Assembly (NCBI GenBank): GCA_937891465.1
Contig: CALAHF010000040.1
Location: forward strand, 1 to 53,712
Length of the DNA stretch: 53,712 bases
Direction: 5' to 3'
Source: an uncultured Verrucomicrobiales bacterium
Lineage (GTDB): Bacteria > Verrucomicrobiota > Verrucomicrobiia > Verrucomicrobiales > DEV007
Shown: in pieces, positions 1-53,712 of the stretch
Layout of the letters: each line of letters opens with the position of its first letter
Position numbering within the stretch: position 1 is the stretch's first letter
The notes under the pieces: generated by a model
Databases searched by the model: none
The model's input: only the letters and a program-made list of their open reading frames with translations
Told to the model about the DNA's origin: nothing
Translations under genes and position numbers: made by a program

Positions 1-46
1 AGCGGACGGTCAGGCTATCGAGCTGCTCACGGGGTATGAGGTGCAC
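1..46 (-). CDS. possible start of next gene in the exbBD operon (partial)
   Basis: After the exbD stop, a GTG at 46-44 on the minus strand opens a reading frame that runs 15 codons to the window edge without a stop. Its position directly behind exbD would fit a further member of the same operon. Too little is visible to assign a family, and the open frame could be chance. Confidence 0.2.
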   Translation of the reverse strand, partial: MHLIPREQLDSLTVR

Positions 47-50
47 ACGA

Positions 51-476
51 TCACTGTTCGGTGGAAAAAATCACGTCTTTGATTCCCCCCTGGGCAACGG
101 CATCAATGACTTTTTTTACGTTCTCATGCTCCGTTTCGCGATCAGCGCGGAGATGAAGTCGTAAATTTGGATTGGCTAATTTTTCCATCTCAACGAAGGC
201 GGTAACGGCGGTCAATGTGAGCAATTTCCGATTTTGATCATAAACAGAACCATCGGCATACACATTCAGGACAAGCCGGTCTTTTGAATCCTCACCGACG
301 ACCGCACCGCTTGCGAATGGGACACGAACATTGGGATCATGCTGCTCACTGACTCGCTGGAACGTTATCATGAAAAAGATCAAAATCAGAAAAACAAGAT
401 CGATCATCGGAGAAAGATCGACGGCGAGCCGGCTCTTTTTGAAAAGTGAATATCGCGAGTTTGAGCTTTGACTCAT
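51..476 (-). CDS. exbD: ExbD/TolR-type biopolymer transport protein
   Basis: A 141-residue single-span inner-membrane protein of the ExbD/TolR family, which with ExbB converts proton motive force into work on outer-membrane transporters or the envelope. It has a short basic cytoplasmic N terminus, then the family hallmark LAVDLSPMIDLVFLILIFF (about residues 17-35). The Asp of PMIDLVF is the conserved membrane residue of the proton path. A periplasmic domain ends in the usual pattern of paired strands and a helix. It lies 6 bp behind exbB, so the two are almost certainly cotranscribed. The natural client (a TonB-like protein) is not in the window. Confidence 0.93.
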   Translation of the reverse strand: MSQSSNSRYSLFKKSRLAVDLSPMIDLVFLILIFFMITFQRVSEQHDPNVRVPFASGAVVGEDSKDRLVLNVYADGSVYDQNRKLLTLTAVTAFVEMEKLANPNLRLHLRADRETEHENVKKVIDAVAQGGIKDVIFSTEQ

Positions 477-482
477 CGCAGA

Positions 483-1400
483 TTATTCGTATTCGATGTG
501 AATTGAGTCGTCGTAAACGTTCTCCCGGTCAGCAAGCGTTTCATCCTCAGCCAACGTCGCGGCGAACGCAGCCTGCCTGAGCAGTGGAAGCGCTTTTACG
601 GCGCTTTCTTCACAATCGGAAATCAGCTCCTCCAGCCGATCACGGAGAAAGAAATACAGGAAAATGGCAGGGAGAGCGATCAGCAGACCACTAGCCGTTG
701 TGACAAGCGCTTCTGAAATGTAATTCGCTAGCTTGCTCTGATTGCTGTCATTCCCGAGAGCAGCGAAGGCTTTGATCATCCCGAACACGGTCCCCAACAA
801 TCCCGCCATGGGGGCAGCCTGGGCAATGACTGTAAAATAATTGACCAACCGAGCGCGCTTCCGATTGTGTTTCTGACCGGCTTCAGCGATGAGATTTCGA
901 TGCATTTCGTTGTCATCAGCCGTGTAACCGTTTTCGCTCACGTATTCGCAAACGGCCCCGTACATTTTAGTGACCGTTGGAGAATCAGGTTCGGCGGCAG
1001 CTGTGACAATTTTTCCTAATCGAGCTTTTCCCAGATCTTTTCGCAGCTGAGCCTCGACTTCTTCAGGGAGAAATTTTTCACGCTTGAAACCCATGAAGCA
1101 ATAGACCGCCAATGCAATGAGAGCCAGTGAAAACAGGCCCAGCAGCCACATAGCGGCGCCGCCTTTTCCGATCATAGTTAAAACCGATGTACTGGGTTCA
1201 ACTCGATCTTTGGAGCGATCTTCCTCAGCGCCGGTGAACGCATCAATTGACTTCGTTTTCCCTGCATTGTCGGTAAGCCCCGGAACTGACAAATCGTCTT
1301 GCGCACCAATCGTAGAGCATGAAAGCGCTGTAAACAGAGCCACCAGAAGGGTGCCTATTATTTGCCAGCGAGAGGGGCGAGGGCAGGAAAACCGAGTCAT
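483..1400 (-). CDS. exbB: MotA/TolQ/ExbB proton channel family protein
   Basis: A 305-residue ExbB/TolQ family protein that forms the pentameric proton channel around ExbD. It begins with a signal-like segment (about residues 12-33, ending near GAQDD) and a short periplasmic stretch, giving an extended N terminus common in PVC-group ExbB. A membrane span follows at about 76-103 (WLLGLFSLALIALAVYCF), a cytoplasmic region comes next, and the conserved pair of spans covers about 185-252, including APMAGLLGTVFGMIKAF and the later segment TTASGLLIALPAIFLYFFL. It sits 68 bp downstream of the first kinase gene and 6 bp upstream of exbD. Confidence 0.93.
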   Translation of the reverse strand: MTRFSCPRPSRWQIIGTLLVALFTALSCSTIGAQDDLSVPGLTDNAGKTKSIDAFTGAEEDRSKDRVEPSTSVLTMIGKGGAAMWLLGLFSLALIALAVYCFMGFKREKFLPEEVEAQLRKDLGKARLGKIVTAAAEPDSPTVTKMYGAVCEYVSENGYTADDNEMHRNLIAEAGQKHNRKRARLVNYFTVIAQAAPMAGLLGTVFGMIKAFAALGNDSNQSKLANYISEALVTTASGLLIALPAIFLYFFLRDRLEELISDCEESAVKALPLLRQAAFAATLAEDETLADRENVYDDSIHIEYE

Positions 1401-1468
1401 AAACAGAGGGCTGTGTACCTGAATTCGATGCGTTTAGCAAGGCGATCCGGCCAGTTTTAGAATACGGA

Positions 1469-4400
1469 TTATTTGAAATACCTTTCGGCCAGCCATTTTT
1501 CGGTTTCGACAATTTGCTCTTCACTCAGTAATTGCTTGAAAATCAGAAGTTCAACCACATCGCCAGCATAGCCGTTGTCTTTTGCATTGATGGCATCGTG
1601 GCCCAACGCATATCTGATAACATTCAAATTACCTTTGGATGCATTGGGCTGAGGATTGCCCTTGATCCGCTTGCCTTCGTGATCACGCGACACGACATTC
1701 AATTCACCAGTTCCCCCATTCCAGGTTGAGGTGTAGATGAAAAATTTCCCCGGTTTGCGACGACCGCTGGAATTGAGCCAATTCTTATCAACGCGCATCG
1801 TGGCTCCAAAAATATTTGGGTTTGTGATCATATTATACGCAGCCCGAACTGGCTTTTTCTCGTCTTTCTCATTGAAAGCATCAAATTTCAAAAATCGGTT
1901 TTTTTCCCGCTCCTCTGGTTTTGACAAAACGACCAGGGTCATTTGATCACCGCTCAGGTGATCAACCACATATTTAACCTTGGGTGTCACCAGCGAATTC
2001 CCGGGCTTGAATCGAAGAACCTGAGTCACGTTTTTAAACTCCGGCGACTGTGATGGCTTCACAAGGGCCAGAAGAGGAGGCTCGTATTTTTCGTCGGCAC
2101 GACTCAATAAGTGATGTTTCCCTGCTCCCGGCGTCAGATTTCCCCACGAATAAACTTTATCACCGACTTCGGCCGGCGCTGAAAAGCCTTCACCGAAAAC
2201 CCATCCTTGCGTCGAAAAGTGAGCGGCAAGTGAGGCAGCATGTGGAGGAAGTGGCACTCCATGATCATTTGATGTCGGATTTTCAGCCGATTCAAGTGCC
2301 TTCGGCGAATCCGAAATGACCGGCGCTTTTGAAGTTTGTTTCCCTGCACCCGTTCCTTTAGGTCCTTTTACCTGCGCATTTTTCGGACGGAAATATTTAG
2401 CGAGCAAATGTTCCTCTGTCGCCTTTCGCTCCTCAATCGAGAGAGCTCGTCCAAAAACCGCAAGCTCAGCAACATGCCCGGCAAACTGAGCATCGCCCCA
2501 TCTGTTGACTGGGCTGACTCCTATCGCAAATCCTTCGAGCATTAAGGCACTGTCCATGCAAGGCTGCTTCCCAGAGTTGTATCGTTTGCCCTCGCTATCG
2601 ATAATCGTAATCTCGTGAGAATTTCCATCTCGAGTGTAGGTAAGCACTCCAAAGGCCCCTCGCTTGTCATAAGCGCCCCTGACGTTACTCGTCTCGTCGC
2701 TCGTTTTGACGCTTACTTCAATCCGCTTTCCCTTCGGTAGAATATTTACAGACTGATTGGTTCCCTTTGACTGAATTCGCATGAGCGGCCCCTGATCGAC
2801 TGAGATTTCGCAGACCATCACACAAGTCATTTTTGTTCCGGCTAATTCATCAGTATACGAGAGATTAAATGGAATTGTTAACGTGGTGTCTTCCTCGAAT
2901 CGAATGAGAGTCTGCGGACCATTCAACTCAGAAAATTGAGAAGGAGCGGCTAAAACAACCCTCGGACAATAACTGCCGTCTTTATCGTTGTAACTTCTTG
3001 CGAGAAAACGAACCGGTTTTCCGTCCTCCCTCACAAAATTCCCCCAGCTTCCTACTCGATCTCCTGGCTTGGCTTTAGTTTTTTGATCCAGTTGAAAAAT
3101 CATCTCAGACGTCACAAAATGCCCGGCCAAGTCATCGGAACTGACAGGAAGTTTGTTCTCCTGAACCATCTTCTGAGTGGGCTTTACTGGTGGTTTCAAA
3201 GAAAGTTGAGGCAAATCACCTTCACTCTTTTCCTTTTCAGGTGCCTTGGGCTTTGGGGACGGATCATCGACAGGACTGGCAACGATTGGATCTTCAGGAG
3301 GAGCAGACTCGTCCCCTCCCCGAATTCCAAAAATATAAATCAGACCACCAATCCCAAGCACCACAGCAGCAATCAAGATTGCAACGGGACCTCCCATTTT
3401 CTTTTCGCTCTCTGACTGCGCCTTTGTTTGAGTGCGTGTTGAACCCGTGCGAGCCGGACTTAAATCAATAGATGAGGTACGGGTCGGCAATCCAGCCATG
3501 GGCTGAGTCAGAATTTTCCGGCCATCCTTCGTCATCGACTGAGTGCCGGTCTCCTTCGACGGAGGAGCTGATTGGGGGCTGGTCGCCGGCGTAGAAGACG
3601 GGGCGGGCGTCACCGCGATCGGCGCACTTCCTGAAATCGGGTTACTGCTATCGTCCCCACCGGGAAGGTCCGAAGTGATCCCGATTTTGGATTGCTCAAA
3701 CTCGGTTACTGCTGCCGTCACGTTCTTCGGTCGGTGATTTGGGTTCACTGCTATCAAACGCATCACCCAGGCTCCAATTGCCGACGGCAAATCCGGACGG
3801 ATATCTGCAATCGGAATCACCTTATGATTGAGGTGATTGTTCATCGTCTCCGCCAAATTTTTTCCTTCAAACGGAGGTTTTTGCGTCAGTGCGAAATAGC
3901 ACACGCACCCCAGCGAATACAAATCAGTTCGCTGATCTAACGGCTGTCGCTCAATCTGCTCAGGCGCAATGTAGTCGATCGATCCCAGAAACGAGCCTTT
4001 GTGATCAAGCGTTTGCGCGGAAGGGGTTTGACTGAACTTAGCCAATCCGAAGTCCAAAATTTTCACCTGAAATTTTCTGCTCGGCAAAAACAACAACATC
4101 AAGTTGGCCGGTTTGATATCGCGGTGTAACAAATTCATCTGCTCCGCAGCAATCATTGCATCCAACGTTTGCGAAACGAATTCCTGAAAAACCCGGACCG
4201 ACAAAGCGCCCTTTTCAATGATGACCTTTAGATTTTCCCCTTTGATGAGCTCAGTTACAACAAAAGGCCCGTCTTCATCTTCCTCGAAACCGAAAATAGT
4301 CACCACATTCGGGTGCTGAAATTTTGCTAAAGCCGCCGCCTCGCGCGTCAAGCTTCCGGTGTCAGCCTCATTCAACTGGGTTTCTTCGAGCGGGAGCAAA

Positions 4401-4502
4401 CGCTTAATTGCGACCTCGTGATCAAGCTGCGTATCGTAACCTGTGTAAACCGCACCGCCCCCCCCTGCCAAGTCTTCCCTTAATTTCGTAACGTTCCGAC
4501 AT
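1469..4502 (-). CDS. membrane Ser/Thr protein kinase with two LamG-like outer domains; frame broken in the glycine loop
   Basis: An STPK of about 1010 residues. From the first uninterrupted frame (4471) the kinase shows VAIKRLLP, HRDIKPAN (about 116-123), ILDFGLAKF (138-146) and IAPEQ (168-172). A low-complexity Ser/Pro/Thr linker follows, then a membrane span near residues 360-385 (ILIAAVVLGIGGLIYIFG), and two related concanavalin/LamG-like outer domains, each opening with a GDRVGSWGN or GDKVYSWGN motif and ending in a helix like SEERKATEEHLLAKYF. The natural start is ATG at 4502 (MSERYEIKGRLGRGG, matching the neighbour kinase). The frame is lost at a G8 tract (C8 on plus, 4458-4465) inside the glycine-rich loop, so translation from this ATG would not reach the kinase as written. 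Sequencing error or a switchable tract are both possible. It lies 14 bp downstream of its paralogue. Confidence 0.85.
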
Positions 4503-4516
4503 AGTAAGATAGTGAA

Positions 4517-6646
4517 CTATTTAAAATTCCGCGCTCGCAGATAATTCTCAAGCGATTCCCGTTCTTTTTGTTTCACGGCTTTTGAAAAAATAAGCAACTC
4601 GGTGATATGTCCCTTAAAAAAACCGGGGGGCTGTTTCCCTTTTTGTGGACGCCAATAATTGCCCAACGCGTAGTGCCGCATTTTTACCGGCGGGAAATTC
4701 ACTGTCAAAATTTTCGATGAAACCCGGCTTCCATCTTTTTTTAATCCGTGCACCTGCTGAGTCTTTTTCTCGCCATCCAGTATAAAACTGACGATGACAA
4801 ATTCGTTTAGCGGCAATTTGATCGGTGAGCTAGTCCGCTTCCCATTTACCAAGATGTGGCCTTGCAGCATTTGTCCACCATGATTTGAAGTAAAAAAACC
4901 TCCTCGTTCATGCCCATCGAACCGAATCCATGTGCTCGATCTGAGCTCATTTCTCACAACAGCCAACACTGTGAAAGAAGAAATTTCCTCTTTCTCCAGC
5001 GTTTTCCAATTCGGCATCCGAAGTTGAGTCGAATTTTGGAACTCCAATACCTTCGTTCCTGACTTCAGTTCAGGAAATTTGGAATCTGAAGCCTCTACCA
5101 GCCGCGGAACCGCTCGCACTTCAAAATCTTCCTGGTGCAAAAAGAGATCATTCTCCGGCAAAGCGCCCGGAGCCAAATTAGCCCACCCAGCGACTCGATC
5201 GTTCATCTTGGCCGGCAGTTTCAATCCGCCGTCAAACGTTGCCACATCCGCCCGGTAATGCGCCAACAGCCCCTTTGAAATAGGCGGACCACCTCCCGGA
5301 ATCGAAGCCGGAGCAGGCAAGTCAATCGATGTCGGAGAAACAAAATCGGCAGTCGCGCGAGGTGGAAATGTTGGCTTGTACTTTGGGACAACCGGTTTCT
5401 CCTTTGCCGGTGGAGTCTTCGCAACCGTCTGCTTCGGAGAATTGTTCGGCTTCTTCGGCTTGGAATTAAAAACGGCGGCTAACAATCCAATGACCAAGCA
5501 AATTCCACCCACGATCAGAACGATTGGCAATGCGGGTGATTTTGCCGGCGTCATAGGAATTGCCCGACTCCCCCCTCCCCGAAGTGGCCCTGTATGAGAG
5601 GTATTACCCAGCCCCACTGGAGATTCAATCGGCCCGGTGCGCTGCATTTTATCACCTACCAAAATCATTCGTGGCCCGGTAATTCCCGTATCCTCTTTCT
5701 CGGGCACTCCCACTTCTTCGACAACATCTTCTTCTGTAACCACCCGCTCGCGGCTACTTGAGTCTGAAATGACCACAACACCTTTCTGGCTCTGTCGCGC
5801 TCGCTTTTCCAGTGGTGAAATCCCCTCTTTCGCCAAGTGAAATTCCTGCAAGGCCATCAGCGCATCATCCGGTCGATCGTCCCTGTCACGAGCAATCATT
5901 CGCATCAACCAATCAGCCATTGGCCCGGGTAAATCAGGTCGAACCACATGAATATTTTCACACACATGCTTCATGTGCCGCTGGGTCGTATCTGCCGGGT
6001 TATCACCACGAAATGGGGACTCCTGCGCCAGACAAAAATACAACACGCAGCCCAGCGAATACAGATCCGAGCGCTGATCCAACGGCAAGCGCAGCAGCTG
6101 GTCCGGAGACAAAAATTCAATCGATCCCAGGAAACAACCATTTTGATCAAGCGTTTGCAACTGAGGCTTTTCAGAAAATTTCGCCACTCCGAAATCCAAC
6201 ACTTTTGCCTGAAACTTGCCTGTTGAAAGCCGATTCAGCATGATGTTCGCCGGCTTAATATCCCGATGCAGTAAATTTAGCTCCGATGCCGCAATCAGCG
6301 GGTCGAGCGTCTGCTCTGCCAATTCAATAAAATCGTCCACCGCCAAAGCACCGCGTTTTACAGTCAACTTTAAATCCTCTCCTTCGACTTTTTCCATGAC
6401 GACGAATGGCCCGTCTTCATCTTCCTCAAAAGCGAAGATCGTCACAATGTTTGGATGAGAAAATCGCGCCAAAGCAGCCGCCTCTCGACCGAGAGAATCA
6501 TCGGCCGCTTCATTCAATTTCGTCTCCTCGATCGGCAACAATCGTTTTACCGCAACGTCCCGCTTCATCACGGTATCAAAAGCGTGATAAACGGTACCCA
6601 TACCCCCGCGGCCAAGCGAAGACTTAATCTCATAACGGTCAGACAT
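4517..6646 (-). CDS. membrane Ser/Thr protein kinase with one LamG-like outer domain
   Basis: An STPK of 709 residues. The kinase domain is complete: glycine loop LGRGGMGTVY (11-20), lysine in VAVKRLLP (34), HRDIKPAN (127-134), VLDFGVAKF (149-157). The APE motif is replaced by SPDQ. A Pro/Ser-rich linker leads to a membrane span near residue 375-395 (PIVLIVGGICLVIGLLAAVF). Outside is one LamG/concanavalin-like domain that starts with LLAHYRADVATFDGG and ends in a helix KEREALENYLR-like. It is the upstream paralogue of the kinase behind it, and the kinase domains are near-identical in plan. The outer lectin-like fold suggests sensing of glycans or cell-surface polymers (inference). Confidence 0.92.
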   Translation of the reverse strand: MSDRYEIKSSLGRGGMGTVYHAFDTVMKRDVAVKRLLPIEETKLNEAADDSLGREAAALARFSHPNIVTIFAFEEDEDGPFVVMEKVEGEDLKLTVKRGALAVDDFIELAEQTLDPLIAASELNLLHRDIKPANIMLNRLSTGKFQAKVLDFGVAKFSEKPQLQTLDQNGCFLGSIEFLSPDQLLRLPLDQRSDLYSLGCVLYFCLAQESPFRGDNPADTTQRHMKHVCENIHVVRPDLPGPMADWLMRMIARDRDDRPDDALMALQEFHLAKEGISPLEKRARQSQKGVVVISDSSSRERVVTEEDVVEEVGVPEKEDTGITGPRMILVGDKMQRTGPIESPVGLGNTSHTGPLRGGGSRAIPMTPAKSPALPIVLIVGGICLVIGLLAAVFNSKPKKPNNSPKQTVAKTPPAKEKPVVPKYKPTFPPRATADFVSPTSIDLPAPASIPGGGPPISKGLLAHYRADVATFDGGLKLPAKMNDRVAGWANLAPGALPENDLFLHQEDFEVRAVPRLVEASDSKFPELKSGTKVLEFQNSTQLRMPNWKTLEKEEISSFTVLAVVRNELRSSTWIRFDGHERGGFFTSNHGGQMLQGHILVNGKRTSSPIKLPLNEFVIVSFILDGEKKTQQVHGLKKDGSRVSSKILTVNFPPVKMRHYALGNYWRPQKGKQPPGFFKGHITELLIFSKAVKQKERESLENYLRARNFK

Positions 6647-7051
6647 TTACAAACAAGAGAAGAGGAACAAAAAACGCGGAACGAAGGACCAAAAATTTAC
6701 CCGACAAATCGAAAAATTACAATCGCTCAAAACGCACCCGCAATTCAGCATTCACGAATCAATAGGGTTTGATCGATGAAGAGACCCTGTTGATTCGTAA
6801 AAACGGAGAAATCAAATTCACAAGTTTCTGCAAGCACTATGAGCAGTTTTGGAACTGCGAGAATGCTTCAGGCGAGAATTGATAGCGCAGACACCCCAAT
6901 GGGCGTTTTTCGTGAACTTGAATCTGCGATTCAATGGCTCGAACTCGAGGCAAAAGACCTCTTGATGGATTTGTAAAACCGGATTCCAACTCCGTGAAGT
7001 AAGATTGCAGAATGCTGCGGTTAAATTCTTGACCAATCTAACCCACAAGTC
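6647..7051. other. 405-bp divergent intergenic region
   Basis: This lies between the start of the kinase operon (minus) and the DUF2167 gene (plus), so it must hold promoters for both directions. It contains one copy of the 45-bp palindromic element (6754-6798). I saw no convincing gene. The minus-strand open frame at 6818-7048 lacks any recognisable pattern. No clear sigma-70 boxes could be assigned. Confidence 0.6.
6754..6798. repeat. 45-bp palindromic element, copy 1 (single, intergenic)
   Basis: Left arm ACGAATCAATAGGGT (6754-6768), 15-bp centre, right arm ACCCTGTTGATTCGT (6784-6798). The arms are inverted complements with a single mismatch, making this the best-preserved palindrome of the family. 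It is intergenic between two divergent operons. Confidence 0.9.
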
Positions 7052-8014
7052 ATGCTGTGCGAGATGACCGTTTCTGCAAAAATTGGAGTCCTGCGGGATT
7101 TCCGTCCTTTTAAGGCGATGGCAGTAATTGCAATCGCAGCATCCGTTTTCAGCTTAGGCCATACCGCCTTTAGTCAGGAAAAATCTGAAGAACAGGAATT
7201 AACGCCGGAGGAAGCGGAAGCGGAGTTCATGGCGGAAATTGAAAAATCCATCGATTGGAAACGGGAAGGTGCCGGTAAAATCGAAAACTTTGCAACGTTG
7301 GAAATTCCCGCCGGTTACCGGTTTGCCGGAGGAAAAGGGACTGAAGAATTGATGGTCATGTTTGGAAATCCTCCGGGAGACGGCTACCGCAAAGGCATGA
7401 TTGCTCCGGAGAATCTGGAATGGTTCGCCATTTTCATGTGGGACGATCGCGGATACGTGGAGGATGACGATCGAGATGAGATTGATCCTGATGAACTCCT
7501 GAAAGATTTAAAAAAAAGCAACAAGCTTTCATCCGAAGCGCGCGCCAAAGCTGGATATGGACGTCTTGATTTAGTTGATTGGGCTTACCCTCCACAGTAT
7601 AATCCCGATACCAAAAATCTGGAATGGGCGCTCGATTTGGTCGACGAAGACGGCGATCATGTTGTGAACTACGAGACGAAAATTCTCGGCCGAAAAGGCT
7701 TGATTGAAGCAGTTCTGGTGTGCGGTCCTGATGAACTCGCGGGTTACCTCCCCGAGTTCCAATCAATGCTCGAGGGATTGACTTACACTGATGGAAACAA
7801 ATACACGGACTTTTCAGCATCCGCTGGAGACAAAGTCGCCAAGGGTGGTCTCATCGCTTTGATCGCAGGGGGTGCCGTTTTCGCAGCTGCAAAAACCGGC
7901 CTGCTCAGCGCGATCCTGCTTTGGGGTAAAAAGCTTTGGTATGTTGTATTGGCTGTCATCGCGGGCGTAGTGAATTGGGTGAAACGTTTGTTTGGCCGAG
8001 GTGATCACGCCTAA
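7052..8014 (+). CDS. DUF2167 family membrane protein
   Basis: A 320-residue protein of the DUF2167 family, function unknown. The first 45 residues hold a signal-like hydrophobic stretch (AVIAIAASVFSLGHTAFS), and an internal ATG near 7118 gives a more usual signal peptide, so the true start may be there. The DUF2167 core is recognised by ENFATLEIPAGYRFAGG, then FGNPPGDGYRKGMIAPENL and FIMWDDRGYVEDDDRDEI-like acidic text. The C terminus has membrane segments (LIALIAGGAVFAAAK and LWYVVLAVIAGVVNWVKRLF). It is followed 27 bp later by an unknown membrane protein on the same strand. Confidence 0.85.
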   Translation: MLCEMTVSAKIGVLRDFRPFKAMAVIAIAASVFSLGHTAFSQEKSEEQELTPEEAEAEFMAEIEKSIDWKREGAGKIENFATLEIPAGYRFAGGKGTEELMVMFGNPPGDGYRKGMIAPENLEWFAIFMWDDRGYVEDDDRDEIDPDELLKDLKKSNKLSSEARAKAGYGRLDLVDWAYPPQYNPDTKNLEWALDLVDEDGDHVVNYETKILGRKGLIEAVLVCGPDELAGYLPEFQSMLEGLTYTDGNKYTDFSASAGDKVAKGGLIALIAGGAVFAAAKTGLLSAILLWGKKLWYVVLAVIAGVVNWVKRLFGRGDHA

Positions 8015-8041
8015 CCCCGTTGATCCCCGAACCTTCTGCAA

Positions 8042-9148
8042 ATGACAGACGGTCAGCTACTTTACGTCGTTTTCATCGTCCTCTACATCGCGGACGGACT
8101 CGGTCGGTATCCTCAATCGGCCAGCCTGTTCGTGAAACCGTGGTGGTCGAAAAAGTGGTTTTTGAAAAAGCCTCACGACGTTGCCGCCCGACTTGGGGAA
8201 GGCTACTACGTCCTGCCAATGTTGGGTCGTTTCTTGCCATCCAGTGAAGGGTGGTGGTTTTCCGAACCAGACAAAAAACAAATTCGATGGATCGAATCGC
8301 CGGATACCTCCCCTGCCCAGGCTGCAATTAAAAATCCGAAACGGCTATGGCGGGATCGCAGCCGACTGGAAGGCCCAAAAAACACAGGTAAATGGGTTTT
8401 CTCGAACCTGACGACCGCTATTGATATCCGTAAATGGCTTAACTCTCTCCTTCCCTCGGCAGAAGTCCAGACGCCCGCAATCCACAAGCGACTATCCGAT
8501 TCCCTCAGCCTTCCGCGGGCAAAAGCGGCCGTGAAAAAAGCGCAGCTCATTGAGCGCCAGTTTGCTTTCTCCAATTGGTTGCTGACAATTTATTGCTTCC
8601 TCGTTTTGCCTGCACTCTTTAGCTACTGCGGCGGCGGCCTGCGTGGTTTGAAACTCATCCTCGCCATCTTCCCATTCACTTTTCTGATTGGTTGCACGTG
8701 GTGGATTGTCATTGGGCGAGTATTTCCCCAATTAAAAAAGGGACGCTGGTACAAAGTTCTCCCGGTCATTTTTCTCCCCCATCACGCGCTGCGCGTCTCC
8801 CAACAGCTCAGTCTCGAATGCAGTTCAGGATGCCATCCTCTCGCGCTTGGGCGCACCGTTTTGAGGGAAAAAGCATTTTCCCATTTTGTGGGCGATTACA
8901 TGCGGCGATTGCGTTTCCCCCTTGTAAAAAACGTTTCTGAAATTAAATGGAAAGCACAGGCGGACTTGTGCGCTGAATTTTTAGAGAAAAACACGTCAAT
9001 CACCTTGGAATCGCTCGCTAACGAATCCCCTGAACATGACGAAATCAGCGAGAGTTATTGTCCTCGATGTCATAGCCAATACCTCGACAAAAAGGCAATG
9101 TGCGACTCCTGCGACGGCCTCAAAACAATTTCTTTTGATCAAAACTGA
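8042..9148 (+). CDS. unknown membrane protein with C-terminal zinc ribbon
   Basis: A 368-residue protein not assigned to a family. A short hydrophobic N terminus (LLYVVFIVLYIADGLG) is followed by a soluble region rich in Trp and Lys, then a hydrophobic pair at about 180-230 (FSNWLLTIYCFLVLPALF and LKLILAIFPFTFLIGCTWWIVIG), and a tail with two CxxC pairs (CPRCHSQ and CDSCDG) separated by about 10 residues, a zinc-ribbon pattern. It may be cotranscribed with the DUF2167 gene 27 bp upstream. No catalytic motif was seen. Confidence 0.75.
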   Translation: MTDGQLLYVVFIVLYIADGLGRYPQSASLFVKPWWSKKWFLKKPHDVAARLGEGYYVLPMLGRFLPSSEGWWFSEPDKKQIRWIESPDTSPAQAAIKNPKRLWRDRSRLEGPKNTGKWVFSNLTTAIDIRKWLNSLLPSAEVQTPAIHKRLSDSLSLPRAKAAVKKAQLIERQFAFSNWLLTIYCFLVLPALFSYCGGGLRGLKLILAIFPFTFLIGCTWWIVIGRVFPQLKKGRWYKVLPVIFLPHHALRVSQQLSLECSSGCHPLALGRTVLREKAFSHFVGDYMRRLRFPLVKNVSEIKWKAQADLCAEFLEKNTSITLESLANESPEHDEISESYCPRCHSQYLDKKAMCDSCDGLKTISFDQN

Positions 9149-9213
9149 TCGGCTGAGAGCGAAATTTTTATAGTGACGCATTCTTCCATTTCCTGTAGAA
9201 ATGAGGAGGATTT

Positions 9214-11340
9214 ATGATGAGTCGCGCAATTTTTCATTTTTTATTAATCATCGCCCTCTTGGGAAATCATGTTTTCGCCGGTGAAATGCGAACGTGGACC
9301 GATATCTCAGGTCGGGAAATCGAAGCTGAAATGACCAGTTTCGCCAACGGGGAGGTCGGGTTCAAATTGAAAGATAGCGGAAAGGAAATTCGATTTCCTT
9401 TTGCTAGACTCTCTGAAGAAGATCGCGGCTATGTCCGTGAGAATGCGCCGGTTAATTTAAAAACCGCTGCCCGCCAAATCGACCAAATGGTCTGGGATCG
9501 GCTGAAAGTAGCCAATTCCGACATCAAAACGGAAGGCGCTGCGTTGGTTGCAAACAAAGATATCGACGGCGCCACCCGAAACAAGGAATTGGCGCGGCTT
9601 GCTCACATGGAGAAGATGACGCATCCGACGAAACCGCTCACTGACGAGCAGTTTCTTCGCCGCATCTATCTCGACCTCGCTGGCCGCATTCCGACTTACA
9701 AAGAAGCTGACACATTTTTTCGCACGCCATCAAAAACCAAACGTGCGGAATTGATCGATAACCTTATCGAGTCCGAAGCGTTTGTGAGCCATTTTTTCAA
9801 TTACATGAGCGACCTGCTTCGCATTCGCGACGGCATCAGCATGGGCGGATTCAACAATCTGAAAGCAGGGGCCTACGGCGATTGGGTGAAGGATCAAATT
9901 CGCGAAGACAAACCGTGGAATCAGTTGGTTGGCGAGATGGTAGAAGCCCGCGGCTACCTCTGGGAAAATCCAGCGACCGGTTACATGCTGACTGACTTCG
10001 GAATGGAGCTTTGTAACTTGTCGAACACGTTCACTACGTTTCTCGGCACTGAAATTACCTGCGCGCAATGCCACGACCATCCGTTCGAAGAGGTTTATCA
10101 GATGGATTTTTACAGAATGGCATCCTTTTTCGGAAACCTGAAATTCAAAGCCAATCCCGATAAAGATCTGCTGAAATTGCTGGGTGCAAAGAAAAAGCAA
10201 TTCGCCGCCGAAGCCAAAAAAGCCAAGAAAAGCTCGAACGATTTAAACGCGTTCATGGACGCTTACACCATGTATGTCGGCGATGGCTTCGAGAATAATG
10301 TCAGGCTGCCGTTCGATTACAAATACGACAACGGCGAGCCAAATACGAATGTCAAACCAGCCACGTATTTCGGTGAAATTGTCGATATTGAAAAACACGG
10401 CACTCCACGAATGGCCTTTGCTGCATGGATTGCCAGTGAGGAAAATCCGCGCTTCACAATCAATATTGTGAACCGACTTTGGAAGCACGTTTACGGCGTC
10501 GCCCAGATCGAACCCGTCCACAACATCCCCGGTCATCTCGGCGGTCAGGCGCAGAATTACGAACTCCTGAAATTCCTCGAATCGCTGATGAAGGAAGTCG
10601 ATTACAGCGTGAAAGATTTTCTGAAAATTCTCTACAAAACGCAAACGTATCAGCGCGAAGCCTGCCACGAATCGCCTACGCTGACGATGATCGACAAAGG
10701 GGAATTTCATTTCCCTGCCCCTATTTTGCGCCGAATGAGCGCGGAGCAACTATGGGATTCTCTCGTGGCGATGTCGGTTCCTGAACCCGAAAGTCCAGAA
10801 CGACGCACCCGAATTTTGGATGACTACCGCAACGTGATGTCGGCCGATTGGAAAAACATGAACTTCGAACAAGCCGAGAAGGTACGAGCGAAATTCAATA
10901 ATCTAGGCAAACCGACCATGATGAACGGCGGCGCAAAAAAAGGAAAGAACACTGGCCCCGTCATGATTCGTGCATCGGAAATGCGAATGCCCAGCAACTT
11001 GGGCTCGTTCCTTTATCAGTTTGGTCAATCCGACAAAAAATTCATCGAGAATGCCAACACCGAAGGCACCATCCCCCAAGTCATGATGTTACTCAATGGA
11101 TCGCTTACCAATCAAATCATGACGAACAATAGCAAAGCGCTCGTCCGGATTGCCCAGGCTGAGGACAGCAAAGACGACGGCATCGATGTTGTCTTCTTGA
11201 GTATCTTGAGCCGACGTCCACGCGGACAGGATCGCGATCTCGCCCGGCCGCTGGTTCGGGGCTCCAACGGAGGCAAAGCCGACTATTCAGACCTCGTGTG
11301 GGCTCTACTCAACACCCGCGAATTCATGTTCATTCAGTAG
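9214..11340 (+). CDS. SHD1 + DUF1549/DUF1553 (PSD1-type) secreted protein
   Basis: A 708-residue exported protein. A signal peptide (to about VFAGE) is followed by an SHD1-like domain (about residues 25-75; RTWTDISGREIEAEM and RLSEEDRGYV), then DUF1549 (from about 135; FLRRIYLDLAGRIPTYKEAD, with CAQCHDHPF near 288) and DUF1553 (IVNRLWKHVYG, LRRMSAEQLWDSL). Unlike the larger PSD1 gene at 43.6 kb it lacks an N-terminal PSCyt1 haem domain. A strong ribosome site (GAGGAGG, 9203-9209) precedes two ATGs. The second (9217) has the better spacing. It pairs with the DUF1501 gene 63 bp downstream, a standard arrangement in this phylum. Confidence 0.92.
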   Translation: MMSRAIFHFLLIIALLGNHVFAGEMRTWTDISGREIEAEMTSFANGEVGFKLKDSGKEIRFPFARLSEEDRGYVRENAPVNLKTAARQIDQMVWDRLKVANSDIKTEGAALVANKDIDGATRNKELARLAHMEKMTHPTKPLTDEQFLRRIYLDLAGRIPTYKEADTFFRTPSKTKRAELIDNLIESEAFVSHFFNYMSDLLRIRDGISMGGFNNLKAGAYGDWVKDQIREDKPWNQLVGEMVEARGYLWENPATGYMLTDFGMELCNLSNTFTTFLGTEITCAQCHDHPFEEVYQMDFYRMASFFGNLKFKANPDKDLLKLLGAKKKQFAAEAKKAKKSSNDLNAFMDAYTMYVGDGFENNVRLPFDYKYDNGEPNTNVKPATYFGEIVDIEKHGTPRMAFAAWIASEENPRFTINIVNRLWKHVYGVAQIEPVHNIPGHLGGQAQNYELLKFLESLMKEVDYSVKDFLKILYKTQTYQREACHESPTLTMIDKGEFHFPAPILRRMSAEQLWDSLVAMSVPEPESPERRTRILDDYRNVMSADWKNMNFEQAEKVRAKFNNLGKPTMMNGGAKKGKNTGPVMIRASEMRMPSNLGSFLYQFGQSDKKFIENANTEGTIPQVMMLLNGSLTNQIMTNNSKALVRIAQAEDSKDDGIDVVFLSILSRRPRGQDRDLARPLVRGSNGGKADYSDLVWALLNTREFMFIQ

Positions 11341-11403
11341 TAATTTTACCCTTTCGTTTCAGAAAACCACAACCGCCCTCAATCACCCATCTCCGAATTT
11401 AAA

Positions 11404-12666
11404 ATGAAATCTGAATTCAACAAACTCGACAGCATCACTCGTCGTAAATTCGCTGAACGCACTGCCGCCTCCGCTCTTGGCCTGACGATGCTTCCAGCTT
11501 TTGACAGCGCGATCGCCGCCTCCAGCGCAGGTAAAGCCAAGCACGTCATTTACATCTACATGGCCGGCGGAATGACGCACCTCGATACGTTTGATCCAAA
11601 ACCCGGCGCTGACACCCAGGGAAAAACAGGTGTAGCCGAAACCGGAGTTGCTGGTGTTCAACTCAGTGAATACATGCCGGATTTGGCGAAGAATTTTAAA
11701 GACATCGCCGTGGTTCGATCACTGACGCAAAAGACGGGTGCTCACGGCGGAGCTTCTTACTGGATGGAAACCGGTTATAAAGAGAACGCTGCGATCCGCC
11801 ATCCCAACATGGGTGCGTGGGCCCAGAAAGTGAACGGTGCGCAGCATCCTCAATTGCCTGACACGATTTTCATTGGCGGCGGTGGCCCGGGAGCTGGTTT
11901 TATGGGCGCAAGTTTCGCTCCCCTCCCCATCGGAGATCCGACAAAGGGACTGCCAAATTCAAAAAGCCCCGTGAAGAAAAACCGCGAAGATGAGCGGCTC
12001 GCTGCCTTGGAAGGATTCAACCGGTCGTTCCTCGACAAATATCACACCGAAGACGTCGAGGCCTACTCCCAATTTTATGACAACACCCTCGAATTTCTAA
12101 AAGGTGAAGACCTCGACGTTTTTAATCTCGGGAAAGAGAAAAAAGAAACCCGCGCGGCCTATGGAAATGGGCGCTTTGGTCAGGGATTGCTCCTCGCAAA
12201 ACGACTCGTCAAAACCGGTGTGCGCTTCGTTCGCGTCGGCAACGGCGGTTGGGATATGCACGGCGACCTCTGGAATCGCGGTCCCGGAAAGATCAACGAA
12301 TTCTCAAAAGGAATCGCCACATTGATCAATGACCTGAAGGCCGAAGGCCTATTCGATTCCACCCTCATTGTTCTCACCACCGAATTTGGTCGTACTCCGA
12401 AAATCAACGCCCGCTCTGGCCGCGATCACCACCCTCGCTGTTTCTCAGCAATGATGGCTGGCGGCGGAATCAACGGAGGTCAGGTTTACGGAAAAACAGA
12501 TGCCCGCGCAATCAGCGTTGCAGAAGATCCCGTGTCGCCTGCCGATTTCAATGCAACCGTGGCAACTGCACTCGGCTTACCGCTCGATAAACGAATTTTC
12601 GCACCTAACGGACGACCATTCTTTATCGGAAACAACGGCAAACCGATTCAGCAATTTTTCGCCTAA
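11404..12666 (+). CDS. DUF1501 family protein (Tat-exported)
   Basis: A 420-residue DUF1501 protein, a member of the alkaline-phosphatase/sulfatase-like fold whose substrate is unknown. The N terminus carries a twin-arginine signal (TRRKFAERTAAS). Family text is clear: HVIYIYMAGGMTHLDTFDPK, HGGASYWMETGYKENA, VGNGGWDMHGD and the C-terminal LIVLTTEFGRTPKIN then GRDHHPRCFSAMMAGGGI. It is the partner of the PSD1-type gene just upstream and most likely shares its transcript. Confidence 0.94.
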   Translation: MKSEFNKLDSITRRKFAERTAASALGLTMLPAFDSAIAASSAGKAKHVIYIYMAGGMTHLDTFDPKPGADTQGKTGVAETGVAGVQLSEYMPDLAKNFKDIAVVRSLTQKTGAHGGASYWMETGYKENAAIRHPNMGAWAQKVNGAQHPQLPDTIFIGGGGPGAGFMGASFAPLPIGDPTKGLPNSKSPVKKNREDERLAALEGFNRSFLDKYHTEDVEAYSQFYDNTLEFLKGEDLDVFNLGKEKKETRAAYGNGRFGQGLLLAKRLVKTGVRFVRVGNGGWDMHGDLWNRGPGKINEFSKGIATLINDLKAEGLFDSTLIVLTTEFGRTPKINARSGRDHHPRCFSAMMAGGGINGGQVYGKTDARAISVAEDPVSPADFNATVATALGLPLDKRIFAPNGRPFFIGNNGKPIQQFFA

Positions 12667-12723
12667 GCCGCCTCAGGGAGAAGTCGCCGAATCTCCTCAT
12701 TTTTTGGCGGGCCAATCGTTAGA

Positions 12724-13477
12724 ATGTTTATGAAAATATTCATCTCGGCGCTGACGTTTGCGCTCATCGGAATTTCAATTGCCGATGATGCCAAACCTAA
12801 ATCCATCCACGTCATCGTTGCCCTGTGCGACAACGAGCATCAAGGCATTTTTCCGGTGAATCCAAAAATCGGAAACGGTGACGATTTAGAGAACAATCTT
12901 TACTGGGGTTGCTCCGATGGGATGAGCCGGTATTTCAAGAATTCGAATGACTGGACATTAACGGAAACCAAAAAGGTCGATCCTGCAGTCAAGAATCCCA
13001 CGGTGCTGGAAACCCTCGTTTTCAAACACAAGAAGACCGGAGCCATTCTCACCGCAGAGGCCTGGCGCGGACGCGAGATCAAAGGCGCGATTCAAAAATT
13101 TACCGACCTTCTCAACGACGAAGAAACAGACCTCGTCGCCTACATTGGCCACAATGGACTGATGGAATTTGACGTCCTTCAGAAAGCGCCAACAACTCCG
13201 CGAAAGACAAAAAAAGATGCGGTGGTTCTATGCTGCAAAAGCGATGCATATTTCGATACAATGCTGACAACCGCAGGCGTATCCCCCGTTTTGATGACCG
13301 ATCAATTCATGTATCCCGGATCATTTTTGCTAAAAGCCGCGATCGATGGATGGCTGCTTGGCGAAAGCCCCCACAAAAATTCGGGATCGTGCCGCTGCAG
13401 TTTACGCAAAGAATCAAAAGATCCGCGTTTCCGCTGCGAGAGGTGTTTTTACCCATCTCAAAAAAGACGATCAATAA
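12724..13477 (+). CDS. secreted protein of unknown family, frameshifted near the C terminus
   Basis: A signal peptide (best from ATG 12730; ISALTFALIGISIAD) is followed by a domain with conserved-looking text: VIVALCDNEHQGIFPV, IGNGDDLENNLYWGC, TDLVAYIGHNGLMEFD and MTDQFMYPGSFLLKAAIDGW. The pattern resembles a conserved hypothetical of PVC bacteria, but I cannot name it. As written the frame runs to 13560 with an unnatural Cys/Arg/Ser-rich tail. Dropping one base in the C5/A5 run at 13368-13379 restores a plausible ending (KIRDRAAAVYAKNQK) that stops at 13477. The last bases overlap the 3' end of the convergent rhodanese gene. Confidence 0.65.
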
Positions 13478-13956
13478 CCTCTCTCGACTTCATTTCCAGC
13501 TTCCGCCCAGCCTTCGATACCGATCGAGAAGTTAAGGAAATAAATCGAAACAAAGCCTAGCTCCTTCAAATCTTCGATGGCATTCGAAGTCTTCGCGCCC
13601 GATTCCGGCGTGTTACTTCCGTATACCAGAATGGGCTGATCGCGTTCAAAGACACTCATTTCATCGCGAAAACCTTCGAACGAACGATCGTACGAGAGCG
13701 CCTTGGGCATCCTCGATTTATTGAACGCATCAATGCCCCGAATATCGATAATGGCAACATCAGGGCTTCTTTCAATCAACGAAACAGCCTGCTCAACATT
13801 CAAATCGTAGATTTGCTGCATGAACTCTGACGGGGCATACGGCTCGAAGCTCTCCAGCCGCTCGACTGTTATTTGCTGGGTATTCTGCCCACAGCCGACC
13901 ACAAAGATCAGCGGCAGCAAAACAGCACCCAAAACTGGAAATCCCAAACGTGACAT
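13471..13956 (-). CDS. rhodanese-like lipoprotein
   Basis: From ATG 13956 the protein is 161 residues with a lipoprotein signal (VLGAVLLPLIFVVGCGQ, lipobox Cys near residue 22). The single rhodanese-like domain shows VEQAVSLIERSPDVAIIDIR, then RDQPILVYGSNTPESGAKTS, then EDLKELGFVSIYFLN and WAEAGNEVE. The usual active-site Cys loop is replaced by YGSNTPESG, so there is no catalytic cysteine and sulfurtransferase activity is unlikely. A longer frame upstream (to 14154) is antisense to the TIM-barrel gene and was not used. It diverges from that gene with an 83-bp gap. Confidence 0.8.
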   Translation of the reverse strand: MSRLGFPVLGAVLLPLIFVVGCGQNTQQITVERLESFEPYAPSEFMQQIYDLNVEQAVSLIERSPDVAIIDIRGIDAFNKSRMPKALSYDRSFEGFRDEMSVFERDQPILVYGSNTPESGAKTSNAIEDLKELGFVSIYFLNFSIGIEGWAEAGNEVERGY

Positions 13957-14039
13957 CGTGGAAACGTAACGGACAAACGCCATCAATTCAACGGTGTTCG
14001 CGTCTTGGCACAATTCGCGATTCATGCCATCCTTCCAGC

Positions 14040-14987
14040 ATGATTCTTCAGCCACCGAACGGCCACAGTCGCCGAAACTTTCTTTCTCTCGCCTCAGGCT
14101 TTGCCATTGGAGCACCCGCAGCCGCCACATTTGGTGTGGAAAACCCTTACACACGAGCTGGCGATGGGGCTCACCTTCGCCTCGGTTTAGCCGCTTATTC
14201 GTTTGGTCGGTATTTCAAATACATGAAGGGCAAAGAGCGCGAAATTGCTGAGCCCGGGAAAGAAATCGACATGCTTGGATTCATCGACTTCTGCGCCAAA
14301 CATGGAGTCGATGGCGCGGAGCTAACAAGCTATTTTTTCCCACCGGACGTAGCCAAAACGGGTCTTCTCGCTCAGTGCAGACACCGGGCTCACATCTCCG
14401 GTGTTTCAGTTTCCGGAACCGCGGTTGGAAACAATTTCTCCTATCCCAGAGATGCGCCCGAACGAGCGCAGCAAATGGAATATGTGAAAGAATGGATTGA
14501 TCACGCCGCGGTCATGGGAGCTCCTCACATCCGGGTTTTTGCCGGGAAACATCCGAAAGGAGTCTCCGGCGAAGAAGCCGAAAAGAATGCGATCGAAGCT
14601 CTCGTTGAAGCCGCCGAATACGCAGGGAAAAAGGGAATTTTCCTCGGGATCGAAAACCACGACTCCATTGCTACGGCCGATCGCCTTCTCAGAATCGTGA
14701 GAGCGGTAAAAAGCCCATGGGTCTGCGTGAATCTCGACACCGGAAACTTTCACAGCGACGATCCTTATGCTGACATGGCCGCAAGCGCTCCATATTCTGC
14801 CAATGTTCAGGTCAAAGTGGCCCTGAAAATCGACGGAAAACATCAGCCAACCGATTTCAAACGCGTCGGCGATATCCTGAAAGAAGCCAACTACCGCGGT
14901 TTCGTCGTTCTTGAGTTTGAGGAAAAAGACGATCCGTTCGAGGCTGTGCCAAAAGCGCTCGATCAGCTACGAGCAGGGATTGCGTGA
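14040..14987 (+). CDS. Tat-exported sugar phosphate isomerase/epimerase-like TIM-barrel protein
   Basis: From ATG 14040 the protein is 315 residues. The twin-arginine signal HSRRNFLSLASGFAIGA decides this start over the longer frame. The barrel shows the AP endonuclease 2/xylose isomerase-like pattern: LRLGLAAYSFGRYF, GFIDFCAKHGVDGAELTSY, APHIRVFAGKHPKG, IFLGIENHDSIAT, VCVNLDTGNFHSDDPY and FVVLEFEEKDDP, with Glu/Asp/His/Glu metal-ligand candidates at strand ends. The substrate is unknown. Export suggests a periplasmic sugar or polyol. It is followed by a doublet of the palindromic element. Confidence 0.88.
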   Translation: MILQPPNGHSRRNFLSLASGFAIGAPAAATFGVENPYTRAGDGAHLRLGLAAYSFGRYFKYMKGKEREIAEPGKEIDMLGFIDFCAKHGVDGAELTSYFFPPDVAKTGLLAQCRHRAHISGVSVSGTAVGNNFSYPRDAPERAQQMEYVKEWIDHAAVMGAPHIRVFAGKHPKGVSGEEAEKNAIEALVEAAEYAGKKGIFLGIENHDSIATADRLLRIVRAVKSPWVCVNLDTGNFHSDDPYADMAASAPYSANVQVKVALKIDGKHQPTDFKRVGDILKEANYRGFVVLEFEEKDDPFEAVPKALDQLRAGIA

Positions 14988-14999
14988 ATCAGCCAGCCT

Positions 15000-15098
15000 A
15001 CAAAGCAACGGTATCCGTTCGACGAACATACCCCATCTGTACGTGAACACTTTTCGAACCAACAGTGTCCATTCATCGAACGCACCCTGTTGATTCGA
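15000..15098. repeat. palindromic element, copy 2 (99-bp doublet, intergenic)
   Basis: Two 45-bp units (15000-15044 and 15054-15098) are separated by 9 bp. The second unit ends in the conserved arm ACCCTGTTGATTCGA, and its left arm is TCGAACCAACAGTGT. The first unit is more diverged but keeps GTTCGACGAACATACCC. The doublet fills most of the gap between the TIM-barrel and antiporter genes. Confidence 0.85.
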
Positions 15099-15123
15099 AA
15101 CGGCATTCCGGCTATGATCCGGC

Positions 15124-16395
15124 ATGTCGATTTTTGAATTGTGTGCTGTCCTCATCGCTATCGCGGCGGTTCTCGGATATTTGAACGTCCGTTATCTGAA
15201 ACTGCCAACCACGATCGGCATTATGCTGATCAGTTTGGCGTTTTCATTGATTCTAGTGATCCTCGGTCGCTTTTTCCCCAGCATCACAGAAACGGCGGAA
15301 TCAATTGTCGAACAGGTCCAATTTGGAGACACGCTGCTAAAAGTCATGCTCAGCTACCTGCTATTCGCGGGCGCCCTGCACGTCGATCTCTCCGATTTAG
15401 CGAAGCAAAAATGGATCATCGCAACGATGGCCACCCTCGGCGTGGTGAGTTCCACGTTCTTGATTGGTGGCGCGGTTTACTTTTTGGTACCGCTCTTTGG
15501 CTACGAAATCAAATTTCTCTACTGCCTACTTTTTGGCGCATTGATCTCACCGACTGATCCTGTCGCGGTCTTGGGAATTCTTAAAAAAGCCGGCGTTTCC
15601 AAAGAACTGGAAACGAAGATCACTGGCGAGTCGCTCTTTAACGACGGCGTCGGCGTGGTTGTATTCCTAGCGTTGTTAGGAATTGCTACGGGCGAAGCGG
15701 AGCTAACGGCTAGTCACATTGGGCACCTGTTTTTGGTTGAAGCTGTCGGCGGCGTTGTTTTTGGATTGGTTCTCGGTGCAATCGGTTACTACATGCTGAA
15801 AAAAATCGATAATTACCAAGTCGAAGTCATCATCACACTGGCGATGGTCACGGGCGGTTACGCGTTGGCTCAGACGCTTCATGTTTCGGGCCCCCTCGCG
15901 ATGGTAATTGCCGGATTGATGATTGGAAACCGGGGCCGAAGACTGGCAATGTCCGACACAACCCGGAAGCACCTTGATCTATTCTGGGAATTGATCGATG
16001 AAGCGCTCAACGCCATTCTTTTTACCCTGATTGGTATTGAGTTGATCGTCGTTGCTCAGAGTGTGACTCCAACGGCATTGCTTCTTGCTGCGGTCTCAAT
16101 CATTGTCGTTTTGGCATCTCGTTTCATTGCTGTTTCGATCCCCGTTTACCTCCTGAAACCCCTCCGTTCTTTCGACCCGGGAACAATCAAAATGCTCACA
16201 TGGGGTGGTCTTCGCGGCGGAATTTCGGTCGCGCTTGCCCTCGCGATCCCAAAAGACTTCGGGATCGCACGCGATATTTTTCTCGTACTCACCTACGTGA
16301 TCGTCATTTTCTCAATCGTTGTTCAGGGCATGACGGTTGGAAAATTGTATCAAGCCGAGCAGCGGCGCCAGTCTAGAAAGGCCGACGCGGTGTGA
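15124..16395 (+). CDS. Na+/H+ antiporter, CPA1 (NhaP-type) family
   Basis: A 423-residue integral membrane protein with about 12 hydrophobic segments and CPA1 hallmarks: LLFAGALHVDL, GALISPTDPVAVLGILKKAG, ITGESLFNDGVGVVVFLAL (the ND pair of the ion-binding core) and MLTWGGLRGGISVALALAIP. It exchanges cytoplasmic Na+ (or K+) for H+. Its stop overlaps the start of the next gene by four bases (GTGA, 16392-16395), so the two are translationally coupled. Confidence 0.93.
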   Translation: MSIFELCAVLIAIAAVLGYLNVRYLKLPTTIGIMLISLAFSLILVILGRFFPSITETAESIVEQVQFGDTLLKVMLSYLLFAGALHVDLSDLAKQKWIIATMATLGVVSSTFLIGGAVYFLVPLFGYEIKFLYCLLFGALISPTDPVAVLGILKKAGVSKELETKITGESLFNDGVGVVVFLALLGIATGEAELTASHIGHLFLVEAVGGVVFGLVLGAIGYYMLKKIDNYQVEVIITLAMVTGGYALAQTLHVSGPLAMVIAGLMIGNRGRRLAMSDTTRKHLDLFWELIDEALNAILFTLIGIELIVVAQSVTPTALLLAAVSIIVVLASRFIAVSIPVYLLKPLRSFDPGTIKMLTWGGLRGGISVALALAIPKDFGIARDIFLVLTYVIVIFSIVVQGMTVGKLYQAEQRRQSRKADAV

Positions 16396-17834
16396 AAAAA
16401 GGAGCCGTCATTTTTGGTAGTCTCCTGGTGCTAATTTTCGCCGCACTCGCAATCGTCGTGACGGTTGCTATCTCCAAAGCGCCGTCGCGTTTTGTATCAC
16501 CATCCGACGAACGCGAATGGGCAAGAGCGGAATTCGATCGGTTGTTTATTACTTCAACGGGTTCGCTTCCGCTTCTTCCATCCGATCCGCCGGCCGTTCG
16601 GAAAATGACGGAAAAGAAGAACAAAGTGGAGTTTGTCTTCGACAGCATAAGTCGGGACAAAAGAGAGCTCACACGATTTGGAAACCGGATTGATACCCCC
16701 CCCGGAGATACCGCCGCAATACTTCCTGATGGAAACACCCTTCGTTTTCTGGGTGTCGCGACCTATTTCCCTGAAAAATTACATGAGCGATTTTTGAACG
16801 GAAACGTCGAATTGGTCTGGCACGATCCAGCCACATTGGAACCACTCGATGATTCGACCGCCAGAGAACGAAATTTGGAATCGACGTCGCGGCTTGATCT
16901 ATCCGAAAGGGCAATCGTTCTAGCCTTTGATCTGTCCGAACCTGATCTGCCGCACCGATGGCAATCAATCAACACTCGAAATTCGGATACTCTCTGTCGA
17001 GTTCACTCCTCTTCCTCATCACAAACTCGCGAAAACGTTCGCTACTGCGCCCTTGAGTTGAATTTGTATCATCAGTCAGCGATGGACCTTTTGATTTCGA
17101 TCTCCCACGGCAAACCGGAGACACAAACCGTTGATTTTGCATCACTTCCGCTCAACAAACCGGTATTTTTTGATTCAGGAAACGTTCAGCTCTCGGTCCC
17201 TTTCAGATCCGACGGGAATCAGAATTCTAGCTCTCACTCTCACGGAGGCCCAAGCGGCAGGAGAGACACGATCGGATTTGGCTGGACGAAATCTTCGAGC
17301 TATCAGAAATCATTCGCGATTATCGATTGCTGGCCTCCGGCTCAAGGCAGCCAGTTCGAATGGAGAACAACATCTGGTGATAAAAACAACGACTATTGGA
17401 GAGGAAATTTTGGCGACGACGGTGTCAGCAGCATCGATTTCAGAACAAAACTGGCTGAAACCGGGCCCTCGGAAATCCGACATTTCCCGGATGTCACGCA
17501 TGTTGCATTCCATCTCGACGCCATTCCTGGGCTTCCAAAATTAAAAAATTTATTCGAGGTCAACTCAGGTCCGATTCGCTTTAAATATGGCCCTGACGCA
17601 CGTAATTTTCTGGAATCAGCAACGCAAACCAGAGTGACCTGGCACGGAAAAGTATGGCCGGATTCTTCCTTGCCTATTGAATTCGAAAACATCACTCCAG
17701 CAGAATTGATTGCCAAAGCTGAAACGCTGAATGGCATTCAACTTCACGTCGATTCTGATGCGCAAAAAATCGAAGAGTGGAAACCCAAACCGCTTCTTGA
17801 GCGGCTCAGCGATTGGTTTAAGAACCTGTTCTAG
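16392..17834 (+). CDS. unknown single-span membrane protein coupled to the antiporter
   Basis: A 480-residue protein starting at GTG inside the antiporter stop codon. One membrane segment (residues 5-27, VIFGSLLVLIFAALAIVVTVAI) precedes a large, presumably periplasmic region with no family I recognise. It has a Ser/His-rich stretch near 265-275, several Trp-containing strands and a short amphipathic C terminus (LLERLSDWFKNLF). The strict coupling suggests a job related to ion homeostasis, but nothing in the sequence proves it. It ends 6 bp from the convergent response regulator. Confidence 0.75.
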   Translation: MKKGAVIFGSLLVLIFAALAIVVTVAISKAPSRFVSPSDEREWARAEFDRLFITSTGSLPLLPSDPPAVRKMTEKKNKVEFVFDSISRDKRELTRFGNRIDTPPGDTAAILPDGNTLRFLGVATYFPEKLHERFLNGNVELVWHDPATLEPLDDSTARERNLESTSRLDLSERAIVLAFDLSEPDLPHRWQSINTRNSDTLCRVHSSSSSQTRENVRYCALELNLYHQSAMDLLISISHGKPETQTVDFASLPLNKPVFFDSGNVQLSVPFRSDGNQNSSSHSHGGPSGRRDTIGFGWTKSSSYQKSFAIIDCWPPAQGSQFEWRTTSGDKNNDYWRGNFGDDGVSSIDFRTKLAETGPSEIRHFPDVTHVAFHLDAIPGLPKLKNLFEVNSGPIRFKYGPDARNFLESATQTRVTWHGKVWPDSSLPIEFENITPAELIAKAETLNGIQLHVDSDAQKIEEWKPKPLLERLSDWFKNLF

Positions 17835-17840
17835 CGCAAC

Positions 17841-18524
17841 CTACCCCTTCGGCAAAAGTCCTTCTTTCAGCGCTTTTGCAACCGCACCGGTCATCGTGTT
17901 GACGTGCAGCTTGCTGTAAATTCCGCGGATGTGTTTGTCGACGGTGTGGAAACTGAGATCGAGCTGGTCCGCAATTTCCTTTTTCGTAAGACCGCCAACC
18001 ATCTGTTCGAGCACTTCCTTTTCGCGCTCGGTCAAGCCGTAGTCCCGACTCTCCGGAGCCAAATGTGAAAACATGTCGAGCACGCGACGGGCAATCCGCG
18101 CATTGATTGGGGCGCCACCTGCGATGACTTCCCGAATTGCGATTGGAATTTCACCCATGCTGGATGTTTTCAAAAGATAACCGGAAGCACCAGCACAAAT
18201 CGCACTGAATACTTTCTCGTTGTCATCGAAAACAGAGAAAACCAGGATCTCGATCTCAGGAAGGGCATGCTTGATTTGGCGAATCCCCTCGACCCCGCTC
18301 ATTCCAGGCAATCCTAGATCGAAAAGCATCACGGTAGGACGTTCACCCGCGACCAGGGCATCGATCGCTTCTTCACACCGCTCATATTGATGAACGCAGG
18401 TCATGTCCTTTTGACGGTTCAAGACCCGTGCGACGGTCTTACGAAGGGTTTCGTTATCTTCCACCACCCAAATTTTGGTTGGTTCAGCGGGTTCTTCAGA
18501 TTCTTTTGCTTTGTCGTCGCTCAT
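17841..18524 (-). CDS. NarL/FixJ-type response regulator
   Basis: A 227-residue two-domain regulator. The receiver domain (about 17-135) has VVEDNE, phospho-acceptor Asp69 in MLFDLGLPGM, and a Lys in YLLKTSS. The LuxR-type helix-turn-helix (about 160-220) shows LTEREKEVLEQMVGGLTKKE and SFHTVDKHIRGIYSKLHV. It is the cognate output of the histidine kinase 62 bp upstream on the same strand, so phosphorylation would promote dimerisation and DNA binding. Targets are not evident. Confidence 0.94.
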   Translation of the reverse strand: MSDDKAKESEEPAEPTKIWVVEDNETLRKTVARVLNRQKDMTCVHQYERCEEAIDALVAGERPTVMLFDLGLPGMSGVEGIRQIKHALPEIEILVFSVFDDNEKVFSAICAGASGYLLKTSSMGEIPIAIREVIAGGAPINARIARRVLDMFSHLAPESRDYGLTEREKEVLEQMVGGLTKKEIADQLDLSFHTVDKHIRGIYSKLHVNTMTGAVAKALKEGLLPKG

Positions 18525-18586
18525 AGTAAAACACTACTTCTAGTTTGCTTGAATTTCGCCGGTTTTCAGAGATTATTCTAACGCAT

Positions 18587-20692
18587 TTACGGCATCGGCG
18601 CGGTTAATTTTATTCGAGTCCCCTCTCCCAGGGCACTTTTCACTTTGATGCTCGCTCCTAGATTCTGGGCTCGCATCCGTAAATTCCGAAGGCCATTTCC
18701 TTCACGAAATTCCTCTTCTAAATTGTTAAATCCCTGGCCATCGTCTTTGATTCGTAAAACGAGCTTCCCCTTTCGCGTATCGACCAAAATACTCACCGTA
18801 TGGGCCTTGGCGTGCTTCACGATGTTGTTCAGCACTTCTTTGTAGATCAGGAAAAGATCGCGTTTGAAGTCCAACGGCAGTTTCTCGTCGTTCACCGTTC
18901 CTTTTGCTTCAAATTCATACATGTGTGCCCGCAGCAAGGTGGATGCTGTTTCGCGAAAACGAGCCAGCATTTGCTTCCATGTCTCCTCGCCTGGCCGAAT
19001 CAACCACACAATGTCCCGCATTGATTCAATCGTTTTATCCGCGGTTTTTTTGATTTCCTCAAATTCCTCTCGCGATAATTCAGGCTCGTCGGCTTCGTCG
19101 TGTCCCAACTCTGCCAACAAGGCGATGGAACTCAAATTACTGCCGATATCATCATGCAAATCACTCGCAATTTGCTGACGAAGCGCCTCGATCTCGTTCT
19201 GGCGTTTTTTGCGAATTCGACGCAATCCGATAATCAGAAACCCAACAATTCCAACCAAACTTGCTCCTGTCCAGGTAACTCCACGCTGAGATGTGATGTC
19301 GACCAACTCGAGGCGTTCCTGCTCTTTTTCCCGCCACTCGATGATCAGATTATTTCGCTTAGAAAGTGCCTTCATCCACTCATGAGTGCCCGCGAGTTTT
19401 CGGCGACTGCTGTAGCCATCGACGAGAAATTGTCGCGACCACAAATTCGATTCCAAACTGTCCGGAGCCGTCACCGTTTTCCCAAGGGCAATGTTTCGGT
19501 CGCCTGAAAACACCTGTATTTCAGCCAAATCCAACTTCATAGACTCAGGCTTGGCAGATTCCGCAGTCACCCGCACATAACGACCATACCCGTCCTTCAC
19601 CGGCACGAGTAGCGGATTTTCCCCGATATTTGAAATCAACCCTGCCGAAAATTTTCCGGCGAATTCAGCCTCACGCATGTCCGGGTTTTCAGACACCTCA
19701 ATCTTCAATGCGTAGGGAAAGCGGCCCGCCGAATTTGGGACCACCTCATCAGCGGTCGCTTGAATGATCCGAATCTCAGATACTTTTTGAGCTTCTTCTA
19801 AATCGACTTGCACCCAGGTAGACTGCGTTTTTTCCTCGCCTGTGTTGGCACGGAATCCATTTGTTGGACTCAAGGCAGCAAGTTCAGGAACCCCCATCGA
19901 GGTAATTCCATCCGTCAAATATCGCTTCGCCCATCGACTGGAATCTTCGGCCGAATCCAACGCAGTAACCGGACGATTCAGCGCTATATTTCGCTGGCCT
20001 TTTAAAACCAGCAATTCATTCAATGCGAAAGCCTCAAAACTGGGATCATCTTCAGCGCGCCACAAACTTGTCGCAGTAATCCGAACATATCGCCCCGAAA
20101 AACCACTGACCAACGTGTAAAACGGAGCCTCTTTTACACGATTCCCCTCTCCACTTCGAACCACTTTGATCGTTTCCCGGTTCTCAAATTTCGGATCGTT
20201 CGAGATATCAATTCGGAAACTCCGGGGAAAACCGTAACTCGCTACTTTCTCTCCTTTTCGCTGAACGGTCATCGGGAGCATCACAATCGCATCCGGCTCA
20301 ACTGTTCGCCCCAAATCAACCTGCACCCAGCGTGGTCGCACCCGCGATTCATCACTGTGATACCCAAAATAGTGCTGAGCCGTCATTGCCTGATAAAATT
20401 TTGGCAAGTTTTCCAGCTCCTCGTTGATCTCAGTCTGACGCTCTTCAATATCCCGAAGTTCTTTCGAAAAGACCCGTGCAAACCGGTCTGCCGTCGTCGA
20501 ATGCGGCGTCACCGTCGTTTCAACCAAATCTACCGCCAGTGCCTCGGGCAATCGAGTTGTATCTGTCGAATCCTCGCTACCACCGCCAAAAGGGCCGAAC
20601 TGCGCCTTCACCGACATGGTTGAGACCAGAAGGAACAGGAACAAAAAACGGCAATCAGCCGCTCCAGATCGGAATGGTAAACTCACAGGCAA
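18587..20692 (-). CDS. sensor histidine kinase (HisKA_3 type) with two discoidin-like outer repeats
   Basis: A 701-residue kinase. After a signal segment (about 12-30) the outer region has two tandem discoidin/F5-8C-like repeats. Each has WVQVDL, FPRSFRIDIS or FPYALKIEVS, YVRITA or YVRVTA, and a tail NIALNRPVTALDS or NIALGKTVTAPDS plus a DG-S motif. One membrane span (about 475-495, GASLVGIVGFLIIGL) leads to the dimerisation/phospho-acceptor helix SDLHDDIGSNLSS with His513 and an HATPase domain (EVLNNIVKHAKA, IKDDGQGF, GNGLRNLRMRA). The outer fold commonly binds carbohydrate or lipid surfaces, so a glycan signal is plausible (inference). Confidence 0.92.
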   Translation of the reverse strand: MPVSLPFRSGAADCRFLFLFLLVSTMSVKAQFGPFGGGSEDSTDTTRLPEALAVDLVETTVTPHSTTADRFARVFSKELRDIEERQTEINEELENLPKFYQAMTAQHYFGYHSDESRVRPRWVQVDLGRTVEPDAIVMLPMTVQRKGEKVASYGFPRSFRIDISNDPKFENRETIKVVRSGEGNRVKEAPFYTLVSGFSGRYVRITATSLWRAEDDPSFEAFALNELLVLKGQRNIALNRPVTALDSAEDSSRWAKRYLTDGITSMGVPELAALSPTNGFRANTGEEKTQSTWVQVDLEEAQKVSEIRIIQATADEVVPNSAGRFPYALKIEVSENPDMREAEFAGKFSAGLISNIGENPLLVPVKDGYGRYVRVTAESAKPESMKLDLAEIQVFSGDRNIALGKTVTAPDSLESNLWSRQFLVDGYSSRRKLAGTHEWMKALSKRNNLIIEWREKEQERLELVDITSQRGVTWTGASLVGIVGFLIIGLRRIRKKRQNEIEALRQQIASDLHDDIGSNLSSIALLAELGHDEADEPELSREEFEEIKKTADKTIESMRDIVWLIRPGEETWKQMLARFRETASTLLRAHMYEFEAKGTVNDEKLPLDFKRDLFLIYKEVLNNIVKHAKAHTVSILVDTRKGKLVLRIKDDGQGFNNLEEEFREGNGLRNLRMRAQNLGASIKVKSALGEGTRIKLTAPMP

Positions 20693-20748
20693 AACTTAGG
20701 GAGGTTTTCAGGCAAATCAATCGGAGTAAATAAAATCAATCGCGGCAT

Positions 20749-20997
20749 TCACGCCTCGATAAGGTGAAATTCACTGATCTTGCTTCGGCTCATATCGAAG
20801 GGCGAGTATTCAACGGTCACTTTGACTTCAGCGGCCTCCAAATCCGCATCGCTCAGGTTCTCCGGCGGAAGTGGCCCCTTCGCTTTTACGACGCCAACGG
20901 AGACAAAACCGTTCTTCATCCGCACATCGTAAGCCTTGCGTGGCCTGCGAGTTGCGATGATGTGACCGATTCCGGAAATGGGAGGACGTTCTGACAT
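20749..20997 (-). CDS. small IF-1-like (S1/OB-fold) protein
   Basis: From ATG 20997 the protein is 82 residues. The text YDVRMKNGFVSVGVV followed by VKVTVEYSPFDMSRSKI parallels translation initiation factor IF-1 (FRVELENG then VTVELSPYDLTRGRI). The loop that holds the SGKMR-type motif in IF-1 is instead a longer acidic stretch (PLPPENLSDADLEAAEV). It is therefore probably an IF-1-fold paralogue rather than the essential factor. It starts 4 bp after the aldose epimerase stop, suggesting one transcript. The family call rests on motif reading only. Confidence 0.6.
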   Translation of the reverse strand: MSERPPISGIGHIIATRRPRKAYDVRMKNGFVSVGVVKAKGPLPPENLSDADLEAAEVKVTVEYSPFDMSRSKISEFHLIEA

Positions 20998-21001
20998 CCT
21001 T

Positions 21002-22129
21002 CTACTTCCCTGATTTTGGGGCAATCCCAAACCGAAAAATCGTTACTTCATGAAGTTTTTCACCCGGGCGCAAAATAGTCGACGGAAAATTTGGTTTATT
21101 CGGGGAATCCGGAAAATGCTGCGTCTCAAAACAAATCGCCGGCCATTTCGGATCTTTCATATGATTTGCGGTGTAAATCTGCACCCCGGGCTGGGTGGTC
21201 AAAACCTCCATGACACGCCCCGTTTTTGGATCGGTGATACGAACCAATAGGGTTGGTTCGACGAACATACCCTGTTGCTTCGTGGAAACGAAACAGTGAT
21301 CAAATCCGCCAATTTCGATTTGCTCGATCGTATCTGAAATCGCATGCGGTTTACGAAAATCGAACGGCGTTCCCGCAACATTGATGAATTCGCCTGTAGG
21401 CACTTTCCGATCATCTATCGCGAGAATTTGATCCGATTTCAGTTCCAAAATGTGATCTGTAATCGTCGTTTTCGGATCACCAGATAGATTGAAATACGCA
21501 TGATTCGTCAAATTCAGGTGAGTTGGCTTCGTCGTAGTGGCCTGGTAATCAATCGTCAGCGAATTTTTATCGAGGCGATATTCGACCGTGAATGCAACCT
21601 CACCGGGAAACCCCTCGTGCCCGTCCGGACAGGTATGAGTCAGTTTCACCCCGCGCCAGCCTTCGCCATCGGTGAGCTCGGCCTTCCAAACCTGACTCTG
21701 AATTCCCGATTTTCCCCCATGGATGTGAACTTTCGTTTTTGGATTCACCGTCTCCAAATCGAAACGTGTTTCGTCCAGCGTGAAACCGCCGGTATCGATC
21801 CGGTTCGCAAATCGCCCGACGATATTTCCATTCAAGCCCCCTTTTTCCGCCGCCGCGAAATCAGGATAGGACAGCGTGATGTTTTTCGAAATCCCTTCGC
21901 GGTCTGAAGTTTCCAGCGACACCAACGTCGCTCCGAAAGTTGCGATTTTCACACGAACTCCCTTCTGATTTGTCAGCGCAAAAAGATCGACATGCTCACC
22001 GGATTTCGTCGTTCCCCACATTGCGCTGGTCACCGGCAGCGTCTGAGAATGCAACGTTCCTGCCACAAACGCGACACTTGCGAAAAAACCAGTTGTGACG
22101 AACTTTCTGACGTGATGAATCTGACTCAT
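21002..22129 (-). CDS. galM: exported aldose 1-epimerase carrying a palindromic-element peptide
   Basis: A 375-residue aldose epimerase (mutarotase) that interconverts alpha and beta anomers. It has a signal peptide (to about residue 28) and family motifs GRFANRID, TKVHIHGGKSG, THLNLTNHAYFNLSG, GGFDHCFV and EVLTTQPGVQIYTANHM, including the catalytic HAYFNL histidine region and a Glu in WPAICFETQHFPDSPN. Residues 283-297 (TKQQGMFVEPTLLVR) are exactly the translation of one 45-bp palindromic element at 21239-21283. They occupy the loop between DHCFV and the TDPKTGR strand, away from the motifs above, so activity is probably kept. Its first bases overlap the start of the divergent PQQ gene. Confidence 0.93.
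   Translation of the reverse strand: MSQIHHVRKFVTTGFFASVAFVAGTLHSQTLPVTSAMWGTTKSGEHVDLFALTNQKGVRVKIATFGATLVSLETSDREGISKNITLSYPDFAAAEKGGLNGNIVGRFANRIDTGGFTLDETRFDLETVNPKTKVHIHGGKSGIQSQVWKAELTDGEGWRGVKLTHTCPDGHEGFPGEVAFTVEYRLDKNSLTIDYQATTTKPTHLNLTNHAYFNLSGDPKTTITDHILELKSDQILAIDDRKVPTGEFINVAGTPFDFRKPHAISDTIEQIEIGGFDHCFVSTKQQGMFVEPTLLVRITDPKTGRVMEVLTTQPGVQIYTANHMKDPKWPAICFETQHFPDSPNKPNFPSTILRPGEKLHEVTIFRFGIAPKSGK
21239..21283. repeat. 45-bp palindromic element, copy 3 (single, inside galM)
   Basis: Left arm ACGAACCAATAGGGT, centre TGGTTCGACGAACAT, right arm ACCCTGTTGCTTCGT. The arms match as inverted repeats at 13 of 15 positions, and the centre is itself palindromic. It lies wholly inside the galM reading frame and supplies 15 codons with no stop. 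Confidence 0.92.
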
Positions 22130-23344
22130 AAATTTTCTAATAATCTAAAACTTGCCCTTCTCATTTTAACGGCAATGCCCCTCGGGCTGCAAGCAGATGA
22201 CTGGCCGATTTTTCGAGGTCCGAATCAGAACGGAATCTCAACTGAGACCGATTTCATCACCGAAGGAACTCCTAAAATCCTCTGGAAAGCTGTGGTTGGC
22301 CTCGGTCATTCCTCATTCACCGTCGCTGACGGCCTCGCCTACGTGACCGGCCATGACGGTGAAAATGCCGGCACCGTTTTTTGCTTCGATGCCGTTTCGG
22401 GATCAGAGAAATGGAAATACGAATACGAAAACCCACTCGATCCAAATTCATATGCCGGTGGAACTACCGGAGCCGTGACGATTCACAACGGCGTTGCCTA
22501 CCACCTCGCCCGCCGTGGATTGCTTTCTGCTCTCGACGCCAAAACCGGCGAACTGAAATGGAAAACGCACCTCCAAAAGGATCATGAAATTAAGGGGCCT
22601 ACCTGGGGATTCACCGGCGCACCCGTTCCCATGGGAGAAAACCTGCTGCTCGCAGCTGGCGAAGCCGGAACCATCGTCAAAATGGCAGACGGTTCGATTG
22701 TTTCGAAAACAAAAAAGGAAGCAGGTTACTCAACTCCGTATCTATTCGAAAAAGGCGGCGAAAAACTTGCGTTGGTGTCTTACAAAACCGGCTACAAATG
22801 CATTGTTCCGGCAACCGGTAAAGTATACTGGGAAGCTAAATGGATGACCCGTTACGGCGTCAACGCGACCGAGCCGATCGTTTCCGGCGACTACATTTTT
22901 ATTTCCACAGGCTACGGAAAAGGCGCGACTCTTCTCAAATGGGGCGGCCCCGGAACCGGGGATTACGAGGAAGTGTGGAAGAGCCGTGACATGAAAAACC
23001 AGATGAATGCGGCCGTTCTTGTGGACGGTTTTCTCTACGCAATCGACGGAAACGAGCGCCATCCTGAAACGGGTATCAAGTGCATGGAAATGGTCAGCGG
23101 AAAGACGAAGTGGATCGATAAAAGCACCGCCCACGGTGCGATGACGGTCGCTGGAAAACATCTCCTTGTGGTGACCGAAAAGGGTAAATTTCAAATCGCC
23201 CCGGTTTCGACCGAAGGCTACAAGCCCACCCTTGAAATTCAGTCCGTACCCGGAAAAGTGTGGACCGTCCCAGTGCTCGCGAACGGTATCGTTTATCTCC
23301 GAAACGAGAACGGGCATGTTGCCGCGATTGATTTACGGAAGTGA
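22115..23344 (+). CDS. exported PQQ-like beta-propeller protein
   Basis: A 409-residue protein from ATG 22115, with signal peptide LKLALLILTAMPLGLQA. The mature protein opens with DDWPIFRGPNQNGIS, the usual start of outer-membrane-assembly/PQQ-like propellers in PVC bacteria, and has repeated strand motifs such as VFCFDAVSGSEKWKYEY, LSALDAKTGELKWKTHL and GKVYWEAKW. It is probably a periplasmic scaffold or dehydrogenase-like protein, though quinone binding cannot be shown. The longer frame from 21992 is antisense to galM and was not used. With this start, the 5' ends of the two divergent genes overlap by 15 bp. Confidence 0.87.
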   Translation: MNLTHKFSNNLKLALLILTAMPLGLQADDWPIFRGPNQNGISTETDFITEGTPKILWKAVVGLGHSSFTVADGLAYVTGHDGENAGTVFCFDAVSGSEKWKYEYENPLDPNSYAGGTTGAVTIHNGVAYHLARRGLLSALDAKTGELKWKTHLQKDHEIKGPTWGFTGAPVPMGENLLLAAGEAGTIVKMADGSIVSKTKKEAGYSTPYLFEKGGEKLALVSYKTGYKCIVPATGKVYWEAKWMTRYGVNATEPIVSGDYIFISTGYGKGATLLKWGGPGTGDYEEVWKSRDMKNQMNAAVLVDGFLYAIDGNERHPETGIKCMEMVSGKTKWIDKSTAHGAMTVAGKHLLVVTEKGKFQIAPVSTEGYKPTLEIQSVPGKVWTVPVLANGIVYLRNENGHVAAIDLRK

Positions 23345-23370
23345 TGCTACACCGATGAGATTGACTCGGG

Positions 23371-24954
23371 TCACGCAGCCTTCTTTTTCCCGGCCGCGTC
23401 ATCGGACTTCCCTTTGTTTTTACCTTTTCCCTTTCCCGCAGGCTTCGCTTTCCTATTCTTCTTTGGCCGATTCTTGCGGCGTTCCGCAGCTTCAGTTTCA
23501 ACTTTTTCCATGTAGCGATCCACCACTTTCTGAATCCCCAGGCCGTTAAAAGCTTCAGCCGCATGATCTTCGGTTGAATCGAGAAAATACGTCATCACCT
23601 CGCGGTGCGCGATCAATTGCTCTTTGTGGTCTTCAGAATCAGCCAAGTTCACGAGGCAATCTGGATCGTTTTTGACGTCGTAAAATTCCTCCAACTCACG
23701 AAAATCAAAGAGCTTCATTCGCGCGGCCATTTTTGGATCCGTTTTGCCGAGTTCTTTCATTTTCTTGTAGGCAGCGGTGCCCAACGTTGCTCCGCTCACC
23801 TTGCGAGTGCCGTTCGACCAAGGATTGAAAATGTAGAGGTAATCCTTCGTTTCAACGGCTCGCATGGGGTGGCGGGCACCCCCGGAGTTCTCGTTGTAGA
23901 CTTTGAATACGGCATCTCGACCTTTTTGCGATTCCCCTTTGATGATGCTTGCAAATGAACGCCCATCAAAAACGGGCGCTTCTTCCATCCCGATGATTTC
24001 ACAAATGGTCGGCATAAAATCGACTGCAGAAACCATGTGCGTGTCATCAATCGAGCCCGGCTTGGTAACTCCCGGCCAACGCACGATCAGCGGCGTGTGG
24101 GTGCTGTGATGGTAGAGCTGAGTTTTCGCGAACGGCAACGGCATCCCGTGATCGGACAAGAAAATGACGATTGTATTTTCCCTTTCACCTGAGTTTTCGA
24201 GGGCATCAAGAATCGCTCCGAGCGCATCATCAGCCCGACGAACCGATGTGTAATACTGGGCAAGTTCTTTTCGAATGACGGGATCGTCGACGAGGAATCC
24301 GGGCACGGGGACTTCGTCTGCCGTAAATACCTTCGAAGAAGGATGCGGATCGTTTTCTTTCCAGAACGGCTTGTGAGGGTCTGAAATATTCACGTTCAGA
24401 CAAAACGGTTTTCCCGCTTCTTTAGCATTGCCAATTCCCTGCGCGGTCGAGCGCCCATAGCTTTCCACGTCTTTGATGTGCTCCTGACTTCCATCGACTC
24501 GCTGGGTTAAATCGATGTCCCAGTGGTAAGGGTGATACGGCGAGGAGTGCGAGACTTTCCCGCGAATCCCCACGAAATAACCTTCGCTTTGCAAGACATC
24601 AGGCAACGTTGGGTAGTCAGCGACTTTGATCGGATAAAATCCCTCAACGCCGGTGTTATGAGGGTAGCGGCCCGACCACATTACGTTTCGCGATGGATAA
24701 CAGTTCCCGACTTGAACGTGAGCATACTCAAACTTCAGACCTTCGCTCGCCAATCTATCCATGTTCGGCGTGGTGCCTTCGAGCTTCGAACCGTAAACGC
24801 CAACGGAATCAGCATTCATATCATCAACCGTGATGAGAAGCAGGTTGGGCTTCGGCGCGGCATCTTCATTTGCGGCATCCTGAGCAAACGAAAAACAGCT
24901 CAACAGGGAGCCGACGATGATCGGAACTGCGGTGTGACGGACAAACTTTAACAT
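23371..24954 (-). CDS. sulfatase with lysine/glycine-rich C-terminal tail
   Basis: A 527-residue exported type I sulfatase that hydrolyses sulfate esters. A signal peptide (to about FAQD) is followed by LLITVDDMNADSVGVYG (metal-binding Asp pair), the formylglycine motif CYPSR with Cys85 in VGNCYPSRNVMWSGRYP, and IVIFLSDHGMPL. The family resembles iduronate/choline-sulfatase-like enzymes, but the substrate is unknown. The last 45 residues are highly basic (KKNRKAKPAGKGKGKNKG) and resemble the tail frame of the broken pilin gene. A maturase for the Cys is not in the window. Confidence 0.92.
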   Translation of the reverse strand: MLKFVRHTAVPIIVGSLLSCFSFAQDAANEDAAPKPNLLLITVDDMNADSVGVYGSKLEGTTPNMDRLASEGLKFEYAHVQVGNCYPSRNVMWSGRYPHNTGVEGFYPIKVADYPTLPDVLQSEGYFVGIRGKVSHSSPYHPYHWDIDLTQRVDGSQEHIKDVESYGRSTAQGIGNAKEAGKPFCLNVNISDPHKPFWKENDPHPSSKVFTADEVPVPGFLVDDPVIRKELAQYYTSVRRADDALGAILDALENSGERENTIVIFLSDHGMPLPFAKTQLYHHSTHTPLIVRWPGVTKPGSIDDTHMVSAVDFMPTICEIIGMEEAPVFDGRSFASIIKGESQKGRDAVFKVYNENSGGARHPMRAVETKDYLYIFNPWSNGTRKVSGATLGTAAYKKMKELGKTDPKMAARMKLFDFRELEEFYDVKNDPDCLVNLADSEDHKEQLIAHREVMTYFLDSTEDHAAEAFNGLGIQKVVDRYMEKVETEAAERRKNRPKKNRKAKPAGKGKGKNKGKSDDAAGKKKAA

Positions 24955-25034
24955 GATAAAACTCTCATCGAATTGACCGCCAGCGACAAGCCCGAAGCGC
25001 TCGCTTTTTCATGTCAGGCCAAAAGTCCCCTTCC

Positions 25035-25754
25035 CTATTTTTTCGTTCCCGAAAGTGACGTCGCACAGCCAAAAAAGTGATTCGAAAAAGTCACGTCGAG
25101 CCCGGCCTCGCAAAAATAGGGAAGCACTCGCGCGCAGGATTCAAACTCGCGCGTGTAAATCCCGAGCATTCGGTAGCACTCAATATCGCTTAGACAGAAT
25201 TTCCCGAAAAGCGGGATCACTTTTCGCAAATACCATTCATACGGGACTTTCAGAAATGACGACTGAGGGACGGAAATTTCGATCAGCGAAAACTTTCCTC
25301 CCGGTTTCAAAATTCGACTGATCTCCTGAGCAAAATCACGAGTGGCGTCACGGGAAAGCGTTTTCAAGCCGAACGCTGAAACGACCACGTCGACAGACTG
25401 AGACTCAATCGATGTTGCCAGTGCACTTTCGCATCTCACATCAACTGGCTGACCGCGTTTTTCATTTCGTTCGTGCTGTTTTTCGACCATGAAGGACGAG
25501 AAATCGATCGAGAGAACCACCGATTGTTTCGGGAGATAGCGCCAGCATTCACCCGAGCCAGCCATCATATCACAAACGGTTTCCCCCGCTTCGATGGAGA
25601 CCTGGTTCACGCAGGCATAACGCCACCATTCTGAAAATCCGAACGACGTGACCACGTTCGTGATCCCATAGGTCGGCCCCATTTTATCGAACAGCTCGCG
25701 AACAAAAACGTCGTCGTGATGGGGCTGCGCCATGTTCCCCGATTCGCTCATCAT
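25035..25754 (-). CDS. UbiE/COQ5-type SAM-dependent methyltransferase
   Basis: A 239-residue class I methyltransferase. It shows the UbiE/MenG pattern: VRELFDKMGPTYGITNVVTS, motif I CDMMAGSGECWRYLP, VLSIDFSSFMVEKQ, VDVVVSAFGLKTLSRD and ILKPGGKFSLIEISVP. Family members methylate the quinone ring of menaquinone or ubiquinone. The C-terminal part departs from classical MenG, so another substrate is possible. The start ATG directly follows the stop of the Cmk-PlsC gene (TGA then ATG at 25754), so the two are coupled. Confidence 0.85.
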   Translation of the reverse strand: MMSESGNMAQPHHDDVFVRELFDKMGPTYGITNVVTSFGFSEWWRYACVNQVSIEAGETVCDMMAGSGECWRYLPKQSVVLSIDFSSFMVEKQHERNEKRGQPVDVRCESALATSIESQSVDVVVSAFGLKTLSRDATRDFAQEISRILKPGGKFSLIEISVPQSSFLKVPYEWYLRKVIPLFGKFCLSDIECYRMLGIYTREFESCARVLPYFCEAGLDVTFSNHFFGCATSLSGTKK

Positions 25755-27092
25755 TCACTCAGTCTCAGCCGGCAATTCCAGCGTTGCGATTTCGCGCATG
25801 ATTCGCAGACTGATTTCTTCGTAGAGCGCTTTGCCCTTCAATTCGCCGCTTTCGAGAAGCTCGGTGAAATCCATCGCGTCTCCTACGACAAGACGAATTT
25901 TGCCTTTCACCGGCCAATTCTTTCCACGTGGGAGCACTTTTTCCGCACCAAAAATCCGCACCGGCAGCACCGGCACGCGTGATTTTGAAACAATCATCCC
26001 AATACCCGCCTCAGCCTTTTCTTTGATGACGCCATCCCAGGAACGCTCGCCTTCTGGAAAAAGAACGACCTTTTTGCCGCCTTTCAGCAAAGCGATAACT
26101 CGCTTCAAACTCGAAATCTCGGGCTTGTCCTGATTCACTGGAATCGCCCGCCAGCGAGTAAAAACCCAGTTGGCGACCGGGTGATCAAACAACGTCTTTC
26201 TCGCGAAATAATAAATGGCATCGCGATAGGCAATGCCAACCACCGGCGGATCGACAAAACTCACGTGATTCGATGCAATCAGCAGACCATCTTTGTCTTC
26301 GCAGAGCTTTTCGCGATTGATCACTTTGTAATCGCCGTAAAACCAAGTCAGGAATTTGAAAAACGTGTACCCAAGCCAATAAACGAAATTCATATCTCGT
26401 TTCTTCTTCACAATCAGAGCGGCCCCCTCAGCCCAGGATTTCGTCGGCAGATGTTTCATGACTTCAGCCACGACTTCGTCCGCCGTCATTTCAGAACTAT
26501 CGACGACCACCGCGCCCTCAGCCACCTTCAGCGGTGCGGCCTTACGACTCGAATCCTGTTTGTCTCGTTCGAGAATTTCATCCTCGATTCCCTGAGCTTT
26601 GCGACGTTGAGCGCGGACTTCAGGCGATGCATCGACGTAAAACTTGTGAGGCGTCTCGTGAAAAACTACCGAGCCGATATCGCGCCCTTCCATGACGACA
26701 CCCGGCATTCTTGCCCCGTATTTCCGCTGCTCGGCTACCAAACGCTCACGAACCTCTGGAATTTTTGCGATCGCTGAAACGTTGTCATTCACTGCAGTTA
26801 AAGAAAGCTGGGCATCAGATAGCTCGATGCCGTTTACGCCGATCGTACTCGCTCCATCTTCCTGTCCGCAGTCAAAAGTTGTTTCGCTCAGACATTTCAA
26901 AACAGCGTCAACATCAGTCGCAAGATCGATTCCATTTTCCAGGACGTGATGCGTAAACGCGCGATACATCGCCCCCGAATTTACAAAAACGAGCCCCAGT
27001 TTTTTGGCGACTTTTTTTGCGACGGTGCTCTTACCTGAGGCCGCCGGGCCATCGATTGCGATAATGAGTGGAGATGCTGCAGTGTCCGACAT
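25755..27092 (-). CDS. cmk-plsC: fused cytidylate kinase / 1-acylglycerol-3-phosphate acyltransferase
   Basis: A 445-residue two-enzyme protein. Residues about 8-222 are cytidylate kinase: Walker A GPAASGKSTVAKK, NSGAMYRAF, VVMEGRDIGSVVF and KFYVDASPEVRAQRR. Residues about 240-440 are a PlsC acyltransferase: SNHVSFVDPP (HX4D), WRAIPVNQDKPE, VLFPEGERSWDG and VPVLPVRIFG. There is a single frame with no break, and the linker (about 222-245) is short. It would phosphorylate CMP/dCMP and acylate lysophosphatidate, joining CTP supply to phospholipid synthesis. It leads an operon with the methyltransferase. Confidence 0.93.
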   Translation of the reverse strand: MSDTAASPLIIAIDGPAASGKSTVAKKVAKKLGLVFVNSGAMYRAFTHHVLENGIDLATDVDAVLKCLSETTFDCGQEDGASTIGVNGIELSDAQLSLTAVNDNVSAIAKIPEVRERLVAEQRKYGARMPGVVMEGRDIGSVVFHETPHKFYVDASPEVRAQRRKAQGIEDEILERDKQDSSRKAAPLKVAEGAVVVDSSEMTADEVVAEVMKHLPTKSWAEGAALIVKKKRDMNFVYWLGYTFFKFLTWFYGDYKVINREKLCEDKDGLLIASNHVSFVDPPVVGIAYRDAIYYFARKTLFDHPVANWVFTRWRAIPVNQDKPEISSLKRVIALLKGGKKVVLFPEGERSWDGVIKEKAEAGIGMIVSKSRVPVLPVRIFGAEKVLPRGKNWPVKGKIRLVVGDAMDFTELLESGELKGKALYEEISLRIMREIATLELPAETE

Positions 27093-27250
27093 GAGGCCGA
27101 ATTGTGCACGCGGGTTTGCCGGTTTTCAAATAAGTAAGCGAAGGAAATTACTTTCACGGTAACTGTAATACTTCCGCAATCATGCTGATCGACAGCGGCT
27201 GCAAACCCTGCAAAATTCATATTTGACAGAAATCTACATTTCCATTTTTT

Positions 27251-27919
27251 ATGAAAACAAAAATTATACTTCTCACCACAGCTCTTCTGGGTGCAATCGC
27301 GCTGCCAATTTTGGCGGACCATCACATTACCCCTCTTTTTGATGGCAAGTCTCTCGTAGGCTGGAGCATCAAGAGTGGCTTTGCTACCTACGAAGTGAAG
27401 GACAACACCATCCACGGCACCACCGCGGAAGGCAGCGGAAACAGCTTCCTCGTTTCCGACAAGCAATACGGTGACTTCGAGCTTACGTTTGAAGTTAAAG
27501 TTCACGATAAACTCAACTCAGGCTGCCAAATTCGTTCGCTCCTGAAAGACGTCGACAAAGAAAAGAGTTACGGCGGCCGGCTTTTCGGCCCTCAGTGCGA
27601 AATCGAAGCAAGCCCCGGCCAGTCCGGCTACATCTACGGCGAAGCAACCGGTCGCGGCTGGCTTTCACCTGAGCCACAGGACAAAGGTCACGCCCACAAC
27701 CACATGAAAAATGGCGAGTGGAACAGCTTCAAAATCATCGCCAAAGGTGCAAACATCAAAACCTTCATCAACGGAGTTGCCGTGGCGGATTTGACGGATG
27801 AAGAAATCTATAAGACTCATCCAAAAGGCCACATCGGTCTGCAGGTTCACGGAATCGGAAAACAAGCCGGTCCTTACGACGTGGCTTGGCGGAACATCAA
27901 GATTCACCAGTTGAAGTAA
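27251..27919 (+). CDS. exported DUF1080 (3-keto-disaccharide hydrolase-like) protein
   Basis: A 222-residue protein with signal peptide (LLTTALLGAIALPILADHH). The DUF1080/concanavalin-like domain is clear: TPLFDGKSLVGWSIKSG, YGDFELTFEVKVHDKLNSG, GRLFGPQCEIEAS and a C-terminal GHIGLQVHG then AWRNIKIHQLK. Members of the family include 3-keto-glucoside hydrolases, and most are uncharacterised lectin-like secreted proteins. It is transcribed alone, divergent from Cmk-PlsC, and is followed by a strong intrinsic terminator. Confidence 0.92.
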   Translation: MKTKIILLTTALLGAIALPILADHHITPLFDGKSLVGWSIKSGFATYEVKDNTIHGTTAEGSGNSFLVSDKQYGDFELTFEVKVHDKLNSGCQIRSLLKDVDKEKSYGGRLFGPQCEIEASPGQSGYIYGEATGRGWLSPEPQDKGHAHNHMKNGEWNSFKIIAKGANIKTFINGVAVADLTDEEIYKTHPKGHIGLQVHGIGKQAGPYDVAWRNIKIHQLK

Positions 27920-27955
27920 TTTCCAAAGCGCCTTGTGCGCCTTGCAATTTGCCTG

Positions 27956-27993
27956 AAAACCGCTGCATCCTGCAAAGGATCAGCGGTTTTTTT
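27956..27993 (+). terminator. intrinsic terminator after DUF1080 gene
   Basis: AAAACCGCTG and CAGCGGTTTT form a long stem, extended by ATCC/GGAT around a short TGCAAA loop and followed by T7. It lies about 37 bp after the stop codon. Confidence 0.85.
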
Positions 27994-28081
27994 ACATCTA
28001 GAAAAAAACCTCAGACCATTCATTTTGTGGGAGTTACGCCAAAACAGGATCTGCGGCACGCAACCTGCACCTGTTGAGTGC

Positions 28082-28552
28082 ATGGAAGCAACAATGACAA
28101 GACTCGAACCTACATTTGACGAAAATCACAGCATCAAGGCATGCAACAGCCTCCTTCGCGGAGAATTGTCAGCCATCGAAACTTATCACCAGGCGATTGA
28201 GAAATTCAACGGAGAGAAGGGCATCGTTCAACTGCGGACAATCGAAGCGGAGCACAAGCGCTCAGCCTTTGAACTCCGTGAGCACATTCTGGCCATGGGC
28301 GGAGCTCCGGAAGTCGATTCAGGAGCTTTGGGAACGCTGACTCATGCAATCCAATCAACCGCGAACTTCTTCGGCGAAGAATCTGCCGTTGTCTTCCTCA
28401 CACGAGGCGAGGAAATCGGAAAAACCGCCTACGAAAACGCACTGCAAGATGAGGGAATGATGCAGCCTGCCCGCGAAATAATCCAGGAACGGCTGCTGCC
28501 ACGAACAGCGCAGCACATTGCGACCCTTGAGGCGCTTACCGACGAGCTGTAA
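28082..28552 (+). CDS. DUF2383 ferritin-like protein
   Basis: A 156-residue all-helical protein of the DUF2383/PA2169 ferritin-like type. It has ACNSLLRGELSAIETYHQAI, EAEHKRSAFELREHIL and GEEIGKTAYENALQDE, with Glu and His spaced like a four-helix di-iron bundle, although metal binding is unproven. A second ATG at 28094 is preceded by GGAAG at a good distance and may be the true start. Neighbours give no functional hint. It ends in a convergent region with hairpins. Confidence 0.8.
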   Translation: MEATMTRLEPTFDENHSIKACNSLLRGELSAIETYHQAIEKFNGEKGIVQLRTIEAEHKRSAFELREHILAMGGAPEVDSGALGTLTHAIQSTANFFGEESAVVFLTRGEEIGKTAYENALQDEGMMQPAREIIQERLLPRTAQHIATLEALTDEL

Positions 28553-28583
28553 AAAACTGAAGGACTTGTCAGGGAACACTGAA

Positions 28584-28649
28584 TTGGGTATTGCCCAAAT
28601 TTTAAAGTGGGCATGGATGCTGCTTAACATCTGAAGCATCCATTGCCCA
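28584..28649. terminator. hairpins between convergent genes
   Basis: TGGGCATGGATGC (28608-28620) pairs with GCATCCATTGCCCA (28636-28649) with one bulged base and a 15-nt loop. A smaller TTGGG/CCCAA hairpin sits at 28584-28598. They lie between DUF2383 (plus) and hemW (minus) and could end transcription both ways. There is no long T run, so this call is moderate. Confidence 0.5.
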
Positions 28650-28677
28650 GATTCATAAGACCTAATACAAGAACAAA

Positions 28678-29799
28678 CTAAATTAGCGCAGACGCGATTG
28701 GGTCCGCCAGCGCCTTTCCTTCTCGCGTTAGAAAAATACGCTCGTCGCGAATTTCGATCAGCCCCTGTTGGGTCATCGATTCAATAGGGTTGGATCGTAA
28801 AACCGTTTCAATCGAACAGGGTTCGTTCGTCGAACATACTCTATTGATTCGTAAACCTTCTCTCGTGCGAAGCTGCATCGCGATCGCTTCGATCCGACGA
28901 TCTTCCTCAGTCAAAGTTTCATGTTCGGTTTTTAAGGTCGGGCTTTCAACAAATCGAGCGGTGTCCGGCAGCGTTTTGGCTCGAATCCCATGAATCGTCG
29001 AGACGGCACCCGGACCAAGGCCCAGATAATCTTTTCCCGTCCAGTAAGCCCGGTTATGGCGAGATTCGAAGCCGCTTTGCCCGTAGTTTGAAATTTCGTA
29101 ATGCCCAAATCCGGCTGCTTCGAGATGATCGATTGCTTGATAAAACAGGTTGGCGTCGCGGTCCTCGTTTTCGTCGAGTTCACCACTTTCATGCCGCTTC
29201 AGGAACTCGGTATCTTCCTCGTAAGTGAGGTTGTAAGACGATACGTGCTCGGGTTTCAGCTCTGAGGTAACGATGTCCAGATCCTCTTGCCAAAGGGATT
29301 CGGTTTGTCCGGGGATTGAAAACATCAAGTCGATGGAAATGTTCATGAAACCAGCTTCGCGCAAGATTTCGAAGGCGATTTTTGCATCTTCGCCGGAATG
29401 ATCCCGGCCCAGAGTCTTTAGAATTCCTGTTTGAAAAGACTGAACTCCAAGGCTGATTCGGTTGATTCCGATCTCGCGCATGATGCGAGCTTTTTTCAAA
29501 TCGAAAGTCGCTGGGTTAGCCTCCAAAGTCACCTCCGTCTCGGGCGAAATGAAGGGGCGCAGGCCGCGGAACAACGTTTCCAAATGAACACTCGAAAGCA
29601 GACTGGGGGTTCCTCCGCCGAGGTAGAGGGTATCGAGTTTTTCAGCAAGAACTGACTTCTCGGCATCCAACTGGGAGAGAATCGCAGCGATAAAGGCGTC
29701 GTTCGCCAACTTGCCCGGCTTGTGTTTATAAAACGCACAGTAGGGGCAAATGTGATGGCAAAAGGGAATGTGAATGTAGCAATGAAAAACGGGGCTCAC
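28678..29799 (-). CDS. hemW: HemW-type radical SAM protein carrying palindromic-element peptide
   Basis: A 373-residue radical SAM enzyme of the HemW (haem chaperone, formerly HemN-like) family. The 4Fe-4S cysteines are C14, C18 and C21 in PFCHHICPYCAFY. LYLGGGTPSLL, TLEANPATFDLKKA, INRISLGVQSF, SIDLMFSIPGQT and GHYEISNYGQSG follow, then a winged-helix C terminus (LTREGKALADPIAS). From residue 317 on, about 25 residues (RINRVCSTNEPCSIETVLRS and after) are encoded by a palindromic-element doublet. Overall length is normal for HemW, so the element seems to have replaced rather than merely lengthened the segment between LRTREGL and QQGLIEI. Confidence 0.92.
   Translation of the reverse strand: MSPVFHCYIHIPFCHHICPYCAFYKHKPGKLANDAFIAAILSQLDAEKSVLAEKLDTLYLGGGTPSLLSSVHLETLFRGLRPFISPETEVTLEANPATFDLKKARIMREIGINRISLGVQSFQTGILKTLGRDHSGEDAKIAFEILREAGFMNISIDLMFSIPGQTESLWQEDLDIVTSELKPEHVSSYNLTYEEDTEFLKRHESGELDENEDRDANLFYQAIDHLEAAGFGHYEISNYGQSGFESRHNRAYWTGKDYLGLGPGAVSTIHGIRAKTLPDTARFVESPTLKTEHETLTEEDRRIEAIAMQLRTREGLRINRVCSTNEPCSIETVLRSNPIESMTQQGLIEIRDERIFLTREGKALADPIASALI
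28754..28852. repeat. palindromic element, copy 4 (99-bp doublet, inside hemW)
   Basis: The clear unit is 28808-28852 (centre TCGTTCGTCGAACAT, right arm ACTCTATTGATTCGT). A second unit at the same 54-bp period (28754-28798) is weaker but includes TCAATAGGGTTGGATCG and CCCCTGTTGGGTCATCGA. The 9-bp spacer AAAACCGTT resembles the spacer AAAGCCATT of copy 6. The 28754-28775 end may be native hemW sequence. Confidence 0.75.
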
Positions 29800-29879
29800 C
29801 GTTCCCAGTAAGCCCCGCTATTGAGGAATCCAAGAGGATTTCGACAAAGGATTTCCTAATTTCGTATCCCTGAAAAATG

Positions 29880-29915
29880 ACAAAGCCCGCCATCGCTGGC
29901 AGGCCTTGTTTTAGG
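29880..29915 (-). terminator. terminator-like hairpin downstream of the pilin-like gene
   Basis: On the minus strand AAGGCCTGCCA pairs with TGGCGGGCTTT (11 bp allowing two G-U pairs) around a GCGA tetraloop of the stable GNRA type. A T-rich stretch follows (TTTGTCATTTTT). Confidence 0.6.
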
Positions 29916-29987
29916 GGGCTGTGAATTTGGGAATCGATCTAATTGTTTCCAGAAAACGAATCGGACAATTTTACCTTTATTTTTATT

Positions 29988-32093
29988 CTACCCTTTTCCT
30001 TTTCCTTTTTCTTTTCCTTTGCCTTTGCCTTTGCTTTTTCCTTTGCCGTTTCCGTCGTCTGAATCAGCGTCTTCGGCAGGACCTGTAGCAGGGGCCGTCA
30101 CTGGATCTGTATTCGGAGCTGTAACTGGAGCTGTAACTGGAGCGGTAACTGGAGATGCGCCCGCGGTTGTGTCGTCTGCAGCTGCGTCATCCCCCCAAAT
30201 CCGCTCAAGAAATCGAGTATCCCGCTTAGGAGACCACCTCCGCCAGAGCCTTCTTCGGATCCTCCGCTCGGCGGGTCTTCGATTGCGGTTCCGTCACTGC
30301 CAACATTACCCTGAGATTGCGTGGTGTTTTTGAGTGTTGCATACAGGTTTGATGTGGCTCCGTTATTCTCACGAACGTGGAATTCATCGAAATTCGAAAA
30401 GCCGTCCGCAGTGGTTTCTCCAAACTCAAGAACCAGCTCGAAAGTCAGGCCTGCAATCTCAAACTCGGTCGCACTATTCGACCGATCCATCCGGACATAG
30501 TCAGCGGATGCCCACCCTTCAATGTCGTTATTGTCGTTGATGGTGTTCACCAATTCGAACTCATAGTCGAAGGCAGTATTGTAGGTGGTGCCTCCAATAT
30601 CAAACGCAAGGTCAAGAGACAAGTCGACTGCATCGGCACCTGTGTTGGAAAGGAATCTTCCGTTGTAATAGTCAATATTTCCGATCAAGAAGCGGTCATC
30701 AAAGGCGATGCCTTCGACTTCACTTCCTTCGAATTCGAGGGAGCTCTTCGAAAAGCCGGAATAGGGGTTGCCATAGTAGTTTGTGATACGCCCCCACTCA
30801 AAGTAGTCGCTCTGTGAACTGCCATAGGGCAAATTTGTCTCCATTCCACTACCGCCCGATGGGTTGTGGAAGAGCCCATTCGCCAACCCGGCAAGATCAA
30901 ATTCCTCAGCGGTAAGAACACTCAGTTCGGTATCACTGTTGAGAAAATAGGGATCTTCCGAAATTGCCCTCGAATTGATGACTGCACCGCTTTCGAAATC
31001 AACCCGATCCAATAAAAGGAAATTCAGGTAATCATTCCAGGCTCCGTTGCCGATTCGGTATTGCATTGCCGAAGGATCGTCCCCGTTCGTGTCCTCCAAA
31101 ACCACTGCAATTAATCGATTGGCCAAAACGCCGAAGCTCTCGGACGAGGGATTAATCGCTGGCGGATTCAGCTGAACTGGAGTCGCAGAGAAGGTCGCCT
31201 CTTCACGGTTACTGTCGCTGAAGAGTTCACTCGTCGAGATTGCTTGAGTTGCAACTTGCGTGTCTGGCTCAATTTCAAAAATCGATCCTGTAATGTATTT
31301 CTCCCAATTCCCGTAATTAATCTGATAGTAGATTTCCGAAGTACCGGATTCGTTTGGGATCGTAAGGGTAATTCCAAGGTCAAAATCGCGAATCGCGTAA
31401 TCTCCGCTCGGAGTCGAAAAAACCGGCACACCCAATGGGGTCGTTTCTGGCTCTGGATCGGGATTCTGCGAACTCGGTGGAGGCGGATTCGTAACAATCG
31501 TGATCGAATTGTATGTCGTGAATTGAGAAGGTCCCTGAGGCGCTGCAGCAGCCACTTCTGTGAAATCCCAAACCCAGCTGTCCGTCCCCGAATAGAGAAA
31601 TGCGAAATCGCGTTCATCCACAGAGCGTTCAATCTCAGCGTCATCAGGATTCAAGAAAAACGCCGTGATTCCTTCTCCTTTGGTTGCCGTTTCAAATGTG
31701 TTTTTCGTCGAGTTCCATACAACCCGGGCTTCGCCCGAGTCTACATTGTCTTCCGATGTGACCACTGCTGCAATCCGGCGATCTACCATTGATGAAGAAA
31801 GTCCCGGTATACGGCTCGCAATGTCCGAGTGCGCCACTGAACGAAGTTTAGAAAGCGCATCTTCCGGCTTGGTCACGTCATCAAAGTTTCCTCCAAAGCC
31901 GAGATAGGTGGCAGCGGCAGAATTCAATGTCGCTACCTCGGCGGAGAGTTTGTTCTCTAGAACCGAATCATTCAGGTTTGACAGGAAGCTAGATCCTACG
32001 CCGGCGAGGATTCCCACGATCGCAACGACCCCGAGAAGCTGTACCAGTTAGAAGCCGTAAGCTTTGTTTTTTGAGTAAATCAAAGTTTTCATT
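29988..32093 (-). pseudogene. type IV pilin/pseudopilin-like gene with disrupted leader and tail
   Basis: ATG 32093 begins a prepilin-like leader (MKTLIYSKNKAYGF) that should continue into LVELLGVVAIVGILAG. Instead a TAA follows GF (32051-32049) and a one-base shift follows LVQ, after which the long frame (from about 32040; LLGVVAIVGILAGVGSSFL) runs to 30098. The body has Ser/Asp/Glu-rich secreted-type repeats without a family I know. At a G6 run (30191-30196) the frame shifts from a natural-looking tail (PVTAPVTAPVTA, then GNGKGKSKGKGKGKEKG, stop 29988) into a Gln/Leu-rich artefact ending at 30098. There are three lesions in all, so it is either a dead gene or a badly resolved one. Confidence 0.65.
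30115..30156. repeat. 12-bp tandem repeat encoding Pro-Val-Thr-Ala units
   Basis: The unit GGAGCTGTAACT occurs about 3.5 times with one or two substitutions. Read on the minus strand in the restored frame it gives PVTA repeats, a spacer-like segment before the Gly/Lys-rich tail of the pilin-like protein. Confidence 0.75.
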
Positions 32094-32327
32094 GTCAGTG
32101 TTTGTTGGTTTCGGGGTAAACTTAATCCCTAATTATCATAAAAAAACAATTTTTGATAATTTTAATATAAACTTTTCTCACAAATAATTAATGTCTCCTC
32201 TCAAAAATTCGTTTTTCTGAGAAAATGAGCGAAATTCGGCGGATTATTTGCGATTTGCCAACAAGCAAGACGACAATGGGGTGGCTCTAAATTTTCCCCA
32301 AAGCAATGACCCATCTATTAAATCCCC
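32094..32327. other. AT-rich divergent intergenic region
   Basis: This 234-bp AT-rich gap lies between the pilin-like gene (minus) and the PhnA-like gene (plus). It includes a hairpin ATTATCA (32134-32140) / TGATAAT (32157-32163) extended by A and T runs. Promoters for both genes should lie here. I could not assign boxes confidently. Confidence 0.5.
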
Positions 32328-32732
32328 ATGGCAAAAGGCTATCAAACTAATCAGGAGCGAAAGATGACATTGTCCTCTTTTGGAAAAGACCTTGCTCGTC
32401 GTGCCCGGTCTAAATGTGAGCTGTGTGAATCGGCCGGCGTCCCGCTTTCAGTATTCGAAGTGCCGCCAGAGCCAACTGAAGCTGTTGATATCGATCAGTG
32501 CATTTTCATCTGCGACAATTGCCGGGAGCAGTCCGAAAATCTGAAGAAATTCAAGCCGGGTGAACATTGGCGAGTATTAGCCCAAACGGTATGGAGTGAA
32601 ACGGCTCCCATTCAGGTTATGGCAACCCGACTTCTAAAACGCCAGGCCGATAGCCAGGCATGGGCACGCGAAACGCTCGACGGGCTTTTCCTGGATGAAG
32701 AACTCGAAGAATGGGTAACAAAAGCCGAGTGA
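32328..32732 (+). CDS. PhnA-like zinc-ribbon protein
   Basis: A 134-residue soluble protein resembling the PhnA-type family (alkylphosphonate operon protein A-like, true function unknown). It has GKDLARRARSKCELCESAGV, then CIFICDNCREQ, giving a CxxC/CxxC zinc pair, and HWRVLAQTVWSETAPIQVMA, a segment typical of the family. It is followed 30 bp later by a cytochrome/SHD1 gene on the same strand, with no obvious functional tie. Confidence 0.82.
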   Translation: MAKGYQTNQERKMTLSSFGKDLARRARSKCELCESAGVPLSVFEVPPEPTEAVDIDQCIFICDNCREQSENLKKFKPGEHWRVLAQTVWSETAPIQVMATRLLKRQADSQAWARETLDGLFLDEELEEWVTKAE

Positions 32733-32762
32733 TTTGATATCCTCTTTCACACGTATTCAGTC

Positions 32763-33371
32763 ATGAAACTCCTCATTTTCCTTCTTATTGCGATGGCCAC
32801 GCCGGCTTTTGCTATTGATTATAAAACCGACGTGCTCCCGATAATGAAGGAACACTGTTGGAAGTGCCACAGCAACGACGAAGATGTGAAGGGAAATCTC
32901 GCGCTCGATGACCTCGACGAAATGCGTGATTTTCAGGTCGGGAAATTCAATATCATTCAGCCCGGGAAGCCGGATACCTCGAGTTTTCTTGAAAAAATGA
33001 GGCTCCCCGCCAGCGATTCTGATTTCATGCCTCGGAAAGGCGACCCGCTTCCGAAAGAAGAAATCGAGACAATTGAAAAGTGGATTGCCGCTGGCGCGAT
33101 CATTGATTCCAAAAACCTCGGCGAGAAAGAATCAGCCTTTCTCGCCGAAAATGGAAAGTCCACCGAAGGTATGACTAAAGCCCCCGGACCGGATATGACC
33201 TTTTATAAATGGACCAATACCGACGGCAAAACTATTGAAGCCCGCTTTATGGGGCTGACCAAAGACGCCGTCAAAATCCTCCTCAAAAACGGACAAAGCC
33301 ACAACTACCCTCTCTCCAAGCTGAACAAAGAGAGCGCAGCTCAAGCCAACGAGCTTGGCGCAAAAAAATAG
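32763..33371 (+). CDS. small PSCyt1-type cytochrome domain + SHD1 protein
   Basis: A 202-residue exported protein. Signal peptide IFLLIAMATPAFA precedes a Planctomycete cytochrome C (PSCyt1) domain with one haem motif (CWKCH, about residue 37), the LALDDLDEM strand, and SDFMPRKGDPLPKEEIETIE then WIAAGA, where MPP is replaced by MPR. A C-terminal SHD1-like domain follows (YKWTNTDGKTIEARFMGL, ILLKNGQSHNYPLSKLN). It looks like the first domain of a PSD1 protein detached and joined to SHD1. It may bind a haem in the periplasm. Confidence 0.87.
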   Translation: MKLLIFLLIAMATPAFAIDYKTDVLPIMKEHCWKCHSNDEDVKGNLALDDLDEMRDFQVGKFNIIQPGKPDTSSFLEKMRLPASDSDFMPRKGDPLPKEEIETIEKWIAAGAIIDSKNLGEKESAFLAENGKSTEGMTKAPGPDMTFYKWTNTDGKTIEARFMGLTKDAVKILLKNGQSHNYPLSKLNKESAAQANELGAKK

Positions 33372-33403
33372 AGCTGGCTGGGGCGACCAGCATCCCGGTG
33401 TAG

Positions 33404-33424
33404 CGGAACTTGCAAAAAGTTCCG
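33404..33424. terminator. hairpin between convergent genes
   Basis: CGGAACTT and AAGTTCCG form a perfect 8-bp stem around GCAAA, placed between the cytochrome/SHD1 gene (plus) and the sulfatase (minus). There is no T tract, so it is a weak bidirectional terminator candidate. Confidence 0.45.
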
Positions 33425-33425
33425 A

Positions 33426-34916
33426 CTAGTCCAGCCCATGTTGCTCTCGTGTTGCAGCCACTAACTTCTGATCCAGTGCCGCATCACTTCCGGCCAGGTT
33501 CTGCATTTCCTGCGGATCATTTTCGTGATCGTAAATTTCCACCCCAACTTGTTTGTTCGATTTTTTCTCGATCCAAACCACCGTGCGATACCGAACTGTC
33601 CGCATGGCATAGCCCATAAATTTCGTACCAAACCGGGCGTATTGGCTCAACGCCACTCCATTTGCCAGCGCTTGGGGGCTTTCTAAAACCGGCAGCAAAC
33701 TCTCACCCTGCAAATGTTTCGGTTTTTCAACTGCTGCAAAATCACAGATTGTCGGATACAAATCCACCAGTTCAGCCAATGCTTTGGTTCGCCCGGGTTT
33801 CAATTGGGGATGCGCGACAATCATCGGCACCCGAGTCGCAATTTCGAAATTCGTCATTTTTCCCCAAGCACTTTGCTCACCCAGATGCCAGCCGTGGTCT
33901 GACCACAAAATCACGATCGTATCTTCACCCACTTCCGCAAGCAGCCGCCCAATTTGAGCGTCCACGTAACTGACGCACGCCGCATAGGCGTGCAGTAGCT
34001 CCAATTGCAATTTTGTTGAGATTTCGCCCTCCGGCGGCACACCTTGATAACTCCGCATCTCGAAACCGTTCCACGCGATCGCTTCTTCACGGTTCGGGCG
34101 CGTCGGCATCGTAAGCCCTTGTCTCTTTGCCCCACCAACATAACCGTCCGAATTAAACCACGCCATCACGGGCGATTTTTTGGCTGGGAGCGGATTCTTC
34201 GCCAACCACGTTTCATCTGGCTGATACAAATCAAAATATTTCTTCGGTGCGACGAAGGGCAAATGCGGGCGCCGAAATCCAACTGCCACAAACAGCGGTT
34301 TCTTGATCGAATCGCTAGTTTTCAATGTTTCGATCACTGAACTCGTCATTCTACCTGCGAACAAAAAATCGTCTGCGACATCAGGATTTTGCATCACCGG
34401 ACACTCCCACCGTTCAGCGATGATGGACTCGCTCTTTTCTTTCGAATCGACCACTTCCCACATCTCCCGCTCCCGTCCCGGCGATGATGGCACTGACCAA
34501 TCCGCCGGATCATCCCAACCATCGTGATAAATTTTTCCCCAGCTCTGGGTGTGATAGCCACCTTCGTTTTTCAACCACTGCGCCATCGAAACTGCCTCCG
34601 GCCGGGCTTCTCGAAATCGAATCACGTCCTTTTCATTATTCGAAAACACATTCACCGCGTTCGGACGAAGCCCCGTCATCAGTGATAAACGAGACGTGCC
34701 ACACTTCGCATACTGACAATACGCTCGTTCAAAAACCACTCCCCGAGCCGCCAGCTTATCGATATTCGGCGTGGACACGCGATCGTCGCCGTAACACCCC
34801 AGCATGGGTCGAAGATCGTCAATCGCGATCATCACGATGTCCGGCTTTTCAGCCGCCATCGCAGAAAAACTACTGACAAGGAATGTGAAAAGAAGAACCC
34901 GATTCATCATCAGCAT
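33426..34916 (-). CDS. sulfatase (iduronate-2-sulfatase-like) with CGTSR motif
   Basis: An exported sulfatase of about 496 residues. The signal sequence is VLLFTFLVSSFSAMA. Motifs: IVMIAIDDLRPMLGCYG, AKCGTSRLSLMTGLRPN, VGFRRPHLPFVAPKKYF and VILWSDHGWHLGEQSAWGK, which place it with IDS-type sulfatases. The formylglycine signature has Thr where Pro or Ala is usual (C-G-T-S-R). The start is uncertain among GTG 34919, ATG 34916 and ATG 34907. ATG 34916 has AAGGA upstream at a good distance and overlaps the stop of the upstream sulfatase (TGATG), so the two are coupled. Confidence 0.9.
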   Translation of the reverse strand: MLMMNRVLLFTFLVSSFSAMAAEKPDIVMIAIDDLRPMLGCYGDDRVSTPNIDKLAARGVVFERAYCQYAKCGTSRLSLMTGLRPNAVNVFSNNEKDVIRFREARPEAVSMAQWLKNEGGYHTQSWGKIYHDGWDDPADWSVPSSPGREREMWEVVDSKEKSESIIAERWECPVMQNPDVADDFLFAGRMTSSVIETLKTSDSIKKPLFVAVGFRRPHLPFVAPKKYFDLYQPDETWLAKNPLPAKKSPVMAWFNSDGYVGGAKRQGLTMPTRPNREEAIAWNGFEMRSYQGVPPEGEISTKLQLELLHAYAACVSYVDAQIGRLLAEVGEDTIVILWSDHGWHLGEQSAWGKMTNFEIATRVPMIVAHPQLKPGRTKALAELVDLYPTICDFAAVEKPKHLQGESLLPVLESPQALANGVALSQYARFGTKFMGYAMRTVRYRTVVWIEKKSNKQVGVEIYDHENDPQEMQNLAGSDAALDQKLVAATREQHGLD

Positions 34917-36475
34917 CACTTATTTTCCTTTTCGTAATCGCCCGGATTCACCCACCCCGCTGGGGTCTTTTCACCTTTTTCAATCATCCGCTCGTAATAT
35001 TTTGCAGCAGGGCCCGACACCGGATACTCATCAAAAATAGACCCCTTCCCTTCCATCCGTGGATCTTCCTGCTTTGCCAGCTCCGCTTCCATCTGCGTGA
35101 TCAGCTCTTTTTTCAACTCCGCAAGATCAGGGGCATCCGCCAAATTTGTCATGCACTCGCGATCTTCCGGCACCCGATACATTTCCTCTGCAGGACGCTT
35201 CCCGAAATTCCAATCCCAAAATTTCGGAGCTGATCCATCGCGACGCGCATCAAGAATCCACGTTTTCGTCGGGCTTCCGTCTGTGTTGAGATATCCCGTA
35301 ATCGGATCTCCCACCGGCCAGCGATCGATTTCGTAATTTTTCAAATACAGCATTCCGTTTTTCACGATTCCACGAATCGGATATCCCAAATCATTAGGCC
35401 GCCCGGTGTCATGCCGCTCTTTTCCAATCAGCACGTGATCCCGAGCCGCGATTACCTGCCCCGATTTTTCAGAATTAAAAATATCCGTCAAACTCCGCCC
35501 CGACGGCGCGGCCATTCCCGTTGCTGAAAGCGGCACTTTAGCGATTTCCAGAAACGTCGGCGCGTAATCAATGAAACTCACATAATCCTGAATCTCGCGC
35601 CCCGGATTTTTAATCCCCTTTGGCCACATGATCGCCAGCGGCAAGTGGTTCGACATCTCATACTCCTGACCTTTGATCCGGGGAAACGGCATCCCGTTGT
35701 CCGCCGTCACCACAACGATGGTATTCTCAAGCAACCCGCGCTTTTCCAGAGAAGCCAACATTCGCACCAAATGATTGTCGAAGTGCTCAATCTCAAACGC
35801 ATAATCCAGCATATCATTTCGAGTGGTCTCGTTGTCCGGCCAAAAATCAAAAACCTTATCGATCTCTTCCAGCTTCTTTCCGTTTTTCACACCTGCACCG
35901 TATTCATAGCGCCGATGCGGCTCCGTCGAGCCATACCAGAAACACCACGGCTTTTCACCCTTTGCCGCGTCATCAAGAAACAGATCAAAATTGCCCGCGT
36001 AATCGTTCGAAGAGATCGCTTTCGCCGGCGGCTTCGCTTTTAGTTTGTTAAACACTTTTCCCGTCAATTGCCGGGGATTTCCATCCACATCATGAGCCGA
36101 TCCCGGCGCCCACCCCTTTGCGGTGTACCCCGTAAAATATCCGTTTTTACCCAACGCTTCGACATACGTTTCAAACTTCGCAGGGAAAAACGGCATGTGA
36201 TTGGCCGCCTCTTCCAACTGCCACGAATTTCGGCCCGTCAGAATACAAGCCCGTGAAGGCGCACACTTTGCATTCGGTGTGTAGGCATTGTGAAACAGCA
36301 ATCCCTCGCGAGCTACGCGATCAAAGCCCGGTGTCGAAACCCACTTCGTTCCGTAAGCCCCCGCATGCGGCCACGATTGATCATCCGAAATACAGAACAG
36401 AATATTCGGACGATCTTCAGCAAAAACGGAAGCACCCAAAAGAACAAAGAGAAAAGCAAACGAAGGGATTTTCAT
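34916..36475 (-). CDS. sulfatase (heparan N-sulfatase-like)
   Basis: A 519-residue exported sulfatase with signal peptide [16 protein letters not shown]. Motifs: [19 protein letters not shown], formylglycine Cys71 in [34 protein letters not shown] and DVFRGRSL-type text late in the chain. The arrangement resembles sulfamidase/arylsulfatase A-like proteins. The substrate is unknown. A single palindromic element ends 4 bp upstream of the start codon, so the usual ribosome-site position is occupied by element sequence. It is followed without a gap by a second sulfatase. Confidence 0.92.
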
Positions 36476-36479
36476 TTCT

Positions 36480-36524
36480 ACGAATCAACAGGGTATCTTC
36501 GACGAATCAACCCTATCTGATCGA
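36480..36524. repeat. 45-bp palindromic element, copy 5 (single, before a sulfatase start)
   Basis: Left arm ACGAATCAACAGGGT, centre ATCTTCGACGAATCA, right arm ACCCTATCTGATCGA. The arms match at about 9 of 15, so it is an older or eroded copy. It fills the 62-bp gap between the BNR-type gene and the sulfatase. Confidence 0.85.
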
Positions 36525-36537
36525 GCGACAGCGAATT

Positions 36538-37530
36538 TCAATCAAACGCAACCTTCGCCAGATAAATGCACGTCTTCTCTTCGTGAGATGAGTAATAGCT
36601 GATCCACAAGAAATCGTCTTTCCAAACCATTCCCGCATAACTGGTATCGCCGCCGGATGGCAACTTAAGACACTCGGTAAGCGTGTTTTTCTCCGCGTCG
36701 AGCCATACCAGCGATGTCCGCGCTCCTCCATCATACAAACGCACCGCCGCAAGAATCCGCCCATCGGCAAGCTGAATCATCTGCGGACCGCCAATTCGTT
36801 TGTTCAAATCGGTCCACGTCCATGAATCATACGGCGGCTTCGACTTCCCAAGAACCGCCATCTTGTCCCCCGTCTCATGCCGGAAAAGGCACATGGCAGA
36901 ATCATCTTCAAAAAACAAAATCGTGTGCTCACCAACCCCTTTGTGAATATTCACTTCAGGAATCAACGTTTCATATTTTTCGCCGTCATCGCTCCGATAA
37001 AATCGCGCGATTCGCTCAGTTCGTTCACGGTCAGTTCGATACCCCATCGAATAACATTTCCCCTTGTGCCACTGTGAGCGCCACAACCAGAAACCGGGGT
37101 CGCCAATAGACTTTTCCTCAGTCCAGGTCTTGCCGTCATCGTCGGAAAACCAGGCAAATGAGTGATAACGGATCTCTTTTTCTGCCTGCATTCCCGCGCC
37201 GTTCAACATTAGCCGACCGCTCGGAGTCACTACCAATTTCGCATCGCGAAGGTCTTCGATATCATGTTCGATCAGAGCGAGTGATTCCCACTTTTTTCCG
37301 TCGTCAGAGACAATCACCCGAATAGAGCCATCCGGCGAAACGTGCCTGCCTCCTTCCCTGAAAACACAATACCAACGCCCTTTATGAAACAGCAGGTCAG
37401 TAAAAGCATTGTGGGCAGCTTTGTCCCAGATTCGACTGGATTCGACAAGGCGTGGCTTCGAATTTCGCTGGGCTGAAACCGACGTAAAAGCAGCGCAGCA
37501 GGTGATCAGAATAATGAGAGACAGCTTCAT
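36538..37530 (-). CDS. exported BNR-repeat (sialidase-like) protein
   Basis: A 330-residue protein with signal peptide IILITCCAAFTSVSAQ. It is a six-bladed-propeller candidate with Asp-box motifs (SPDGSIRVIVSDDGKKW, SDDDGKTWTEEKS) and the strand texts LVVTPSGRLMLNG and DGRILAAVRLYDGG. It resembles exo-alpha-sialidase-like proteins, but the Arg triad of true sialidases cannot be confirmed by eye. It sits directly upstream of two sulfatases on the same strand, which supports a role in trimming a complex sulfated glycan. Confidence 0.85.
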   Translation of the reverse strand: MKLSLIILITCCAAFTSVSAQRNSKPRLVESSRIWDKAAHNAFTDLLFHKGRWYCVFREGGRHVSPDGSIRVIVSDDGKKWESLALIEHDIEDLRDAKLVVTPSGRLMLNGAGMQAEKEIRYHSFAWFSDDDGKTWTEEKSIGDPGFWLWRSQWHKGKCYSMGYRTDRERTERIARFYRSDDGEKYETLIPEVNIHKGVGEHTILFFEDDSAMCLFRHETGDKMAVLGKSKPPYDSWTWTDLNKRIGGPQMIQLADGRILAAVRLYDGGARTSLVWLDAEKNTLTECLKLPSGGDTSYAGMVWKDDFLWISYYSSHEEKTCIYLAKVAFD

Positions 37531-37610
37531 GAGTTGACGGAGATAGTGGCAAAAATCCCTCCTGATGTTCAGCGCAAACTCACCGTGTTTGCGGTCACGA
37601 TTTCAGCTTT

Positions 37611-38228
37611 TTACATCTTTTTCCGAATCATCACAAAGCCAGTCAGCGTTTTCAAGCCAAGTAAAGCTACTGCGGTCCAAAGCACTGCATTCAGCGAGTT
37701 TGGCCATAGATAAACTTCAACTGCGAACCAGACGAAAACGAGAAACCGCGGCCGAAACAGCCATGAATAAGGTGCAGCCATCGCATTTCTTACCATCGCA
37801 AAGACCACGACTATTGTGTAGAAAAACGCATACAATCCTCCCGCCCAAATGTCCGCGTAACCGGCTTGAATCATCGCAATGGTCGTTACCGTAACCACAA
37901 TCTGATCCGCCATCGTATCGGTAAACGACCCGCGACTTGAAGCGGTTCCAGTGTGCCGTGCCAAAGGACCATCCAAGCCGTCCAGTAAAACGTGAAACAC
38001 CAGAGCCGCAAATGCCCATGCTTTGAAATCCAGTAGAAAAAGCGGGCAGAACGCCAACCCGGTGATCAACGAAAGCAACGTGACGTGATTCGCCCGCATG
38101 CGGAGCTTTGCCATTCCGATGAGCAACGGCTTCAAAAGGCCCGCCCTGAAATCTTGTCCCCATTGCATGAAAGCGCCCTCGCCTTCCGAGTAGCAGTTCA
38201 CTTTCTGGTCCGCCGGTTTCGTTCCCAT
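37611..38228 (-). CDS. CDP-alcohol phosphatidyltransferase
   Basis: A 205-residue membrane enzyme that moves a phosphatidyl group from CDP-diacylglycerol to an alcohol. The signature DG-x2-AR-x8-G-x3-D-x3-D is present: DGPLARHTGTASSRG then SFTDTMAD. Several membrane spans follow. It could make phosphatidylglycerol phosphate or phosphatidylinositol, but the sequence does not decide. It lies 14 bp behind a phosphoesterase gene on the same strand. Confidence 0.88.
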   Translation of the reverse strand: MGTKPADQKVNCYSEGEGAFMQWGQDFRAGLLKPLLIGMAKLRMRANHVTLLSLITGLAFCPLFLLDFKAWAFAALVFHVLLDGLDGPLARHTGTASSRGSFTDTMADQIVVTVTTIAMIQAGYADIWAGGLYAFFYTIVVVFAMVRNAMAAPYSWLFRPRFLVFVWFAVEVYLWPNSLNAVLWTAVALLGLKTLTGFVMIRKKM

Positions 38229-38242
38229 TCTAAAACGCTACG

Positions 38243-38968
38243 TCATTCCACTGAAAACTCAAAGCGTTGGGGAGCAAAGCCCATCCCCCGAATGGCCGAA
38301 CCGGTATTAAAAAATCGAACCCCCTCGTGCCCAATATTTTCGAACGGGCAATGAGTGTGCCCAAAATACACCGATTCAGTTTCGCTCCGCCAATCCGGCT
38401 TCACATCATCCAAATGAAACGCAATTCGCTGAATCGTCTTTCCTGCGGGAAAGTAAATTCTGTGAAACGCCTTGCTGATTCCCAATGCATCAACCGCCTC
38501 GTAAGAGCGCGCCGCTACTTTCCCCCTGGGCTGATCACGGCTCCATTTTTCCCTGAATCGATCTAGCGCCACGCGATCCATATTCCAATTGGCACCGTCA
38601 CCGTGCAGAAATAGATTCTCTCCTAAAGTCAGCATCCGCTCATCAACAATCAACTTTTCTTCGGACTTTTCGAGCTCGTTCAATTCATCCGAAAACGCAT
38701 CGAGGCAATCATGATTGCCATGCAGAAAATGAACTCGTTGATCACTGCGCAAACTGACAATCAATTCATTAAGCCACAGGAATGCCTCATCGATCGATTT
38801 CCGTTCGTCAGAAAAATGACTCCATCGAAAATCAAACGTGTCGCCATTCAGCACCAACACATCGACCTCTCCAATCTCGCTTCCCACAGAATCAAACAGG
38901 GCATGCCCATCTGAACGACCGGCAAACAAATGCAGGTCGGACAAGACAAGACCACGCTGCGAAATCAT
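38243..38968 (-). CDS. metallophosphoesterase (LpxH/UDP-diacylglucosamine pyrophosphatase-like)
   Basis: A 241-residue calcineurin-like phosphoesterase with all five metal motifs: LVLSDLHLF (DxH), VLNGDTFDF (GDxxD), HFLHGNHDCL (GNHD), LFLHGDGANW (H) and YFGHTHCPFEN (GHTH). Overall it resembles LpxH-type hydrolases of lipid A synthesis, though identity with LpxH is not certain. Its ATG directly follows the stop of the upstream esterase, so these genes are coupled, with the phosphatidyltransferase 14 bp after it. Confidence 0.85.
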   Translation of the reverse strand: MISQRGLVLSDLHLFAGRSDGHALFDSVGSEIGEVDVLVLNGDTFDFRWSHFSDERKSIDEAFLWLNELIVSLRSDQRVHFLHGNHDCLDAFSDELNELEKSEEKLIVDERMLTLGENLFLHGDGANWNMDRVALDRFREKWSRDQPRGKVAARSYEAVDALGISKAFHRIYFPAGKTIQRIAFHLDDVKPDWRSETESVYFGHTHCPFENIGHEGVRFFNTGSAIRGMGFAPQRFEFSVE

Positions 38969-40096
38969 TTATTTAAAAAGTAAGGGTGCAAAATCAGCCA
39001 GATACCCACGCCATACCGGCCAGGAATGTCCGCCCTCGGTCAGCACCCACTCATGCTTGATACCGGCCTCAGTGAACTCCCCGATCGCTCTTTCATTTTC
39101 CTTCAATAAGAAATCGTCTTTGCCACACGCAATCCAGAGCAATTTCAATCTTGCATTCGTGTCTTCAACATTGGAAAACGCAGCTTCAATTGACGCTTTT
39201 TCCGGAGGCGCTGCACTAAAAGCCCCAACGTAGGAAAACGTTTCGAGTTCGTTCAAACCGATCGTCAGTGAATGGAGTCCGCCCATCGAAAGTCCCGTGA
39301 TCGCCCGGTTTTCACTCCCCTGCTTCACGCGGTAAAGTTTCTCCACCATCGGCAATGCCGCATCCATGAGATCGAGCCGAAGCTCTTCGGTGTTTTCTTC
39401 CGAACGCCCATTCCCATACGACTTCGGAATTGGGTGCCCGTCCAGCATCACAACAGTCATCGGCTTCGCCTTCCCCGAAGCGATCAGATTATCCAGAATC
39501 CACTGCGCCTTTCCGTAGTCCGTCCACGTCTCCCCACCATCGCTGTGCCCGTGTTGCAAAACGAGAAGCGGATATTTGTCATCGCCGGTCTCATAACCCG
39601 GCGGAGTATAAACCCGCATCTCCCGATACCGATTGATCGGCTTCGAAAAGTAGCCATGCGTATGAACCGTCCCGTGCTCAATAGCAGGATCGAAATCAAA
39701 AACATTCCCACCGGAAATGTGAAGCACACTGGTCTTTGGCGAACGCATCGGCTTCAAAGCCGGATTCCCCGAATCGACTTGTTGAACACCGTCAATGTTA
39801 AAACTGTATCCATAAATCCCAGGCACTACCTCATTGAGCGTTCCCGACCAGATCCCCGTCTCCTCATTCAACGTCAGCTCCAGCTTTCCCTTCGTCATCT
39901 CCCCACTTACTGAAACGGCATTCGCCTTCGGAGCTTTAATTTGAAAAGTAACCACTCCGTTTTCACCAACTATCGGCGAGACAACCGGCGCAGGTCGTTT
40001 CTTCTTCTCTTTTTTCTTTGAATCTTGAGCTTCAGAAAACTGAGGCAACAGCGAAGCAAAAACAGCCGCAACTAAAATCAGGGAAGGTCGTTTCAT
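38969..40096 (-). CDS. exported esterase (Fes/esterase D-like) with N-terminal immunoglobulin-like domain
   Basis: From ATG 40096 the protein is 375 residues, with signal peptide SLILVAAVFASLLPQFSEA. A Lys-rich linker and a CBM48/E-set-like domain (about 45-125; VVTFQIKAPKANAVSVSGEM, GIWSGTLNEVVPGIYGYSFN) precede an alpha/beta-hydrolase esterase domain: PLLVLQHGHSDGGETWTDYG, nucleophile motif ITGLSMGGLHSL (GxSxG), and a late His in LTEGGHSWPVWRGYL. This layout is shared with feruloyl/acetyl esterases acting on polysaccharides. The longer frame from 40135 starts outside a signal peptide. Confidence 0.86.
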   Translation of the reverse strand: MKRPSLILVAAVFASLLPQFSEAQDSKKKEKKKRPAPVVSPIVGENGVVTFQIKAPKANAVSVSGEMTKGKLELTLNEETGIWSGTLNEVVPGIYGYSFNIDGVQQVDSGNPALKPMRSPKTSVLHISGGNVFDFDPAIEHGTVHTHGYFSKPINRYREMRVYTPPGYETGDDKYPLLVLQHGHSDGGETWTDYGKAQWILDNLIASGKAKPMTVVMLDGHPIPKSYGNGRSEENTEELRLDLMDAALPMVEKLYRVKQGSENRAITGLSMGGLHSLTIGLNELETFSYVGAFSAAPPEKASIEAAFSNVEDTNARLKLLWIACGKDDFLLKENERAIGEFTEAGIKHEWVLTEGGHSWPVWRGYLADFAPLLFK

Positions 40097-40201
40097 AATC
40101 GGAAAATCCAGTAGTCTCACGCACTTTTCAACCACGCACTTCGGGCATGCCTAGATGCGGGCACGTGTTGCTCTCCGAACTCCAGCGCGTTATCCGTTCG
40201 C

Positions 40202-41073
40202 ATGAAAAATCTCGCCCTCATCCTTCTCGGTATCGCATTTGCGTTCACCACATCAATCGCCCGCGAGTTTCATGATTTTACGAACAAGGCAGGTAAAACC
40301 ATCACTGCCGAGTTTCTCGATTACCAGGATGGCAAAGTCAAAATTCGAGCCAAAGGCAAAGTGTTCGAAATTACCGCGACTGACCTTTCGGAGGAAGATC
40401 AGACATTTTGACCGAATGGGACCTAAAACGAAAAGGAAATGAAGAATCTCTTTATTATAGCGAGTTGGTTTTTGAAGACGATTTCTCCGCCGAAGGATTT
40501 GGCGAGCGTTGGAGTCATTACAAAAGCGAAAGCGAAATTCAAGATGGCGTTTTGATCGGGAAGACCATTGATATCAACGATCACGCTGGAGTCGAAGCGA
40601 TCCGTTGTGAAGGCCGCCAGGACATGGAAGTCTCCGTGAAATTTAAATTCGCAGGTCCCGAGGCCGAGCGCTTCAACGTCTGGTTCGACGACAAAGATTT
40701 CAAAGGCGCTCACGCCGGTCACGTCACCAGCATCTCGATCTGGTCTACCGGCGGCAACATTCAGGATGCAAAAACCGGCAACATGGAAAACTCCATTTAT
40801 GAAATGAAAAAATCTCCCGCCGGGTTCGACGAGGCCACCAAAGAATTGCTCAAAACAAAGGCGGCGAATTTGGAAGTCGATTTCGAAAAGAAAAAAGACG
40901 AGTGGTACGAACTGCTCATTCGCACCAAAGGCCCTCTCGTCACCGTTTTCATCGATGGCGACGAAGTCGGTTCACTCGAATCGGAAGGAAATGCTCACCC
41001 CACAAAATCCCAAGTCAGTTTGACCACGAACATCAGCAACGTTCACTACGACGAGGATAAAGAGACCGAGTAA
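40202..41073 (+). CDS. SHD1 + DUF1080-like protein split by a -1 frame break
   Basis: ATG 40202 opens a signal peptide (LILLGIAFAFTTSIARE) and an SHD1-like domain (TNKAGKTITAEFLDYQDGK, DLSEEDQTF), then stops at 40409-40411. From 40408 a second frame continues with LTEWDLKRKGNEE and a concanavalin/DUF1080-like domain (FEDDFSAEGFGERWSHYKS, FNVWFDDKDFKGAH, VTVFIDGDEVGS) to 41073. One added T in the T4 run at 40406-40409 joins them as SEEDQTFLTEWD, the natural SHD1 ending. It is either a sequencing or mutational frame break or, less likely, two coupled proteins (a TTG start overlapping TGA). Confidence 0.78.
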
Positions 41074-41088
41074 GAAGCTAGTTTTTTC

Positions 41089-41187
41089 ACGGACAGATAA
41101 GGTTGGTTCGACAAACATACCCTGTTGATTCGAAAAGCCATTTCGAACGTACCCTGTTGGTTCATCGAACATACCCTGTTGCTTCGA
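41089..41187. repeat. palindromic element, copy 6 (99-bp doublet, convergent intergenic)
   Basis: Unit one (41089-41133) has centre TGGTTCGACAAACAT and right arm ACCCTGTTGATTCGA. Unit two (41143-41187) has centre TGGTTCATCGAACAT and right arm ACCCTGTTGCTTCGA. The spacer AAAGCCATT is 9 bp. The unit-one left arm is diverged. The doublet fills the gap between the SHD1/DUF1080-like gene and the PSD1 pseudogene, where a terminator would be expected. Confidence 0.88.
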
Positions 41188-41202
41188 AAAAACGAAACGT
41201 CA

Positions 41203-43515
41203 TCAATCCACATACAGAAACTCGTTCGACATGAACAATGCTTGAGCGACCAGCGGCCATGGACTGACACCAGCGCGAGTTTTTTCGAGATCAACAAATT
41301 TTCCAAAACGGTCGTGCTTGACTTGGTCTGCGGGACGATGGAGAACGGCGTTGAAAATTCCATCAATTCGCTGATCGCGAGTCACTCCTTTTTCAAATTT
41401 AAGTCGATCAACCAAAGCAGCTGCCTGATCAGTGACGAAATTTGAATTCATCGAAAACAAAGCCTGCGGTGCGACAATGCTTTCAGTACGGCGCTCTTGC
41501 GATTGCACGGGTGAAGGAAAATCGAAAGCTCGAAGGGTGGGATCCAAATTGAAACGGTTGATGTAGCCGTAAACGCTTCGCCGCGGGGTGTAATCATTGC
41601 CCCACAATTCGCCCGAACGTCCCCGCATTCGTGAATCGAGAGCGCCGGAAACCGCAAGCAGTGAATCTCGAATTTCTTCAATTTCGAGCCGCTTCAAATT
41701 TGCGCGATGATACAGTTTATTCTCCACATCAAGTTCCGCCATGTCATCGCGAACAACGCTGCGTTGCTGATAAGTTCGCGACGTAACAATTGTTCGCACG
41801 AGATGTTTCAGTGACCATCCGTTTTCGACAAAATCCGCCGCCAGCCAATCGAGTAATTCAGGATGACTTGGTCTGGCTCCCTGCAATCCAAAATCGGACG
41901 GCGTTTCGACGAGATAACTTCCAATGAGCGCCCCACCCAAATTCGATTCACAAATACACGAGCTGTGAGCGGGTTCTTGGGATCCGCAATTTTGTTCGCA
42001 AGATCAAGCCGACCTGAATTGTCTTCGGAAAAAGCAGGTTGTTCGGGGTCGATGATTTTCAAAAATCGCCGAGGAACTTTGTCGCCTTTTTGGGAGGCTT
42101 CCCCCCGAATGAAAATAACCGGGCTAACGGGTTTCTTTGCCTCGCTGATCGACATAGCGCAAGCAGGAGCTCCATCGTGAGTCATCAGAAGTTCGGCGAG
42201 TTTGGTCTGTTCTATCAGATCGGAAACGGAGCGATTGTTGCCTTTTTTCTTCTTGTTCCCAGCGTCTTTGATTTCCTTCTCGATGGAGGCCAGCTTTTTC
42301 TCATAATCGTCCTTTTGCGCTTTGTCAGGCTGGTAACTGGCCATCACCGGGAACGCTTCGATCGCCCACGGCACGGGTCGATTCAGTGAATTAAAAACGC
42401 CGTAGAGTGAATAATAATCCGCTGTCGGAATAGGCTCAAATTTGTGATCGTGGCAACGTGAACAGGCTACCGTCAAGCCGAGTAGGCCTCGAGTCGTAGC
42501 ATCAATCACATCGTCGACGAAGTCCGCAGACATTCCGCGATGCGGCGACACTCCAATAAAACCAGGCCCGGCAATCTCGGGATCCCCTTTTTTTATGGCC
42601 CATCATATCTGCGGCGAGCTGCTCGCGAATGAACTGATCGAACGGCTTGTCGGCGTTGAACGAATCGATCACGTAGTCCCGAAAGGTGAAGGCGAAGGGA
42701 TAATAACGTGGGGTTTTAGTGTCGGGCCGGTAGGTGTTTGCGGTATCGGCATAACGAGCAACGTCGAGCCAAAGCCTCGCAAAATGCTCACCAAACCGTG
42801 GCGAATCGCTCAACTCAACAATGTAAGAATCGAGCGGTTTTTCGTAATCAGAAAGCGATTCGGGAGGCAATCCCGTGAGGTCATAAGCCAATCGGCGAGT
42901 CAGGGTTTTTCCGGTGGCCGGAGGAGATTGACTGATCCCCTTCTCGGTAAATTTGGCGTAAATAAACTGATCGATTGGGTTTTCATTCCACACCTTCAGA
43001 GGTGCCCAAGGCGGTTCGATCGCTTTTACCGGTTGGAAGGCCCAGTGCTTTTCTGCTTCACCAAAAATGGCTTCCTGATCGCCCAGGCGGGAAAATTTGG
43101 TTTCACCCATGTCCTCAGCTGATCCCGGAGCTCCCCGCAGAATCCACGACTTCAGCAACTCAATTTCGCCGTCCTCGAGCTTGTACTTCGGCGGCATTTC
43201 GTAATCTTCATCCTTATATTGAATCGCGGTGAAAAGCAGCGAGTCGCCAAGATTCTCAGGAATAACGGCCTTTCCCGTATCTCCGCCTTCCAACTACCCC
43301 GTTTCCCGATCGAGCAGCAGTCCGCCTTTCTGGGCGTCCTCAACTTCTGAATGACATTCGTAGCAATGCTTGACGAGAATCGGTCGAATATTGGTTTAGA
43401 AAAACGCAGCACCGGTTTCACCCTTTTTTCCAGGCAGCGCCACACTACTCCCGGGCACTGCCAGAAGGCAGGCGCCAAGAATAAAGCTGAGAAAATAGAA
43501 TAAATTTCGCGTCAT
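41203..43515 (-). pseudogene. decayed PSD1-type (PSCyt1-DUF1549-DUF1553) gene
   Basis: Start ATG 43515 with signal peptide FYFLSFILGACLLAVPGSS. In the same frame are two nonsense codons (43396-43398 TAA before TNIRPILVKHCYECH, and 43294-43296 TAG between DRETG and LEGGDTGK, probably from TGG). PSCyt1 and DUF1549 ([33 protein letters not shown]) are otherwise clear. A one-base gain in an A7 run (42588-42594) and a small deletion with a shift near 41930-41940 (after VNRIW, before GGALIGSYLVETPSDFG) break the rest. DUF1553 ends intact at 41203 (ISFLYVD-type end). Four separate lesions make real decay more likely than error. No DUF1501 partner sits beside it. Confidence 0.88.
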
Positions 43516-43634
43516 TACCTGAAAAAAATGTAGCGCACGATCCACCAAAAACAGGGACGCAATCCGACCTTTTGAACCAAAGATTGACGCTTTTACGGGC
43601 TGGATTTCTGGACCTCATTTCGCTACTTTAATTC

Positions 43635-46600
43635 ATGACTAGAATGATTCTTCGAAGCGTGCTGGCGTTGATCCTGCTTATTTCGAGCGGGCTGAAGGCG
43701 GAGGACTATCGCAAATCGATTCGCAACACATCTCCCATTCTTTATTGGGACTTTGAAAATCAGCCGGAAGAAACCGGAACTATCAAAGGCGATGTGAAAT
43801 TCGGAGTTTCTGGTCCGACTTCAAAAACCGCCAAGTTGCTGCCGGCAAAAAACAAGGGAGCCACATTCGGCGGTGATGGTGCTCGAATCGTGGTGAAAGA
43901 CCCCGGGCCGGGCAGCCAGTTTGATTTCGAAAACGGAGATCCAATCGCGATCGAATGCTGGGTAAATCCAACCGAAATTTCTTCCGGGGCTCACGCTTAC
44001 ATCATCGGAAAGGGACGCACGGGAAACAGCGGATTTTCAGCAAACAACCAAAACTGGGCGCTTCGTTTGACGGGTGAAAAAGGAGATGGGATGCCGAATT
44101 TCCTTTTCCGAAGTCGCGATGGAAAAGTAATGAAGGGCGATTTTCATCGATGGAAAGCAGATAGCGGAATCAAACTGAACTCCGGCTGGCATCACTTGGC
44201 TATCACTTATGTTTTTGGAAAACCGGATTCAGTTCGCACATGGATCGATGGCGAAAAAGTGACCGGCACCTGGGACATGGGCGGAAAAACTGAACAAGAA
44301 CCGTTTGTTGATGACGACGAAATTTGGGTCGGTTCAACATCGAAAGGAAGTGCCAGTAACAGTTTTCGGGGATCCATTGATGAGCTTGCCGTCTACCGAC
44401 TCGAATTTGACGAAGAACACCTCGCGGCTCGCGTGAAGATTCCCGAGTATCAGCCACTGGTCGATACCGCCGCTATTCCTGACGGCAAGGTTCGTGTCGA
44501 GATCATTGAGAATCTCGGGGTGAAGAAAAAGTGGCCGCGACGCTTTCCGGATGCCGATCCGAAGCAGGAATTTATCGACGATTCCTTCGCGTTCTATCAG
44601 ATGCCGCAAAAATACAATGACACCGGTCTGCGTGACGATCGCTCCAATCCATTGATGGTTCGGGCCAGCACAAAAGCCATGTTACCAGAAAAAGATTTGC
44701 GAATTGTCCTGCGAACGCGGGGAGCCGGCCGTCTGTGGATGGACGGAAAAATGATCGCCGAAACCGCATTTGCCTACACGGGTGGGGGAGCTCACAACAG
44801 CGTGATGGCAACGACATTGCGGCACTCTCCAGAAATGCGAATCCTCGGCCCGGGCGATCGGGAAAGTCTTGTGATTCTAAAAGGAGACGGGAAGCCTCAC
44901 GTGTTTGTCCTCGAAACAATTTTAGGCAACGGCTCCGTTCGCGCATCTCTTGGTGAAACAAGTGTCAGCATTTCTGAAGCAGGTGGAGAGTTTTATTTAC
45001 TGTCTCCGAAAGAAGAAAAAGTGTGGCTCTCTGAAAAGGGGTGGGACGATTTCCGCCAGCGGCGCATCGGCTTTTTTCGTGACCTGGATTCAAAAAAACG
45101 ACGAGTCGCCGGTTCAAACGAACAGAATTATTGGAAACAACGCCATGCTTACGCTTCCAAAATTGTCAGTGGAAAATTAAAGACGAACGAGATTGATAGC
45201 CTCTTAAAAGCAAGCTGGGAAAAAGCTGCCAGCGAAGGACCAACAAGCGCCTTGGCAAAAGAAGTGCAGGCCATTTTTTCTGAAAAGTGTTTCCGTTGCC
45301 ATGGCGAAAAGGTAAAGGGTGGACTCCGGCTGGATGATCACGATGCCATTCTAAAAGGCGGCGATTCGGAATCGCCCGCTCTTGTCGCGTGTAAGCCGGA
45401 AGAGAGTTTTCTCGTCGAACTAATCCATCCTGAAGCAGAAGATCGAATGCCGCCGAAGGGAGATGCGCTTTCGGAAAAAGAACGCGCCACGATCCAGGAA
45501 TGGATCGCTAAAGGGGCGGAACGATTTGATAGGGTTGACTCATCGATCGAACCCTCTTTGATCGTGAATGATTTACATTTTCTTCGCCGCGCAACGCTGG
45601 ACATTGTGGGTCTTGTCCCAAGCCCCGAAGAGATTGAAGCCTTTCTAGCAGATGACGAATCCCGCCGCGCCAATGCGATTGATCGCCTTCTGGCTGATGA
45701 TCGCTGGGCCGATCACTGGGTCAGTTACTGGCAGGATGTATTGGCGGAAAATCCCAATATTCTCAAACCCACGTTGAACAACACGGGACCGTTTCGTTTC
45801 TGGATTTACGAATCGCTCCTCGATAACAAACCGATGGACCAGTTCGTAACTGAATTGGTAAAAATGGAAGGAAGCTCACTCATCGGAGGTCCGGCAGGTT
45901 TTGGTTTGGCCTTTCAAAATGACGTGCCGATGGCGGCAAAAGCTAACACGATCGGAACGGCTTTTCTCGGAGTCGAAATGAAGTGCGCCCGGTGTCATGA
46001 TGCGCCGTATCACGAATCAAAACAGCGGGATCTATTTGAACTGGCGGCGATGCTGAATCAGGAAGGAATCAAGTTGCCCACGAGTTCAACGGTGCCGGCA
46101 GGCTCAATTCCGGCCAGTCGAAAACCCCTCATTGAAATTACTTTGAAGGCTGGTGAAACGATCGAACCCCGCTGGCCGTTTGGTGATTTATCGGGAGCGG
46201 CCACAACTCCCGTCTGGGCAGAAGTTGAATCGATGCGGGAAAAGGTCGCGTGGAAACTCACTTCTCCGCACAATGAGCGCTTTGCTCAAGTCATGGCAAA
46301 CCGAGTGTGGAAACGCCTGTTGGGGACGGGATTTGTTGATCCGGTCGATGATTGGGAAGCGGGGAAACCGACCCACCCAAAATTGCTTGGTCGATTGGCA
46401 GATCATTTTGTGGCCACTGGTTATGACTTGAAGGAAATGGTACGCGTGGTGATGAACTCAGAAGCGTATCAGCGGGAATCACGTCCGGAGGTGATCGGTC
46501 AGGACCCTACGTTTTCTCATCAAATCCAACGTCGCATGAGTGCAGAACAGGTCGTCGACTCTCTGTTTTCGATTTCTGGAAAACCGCTCGATTCCGAAGA

Positions 46601-47255
46601 ACTCACCATGGACAAGGACGGAACGCAGGTTGAGAAAAACATGATCAATCTCGGCCTGCCGCGGCGTGCGTGGGAATTCACGTCGCTTTCGAACGAGCGC
46701 GACCGACCGAGTTTGGCTATTCCAAAAGCGCAGGCAGTGGTTGATGTGTTAGAGAATTTTGGATGGCGAAGCGCACGGGCCGAGCCAAAAAGCGAACGCG
46801 AAACGGCTCCAAATGTTCGTCAGTCCGCCATCATCGCAAACGGATTGATGGGTCGTTGGGTTACTACATTGACGGAGGAGCACGCGTTGACCAAATTGGC
46901 CCTCCGCCCCGAGATGACGCTGGACGAATTTATCGATTCCGTTTTCTTACGCATTCTCTCCCGCTTGCCCTCAGCATCGGAACGGATTTTATACGCGGAG
47001 CTGCTGAGCGAAGGTTTTGATTCACGAATCGTTCCAGAAGCCAAGCGTCAGCGGCCAAAAAAGTGGGATCAACTTGGGCACGTCGCGTGGTCAAATCACC
47101 TTTCGGCTGAGGCAAACTCGATTAAAATAGAAATGGAAAAGCGGGCCGCGATCGGAGATTTTCCAACGGTTGCCCTGAAACAAACTTGGCGAGAGAACGT
47201 CGAAGACATGCTCTGGGCGATGTTAAATTCGCCTGAGTTTATCTTCGTGCCGTAA
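43635..47255 (+). CDS. LamG + PSCyt1 + DUF1549 + DUF1553 secreted cytochrome protein
   Basis: A 1206-residue exported protein. Signal peptide (LRSVLALILLISSGLKAED) is followed by a LamG domain (about 30-270; FENQPEETG, IECWVNPTEIS, WHHLAITYVFG), an unassigned region (about 280-480; RLWMDGKMIAETAF), a PSCyt1 haem domain (IFSEKCFRCHGEKVKGGLRL, EDRMPPKGDALSEKE, WIAKGAER), DUF1549 (FLRRATLDIVGLVPSPEE, CARCHDAPYHESK) and DUF1553 (FAQVMANRVWKRLLGTGFVDP, QRRMSAEQVVDSLFSISG). Residues 630-644 (RFDRVDSSIEPSLIV), in the linker after PSCyt1, are one translated 45-bp palindromic element. It pairs with the DUF1501 gene 18 bp downstream. Confidence 0.93.
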   Translation: MTRMILRSVLALILLISSGLKAEDYRKSIRNTSPILYWDFENQPEETGTIKGDVKFGVSGPTSKTAKLLPAKNKGATFGGDGARIVVKDPGPGSQFDFENGDPIAIECWVNPTEISSGAHAYIIGKGRTGNSGFSANNQNWALRLTGEKGDGMPNFLFRSRDGKVMKGDFHRWKADSGIKLNSGWHHLAITYVFGKPDSVRTWIDGEKVTGTWDMGGKTEQEPFVDDDEIWVGSTSKGSASNSFRGSIDELAVYRLEFDEEHLAARVKIPEYQPLVDTAAIPDGKVRVEIIENLGVKKKWPRRFPDADPKQEFIDDSFAFYQMPQKYNDTGLRDDRSNPLMVRASTKAMLPEKDLRIVLRTRGAGRLWMDGKMIAETAFAYTGGGAHNSVMATTLRHSPEMRILGPGDRESLVILKGDGKPHVFVLETILGNGSVRASLGETSVSISEAGGEFYLLSPKEEKVWLSEKGWDDFRQRRIGFFRDLDSKKRRVAGSNEQNYWKQRHAYASKIVSGKLKTNEIDSLLKASWEKAASEGPTSALAKEVQAIFSEKCFRCHGEKVKGGLRLDDHDAILKGGDSESPALVACKPEESFLVELIHPEAEDRMPPKGDALSEKERATIQEWIAKGAERFDRVDSSIEPSLIVNDLHFLRRATLDIVGLVPSPEEIEAFLADDESRRANAIDRLLADDRWADHWVSYWQDVLAENPNILKPTLNNTGPFRFWIYESLLDNKPMDQFVTELVKMEGSSLIGGPAGFGLAFQNDVPMAAKANTIGTAFLGVEMKCARCHDAPYHESKQRDLFELAAMLNQEGIKLPTSSTVPAGSIPASRKPLIEITLKAGETIEPRWPFGDLSGAATTPVWAEVESMREKVAWKLTSPHNERFAQVMANRVWKRLLGTGFVDPVDDWEAGKPTHPKLLGRLADHFVATGYDLKEMVRVVMNSEAYQRESRPEVIGQDPTFSHQIQRRMSAEQVVDSLFSISGKPLDSEELTMDKDGTQVEKNMINLGLPRRAWEFTSLSNERDRPSLAIPKAQAVVDVLENFGWRSARAEPKSERETAPNVRQSAIIANGLMGRWVTTLTEEHALTKLALRPEMTLDEFIDSVFLRILSRLPSASERILYAELLSEGFDSRIVPEAKRQRPKKWDQLGHVAWSNHLSAEANSIKIEMEKRAAIGDFPTVALKQTWRENVEDMLWAMLNSPEFIFVP
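45521..45565. repeat. 45-bp palindromic element, copy 7 (single, inside PSD1)
   Basis: Left arm ACGATTTGATAGGGT, centre TGACTCATCGATCGA, right arm ACCCTCTTTGATCGT. The arms match at 11 of 15. It is in frame between the haem domain and DUF1549. The peptide RFDRVDSSIEPSLIV aligns with the hemW-encoded RINRVCSTNEP, and the in-frame TGA of the consensus has become a sense codon. Confidence 0.78.
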
Positions 47256-47273
47256 TGTCCAAACAAGGTAGCA

Positions 47274-48560
47274 ATGAATCGCAGAATATTCATCAAAACA
47301 GCCAGTAGCAGCGGTCTTTCGATTGCCAGCGGAGCATTGTTGTCCGCCAATGAACGGACGGTCGCTGATATTCCGTTTGGAAAAGTCGAACACGTCATCC
47401 AAATCTGGTTGGGCGGCGGAGCGTCGCAGATTGACACGTGGGATCCAAAAAAATTGGGCGACGCAAAATCGCGGAAAGCAGGATCGTATTATCCGGCGAT
47501 CGATACAAATATGCCCGGAGTTCAAGTGTGCGAGCACCTGAAGCACTGCGCAGGAATGATGGACAAAATCACTGCGTTGCGAACAGTGAATCATGATGTG
47601 ATCGACGAACACGCCGCAGCAACCAATCGGATGCACACGGGTCGTAACGTTAGTGGGACGATTGTTTACCCATCCATTGGTTCCTGCGTTGCCCATGAAA
47701 AGGGGGCTGCAGCGGAAGGCGTTCCAGCCTATGTGGTGATCGGGTATCCCAACATCGCTCGCGGACCGGGGTTCCTTGGAGCAGAATCTGGGTTTTTATA
47801 TCTGTTAGACACCGCCGCAGGTCCAGCGGGTTTGAAGCGCCCCGATATCATTTCGGACACTCGACAAGCCCGTCGTGAACGACTTTTGAAAGAAATGCGC
47901 AAGTCAGCGATCGAGAATCGGAAGGGCAAAAAAATCGCAGACTACGACACAACGGTCGAAGCAAGTCTGAAACTGACTGGACCTGAATTTATGAGTGTAT
48001 TCGATCTCAAATCCGAAAAAGGAGATTTGAGAAGTCAGTATGGCGGTGAATTTGGGCAGCGGTGCCTGTTGGCGCGGCGCCTGATCCAAAGGGGCACCCG
48101 CTTTATTGAAGTGTCTCACAATATGAATTTTGTAAACGGAACCGGTTGGGATACCCACAATGAAGGGCAATTGAACCAGCATATTTTGATTCAGGAATTG
48201 GACCGGGCTATGTCAACTCTCATCACCGATCTGGAAAATCATCAACTTCTGGACAAAACGCTGATCGTCGTAAACACCGAATTCGGCAGGCCCGCAAGTT
48301 TCGATGGGCGCGGCGGTCGGGGTCATCAAGGCACGGCCTTTTCGGTAGTGCTGGCTGGCGGCGGACTAAAACATACCGGTGCCTACGGTGAGACTGACGA
48401 CCTTTCGAAAACAGTTCTTGAGAATCCTGTCACCGTTCCTGATTTATTCGCAACGGTTCACGCGAGCATGGGAATCGACCCGGCAAAAGAGCTCTACGAT
48501 GGCGATCGTCCGATTCCGATCACAGATCGCGGGAAACCGATTCACGCTTTGTTAGCATGA
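47274..48560 (+). CDS. DUF1501 family protein
   Basis: A 428-residue DUF1501 protein. The N terminus [20 protein letters not shown] is a twin-arginine-like export signal. Family text: [60 protein letters not shown] and [20 protein letters not shown] then [16 protein letters not shown]. It is 18 bp behind the LamG-PSD1 gene, with an AAGG ribosome site, and overlaps the cardiolipin synthase start by four bases (ATGA), so all three are likely one operon. Confidence 0.93.
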
Positions 48561-50065
48561 TTTTTGATCTTCTTTCAACCATCGCTAAGACTCCCGGACC
48601 AGACTCATTGGTCGACCTTTTTTCGCGTCTCTTTTCCAGCTGGACGCTGTGGACTATCGTCATATTGGTGACTCAGATTTTTGCGATTCTCAGCATCATG
48701 AACGTGGTGATGAGAGCGCGCACGGTTACGGGAACGTGGGCGTGGGCGCTGGCGTTATTTTCATTCCCAGTCCTCGCGGTCCCCCTCTACTGGATCTTCG
48801 GGCGCCGAACGTTTAGGGGATATTTTGAGCGAATGAGAGACGTCCGCGAAAAGCACGAAGACCTGATGGAAGAGGTTTCCGAAGCACTCCGGCCCCACTT
48901 TATCGACTACCTCCCCGATAAATACCGGGATTTTTCAGTACTCGAAAAATTAAGTGAACGGCGATTCAGCGATGACAATCAAGTCGAGTTACTCATCAAT
49001 GGAGAGGCGACATTTGATTCTATTTTTGAAGCCATCGACAACGCAAAAAGTTACGTGCTCATTCAGTTTTTCATTTTGAAAGACGATAATCTCGGACAAG
49101 AATTACAAAAGCGGCTGATTGAAAAAGCAAAAGAAGGTGTCCGGATTTTCGTGCTTTACGATGAAATCGGTAGCCACAAATTGTCCTCAGCCTATGTCGC
49201 TACCCTGCGAAAGGGCGGCGCTCAGGCCTCAGCATTTCACACCCGGCGCGGAAAAAGTAATCGTTTCCAAATCAACTTTCGAAACCACCGGAAAATTGTC
49301 GTAGTTGACGGAGCCGCTGCGTTCGTGGGAGGACACAATGTCGGTGACGAATACCTTGGCAAAAGTGAACGCTTTGGAAATTGGCGAGACACCCACGTTA
49401 AAGTTCGCGGACCATCCGTTTTAAGCATTCAGTTTATTTTCCTCAATGACTGGTATTGGGCAACCCGAGAGATTCCCTCGCTTGACTGGTTCCCTAAATT
49501 TCAGGCGCCCTCCAATGGGATGACGGTTCTCCCACTTCCAACCGGCCCTATTGATGAAGTTGAAGGGGCCACCCTTTTCTTCCTCAATGCGATCAACAAC
49601 GCCGATGAAAAAATTTGGATCACAAGTCCTTATTTTGTTACAGACGAATCCATCCGTGCCGCCCTGCAGCTCGCGGCAATGAAGGGTATCGACGTTCGAA
49701 TAATGATCCCGTTCAAGCCTGATAAATACACACCCTGGCTTGCAACATTTTCATATCTCGCAGAAATGGAAGCCGCAGGTGTCCTGATTTTTCGTTACAC
49801 AGATGGCTTCCTCCACCAAAAAACGATGTTGATCGATGATCGCCTGGGAAGCGTTGGCACCGCGAACTTGGACAACCGATCACTGCGATTGAATTTTGAA
49901 ATCAGCATCATCGTGCTTGATAAGTCATTCTGTTCCGAATTAGAAACAATGCTTGTCGCAGATTTTAAAAAATGCCACGAAGTTGGCGCGAAGGACTACA
50001 CTGAGAGGCCGCTTTGGTTTCGAATTGGAGTTAGAATCGCAAGACTTGCCGCCCCAATCCTTTAA
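48557..50065 (+). CDS. cardiolipin synthase, phospholipase D family
   Basis: A 502-residue membrane enzyme that condenses phosphatidylglycerol to cardiolipin. Two N-terminal spans (about 30-52 and 58-80, [17 protein letters not shown] and [20 protein letters not shown]) precede two PLD motifs: [17 protein letters not shown] and [16 protein letters not shown] then [12 protein letters not shown], with an ending like [12 protein letters not shown]. The start ATG lies inside the DUF1501 stop codon (48557-48560). The link to the cytochrome pair is positional, and a functional link is not evident. Confidence 0.92.
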
Positions 50066-50080
50066 CATCGCCAACCTGAA

Positions 50081-50629
50081 TCAGAGTTTGTTGTTTCTCT
50101 TGTAGGTCTCGATATCGAGCGTAATCCGCTTAATTTCATTCTCCAAATCGTTGATCTGCGTTCGGCGAGTACTTGTTAAGATGGGGTTAAGAGTCTTTGA
50201 CTTAATCTCCGCTTTCTTAAATTCGATATCACGCTTCATCTGAGCGATATCCTCTATTCTAACTTGGATATATCGCGGAGTTGTTGAGTTCACGGTGCTA
50301 TTCGCTGAAGCCACCTTCGGAGCGGACTTCAATGGCAGTCGTTTAACAAAACTCTGGTCCGCCGCTGACAGCTTCAAAATCGGCAAATCAAATCGAGACG
50401 AATCGGACTGGCGCACAATAGTAATTTGATCGTCGGAACGCCCCAGAATCTCGACCTGCAACTCCCGGCCATTGGCGTCCGTGATCAATCGACTGACAGG
50501 ATAGGAAACACTTTCATTATCGCCATCACTTCCCCCACTCTCCCCTAACTTCTGGCAAGAGGAGATCGTAAGCAACAACAGCGCCATGGCTGCGGTGATT
50601 GGGCTGGTTATATATCCAGAACTCTTCAT
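50081..50629 (-). CDS. small SHD1-like lipoprotein with coiled-coil tail
   Basis: A 182-residue lipoprotein (lipobox near AMALLLLTISSCQK). An SHD1-like domain (about 45-95; RLITDANGRELQVEILGRS, IVRQSDSSRFDLPILKLSA, DQSFVKRLP) is followed by a charged helical tail (about 115-182; EDIAQMKRDIEFKKAEIKS) with heptad-like spacing. It is a tandem paralogue of the gene 4 bp upstream, and the two are clearly one operon. The function of the domain in bacteria is unknown. Convergent with cardiolipin synthase (15-bp gap). Confidence 0.82.
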   Translation of the reverse strand: MKSSGYITSPITAAMALLLLTISSCQKLGESGGSDGDNESVSYPVSRLITDANGRELQVEILGRSDDQITIVRQSDSSRFDLPILKLSAADQSFVKRLPLKSAPKVASANSTVNSTTPRYIQVRIEDIAQMKRDIEFKKAEIKSKTLNPILTSTRRTQINDLENEIKRITLDIETYKRNNKL

Positions 50630-50633
50630 AGCT

Positions 50634-51218
50634 TCACTTTAGACGTTCCAGCTCCACAATCTCTTGTTCGATCTCAGCCCTTTCCTCTTCAAGAAGTCCA
50701 ACCTCTCGAATCATTCCTCGAAGACGAGGCGAACTTGGAGCAAGTGTGGTTGAACGCTGTTTTGCCTCTAGGACTTCTATTTCTTCAATCAAGCGGGAAA
50801 GCCGTTCGTGAGCATTTTGAAGTTTCACCTCCAATACAGGAGTCAATCCACCAGGGCGCTCAGATTCCTCAAGATTCACCTCTCCGCTACTTTCAACCGT
50901 GGTCAAAAATTGCTGATCAGCAATTGAGATTGATGAAATAGGAAGCACATAATTTTTCCCATCTGCTTTTCGACTGAATTGAATCTTGTCGAAGGTCTTC
51001 CCTGTGATGGTAACGGCAATCTGCTTCCCCTCACTATTTGTGATCGTTCGCTCGAGCGGTAAAGAGGATTTCGTAGCCGTTTGAACTCTTGGAGCAGGAG
51101 CAACGATCACATCCTCTTTTACGGACGCTCCAACTTTCGGCGGCTCACACGAACTCAGCAACAATGCCGAGAACAGCACCACTCCTGATTGTTTCAATTT
51201 AGAAAACCGACTCTTCAT
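50634..51218 (-). CDS. small SHD1-like lipoprotein with coiled-coil tail
   Basis: A 194-residue lipoprotein (VVLFSALLLSSCEPP, lipobox Cys near 24). The SHD1-like domain (about 55-105; RTITNSEGKQIAVTITGKT, FSRKADGKNYVLPISSIS) precedes a long charged helix (about 125-194; LQNAHERLSRLIEEIEVLEA, EEERAEIEQEIVELERL) that should form a coiled coil. It matches its downstream paralogue in layout, so this is a local duplication. It diverges from the DUF1592-family gene with only 20 bp between starts. Confidence 0.82.
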   Translation of the reverse strand: MKSRFSKLKQSGVVLFSALLLSSCEPPKVGASVKEDVIVAPAPRVQTATKSSLPLERTITNSEGKQIAVTITGKTFDKIQFSRKADGKNYVLPISSISIADQQFLTTVESSGEVNLEESERPGGLTPVLEVKLQNAHERLSRLIEEIEVLEAKQRSTTLAPSSPRLRGMIREVGLLEEERAEIEQEIVELERLK

Positions 51219-51232
51219 ATCTCAAAGCGTAG

Positions 51233-51238
51233 CCTATA
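51233..51238 (+). promoter_or_regulatory. TATAAT-like -10 box before the DUF1592-family gene
   Basis: The text CTATAATGAG overlaps the first ATG. It is a plausible sigma-70 -10 element, which would place the transcript start near the second ATG (51257). No convincing -35 box was seen at 16-18 bp upstream. Confidence 0.3.
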
Positions 51239-53665
51239 ATGAGCTACTCAATAGGGATGACGCAAACGAAAACTACGCCATCATGGACGTGCAAATGCCC
51301 CTCGTGCGAATTTATTGAAACCCCTGTGAAGAAGTCTCAATCAAAAATCAAAGGATCAACTCACCTCATTGTTTTCGGCATCTCCGCTGCAATCCTGAGT
51401 AGCTCCTTTTACTATTTGACCCGAACCACTCCAGAATCTCGGTTCGATGATGAAATTGAGCCGATTCTGGCTGCGTATTGCTACGACTGCCATGGCGACG
51501 GAATGGACAAAGGCGACATCGTTCTCGACGACTTTGAATCGATCCAGCACCTGCTTTCTGAGTTCAATACATGGGACGGAGTCTATACGAATATTGAAGG
51601 GTTTCTGATGCCTCCAACTGACAAAGCCCAACCCACTGACGAAGAGCGCGCAAAATTGATTGCGTGGATCGAGCGGGATGTCTTCAAACTCGATCCGGAA
51701 AACCCTGATCCCGGCCGTGTCACCATCCGGCGCCTTAATCGAGAGGAATACAACAACACGATTCGTGACCTTGTTGGGATCGACCTTCAACCCGCCAACG
51801 ATTTTCCTGAAGATGATACCGGTTATGGATTCGACAATGTTGGCGACGTCCTCACTCTCTCGCCAGCACTGCTTGAGAGATACGTGCAGGCCAGCGGCGC
51901 AGTTCTCGATCAAGTCATTTTCACCGACGTCCCCTCACCTTCCACCAAACTTTGGGGTGGCGGACAATATGTCAAACGAAGCGGAGGTCCCGACGTCAAC
52001 TCAGGGACGATGTCCAGCAATGCCACGCTCGGCGTCAAATTTAATGTTCCTGCCGATGGCGAATACCGCATTGAAATTCGCGCCAGCGGCTCCCCTGCAA
52101 AAAACGAATGGCCCATCATGCGAGTGAAAACAGAAAAAGGCCCCACCAAAGATTTTCGTGTCGATAAAACCCGCGAAAACACACGCGACTACATTCTGAA
52201 CGCCAAATGGAAAAAAGGAGATGGTCGCTGGATCGACATTGAATTCATCAACGACCTATATGATCCCGGGGCAAAAGACCCCCGCGCCCGCGATCGAAAT
52301 TTGTACCTCCATGGGGTCAGTATCATCGGTCCACTCAATCAGAAATTACCTCCGCCATCGAAAACTCATCTTGCTCTGTATTCTGCTGCTGATGAAAAGG
52401 CCCAAGATCCTGAACGTGCTCGACAAATTATCACTAATTTCGCGGGAAAGGCATGGCGGCGTCCCGTCGAAGAACACGAAATTGATCGCCTTTTTAGATT
52501 CTACAAAGACGTTCGCGACACTGAAAAAGGCTCCTTTGACGAAGGCGTAAAACTTGCCCTTCAGGCCAGCCTCATCTCACCGAACTTCCTTTTTCGAGGC
52601 GAAGTCCGTGAGCGACCCGGTGACTCAGGAAAAATCAGCCCCATCGACGAATTCGCTCTCGCGAGCCGCCTTTCCTACTTTCTATGGAGTTCAATGCCAG
52701 ACACAGAACTCTTCGACCTAGCCGAAAAAAATCAGCTCCGCGAAAATCTCGATACCCAGATCGAACGCATGCTTCGAGATCCAAAAGCCACCGCCCTCAC
52801 TAAAAACTTCGCAGGTCAATGGCTCCAACTTCGCAACCTTCAGATCGCTTCTCCCGATCCCAAAACCTACCGCGATTGGAATTCAGAACTGAAAGATTCC
52901 ATGCGCAAGGAAACCGAAACTTTCTTCTCTGCTATCGTTCGCGACAACCGGCCCGTTCTCGATTTCATCACTGCGGATTACACCTTTGTTGATGAGCGCC
53001 TCGCCAAATTTTACGGAATCCCCAATGTGAAAGGAAATAAATTTCAGCGCGTCAGCCTGACCGATGATTTGCTGCAGCAGCGAGGAGGCGTCCTGACCCA
53101 CGCCAGCATCCTGACAATCACCTCAAACCCAACTCGCACCTCCGCTGTAAACCGCGGCAACTTCGTTCTCGAAAACCTTCTCGGCACCCCGCCCCCGCCG
53201 GCACCCGCCGACGTCCCCGCGCTCGAGGAATCCGGGAAAGGAAACAACAGCGGCAAGACCCTCCGCCAGCAGCTCGAAATTCATCGTAAAAAGAAACAGT
53301 GCGCAAGCTGCCATGAGCGAATGGACCCAATTGGATTTGGTCTTGAAAATTTCGATGGAATCGGACGCTGGCGTGACAAAGAATCCGGCAATCCTATCGA
53401 TTCATCCGGGGAACTCTACACCGGCGAAAAATTCAGCGGCCCCGCCGAATTAAGAAAAATTCTTGCCGATTCAAAATCCGAAGCCTTCCTCCGCTGCCTC
53501 ACCGAAAAGCTCATGACATATGCTCTCGGACGAGGGATCGAATATTACGACAAGCCCGCAATGACAGAGATCGCACACACGACTGCTGAGAAAGGTTACC
53601 ACTTTCACGAACTCGTCAAAGCCATCGTTCACTCCACCCCCTTTCAAAAAAGTCGGGCGAATTGA
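51239..53665 (+). CDS. DUF1587/DUF1592/DUF1595/DUF1588/DUF1585 cytochrome protein
   Basis: An 808-residue membrane-anchored protein. The N terminus holds a CxCxxC pattern ([10 protein letters not shown]) and one membrane span (about 40-62, [18 protein letters not shown]). Next come a PSCyt1-like haem domain ([31 protein letters not shown]), DUF1587 ([19 protein letters not shown]), an insert, DUF1595 ([20 protein letters not shown]), DUF1592 ([20 protein letters not shown]), DUF1588 ([20 protein letters not shown] and [19 protein letters not shown]) and DUF1585 ([19 protein letters not shown]). In this phylum a DUF1552 gene usually follows, beyond the window. A TATAAT-like box overlaps ATG 51239, so the real start may be ATG 51257. 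Confidence 0.93.
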
Positions 53666-53712
53666 GCCAAAATGGATGACACCCGAGATTGTTTTGTGAA
53701 GAGCAGTTGAAG

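Follow-up and report, generated by a model that had tools for sequence, protein, structure and literature searches.

A palindromic repeat read in frame within galM of a Verrucomicrobiales bacterium, probably a translated copy of an untagged REPIN-like family

The galM gene of an uncultured Verrucomicrobiales bacterium contains a double palindrome that is translated as part of the enzyme. We consider it likely that this copy, now translated, belongs to an untagged family of REP dimers (REPIN-like) specific to one Verrucomicrobiales lineage, and that it took the place of native residues. The window analysed is the whole of contig C40 (53,712 nt) of the 5.97-Mb, 229-contig assembly G000, whose nearest named relatives are Verrucomicrobiales MAGs. 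Here a palindrome that is otherwise intergenic and present in high copy number has clearly been incorporated into conserved enzymes. The unchanged protein length, which we regard as the most interesting feature of the family, poses the question whether intragenic REP-type repeats are inserted or written over existing sequence.

Results

The copy in galM

Read on the minus strand from 21283 to 21239, the 43-nt element and one base on each side of it form the 15 codons ACG AAG CAA CAG GGT ATG TTC GTC GAA CCA ACC CTA TTG GTT CGT, which encode TKQQGMFVEPTLLVR (galM residues 283-297) in a stop-free frame flanked by GFDHCFVS and ITDPKTGR. The copy departs at a single position from the 34 specified positions of the self-complementary palindromic consensus CGAANNAACAGGGTNNGTTCGNCGAACNNACCCTGTTNNTTCG, and as RNA it folds with -19.6 kcal/mol (z -4.1). 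The first-pass annotation had proposed that a dispersed palindromic repeat in a non-rickettsial host supplies 15 in-frame galM residues between DHCFV and TDPKTGR with no stop. All of this is borne out by the open frame, by the agreement of 33 of 34 positions with the family, by the minus-strand reading and, for the dispersal, by 403 strict matches in the genome of this Verrucomicrobiales host.

The host protein is a genuine aldose 1-epimerase according to its Pfam match (Table 1) and its Foldseek match to human GALM (E 4.4e-36, 36% identical). In the AlphaFold model (pLDDT 91.9 overall, 74 in the block with the element loop) the element segment comes directly after the substrate-binding Asp-His motif; judging from the motif, its Asp would correspond to Asp243 of L. 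lactis galM, a mutated active-site residue. The supposition that the element residues might form a loop holds for residues 283-292, which are modelled as a beta-hairpin loop, and fails for residues 293-297, which form the second strand of the same hairpin. In order to compare the peptide with what the site accepts, a profile score from galM homologues was used: element-encoded peptides as a class beat 99.3% of random 15-mers at the galM site and the actual peptide scores above almost all of them. Such a fit would be expected were copies to persist solely at sites that accept them. On its sequence the gene looks functional, with the element at a length-variable loop. The tryptic peptide predicted for the element region of the G000 protein is QQGMFVEPTLLVR.

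Table 1 Family copies in the window and their host genes. Positions are those of the window; a dot denotes no strand assigned.
Feature	Position	Strand	Remark
Intergenic copy, divergent gap	6755..6797	.	Fold z -6.1
Intergenic copy, tandem gap	15055..15097	.	Window repeat search
galM, aldose 1-epimerase, element host	21002..22129	-	PF01263, E 6.6e-78
Double-palindrome element, 43 nt, in galM	21240..21282	-	1/34 mismatches to family consensus
hemW-like gene, second host	28678..29799	-	PF04055 and PF06969
Second translated copy, HemW-like radical SAM gene, other frame, RINRVCSTNEPCSIE	28809..28851	-	4/34 mismatches
Intergenic copy, 14 bp after stop of gene 36538-37530 (-)	36481..36523	.	Window repeat search
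Intergenic copy, first of tandem doublets with 54-nt period, convergent gap	41090..41132	.	16 bp after stop at 41073
Intergenic copy, second tandem doublet with 54-nt period, same convergent gap	41144..41186	.	16 bp after convergent-gene stop at 41203

Unit anatomy and flanks

The repeat unit is a 21-nt stem-loop, CGAAnnAA-CAGGG-TTnnTTCG, with 8-nt arms (CGAAnnAA/TTnnTTCG) and a 5-nt loop (CAGGG or CCCTG). The element is a 43-bp imperfect hairpin made up of two such units in opposite orientation, separated by a 1-nt spacer. Adjacent units lie exactly 22 nt apart in 179 cases in G000 and in about 137-142 cases in its congener G001, with inverted orientation in 117/179 and 131/142 cases, respectively, and doublets at this spacing outnumber singlets (169 vs 132 in G000; 139 vs 59 in G001). 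Doublets of G000 also pair at an exact further spacing of 32 nt (40 cases), which gives the 54-nt tandem seen at 41090-41186 and is almost absent from G001. The inner dinucleotides of the arms occur as discrete variants (TG, CT, AT, GC), and the left and right inner arms tend toward non-complementary, unequal hetero-arms. The arms are genus-specific and the core, AACAGGGT, is constant. The unit junction reads CGTC/GACG in 111/126 copies of G000 and 58/141 of G001. In G001 an A-run precedes and a T-run follows the hairpin in the manner of a terminator, and in G000 the order is reversed; a terminator role was rejected as a general explanation, the T tract being present in the flanks of G001 but not of G000.

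Size and distribution of the family

The half palindrome has 261 matches at up to 3 mismatches in its own genome and 0 for the reversed control. A broader doublet pattern, fixed just at the core and at the CGA/TCG ends and allowing up to 3 mismatches, gave 403 doublets in G000 and 777 in G001 with 0 control matches. Elsewhere the same pattern found 23-206 doublets in genus g12 (four species), 0-39 in genus g2 and 2 in g13, whereas the remaining genera of the family that were searched had none; controls were 0 throughout. By these counts the repeat is confined to a small number of genera within a single Verrucomicrobiales family. At up to 11 mismatches, 229 doublets were found in 1.216 Mb of G000 vs 1 in a dinucleotide-resampled control, and 173 in 0.687 Mb of G001 vs none in resampled sequence; scaled from the sampled sequence, this corresponds to roughly a thousand copies per genome when decayed ones are counted. 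Single 21-nt units gave 485 matches in 1.2 Mb vs 56 in resampled sequence.

The genome counts against their controls establish that the repeat family is real, and they exclude a chance match in galM. Chance resemblance of the galM codons to the repeat has the protein-level compatibility of element peptides with the galM site in its favour and nothing further, whereas 33/34 positions match, 1.9 Mb of resampled sequence yielded one such match at up to 11 mismatches, and other galM genes stand at 18-21 mismatches; we regard its probability as negligible. An Rfam search of the window matched no known RNA family, and no description of this repeat family was found in the papers searched.

The window contains seven family copies (Table 1). 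In addition, a weak palindrome match (9 mismatches) at 45522-45564 within a 1206-aa ORF (43635-47255) could be either a coincidence or an old copy. A separate 47-nt stretch, 68-70% alike, occurs in three window ORFs (24134-24180, 33880-33926 and 35682-35728) and is probably a motif of paralogous enzymes.

Genomic location

Most of the 229 doublets in G000 are intergenic (184), with 22 across a gene edge and 23 inside called genes, in sequence of which 84% is called coding; outside the window, genes were called with an in-house ORF scorer. In both G000 and G001, copies lie at a median of 16-17 bp downstream of a stop codon. In one orthologous gap (C163/L258) the position of the element agrees between the two species, and this intergenic copy appears to have been inherited by both. 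Most element-bearing gaps of either species have no matching element in the other.

Mobility

There is no target-site duplication: the best flank identity is 0.34 vs 0.27 expected, with no consistent offset. Tags are not conserved at the outer ends of the units, where GTAG was found in 9/126 copies (G000) and 6/141 (G001) and CGTC in 7/126 and 14/141, respectively, and membership in the GTAG/CGTC-tagged REPs was rejected for this reason. A Y1/RAYT transposase was likewise rejected as the mover, as it shows no association with the element. Matches to Y1 are near-absent in the element-richest genomes (one interrupted in G000, one partial in G001 with its 777 elements) and plentiful in G026 (17) and G019 (16), both with 0 elements; we infer that no RAYT moves the element. 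The G000 match is a remnant of a Y1 reading frame (L189, G000:C171), interrupted by a stop, that lies downstream of a dehydratase-like gene with no palindrome beside it.

Probable replacement rather than addition in galM

The galM of G001, 72% identical, carries the element at the same codons in a more decayed form (5 mismatches, peptide KQGSLAEPTLFGR). Since the same copy is at the same place, the element predates the split of these two species, which are the genus as known here and include no recent pair of empty and filled galM. The segment GxDH..DPxSGR has 31 residues in G000 and 30 in G001, the two carriers of the element; in ten element-free relatives it has 27-32. Because element-free homologues have segments of equal length, the 15 residues are not additional. 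The galM DNA of the ten further relatives has no element trace, 18-21 mismatches being background, and the element residues overlie conserved strand positions. Taken from the homologue lengths and the AlphaFold model, the element residues stand in for a native loop and beta-strand.

The first-pass annotation had the palindrome enter galM as an extra 15-residue insert. This part has to be given up: the alignment has no break in length at the element boundaries, and the equal-length homologues rule out a simple 15-residue insertion. The assignment of the residues to the element itself held, as the peptide is absent from galM of every relative without the element (E, P and R recur in one of them, L033). 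The parallel that had been drawn to Rickettsia is kept for a palindrome translated in frame and lost for an extra insert, the length of the galM segment being unchanged.

Coding copies other than galM

The hemW element is at the same site in both congeners (4 mismatches in G000, 3 in G001), and relatives without it are ~10-12 residues shorter, a net gain of about 12 in both congeners. Further clear coding copies are in panC, a squalene/phytoene-synthase-like gene, a cytochrome-type planctomycete gene, CysS, a GlpD-like gene and a HEAT-repeat gene, where names beyond Pfam and PDB matches are our own reading. N-terminal coding cases are uncertain, since starts were called by a simple scorer. The element segment of panC has 63 residues vs mostly 64-66 in relatives, that is, no gain. 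Over stretches matched with G026, an element-free reference (no strict match anywhere in its genome), the differences are ~+1 in CysS, ~+9 in the GlpD-like gene, ~+10 in the HEAT gene and ~-6 in a DUF1549-like stretch that is possibly a paralogue. The loop with the squalene-synthase-like copy varies from 52 to 70 residues among relatives. None of the compared coding copies has +15 residues, and the gains in hemW (~+12) and in the GlpD-like and HEAT genes (~+9-10) make some coding copies look inserted.

Insertion of a mobile palindrome into galM with a gain of 15 residues, in the manner of the Rickettsia palindromic elements (RPEs), would fit a dispersed repeat that is read in frame in a variable loop, and hemW in the same window did gain about 12 residues. 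However, galM, panC and CysS have no net gain, no target-site duplication was found, and the galM residues overlie conserved strand positions; we therefore regard this as improbable.

One frame is used by 12/15 coding copies (up to 8 mismatches), for which the binomial chance is about 3e-5. This frame reads x-[NI]-Q-Q-G-x-F-x-E-x-T-L-L-x-R, and among intergenic copies of G000 it is the least often open (0.48 vs 0.58 and 0.69). The preference for one frame is thus strong. In the structural models the repeat contributes to a beta-hairpin in galM and forms a helix-turn-helix in panC.

In panC, four g12 species have the element, with arms in the style of their own genus, at the same site as in G000. 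It was not found in panC of g2, g16, g7 and g18 (g2 judged from the protein alignment). The same-position palindrome in two genera, each with genus-specific arms (loci L270, L275, L277, L280 and L281), could reflect concerted evolution, repeated acquisition or transfer.

The panC pattern also bears on a further explanation, in which the palindrome has a function of its own as a DNA or RNA site (a protein-binding array or a bidirectional terminator) and changes in situ through selected point mutations, in genic and intergenic sequence alike. The genus-style versions at one panC site fit such a site, as do the constant spacings of 22 and 32 nt (21-22 bp being two helical turns), the genus-specific arms around a constant core, the unchanged protein lengths, and the A/T tracts around G001 copies, which resemble those of bidirectional terminators. 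Set against these, 34 specified bases make a very long site for drift to have assembled, A and not T follows the hairpin in G000, hemW gained length, and most intergenic sites are not common to both species. On balance we find this explanation rather unlikely, though less so than insertion.

Discussion

Under the reading that we prefer, that of a translated copy of an untagged REP-dimer family, selection would normally favour, or at least tolerate, copies that lie directly downstream of stop codons, a position at which an mRNA hairpin may be harmless or useful. A minority in coding sequence would survive only where the encoded peptide can replace native residues, almost always in one frame. 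In galM, the copy would have been acquired before the divergence of the two species known from the genus and would have displaced the native loop and beta-strand after the Asp-His motif with no net change in length. It would now be ordinary protein sequence retained by selection on galM. The replacing event could have been gene conversion, a template switch, or an insertion with a compensating deletion. A more far-reaching version, which we offer tentatively and hold to be possible rather than probable, is that the repeat spreads by overwriting DNA, through gene conversion or template switching at partly similar sites, and not by inserting, with length kept where the peptide resembles the native one.

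Comparison with known repeat systems

REPs are stem-loop units of 20-40 nt in hundreds of copies, <20 bp after gene 3' ends, with unequal (heterodimer) pairing preferred in the doublets of many families (PMC3733652), and REPINs are inverted REP doublets that form hairpins (PMC3116915). The present family has a palindromic unit within 20-60 nt and hundreds of copies that are mostly intergenic near gene 3' ends, as REPs in the broad sense do; like REPINs, it has inverted pairs in one hairpin with doublets more numerous than singlets. The post-stop location, the unequal doublets and the intragenic copies add to the likeness. In contrast to REPs and REPINs, the element has neither a GTAG or CGTC tag nor a linked Y1/RAYT gene (no cognate Y1 tyrosine transposase was found in the genome), its spacer is 1 nt whereas most REP doublets have longer ones, and its coding copies mostly leave protein length unchanged.

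MITEs, usually 70-300 bp (PMC3733652), are likewise short inverted repeats, dispersed and lacking their own transposase, but the element is 43 bp and comes with no target-site duplication and no parent transposase that could be found. RPEs are palindromic repeats that occur in frame within genes unrelated to one another and whose encoded peptide is conserved (reviewed in PMC10969869). In-frame reading within unrelated genes with a preferred peptide frame is common to both; compared by description, RPEs are ~150 bp and described as insertions, whereas the element is 43 bp, mainly intergenic and of equal length in galM, and the residues added to its hosts are about 0 in galM, panC and CysS and about +12 in hemW.

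Intragenic REPs have been published, and for the GTAG type their number is highest in a verrucomicrobium, Opitutus terrae (PMC3733652). Since such repeats are already described, in Opitutus terrae as in Rickettsia, the new point is not the phenomenon of a REP within a gene: the repeat is a new, untagged family.

Follow-up and report, generated by a model that had tools for sequence, protein, structure and literature searches.

A dispersed palindromic repeat forms a probable inherited, in-frame array within hemW of a Verrucomicrobiales bacterium

hemW and its four repeat units

The window analysed here (53,712 nucleotides) is the entire contig C40 of G000, a Verrucomicrobiales MAG that exists as a draft of 5.97 Mb in 229 contigs. 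Its minus strand carries hemW, which encodes a radical SAM heme chaperone of 373 amino acids with no internal stops. The protein matches the TIGR00539 profile at 273.5 bits, above the membership cut-off of 205.4, and contains the radical-SAM motif CHHICPYC (Cx3Cx2C). The HemN_C profile matches residues 296–363, 68 residues that cover profile positions 1–66 of 67. This match spans 68 residues in G001 as well, the only same-genus relative (the genus of these two species is called g1 below, and g2 and g12 are related genera), and 53–62 residues in all six tested relatives outside g1. Within the C-terminal domain, hemW contains four copies of a palindromic repeat unit, arranged as two doublets.

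28678–29799, minus strand: hemW, the host gene, in an intact frame, with matches to TIGR00539, Radical_SAM and HemN_C
28831–28851, minus strand: unit U1 of the 5′ doublet, encoding RINRVCS, genus-specific, profile score 22.1
28809–28829, minus strand: unit U2 of the 5′ doublet, encoding about TNEPCSIE, genus-specific, profile score 24.2
28798–28808, minus strand: 11-nt linker joining the doublets; the resulting unit spacing of 32 is seen 32 times in 1.22 Mb of G000
28777–28797, minus strand: unit U3 of the 3′ doublet, encoding RSNPIES at the position of a native segment, profile score 26.9; the same register is element-like in g2 and g12
28755–28775, minus strand: unit U4 of the 3′ doublet, encoding about MTQQGLIE at the native LxxxGL motif, profile score 14.8

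The array occupies 28755–28851, with units at offsets 0, 22, 54 and 76 and hence spacings of 22, 32 and 22 nt, and it follows the same unit grammar as arrays elsewhere in G000. Its 5′ doublet reads RINRVCSTNEPCSIE. An earlier note on this DNA had placed a repeat, read as protein, inside HemW; we confirm this, as four units in an intact frame. The note was also right that the frame differs from that in galM, as HemW starts the unit at the first base of a codon (RINRV...) and galM one base later (KQQGMFVEPTLLVR). A solved-structure search with HemW returned five matches, all restricted to the radical-SAM core and none covering the C-terminal domain, and the array can therefore not be placed on a known structure.

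A fragment on another contig of the genome (G000:C20:28782-29077) is 59–66% identical to HemW residues 1–98 and has two in-frame TAA codons; it may be what is left of a second, decayed hemW, or foreign DNA. In the window, a short run of CCTTTT/CCTTTG repeats lies at 29990–30033, between hemW and the next open reading frame.

The repeat family and its other host genes

As defined from 454 kb of G000, the unit is a stem-loop of 21 nt in which arms of 8 nt (CGAWYSAA/TTSRWTCG) flank a core of 5 nt (CAGGG or its complement). A doublet of 43 nt consists of two units separated by a single linker base, and two doublets may in turn be connected by a linker of 11 nt; the arms vary naturally across the family. 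In the window, the core pattern with at most two mismatches matched 12 times against 0.77 expected, a count reached in 0 of 100 shuffles. An iterated unit profile (threshold 13) gave 309 matches over both strands of the 454 kb, compared with 4 when the sequence was shuffled once. Across 1.22 Mb of G000, 427 units fell into 208 loci and were spaced by 22 nt (179 times), 32 nt (32 times) or 54 nt (four times), with four other spacings. The window holds further copies, in two other genes and between genes.

21240–21282, minus strand: doublet in galM (KQQGMFVEPTLLVR), in a reading frame other than that in hemW, scores 31.7 and 26.2
45522–45564, plus strand: weak doublet in a 1206-aa open reading frame (RFDRVDSSIEPSLIV), scores 13.4 and 20.0
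6755–6797, no strand assigned: intergenic doublet by pattern match, with a 14-bp stem (z −4.91)
15055–15097, no strand assigned: intergenic doublet by pattern match
36481–36523, no strand assigned: intergenic doublet by pattern match
41090–41186, no strand assigned: intergenic array by pattern match, a doublet, 11 nt and a second doublet

Folded as DNA, the galM doublet (z −5.33) and the intergenic doublet at 6755–6797 are strongly structured, and that of hemW is weakly so (z −1.54). A further intergenic doublet, whose units run in the same direction, shows no structure (z 0.12). No Rfam model matched the window at gathering score, and a known structured RNA family was rejected. We observed that nearly all spacings in G000 (stretches L150–L169 and L332–L371) are 22, 32 or 54 nt, or about 2, 3 and 5 helical turns; this could point to a DNA-binding protein. 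Unit dialects also differ between related genomes, with TTCAATAGGGTACAATC in G019 (L312–L317) and CGATCAAACAGGGTCTCATCG in G012 (L305–L311).

Copy number varies steeply across the family. With at most two mismatches, a survey of 74 family genomes (2 of g1, 4 of g12, 33 of g2 and 35 others) found 1155 unit matches in G000 and 1475 in G001, 39–308 in the four g12 genomes, 0–65 in the 33 g2 genomes and 0–2 in the remaining 35, while a reversed-pattern control gave at most one match per strand; the named genomes with the repeat are all Verrucomicrobiales MAGs. Extrapolation from the 1.22 Mb suggests about 1,000 repeat loci per genome, a rough figure given that the contigs were chosen through earlier matches. 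Carriage by viral contigs was rejected on 0 exact matches to one pattern.

Most copies lie between genes. The locus survey covered 1.22 Mb of G000, in stretches from contigs already known by earlier matches, and 0.49 Mb of G001 (L112, L127 and L128, which belong to other MAGs, are excluded from its counts); weak single units, 16 in G000 and 2 in G001, are omitted from the gene-location count. Among 193 loci in G000, 132 are intergenic, 32 sit at gene edges and 29 are intragenic, in sequence of which 88.8% of bases are coding. Divergent gaps hold 22 loci in 36.8 kb, about half the per-kb density of the other gap types (tandem gaps, 36 in 32.3 kb and 44 in 35.9 kb; convergent gaps, 24 in 20.1 kb). 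Intragenic doublets were called 23 times in G000 and 12 times in G001. Gene starts are approximate, and some of these calls may reflect misplaced starts; the galM doublet is additional to the 23, as the simple gene caller missed its host gene. All three frames are used (3 : 14 : 6 for unit offsets 0, 1 and 2; G000, n = 23), and the frame in HemW is the rarest. The hemW case is not special: it is one of many cases in G000 of the repeat lying within a gene.

Several of these copies have counterparts in relatives, with differing effects on protein length. The galM doublet of G000 has a weaker counterpart at the corresponding site in G001, with a net change of about +3 against relatives without it. 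Doublets in PBP1C and in a HEAT/cytochrome-like protein are shared by G000, G001 and, more weakly, G012; the PBP1C window is 75 aa in G000 and G001 and 72–79 aa in 13 relatives without the doublet (net change about 0), and the HEAT/cytochrome-like protein is longer by 5 to 19 residues than in such relatives. The helicase doublet is strong in G001 and weaker in G000, and its window is 70 aa in six of seven genes and 71 in one (net change about 0). In the 1206-aa open reading frame, the net change is +1 against G012 and 0 against G080. Gene P0005 of G001 has no full match in G000 and a 36%-identical relative, lacking the unit, in G009. Between G000 and G001, the element is rather conserved in the helicase and PBP1C (48 of 809 and 34 of 762 windows are as low) and not conserved in the HEAT protein (274 of 1042) or galM (142 of 322).

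The 5′ and 3′ doublets of hemW

A HemW search matched in 56 of 57 genomes, and an alignment begun with 30 loci was taken to 37 genes, comprising 2 from g1, 28 from g2, 4 from g12 and 3 from other genera. The 5′ doublet, U1–U2, is present in G000 and G001 and absent from all 35 genes outside g1. Its U2 copy in G001 scores 28.4, and the variants AACGAACCC and TGTTCGAT are common to both genomes. Since the two species share these odd substitutions, the comparison points to one ancestral event: most simply, U1–U2 arose once, before they split. The two copies differ at 7 of 45 nt, which makes U1–U2 better conserved between the species than most of hemW: elsewhere in the gene, only 14 of 326 windows of fifteen codons have so few differences.

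The doublet also changed the length of the protein. In g1 the hemW segment has 43 residues, compared with 31 in 27 of the 28 g2 genes, 37–39 in g12 and 33 in the three others, so that the gain is 12 residues against g2 but only 4–6 against g12. Doublet and linker together make 18 codons; because the gain of 12 is smaller, about six native codons were apparently lost. U1–U2 thus brought a net gain in length, apparently with some replacement of the native segment.

The 3′ doublet, U3–U4, differs in its distribution. The most unit-like position anywhere in hemW falls in the register of this doublet in 21 of 28 g2 genes, 3 of 4 g12 genes and none of 3 outgroup genes. The U4 register ranks among the top three hemW positions in 24 of the 28 g2 genes; seven of the 28 have their best position elsewhere, and of the best positions that do lie in the U3–U4 register, 24 over g2 and g12 together, some score low or negative (for example, in G070 and G023). 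Between G000 and G001, 9 of the 15 encoded residues differ. From these alignments, U3–U4 is probably, though not provably, an older, length-neutral doublet that is element-like in three genera.

It is also possible, although we lean against it, that U3–U4 is a coincidence, a native motif that happens to resemble a unit, and that U1–U2 alone derives from the element. U3–U4 coincides with the native HemW segment NPxESLxQQGL, the segment NPVESLxQQGL is also carried by element-poor relatives, and the segment length is near that of the outgroups (31 against 33 aa). Even in outgroup G009, the U4 position is second-best of 1093, at a score of −4, where it resembles the native L-x-x-x-G-L motif. Synonymous shuffles reach the observed U3–U4 score in 1% of cases for G002, 3.5% for G026 and 0.9% for G035, but in only 0.05% for G012. 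Against coincidence, too, three genera have both U3 and U4 in the 22-nt register, and conservation of the core codons is unusually high in g2: for excess synonymous conservation of CCT, GTT, CAG and GGT, 2, 25, 7 and 4 of 247 columns rank above them (26 of the 28 g2 genes, without G062 and G058).

Origin of the coding copies

We consider it likely that the dispersed palindromic repeat forms an in-frame array in this segment of hemW and that the array was inherited vertically. The family would have spread as a REP- or RPE-like non-autonomous element, and intragenic copies would have survived where the host protein tolerated the 14–15 encoded residues; in hemW, the tolerating site may have been the variable part that precedes the end of the winged helix. 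With less confidence, U3–U4 would be an older doublet that the shared ancestor of g1, g2 and g12 acquired and that supplied codons for an existing segment and left its length unchanged. No empty and filled site pair with clean ends was found. Around 110 isolated doublets of G000 and 117 of G001, direct repeats at offsets 0–15 were not clearly above expectation, so the target-site duplication of a MITE is not seen, and with neither a clean site pair nor a duplication, insertion itself is a putative step. A consistent, clean gain of 14 or 15 codons was seen in no intragenic case with relatives, and no mobilising enzyme was identified.

DNA uptake sequences in Haemophilus and Neisseria occur in about a thousand copies, often as inverted pairs and in place within genes, as single words of about 9–12 nt. 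The present repeat may be likened to them in its thousand or so copies, inverted pairs and intragenic presence. An unlikely alternative is that the units are uptake-like sites or binding sites of a sequence-specific DNA protein that arose in place through mutation and biased conversion, the intragenic copies being native codons drawn towards the consensus. The length-neutral copies in the helicase, PBP1C and the 1206-aa protein would fit such a route, as would spacings near whole helical turns, the lineage dialects of G012 and G019, and the synonymous conservation of core codons in g2 hemW. However, a 43-nt doublet of fixed spacing is hard to make by point changes, and length was gained in HemW U1–U2 (+12) and the HEAT protein (+5 to +19). 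In addition, the orthologous sites of four other host genes have no prior unit-likeness in 49 genes without the element (mean percentile 0.48), and pre-existing resemblance at those target sites was rejected.

A similarly improbable reading is that the repeat overwrites host DNA at equal length, by template switching or conversion, rather than inserting, and did so at least twice in hemW. Host genes would in this way swap native codons for those of the element with no shift of frame. The old doublet, conserved at the DNA level, would then encode the end of the winged helix in three genera, and the second would have been added in g1 with a partial gain in length. The helicase, PBP1C, the 1206-aa protein and hemW U3–U4 all have element-like codons and have changed little, if at all, in length.

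More doubtful still is the form that the earlier note gave to the event, in which one doublet replaced about 25 HemW residues, left the length unchanged and was selected to stay open. The extent was about right, as element DNA encodes some 25–32 residues, but in four units rather than one doublet. Normal length holds against the HemN_C profile but not against g2, where 27 of 28 genes have a segment 12 residues shorter; likewise, part of the native segment was apparently overwritten, but U1–U2 was a net addition. The claim of a mutated in-frame stop holds to the letter for one arm variant (TGT TGA in TTGATTCG arms, TGT TCG in hemW), but arms vary naturally. Selection cannot be read from the open frame, because roughly 65% of the doublets outside genes have no stop in the hemW frame anyway: 63% of readings in G000 (53 doublets, both strands) and 66% in G001 (92 doublets). 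The note had further proposed looking for element-less relatives with the same hemW segment, and here the doublets part ways: U1–U2 is absent from every gene outside g1, and the U3–U4 segment is present in element-poor relatives.

The preferred reading, a dispersed repeat inherited in frame, invites comparison with two known systems. The RPE is described as a palindrome of about 150 bp, first reported from 44 integrations in R. conorii, that lies in frame in unrelated protein genes and is found in more than one species (PMC10969869). The present repeat is likewise palindromic, read in frame in unrelated genes and shared between species; in size, location and host it is set apart from that description by its 21-nt units and 43-nt doublets, its thousand or so mostly intergenic loci and its host order, Verrucomicrobiales. 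REPs are described as GTAG- or CGTC-tagged palindromes, with partners 1–2 bp apart in some families, and intragenic REP dimers encode 20–30 residues, including in the verrucomicrobium Opitutus terrae (PMC3733652). In general form the repeat agrees with them, as 20–40-nt stem-loops in high copy, mainly intergenic, often in inverted pairs and with coding dimers inside genes. It differs from REPs as so described in its fixed 22/32-nt spacings and in having no conserved tag and no intact RAYT in either draft: of the 179 doublets counted in G000 and the 124 in G001, 24 and 7, respectively, have GTAG/CTAC inside them or at most 8 nt away, and 31 and 20 have CGTC/GACG across the doublet centre.

Mobilisation as a canonical REP family by a RAYT (Y1 transposase) of G000 would suit the stem-loop form of the units, their inverted pairing and their mostly intergenic position, but it is very unlikely and largely refuted, as neither a GTAG nor a CGTC tag is conserved, G000 has one Y1_Tnp match, with an internal stop, and G001 one weak partial match, neither with a unit in its fetched flanks in these draft genomes, and relatives with few units (G004 and others) have up to 36 Y1_Tnp matches. 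On tag, RAYT, size and target duplication, we therefore class the family as a member of neither REP nor RPE, and it shares its general form with both of these already-known coding palindromes. A literature search at the level of titles and abstracts recognised no published description of it.

Palindromic repeats that encode protein have their best-known examples in Rickettsia. The family described here is untagged, keeps a rigid 22/32-nt spacing over about a thousand loci and, with no intact RAYT found, supplies conserved housekeeping proteins with some of their codons. These repeat-derived codons are inherited across species and, in some genes, across genera. Together they provide orthologous cases of repeat DNA turned into protein, and a test bed for distinguishing insertion from overwriting.
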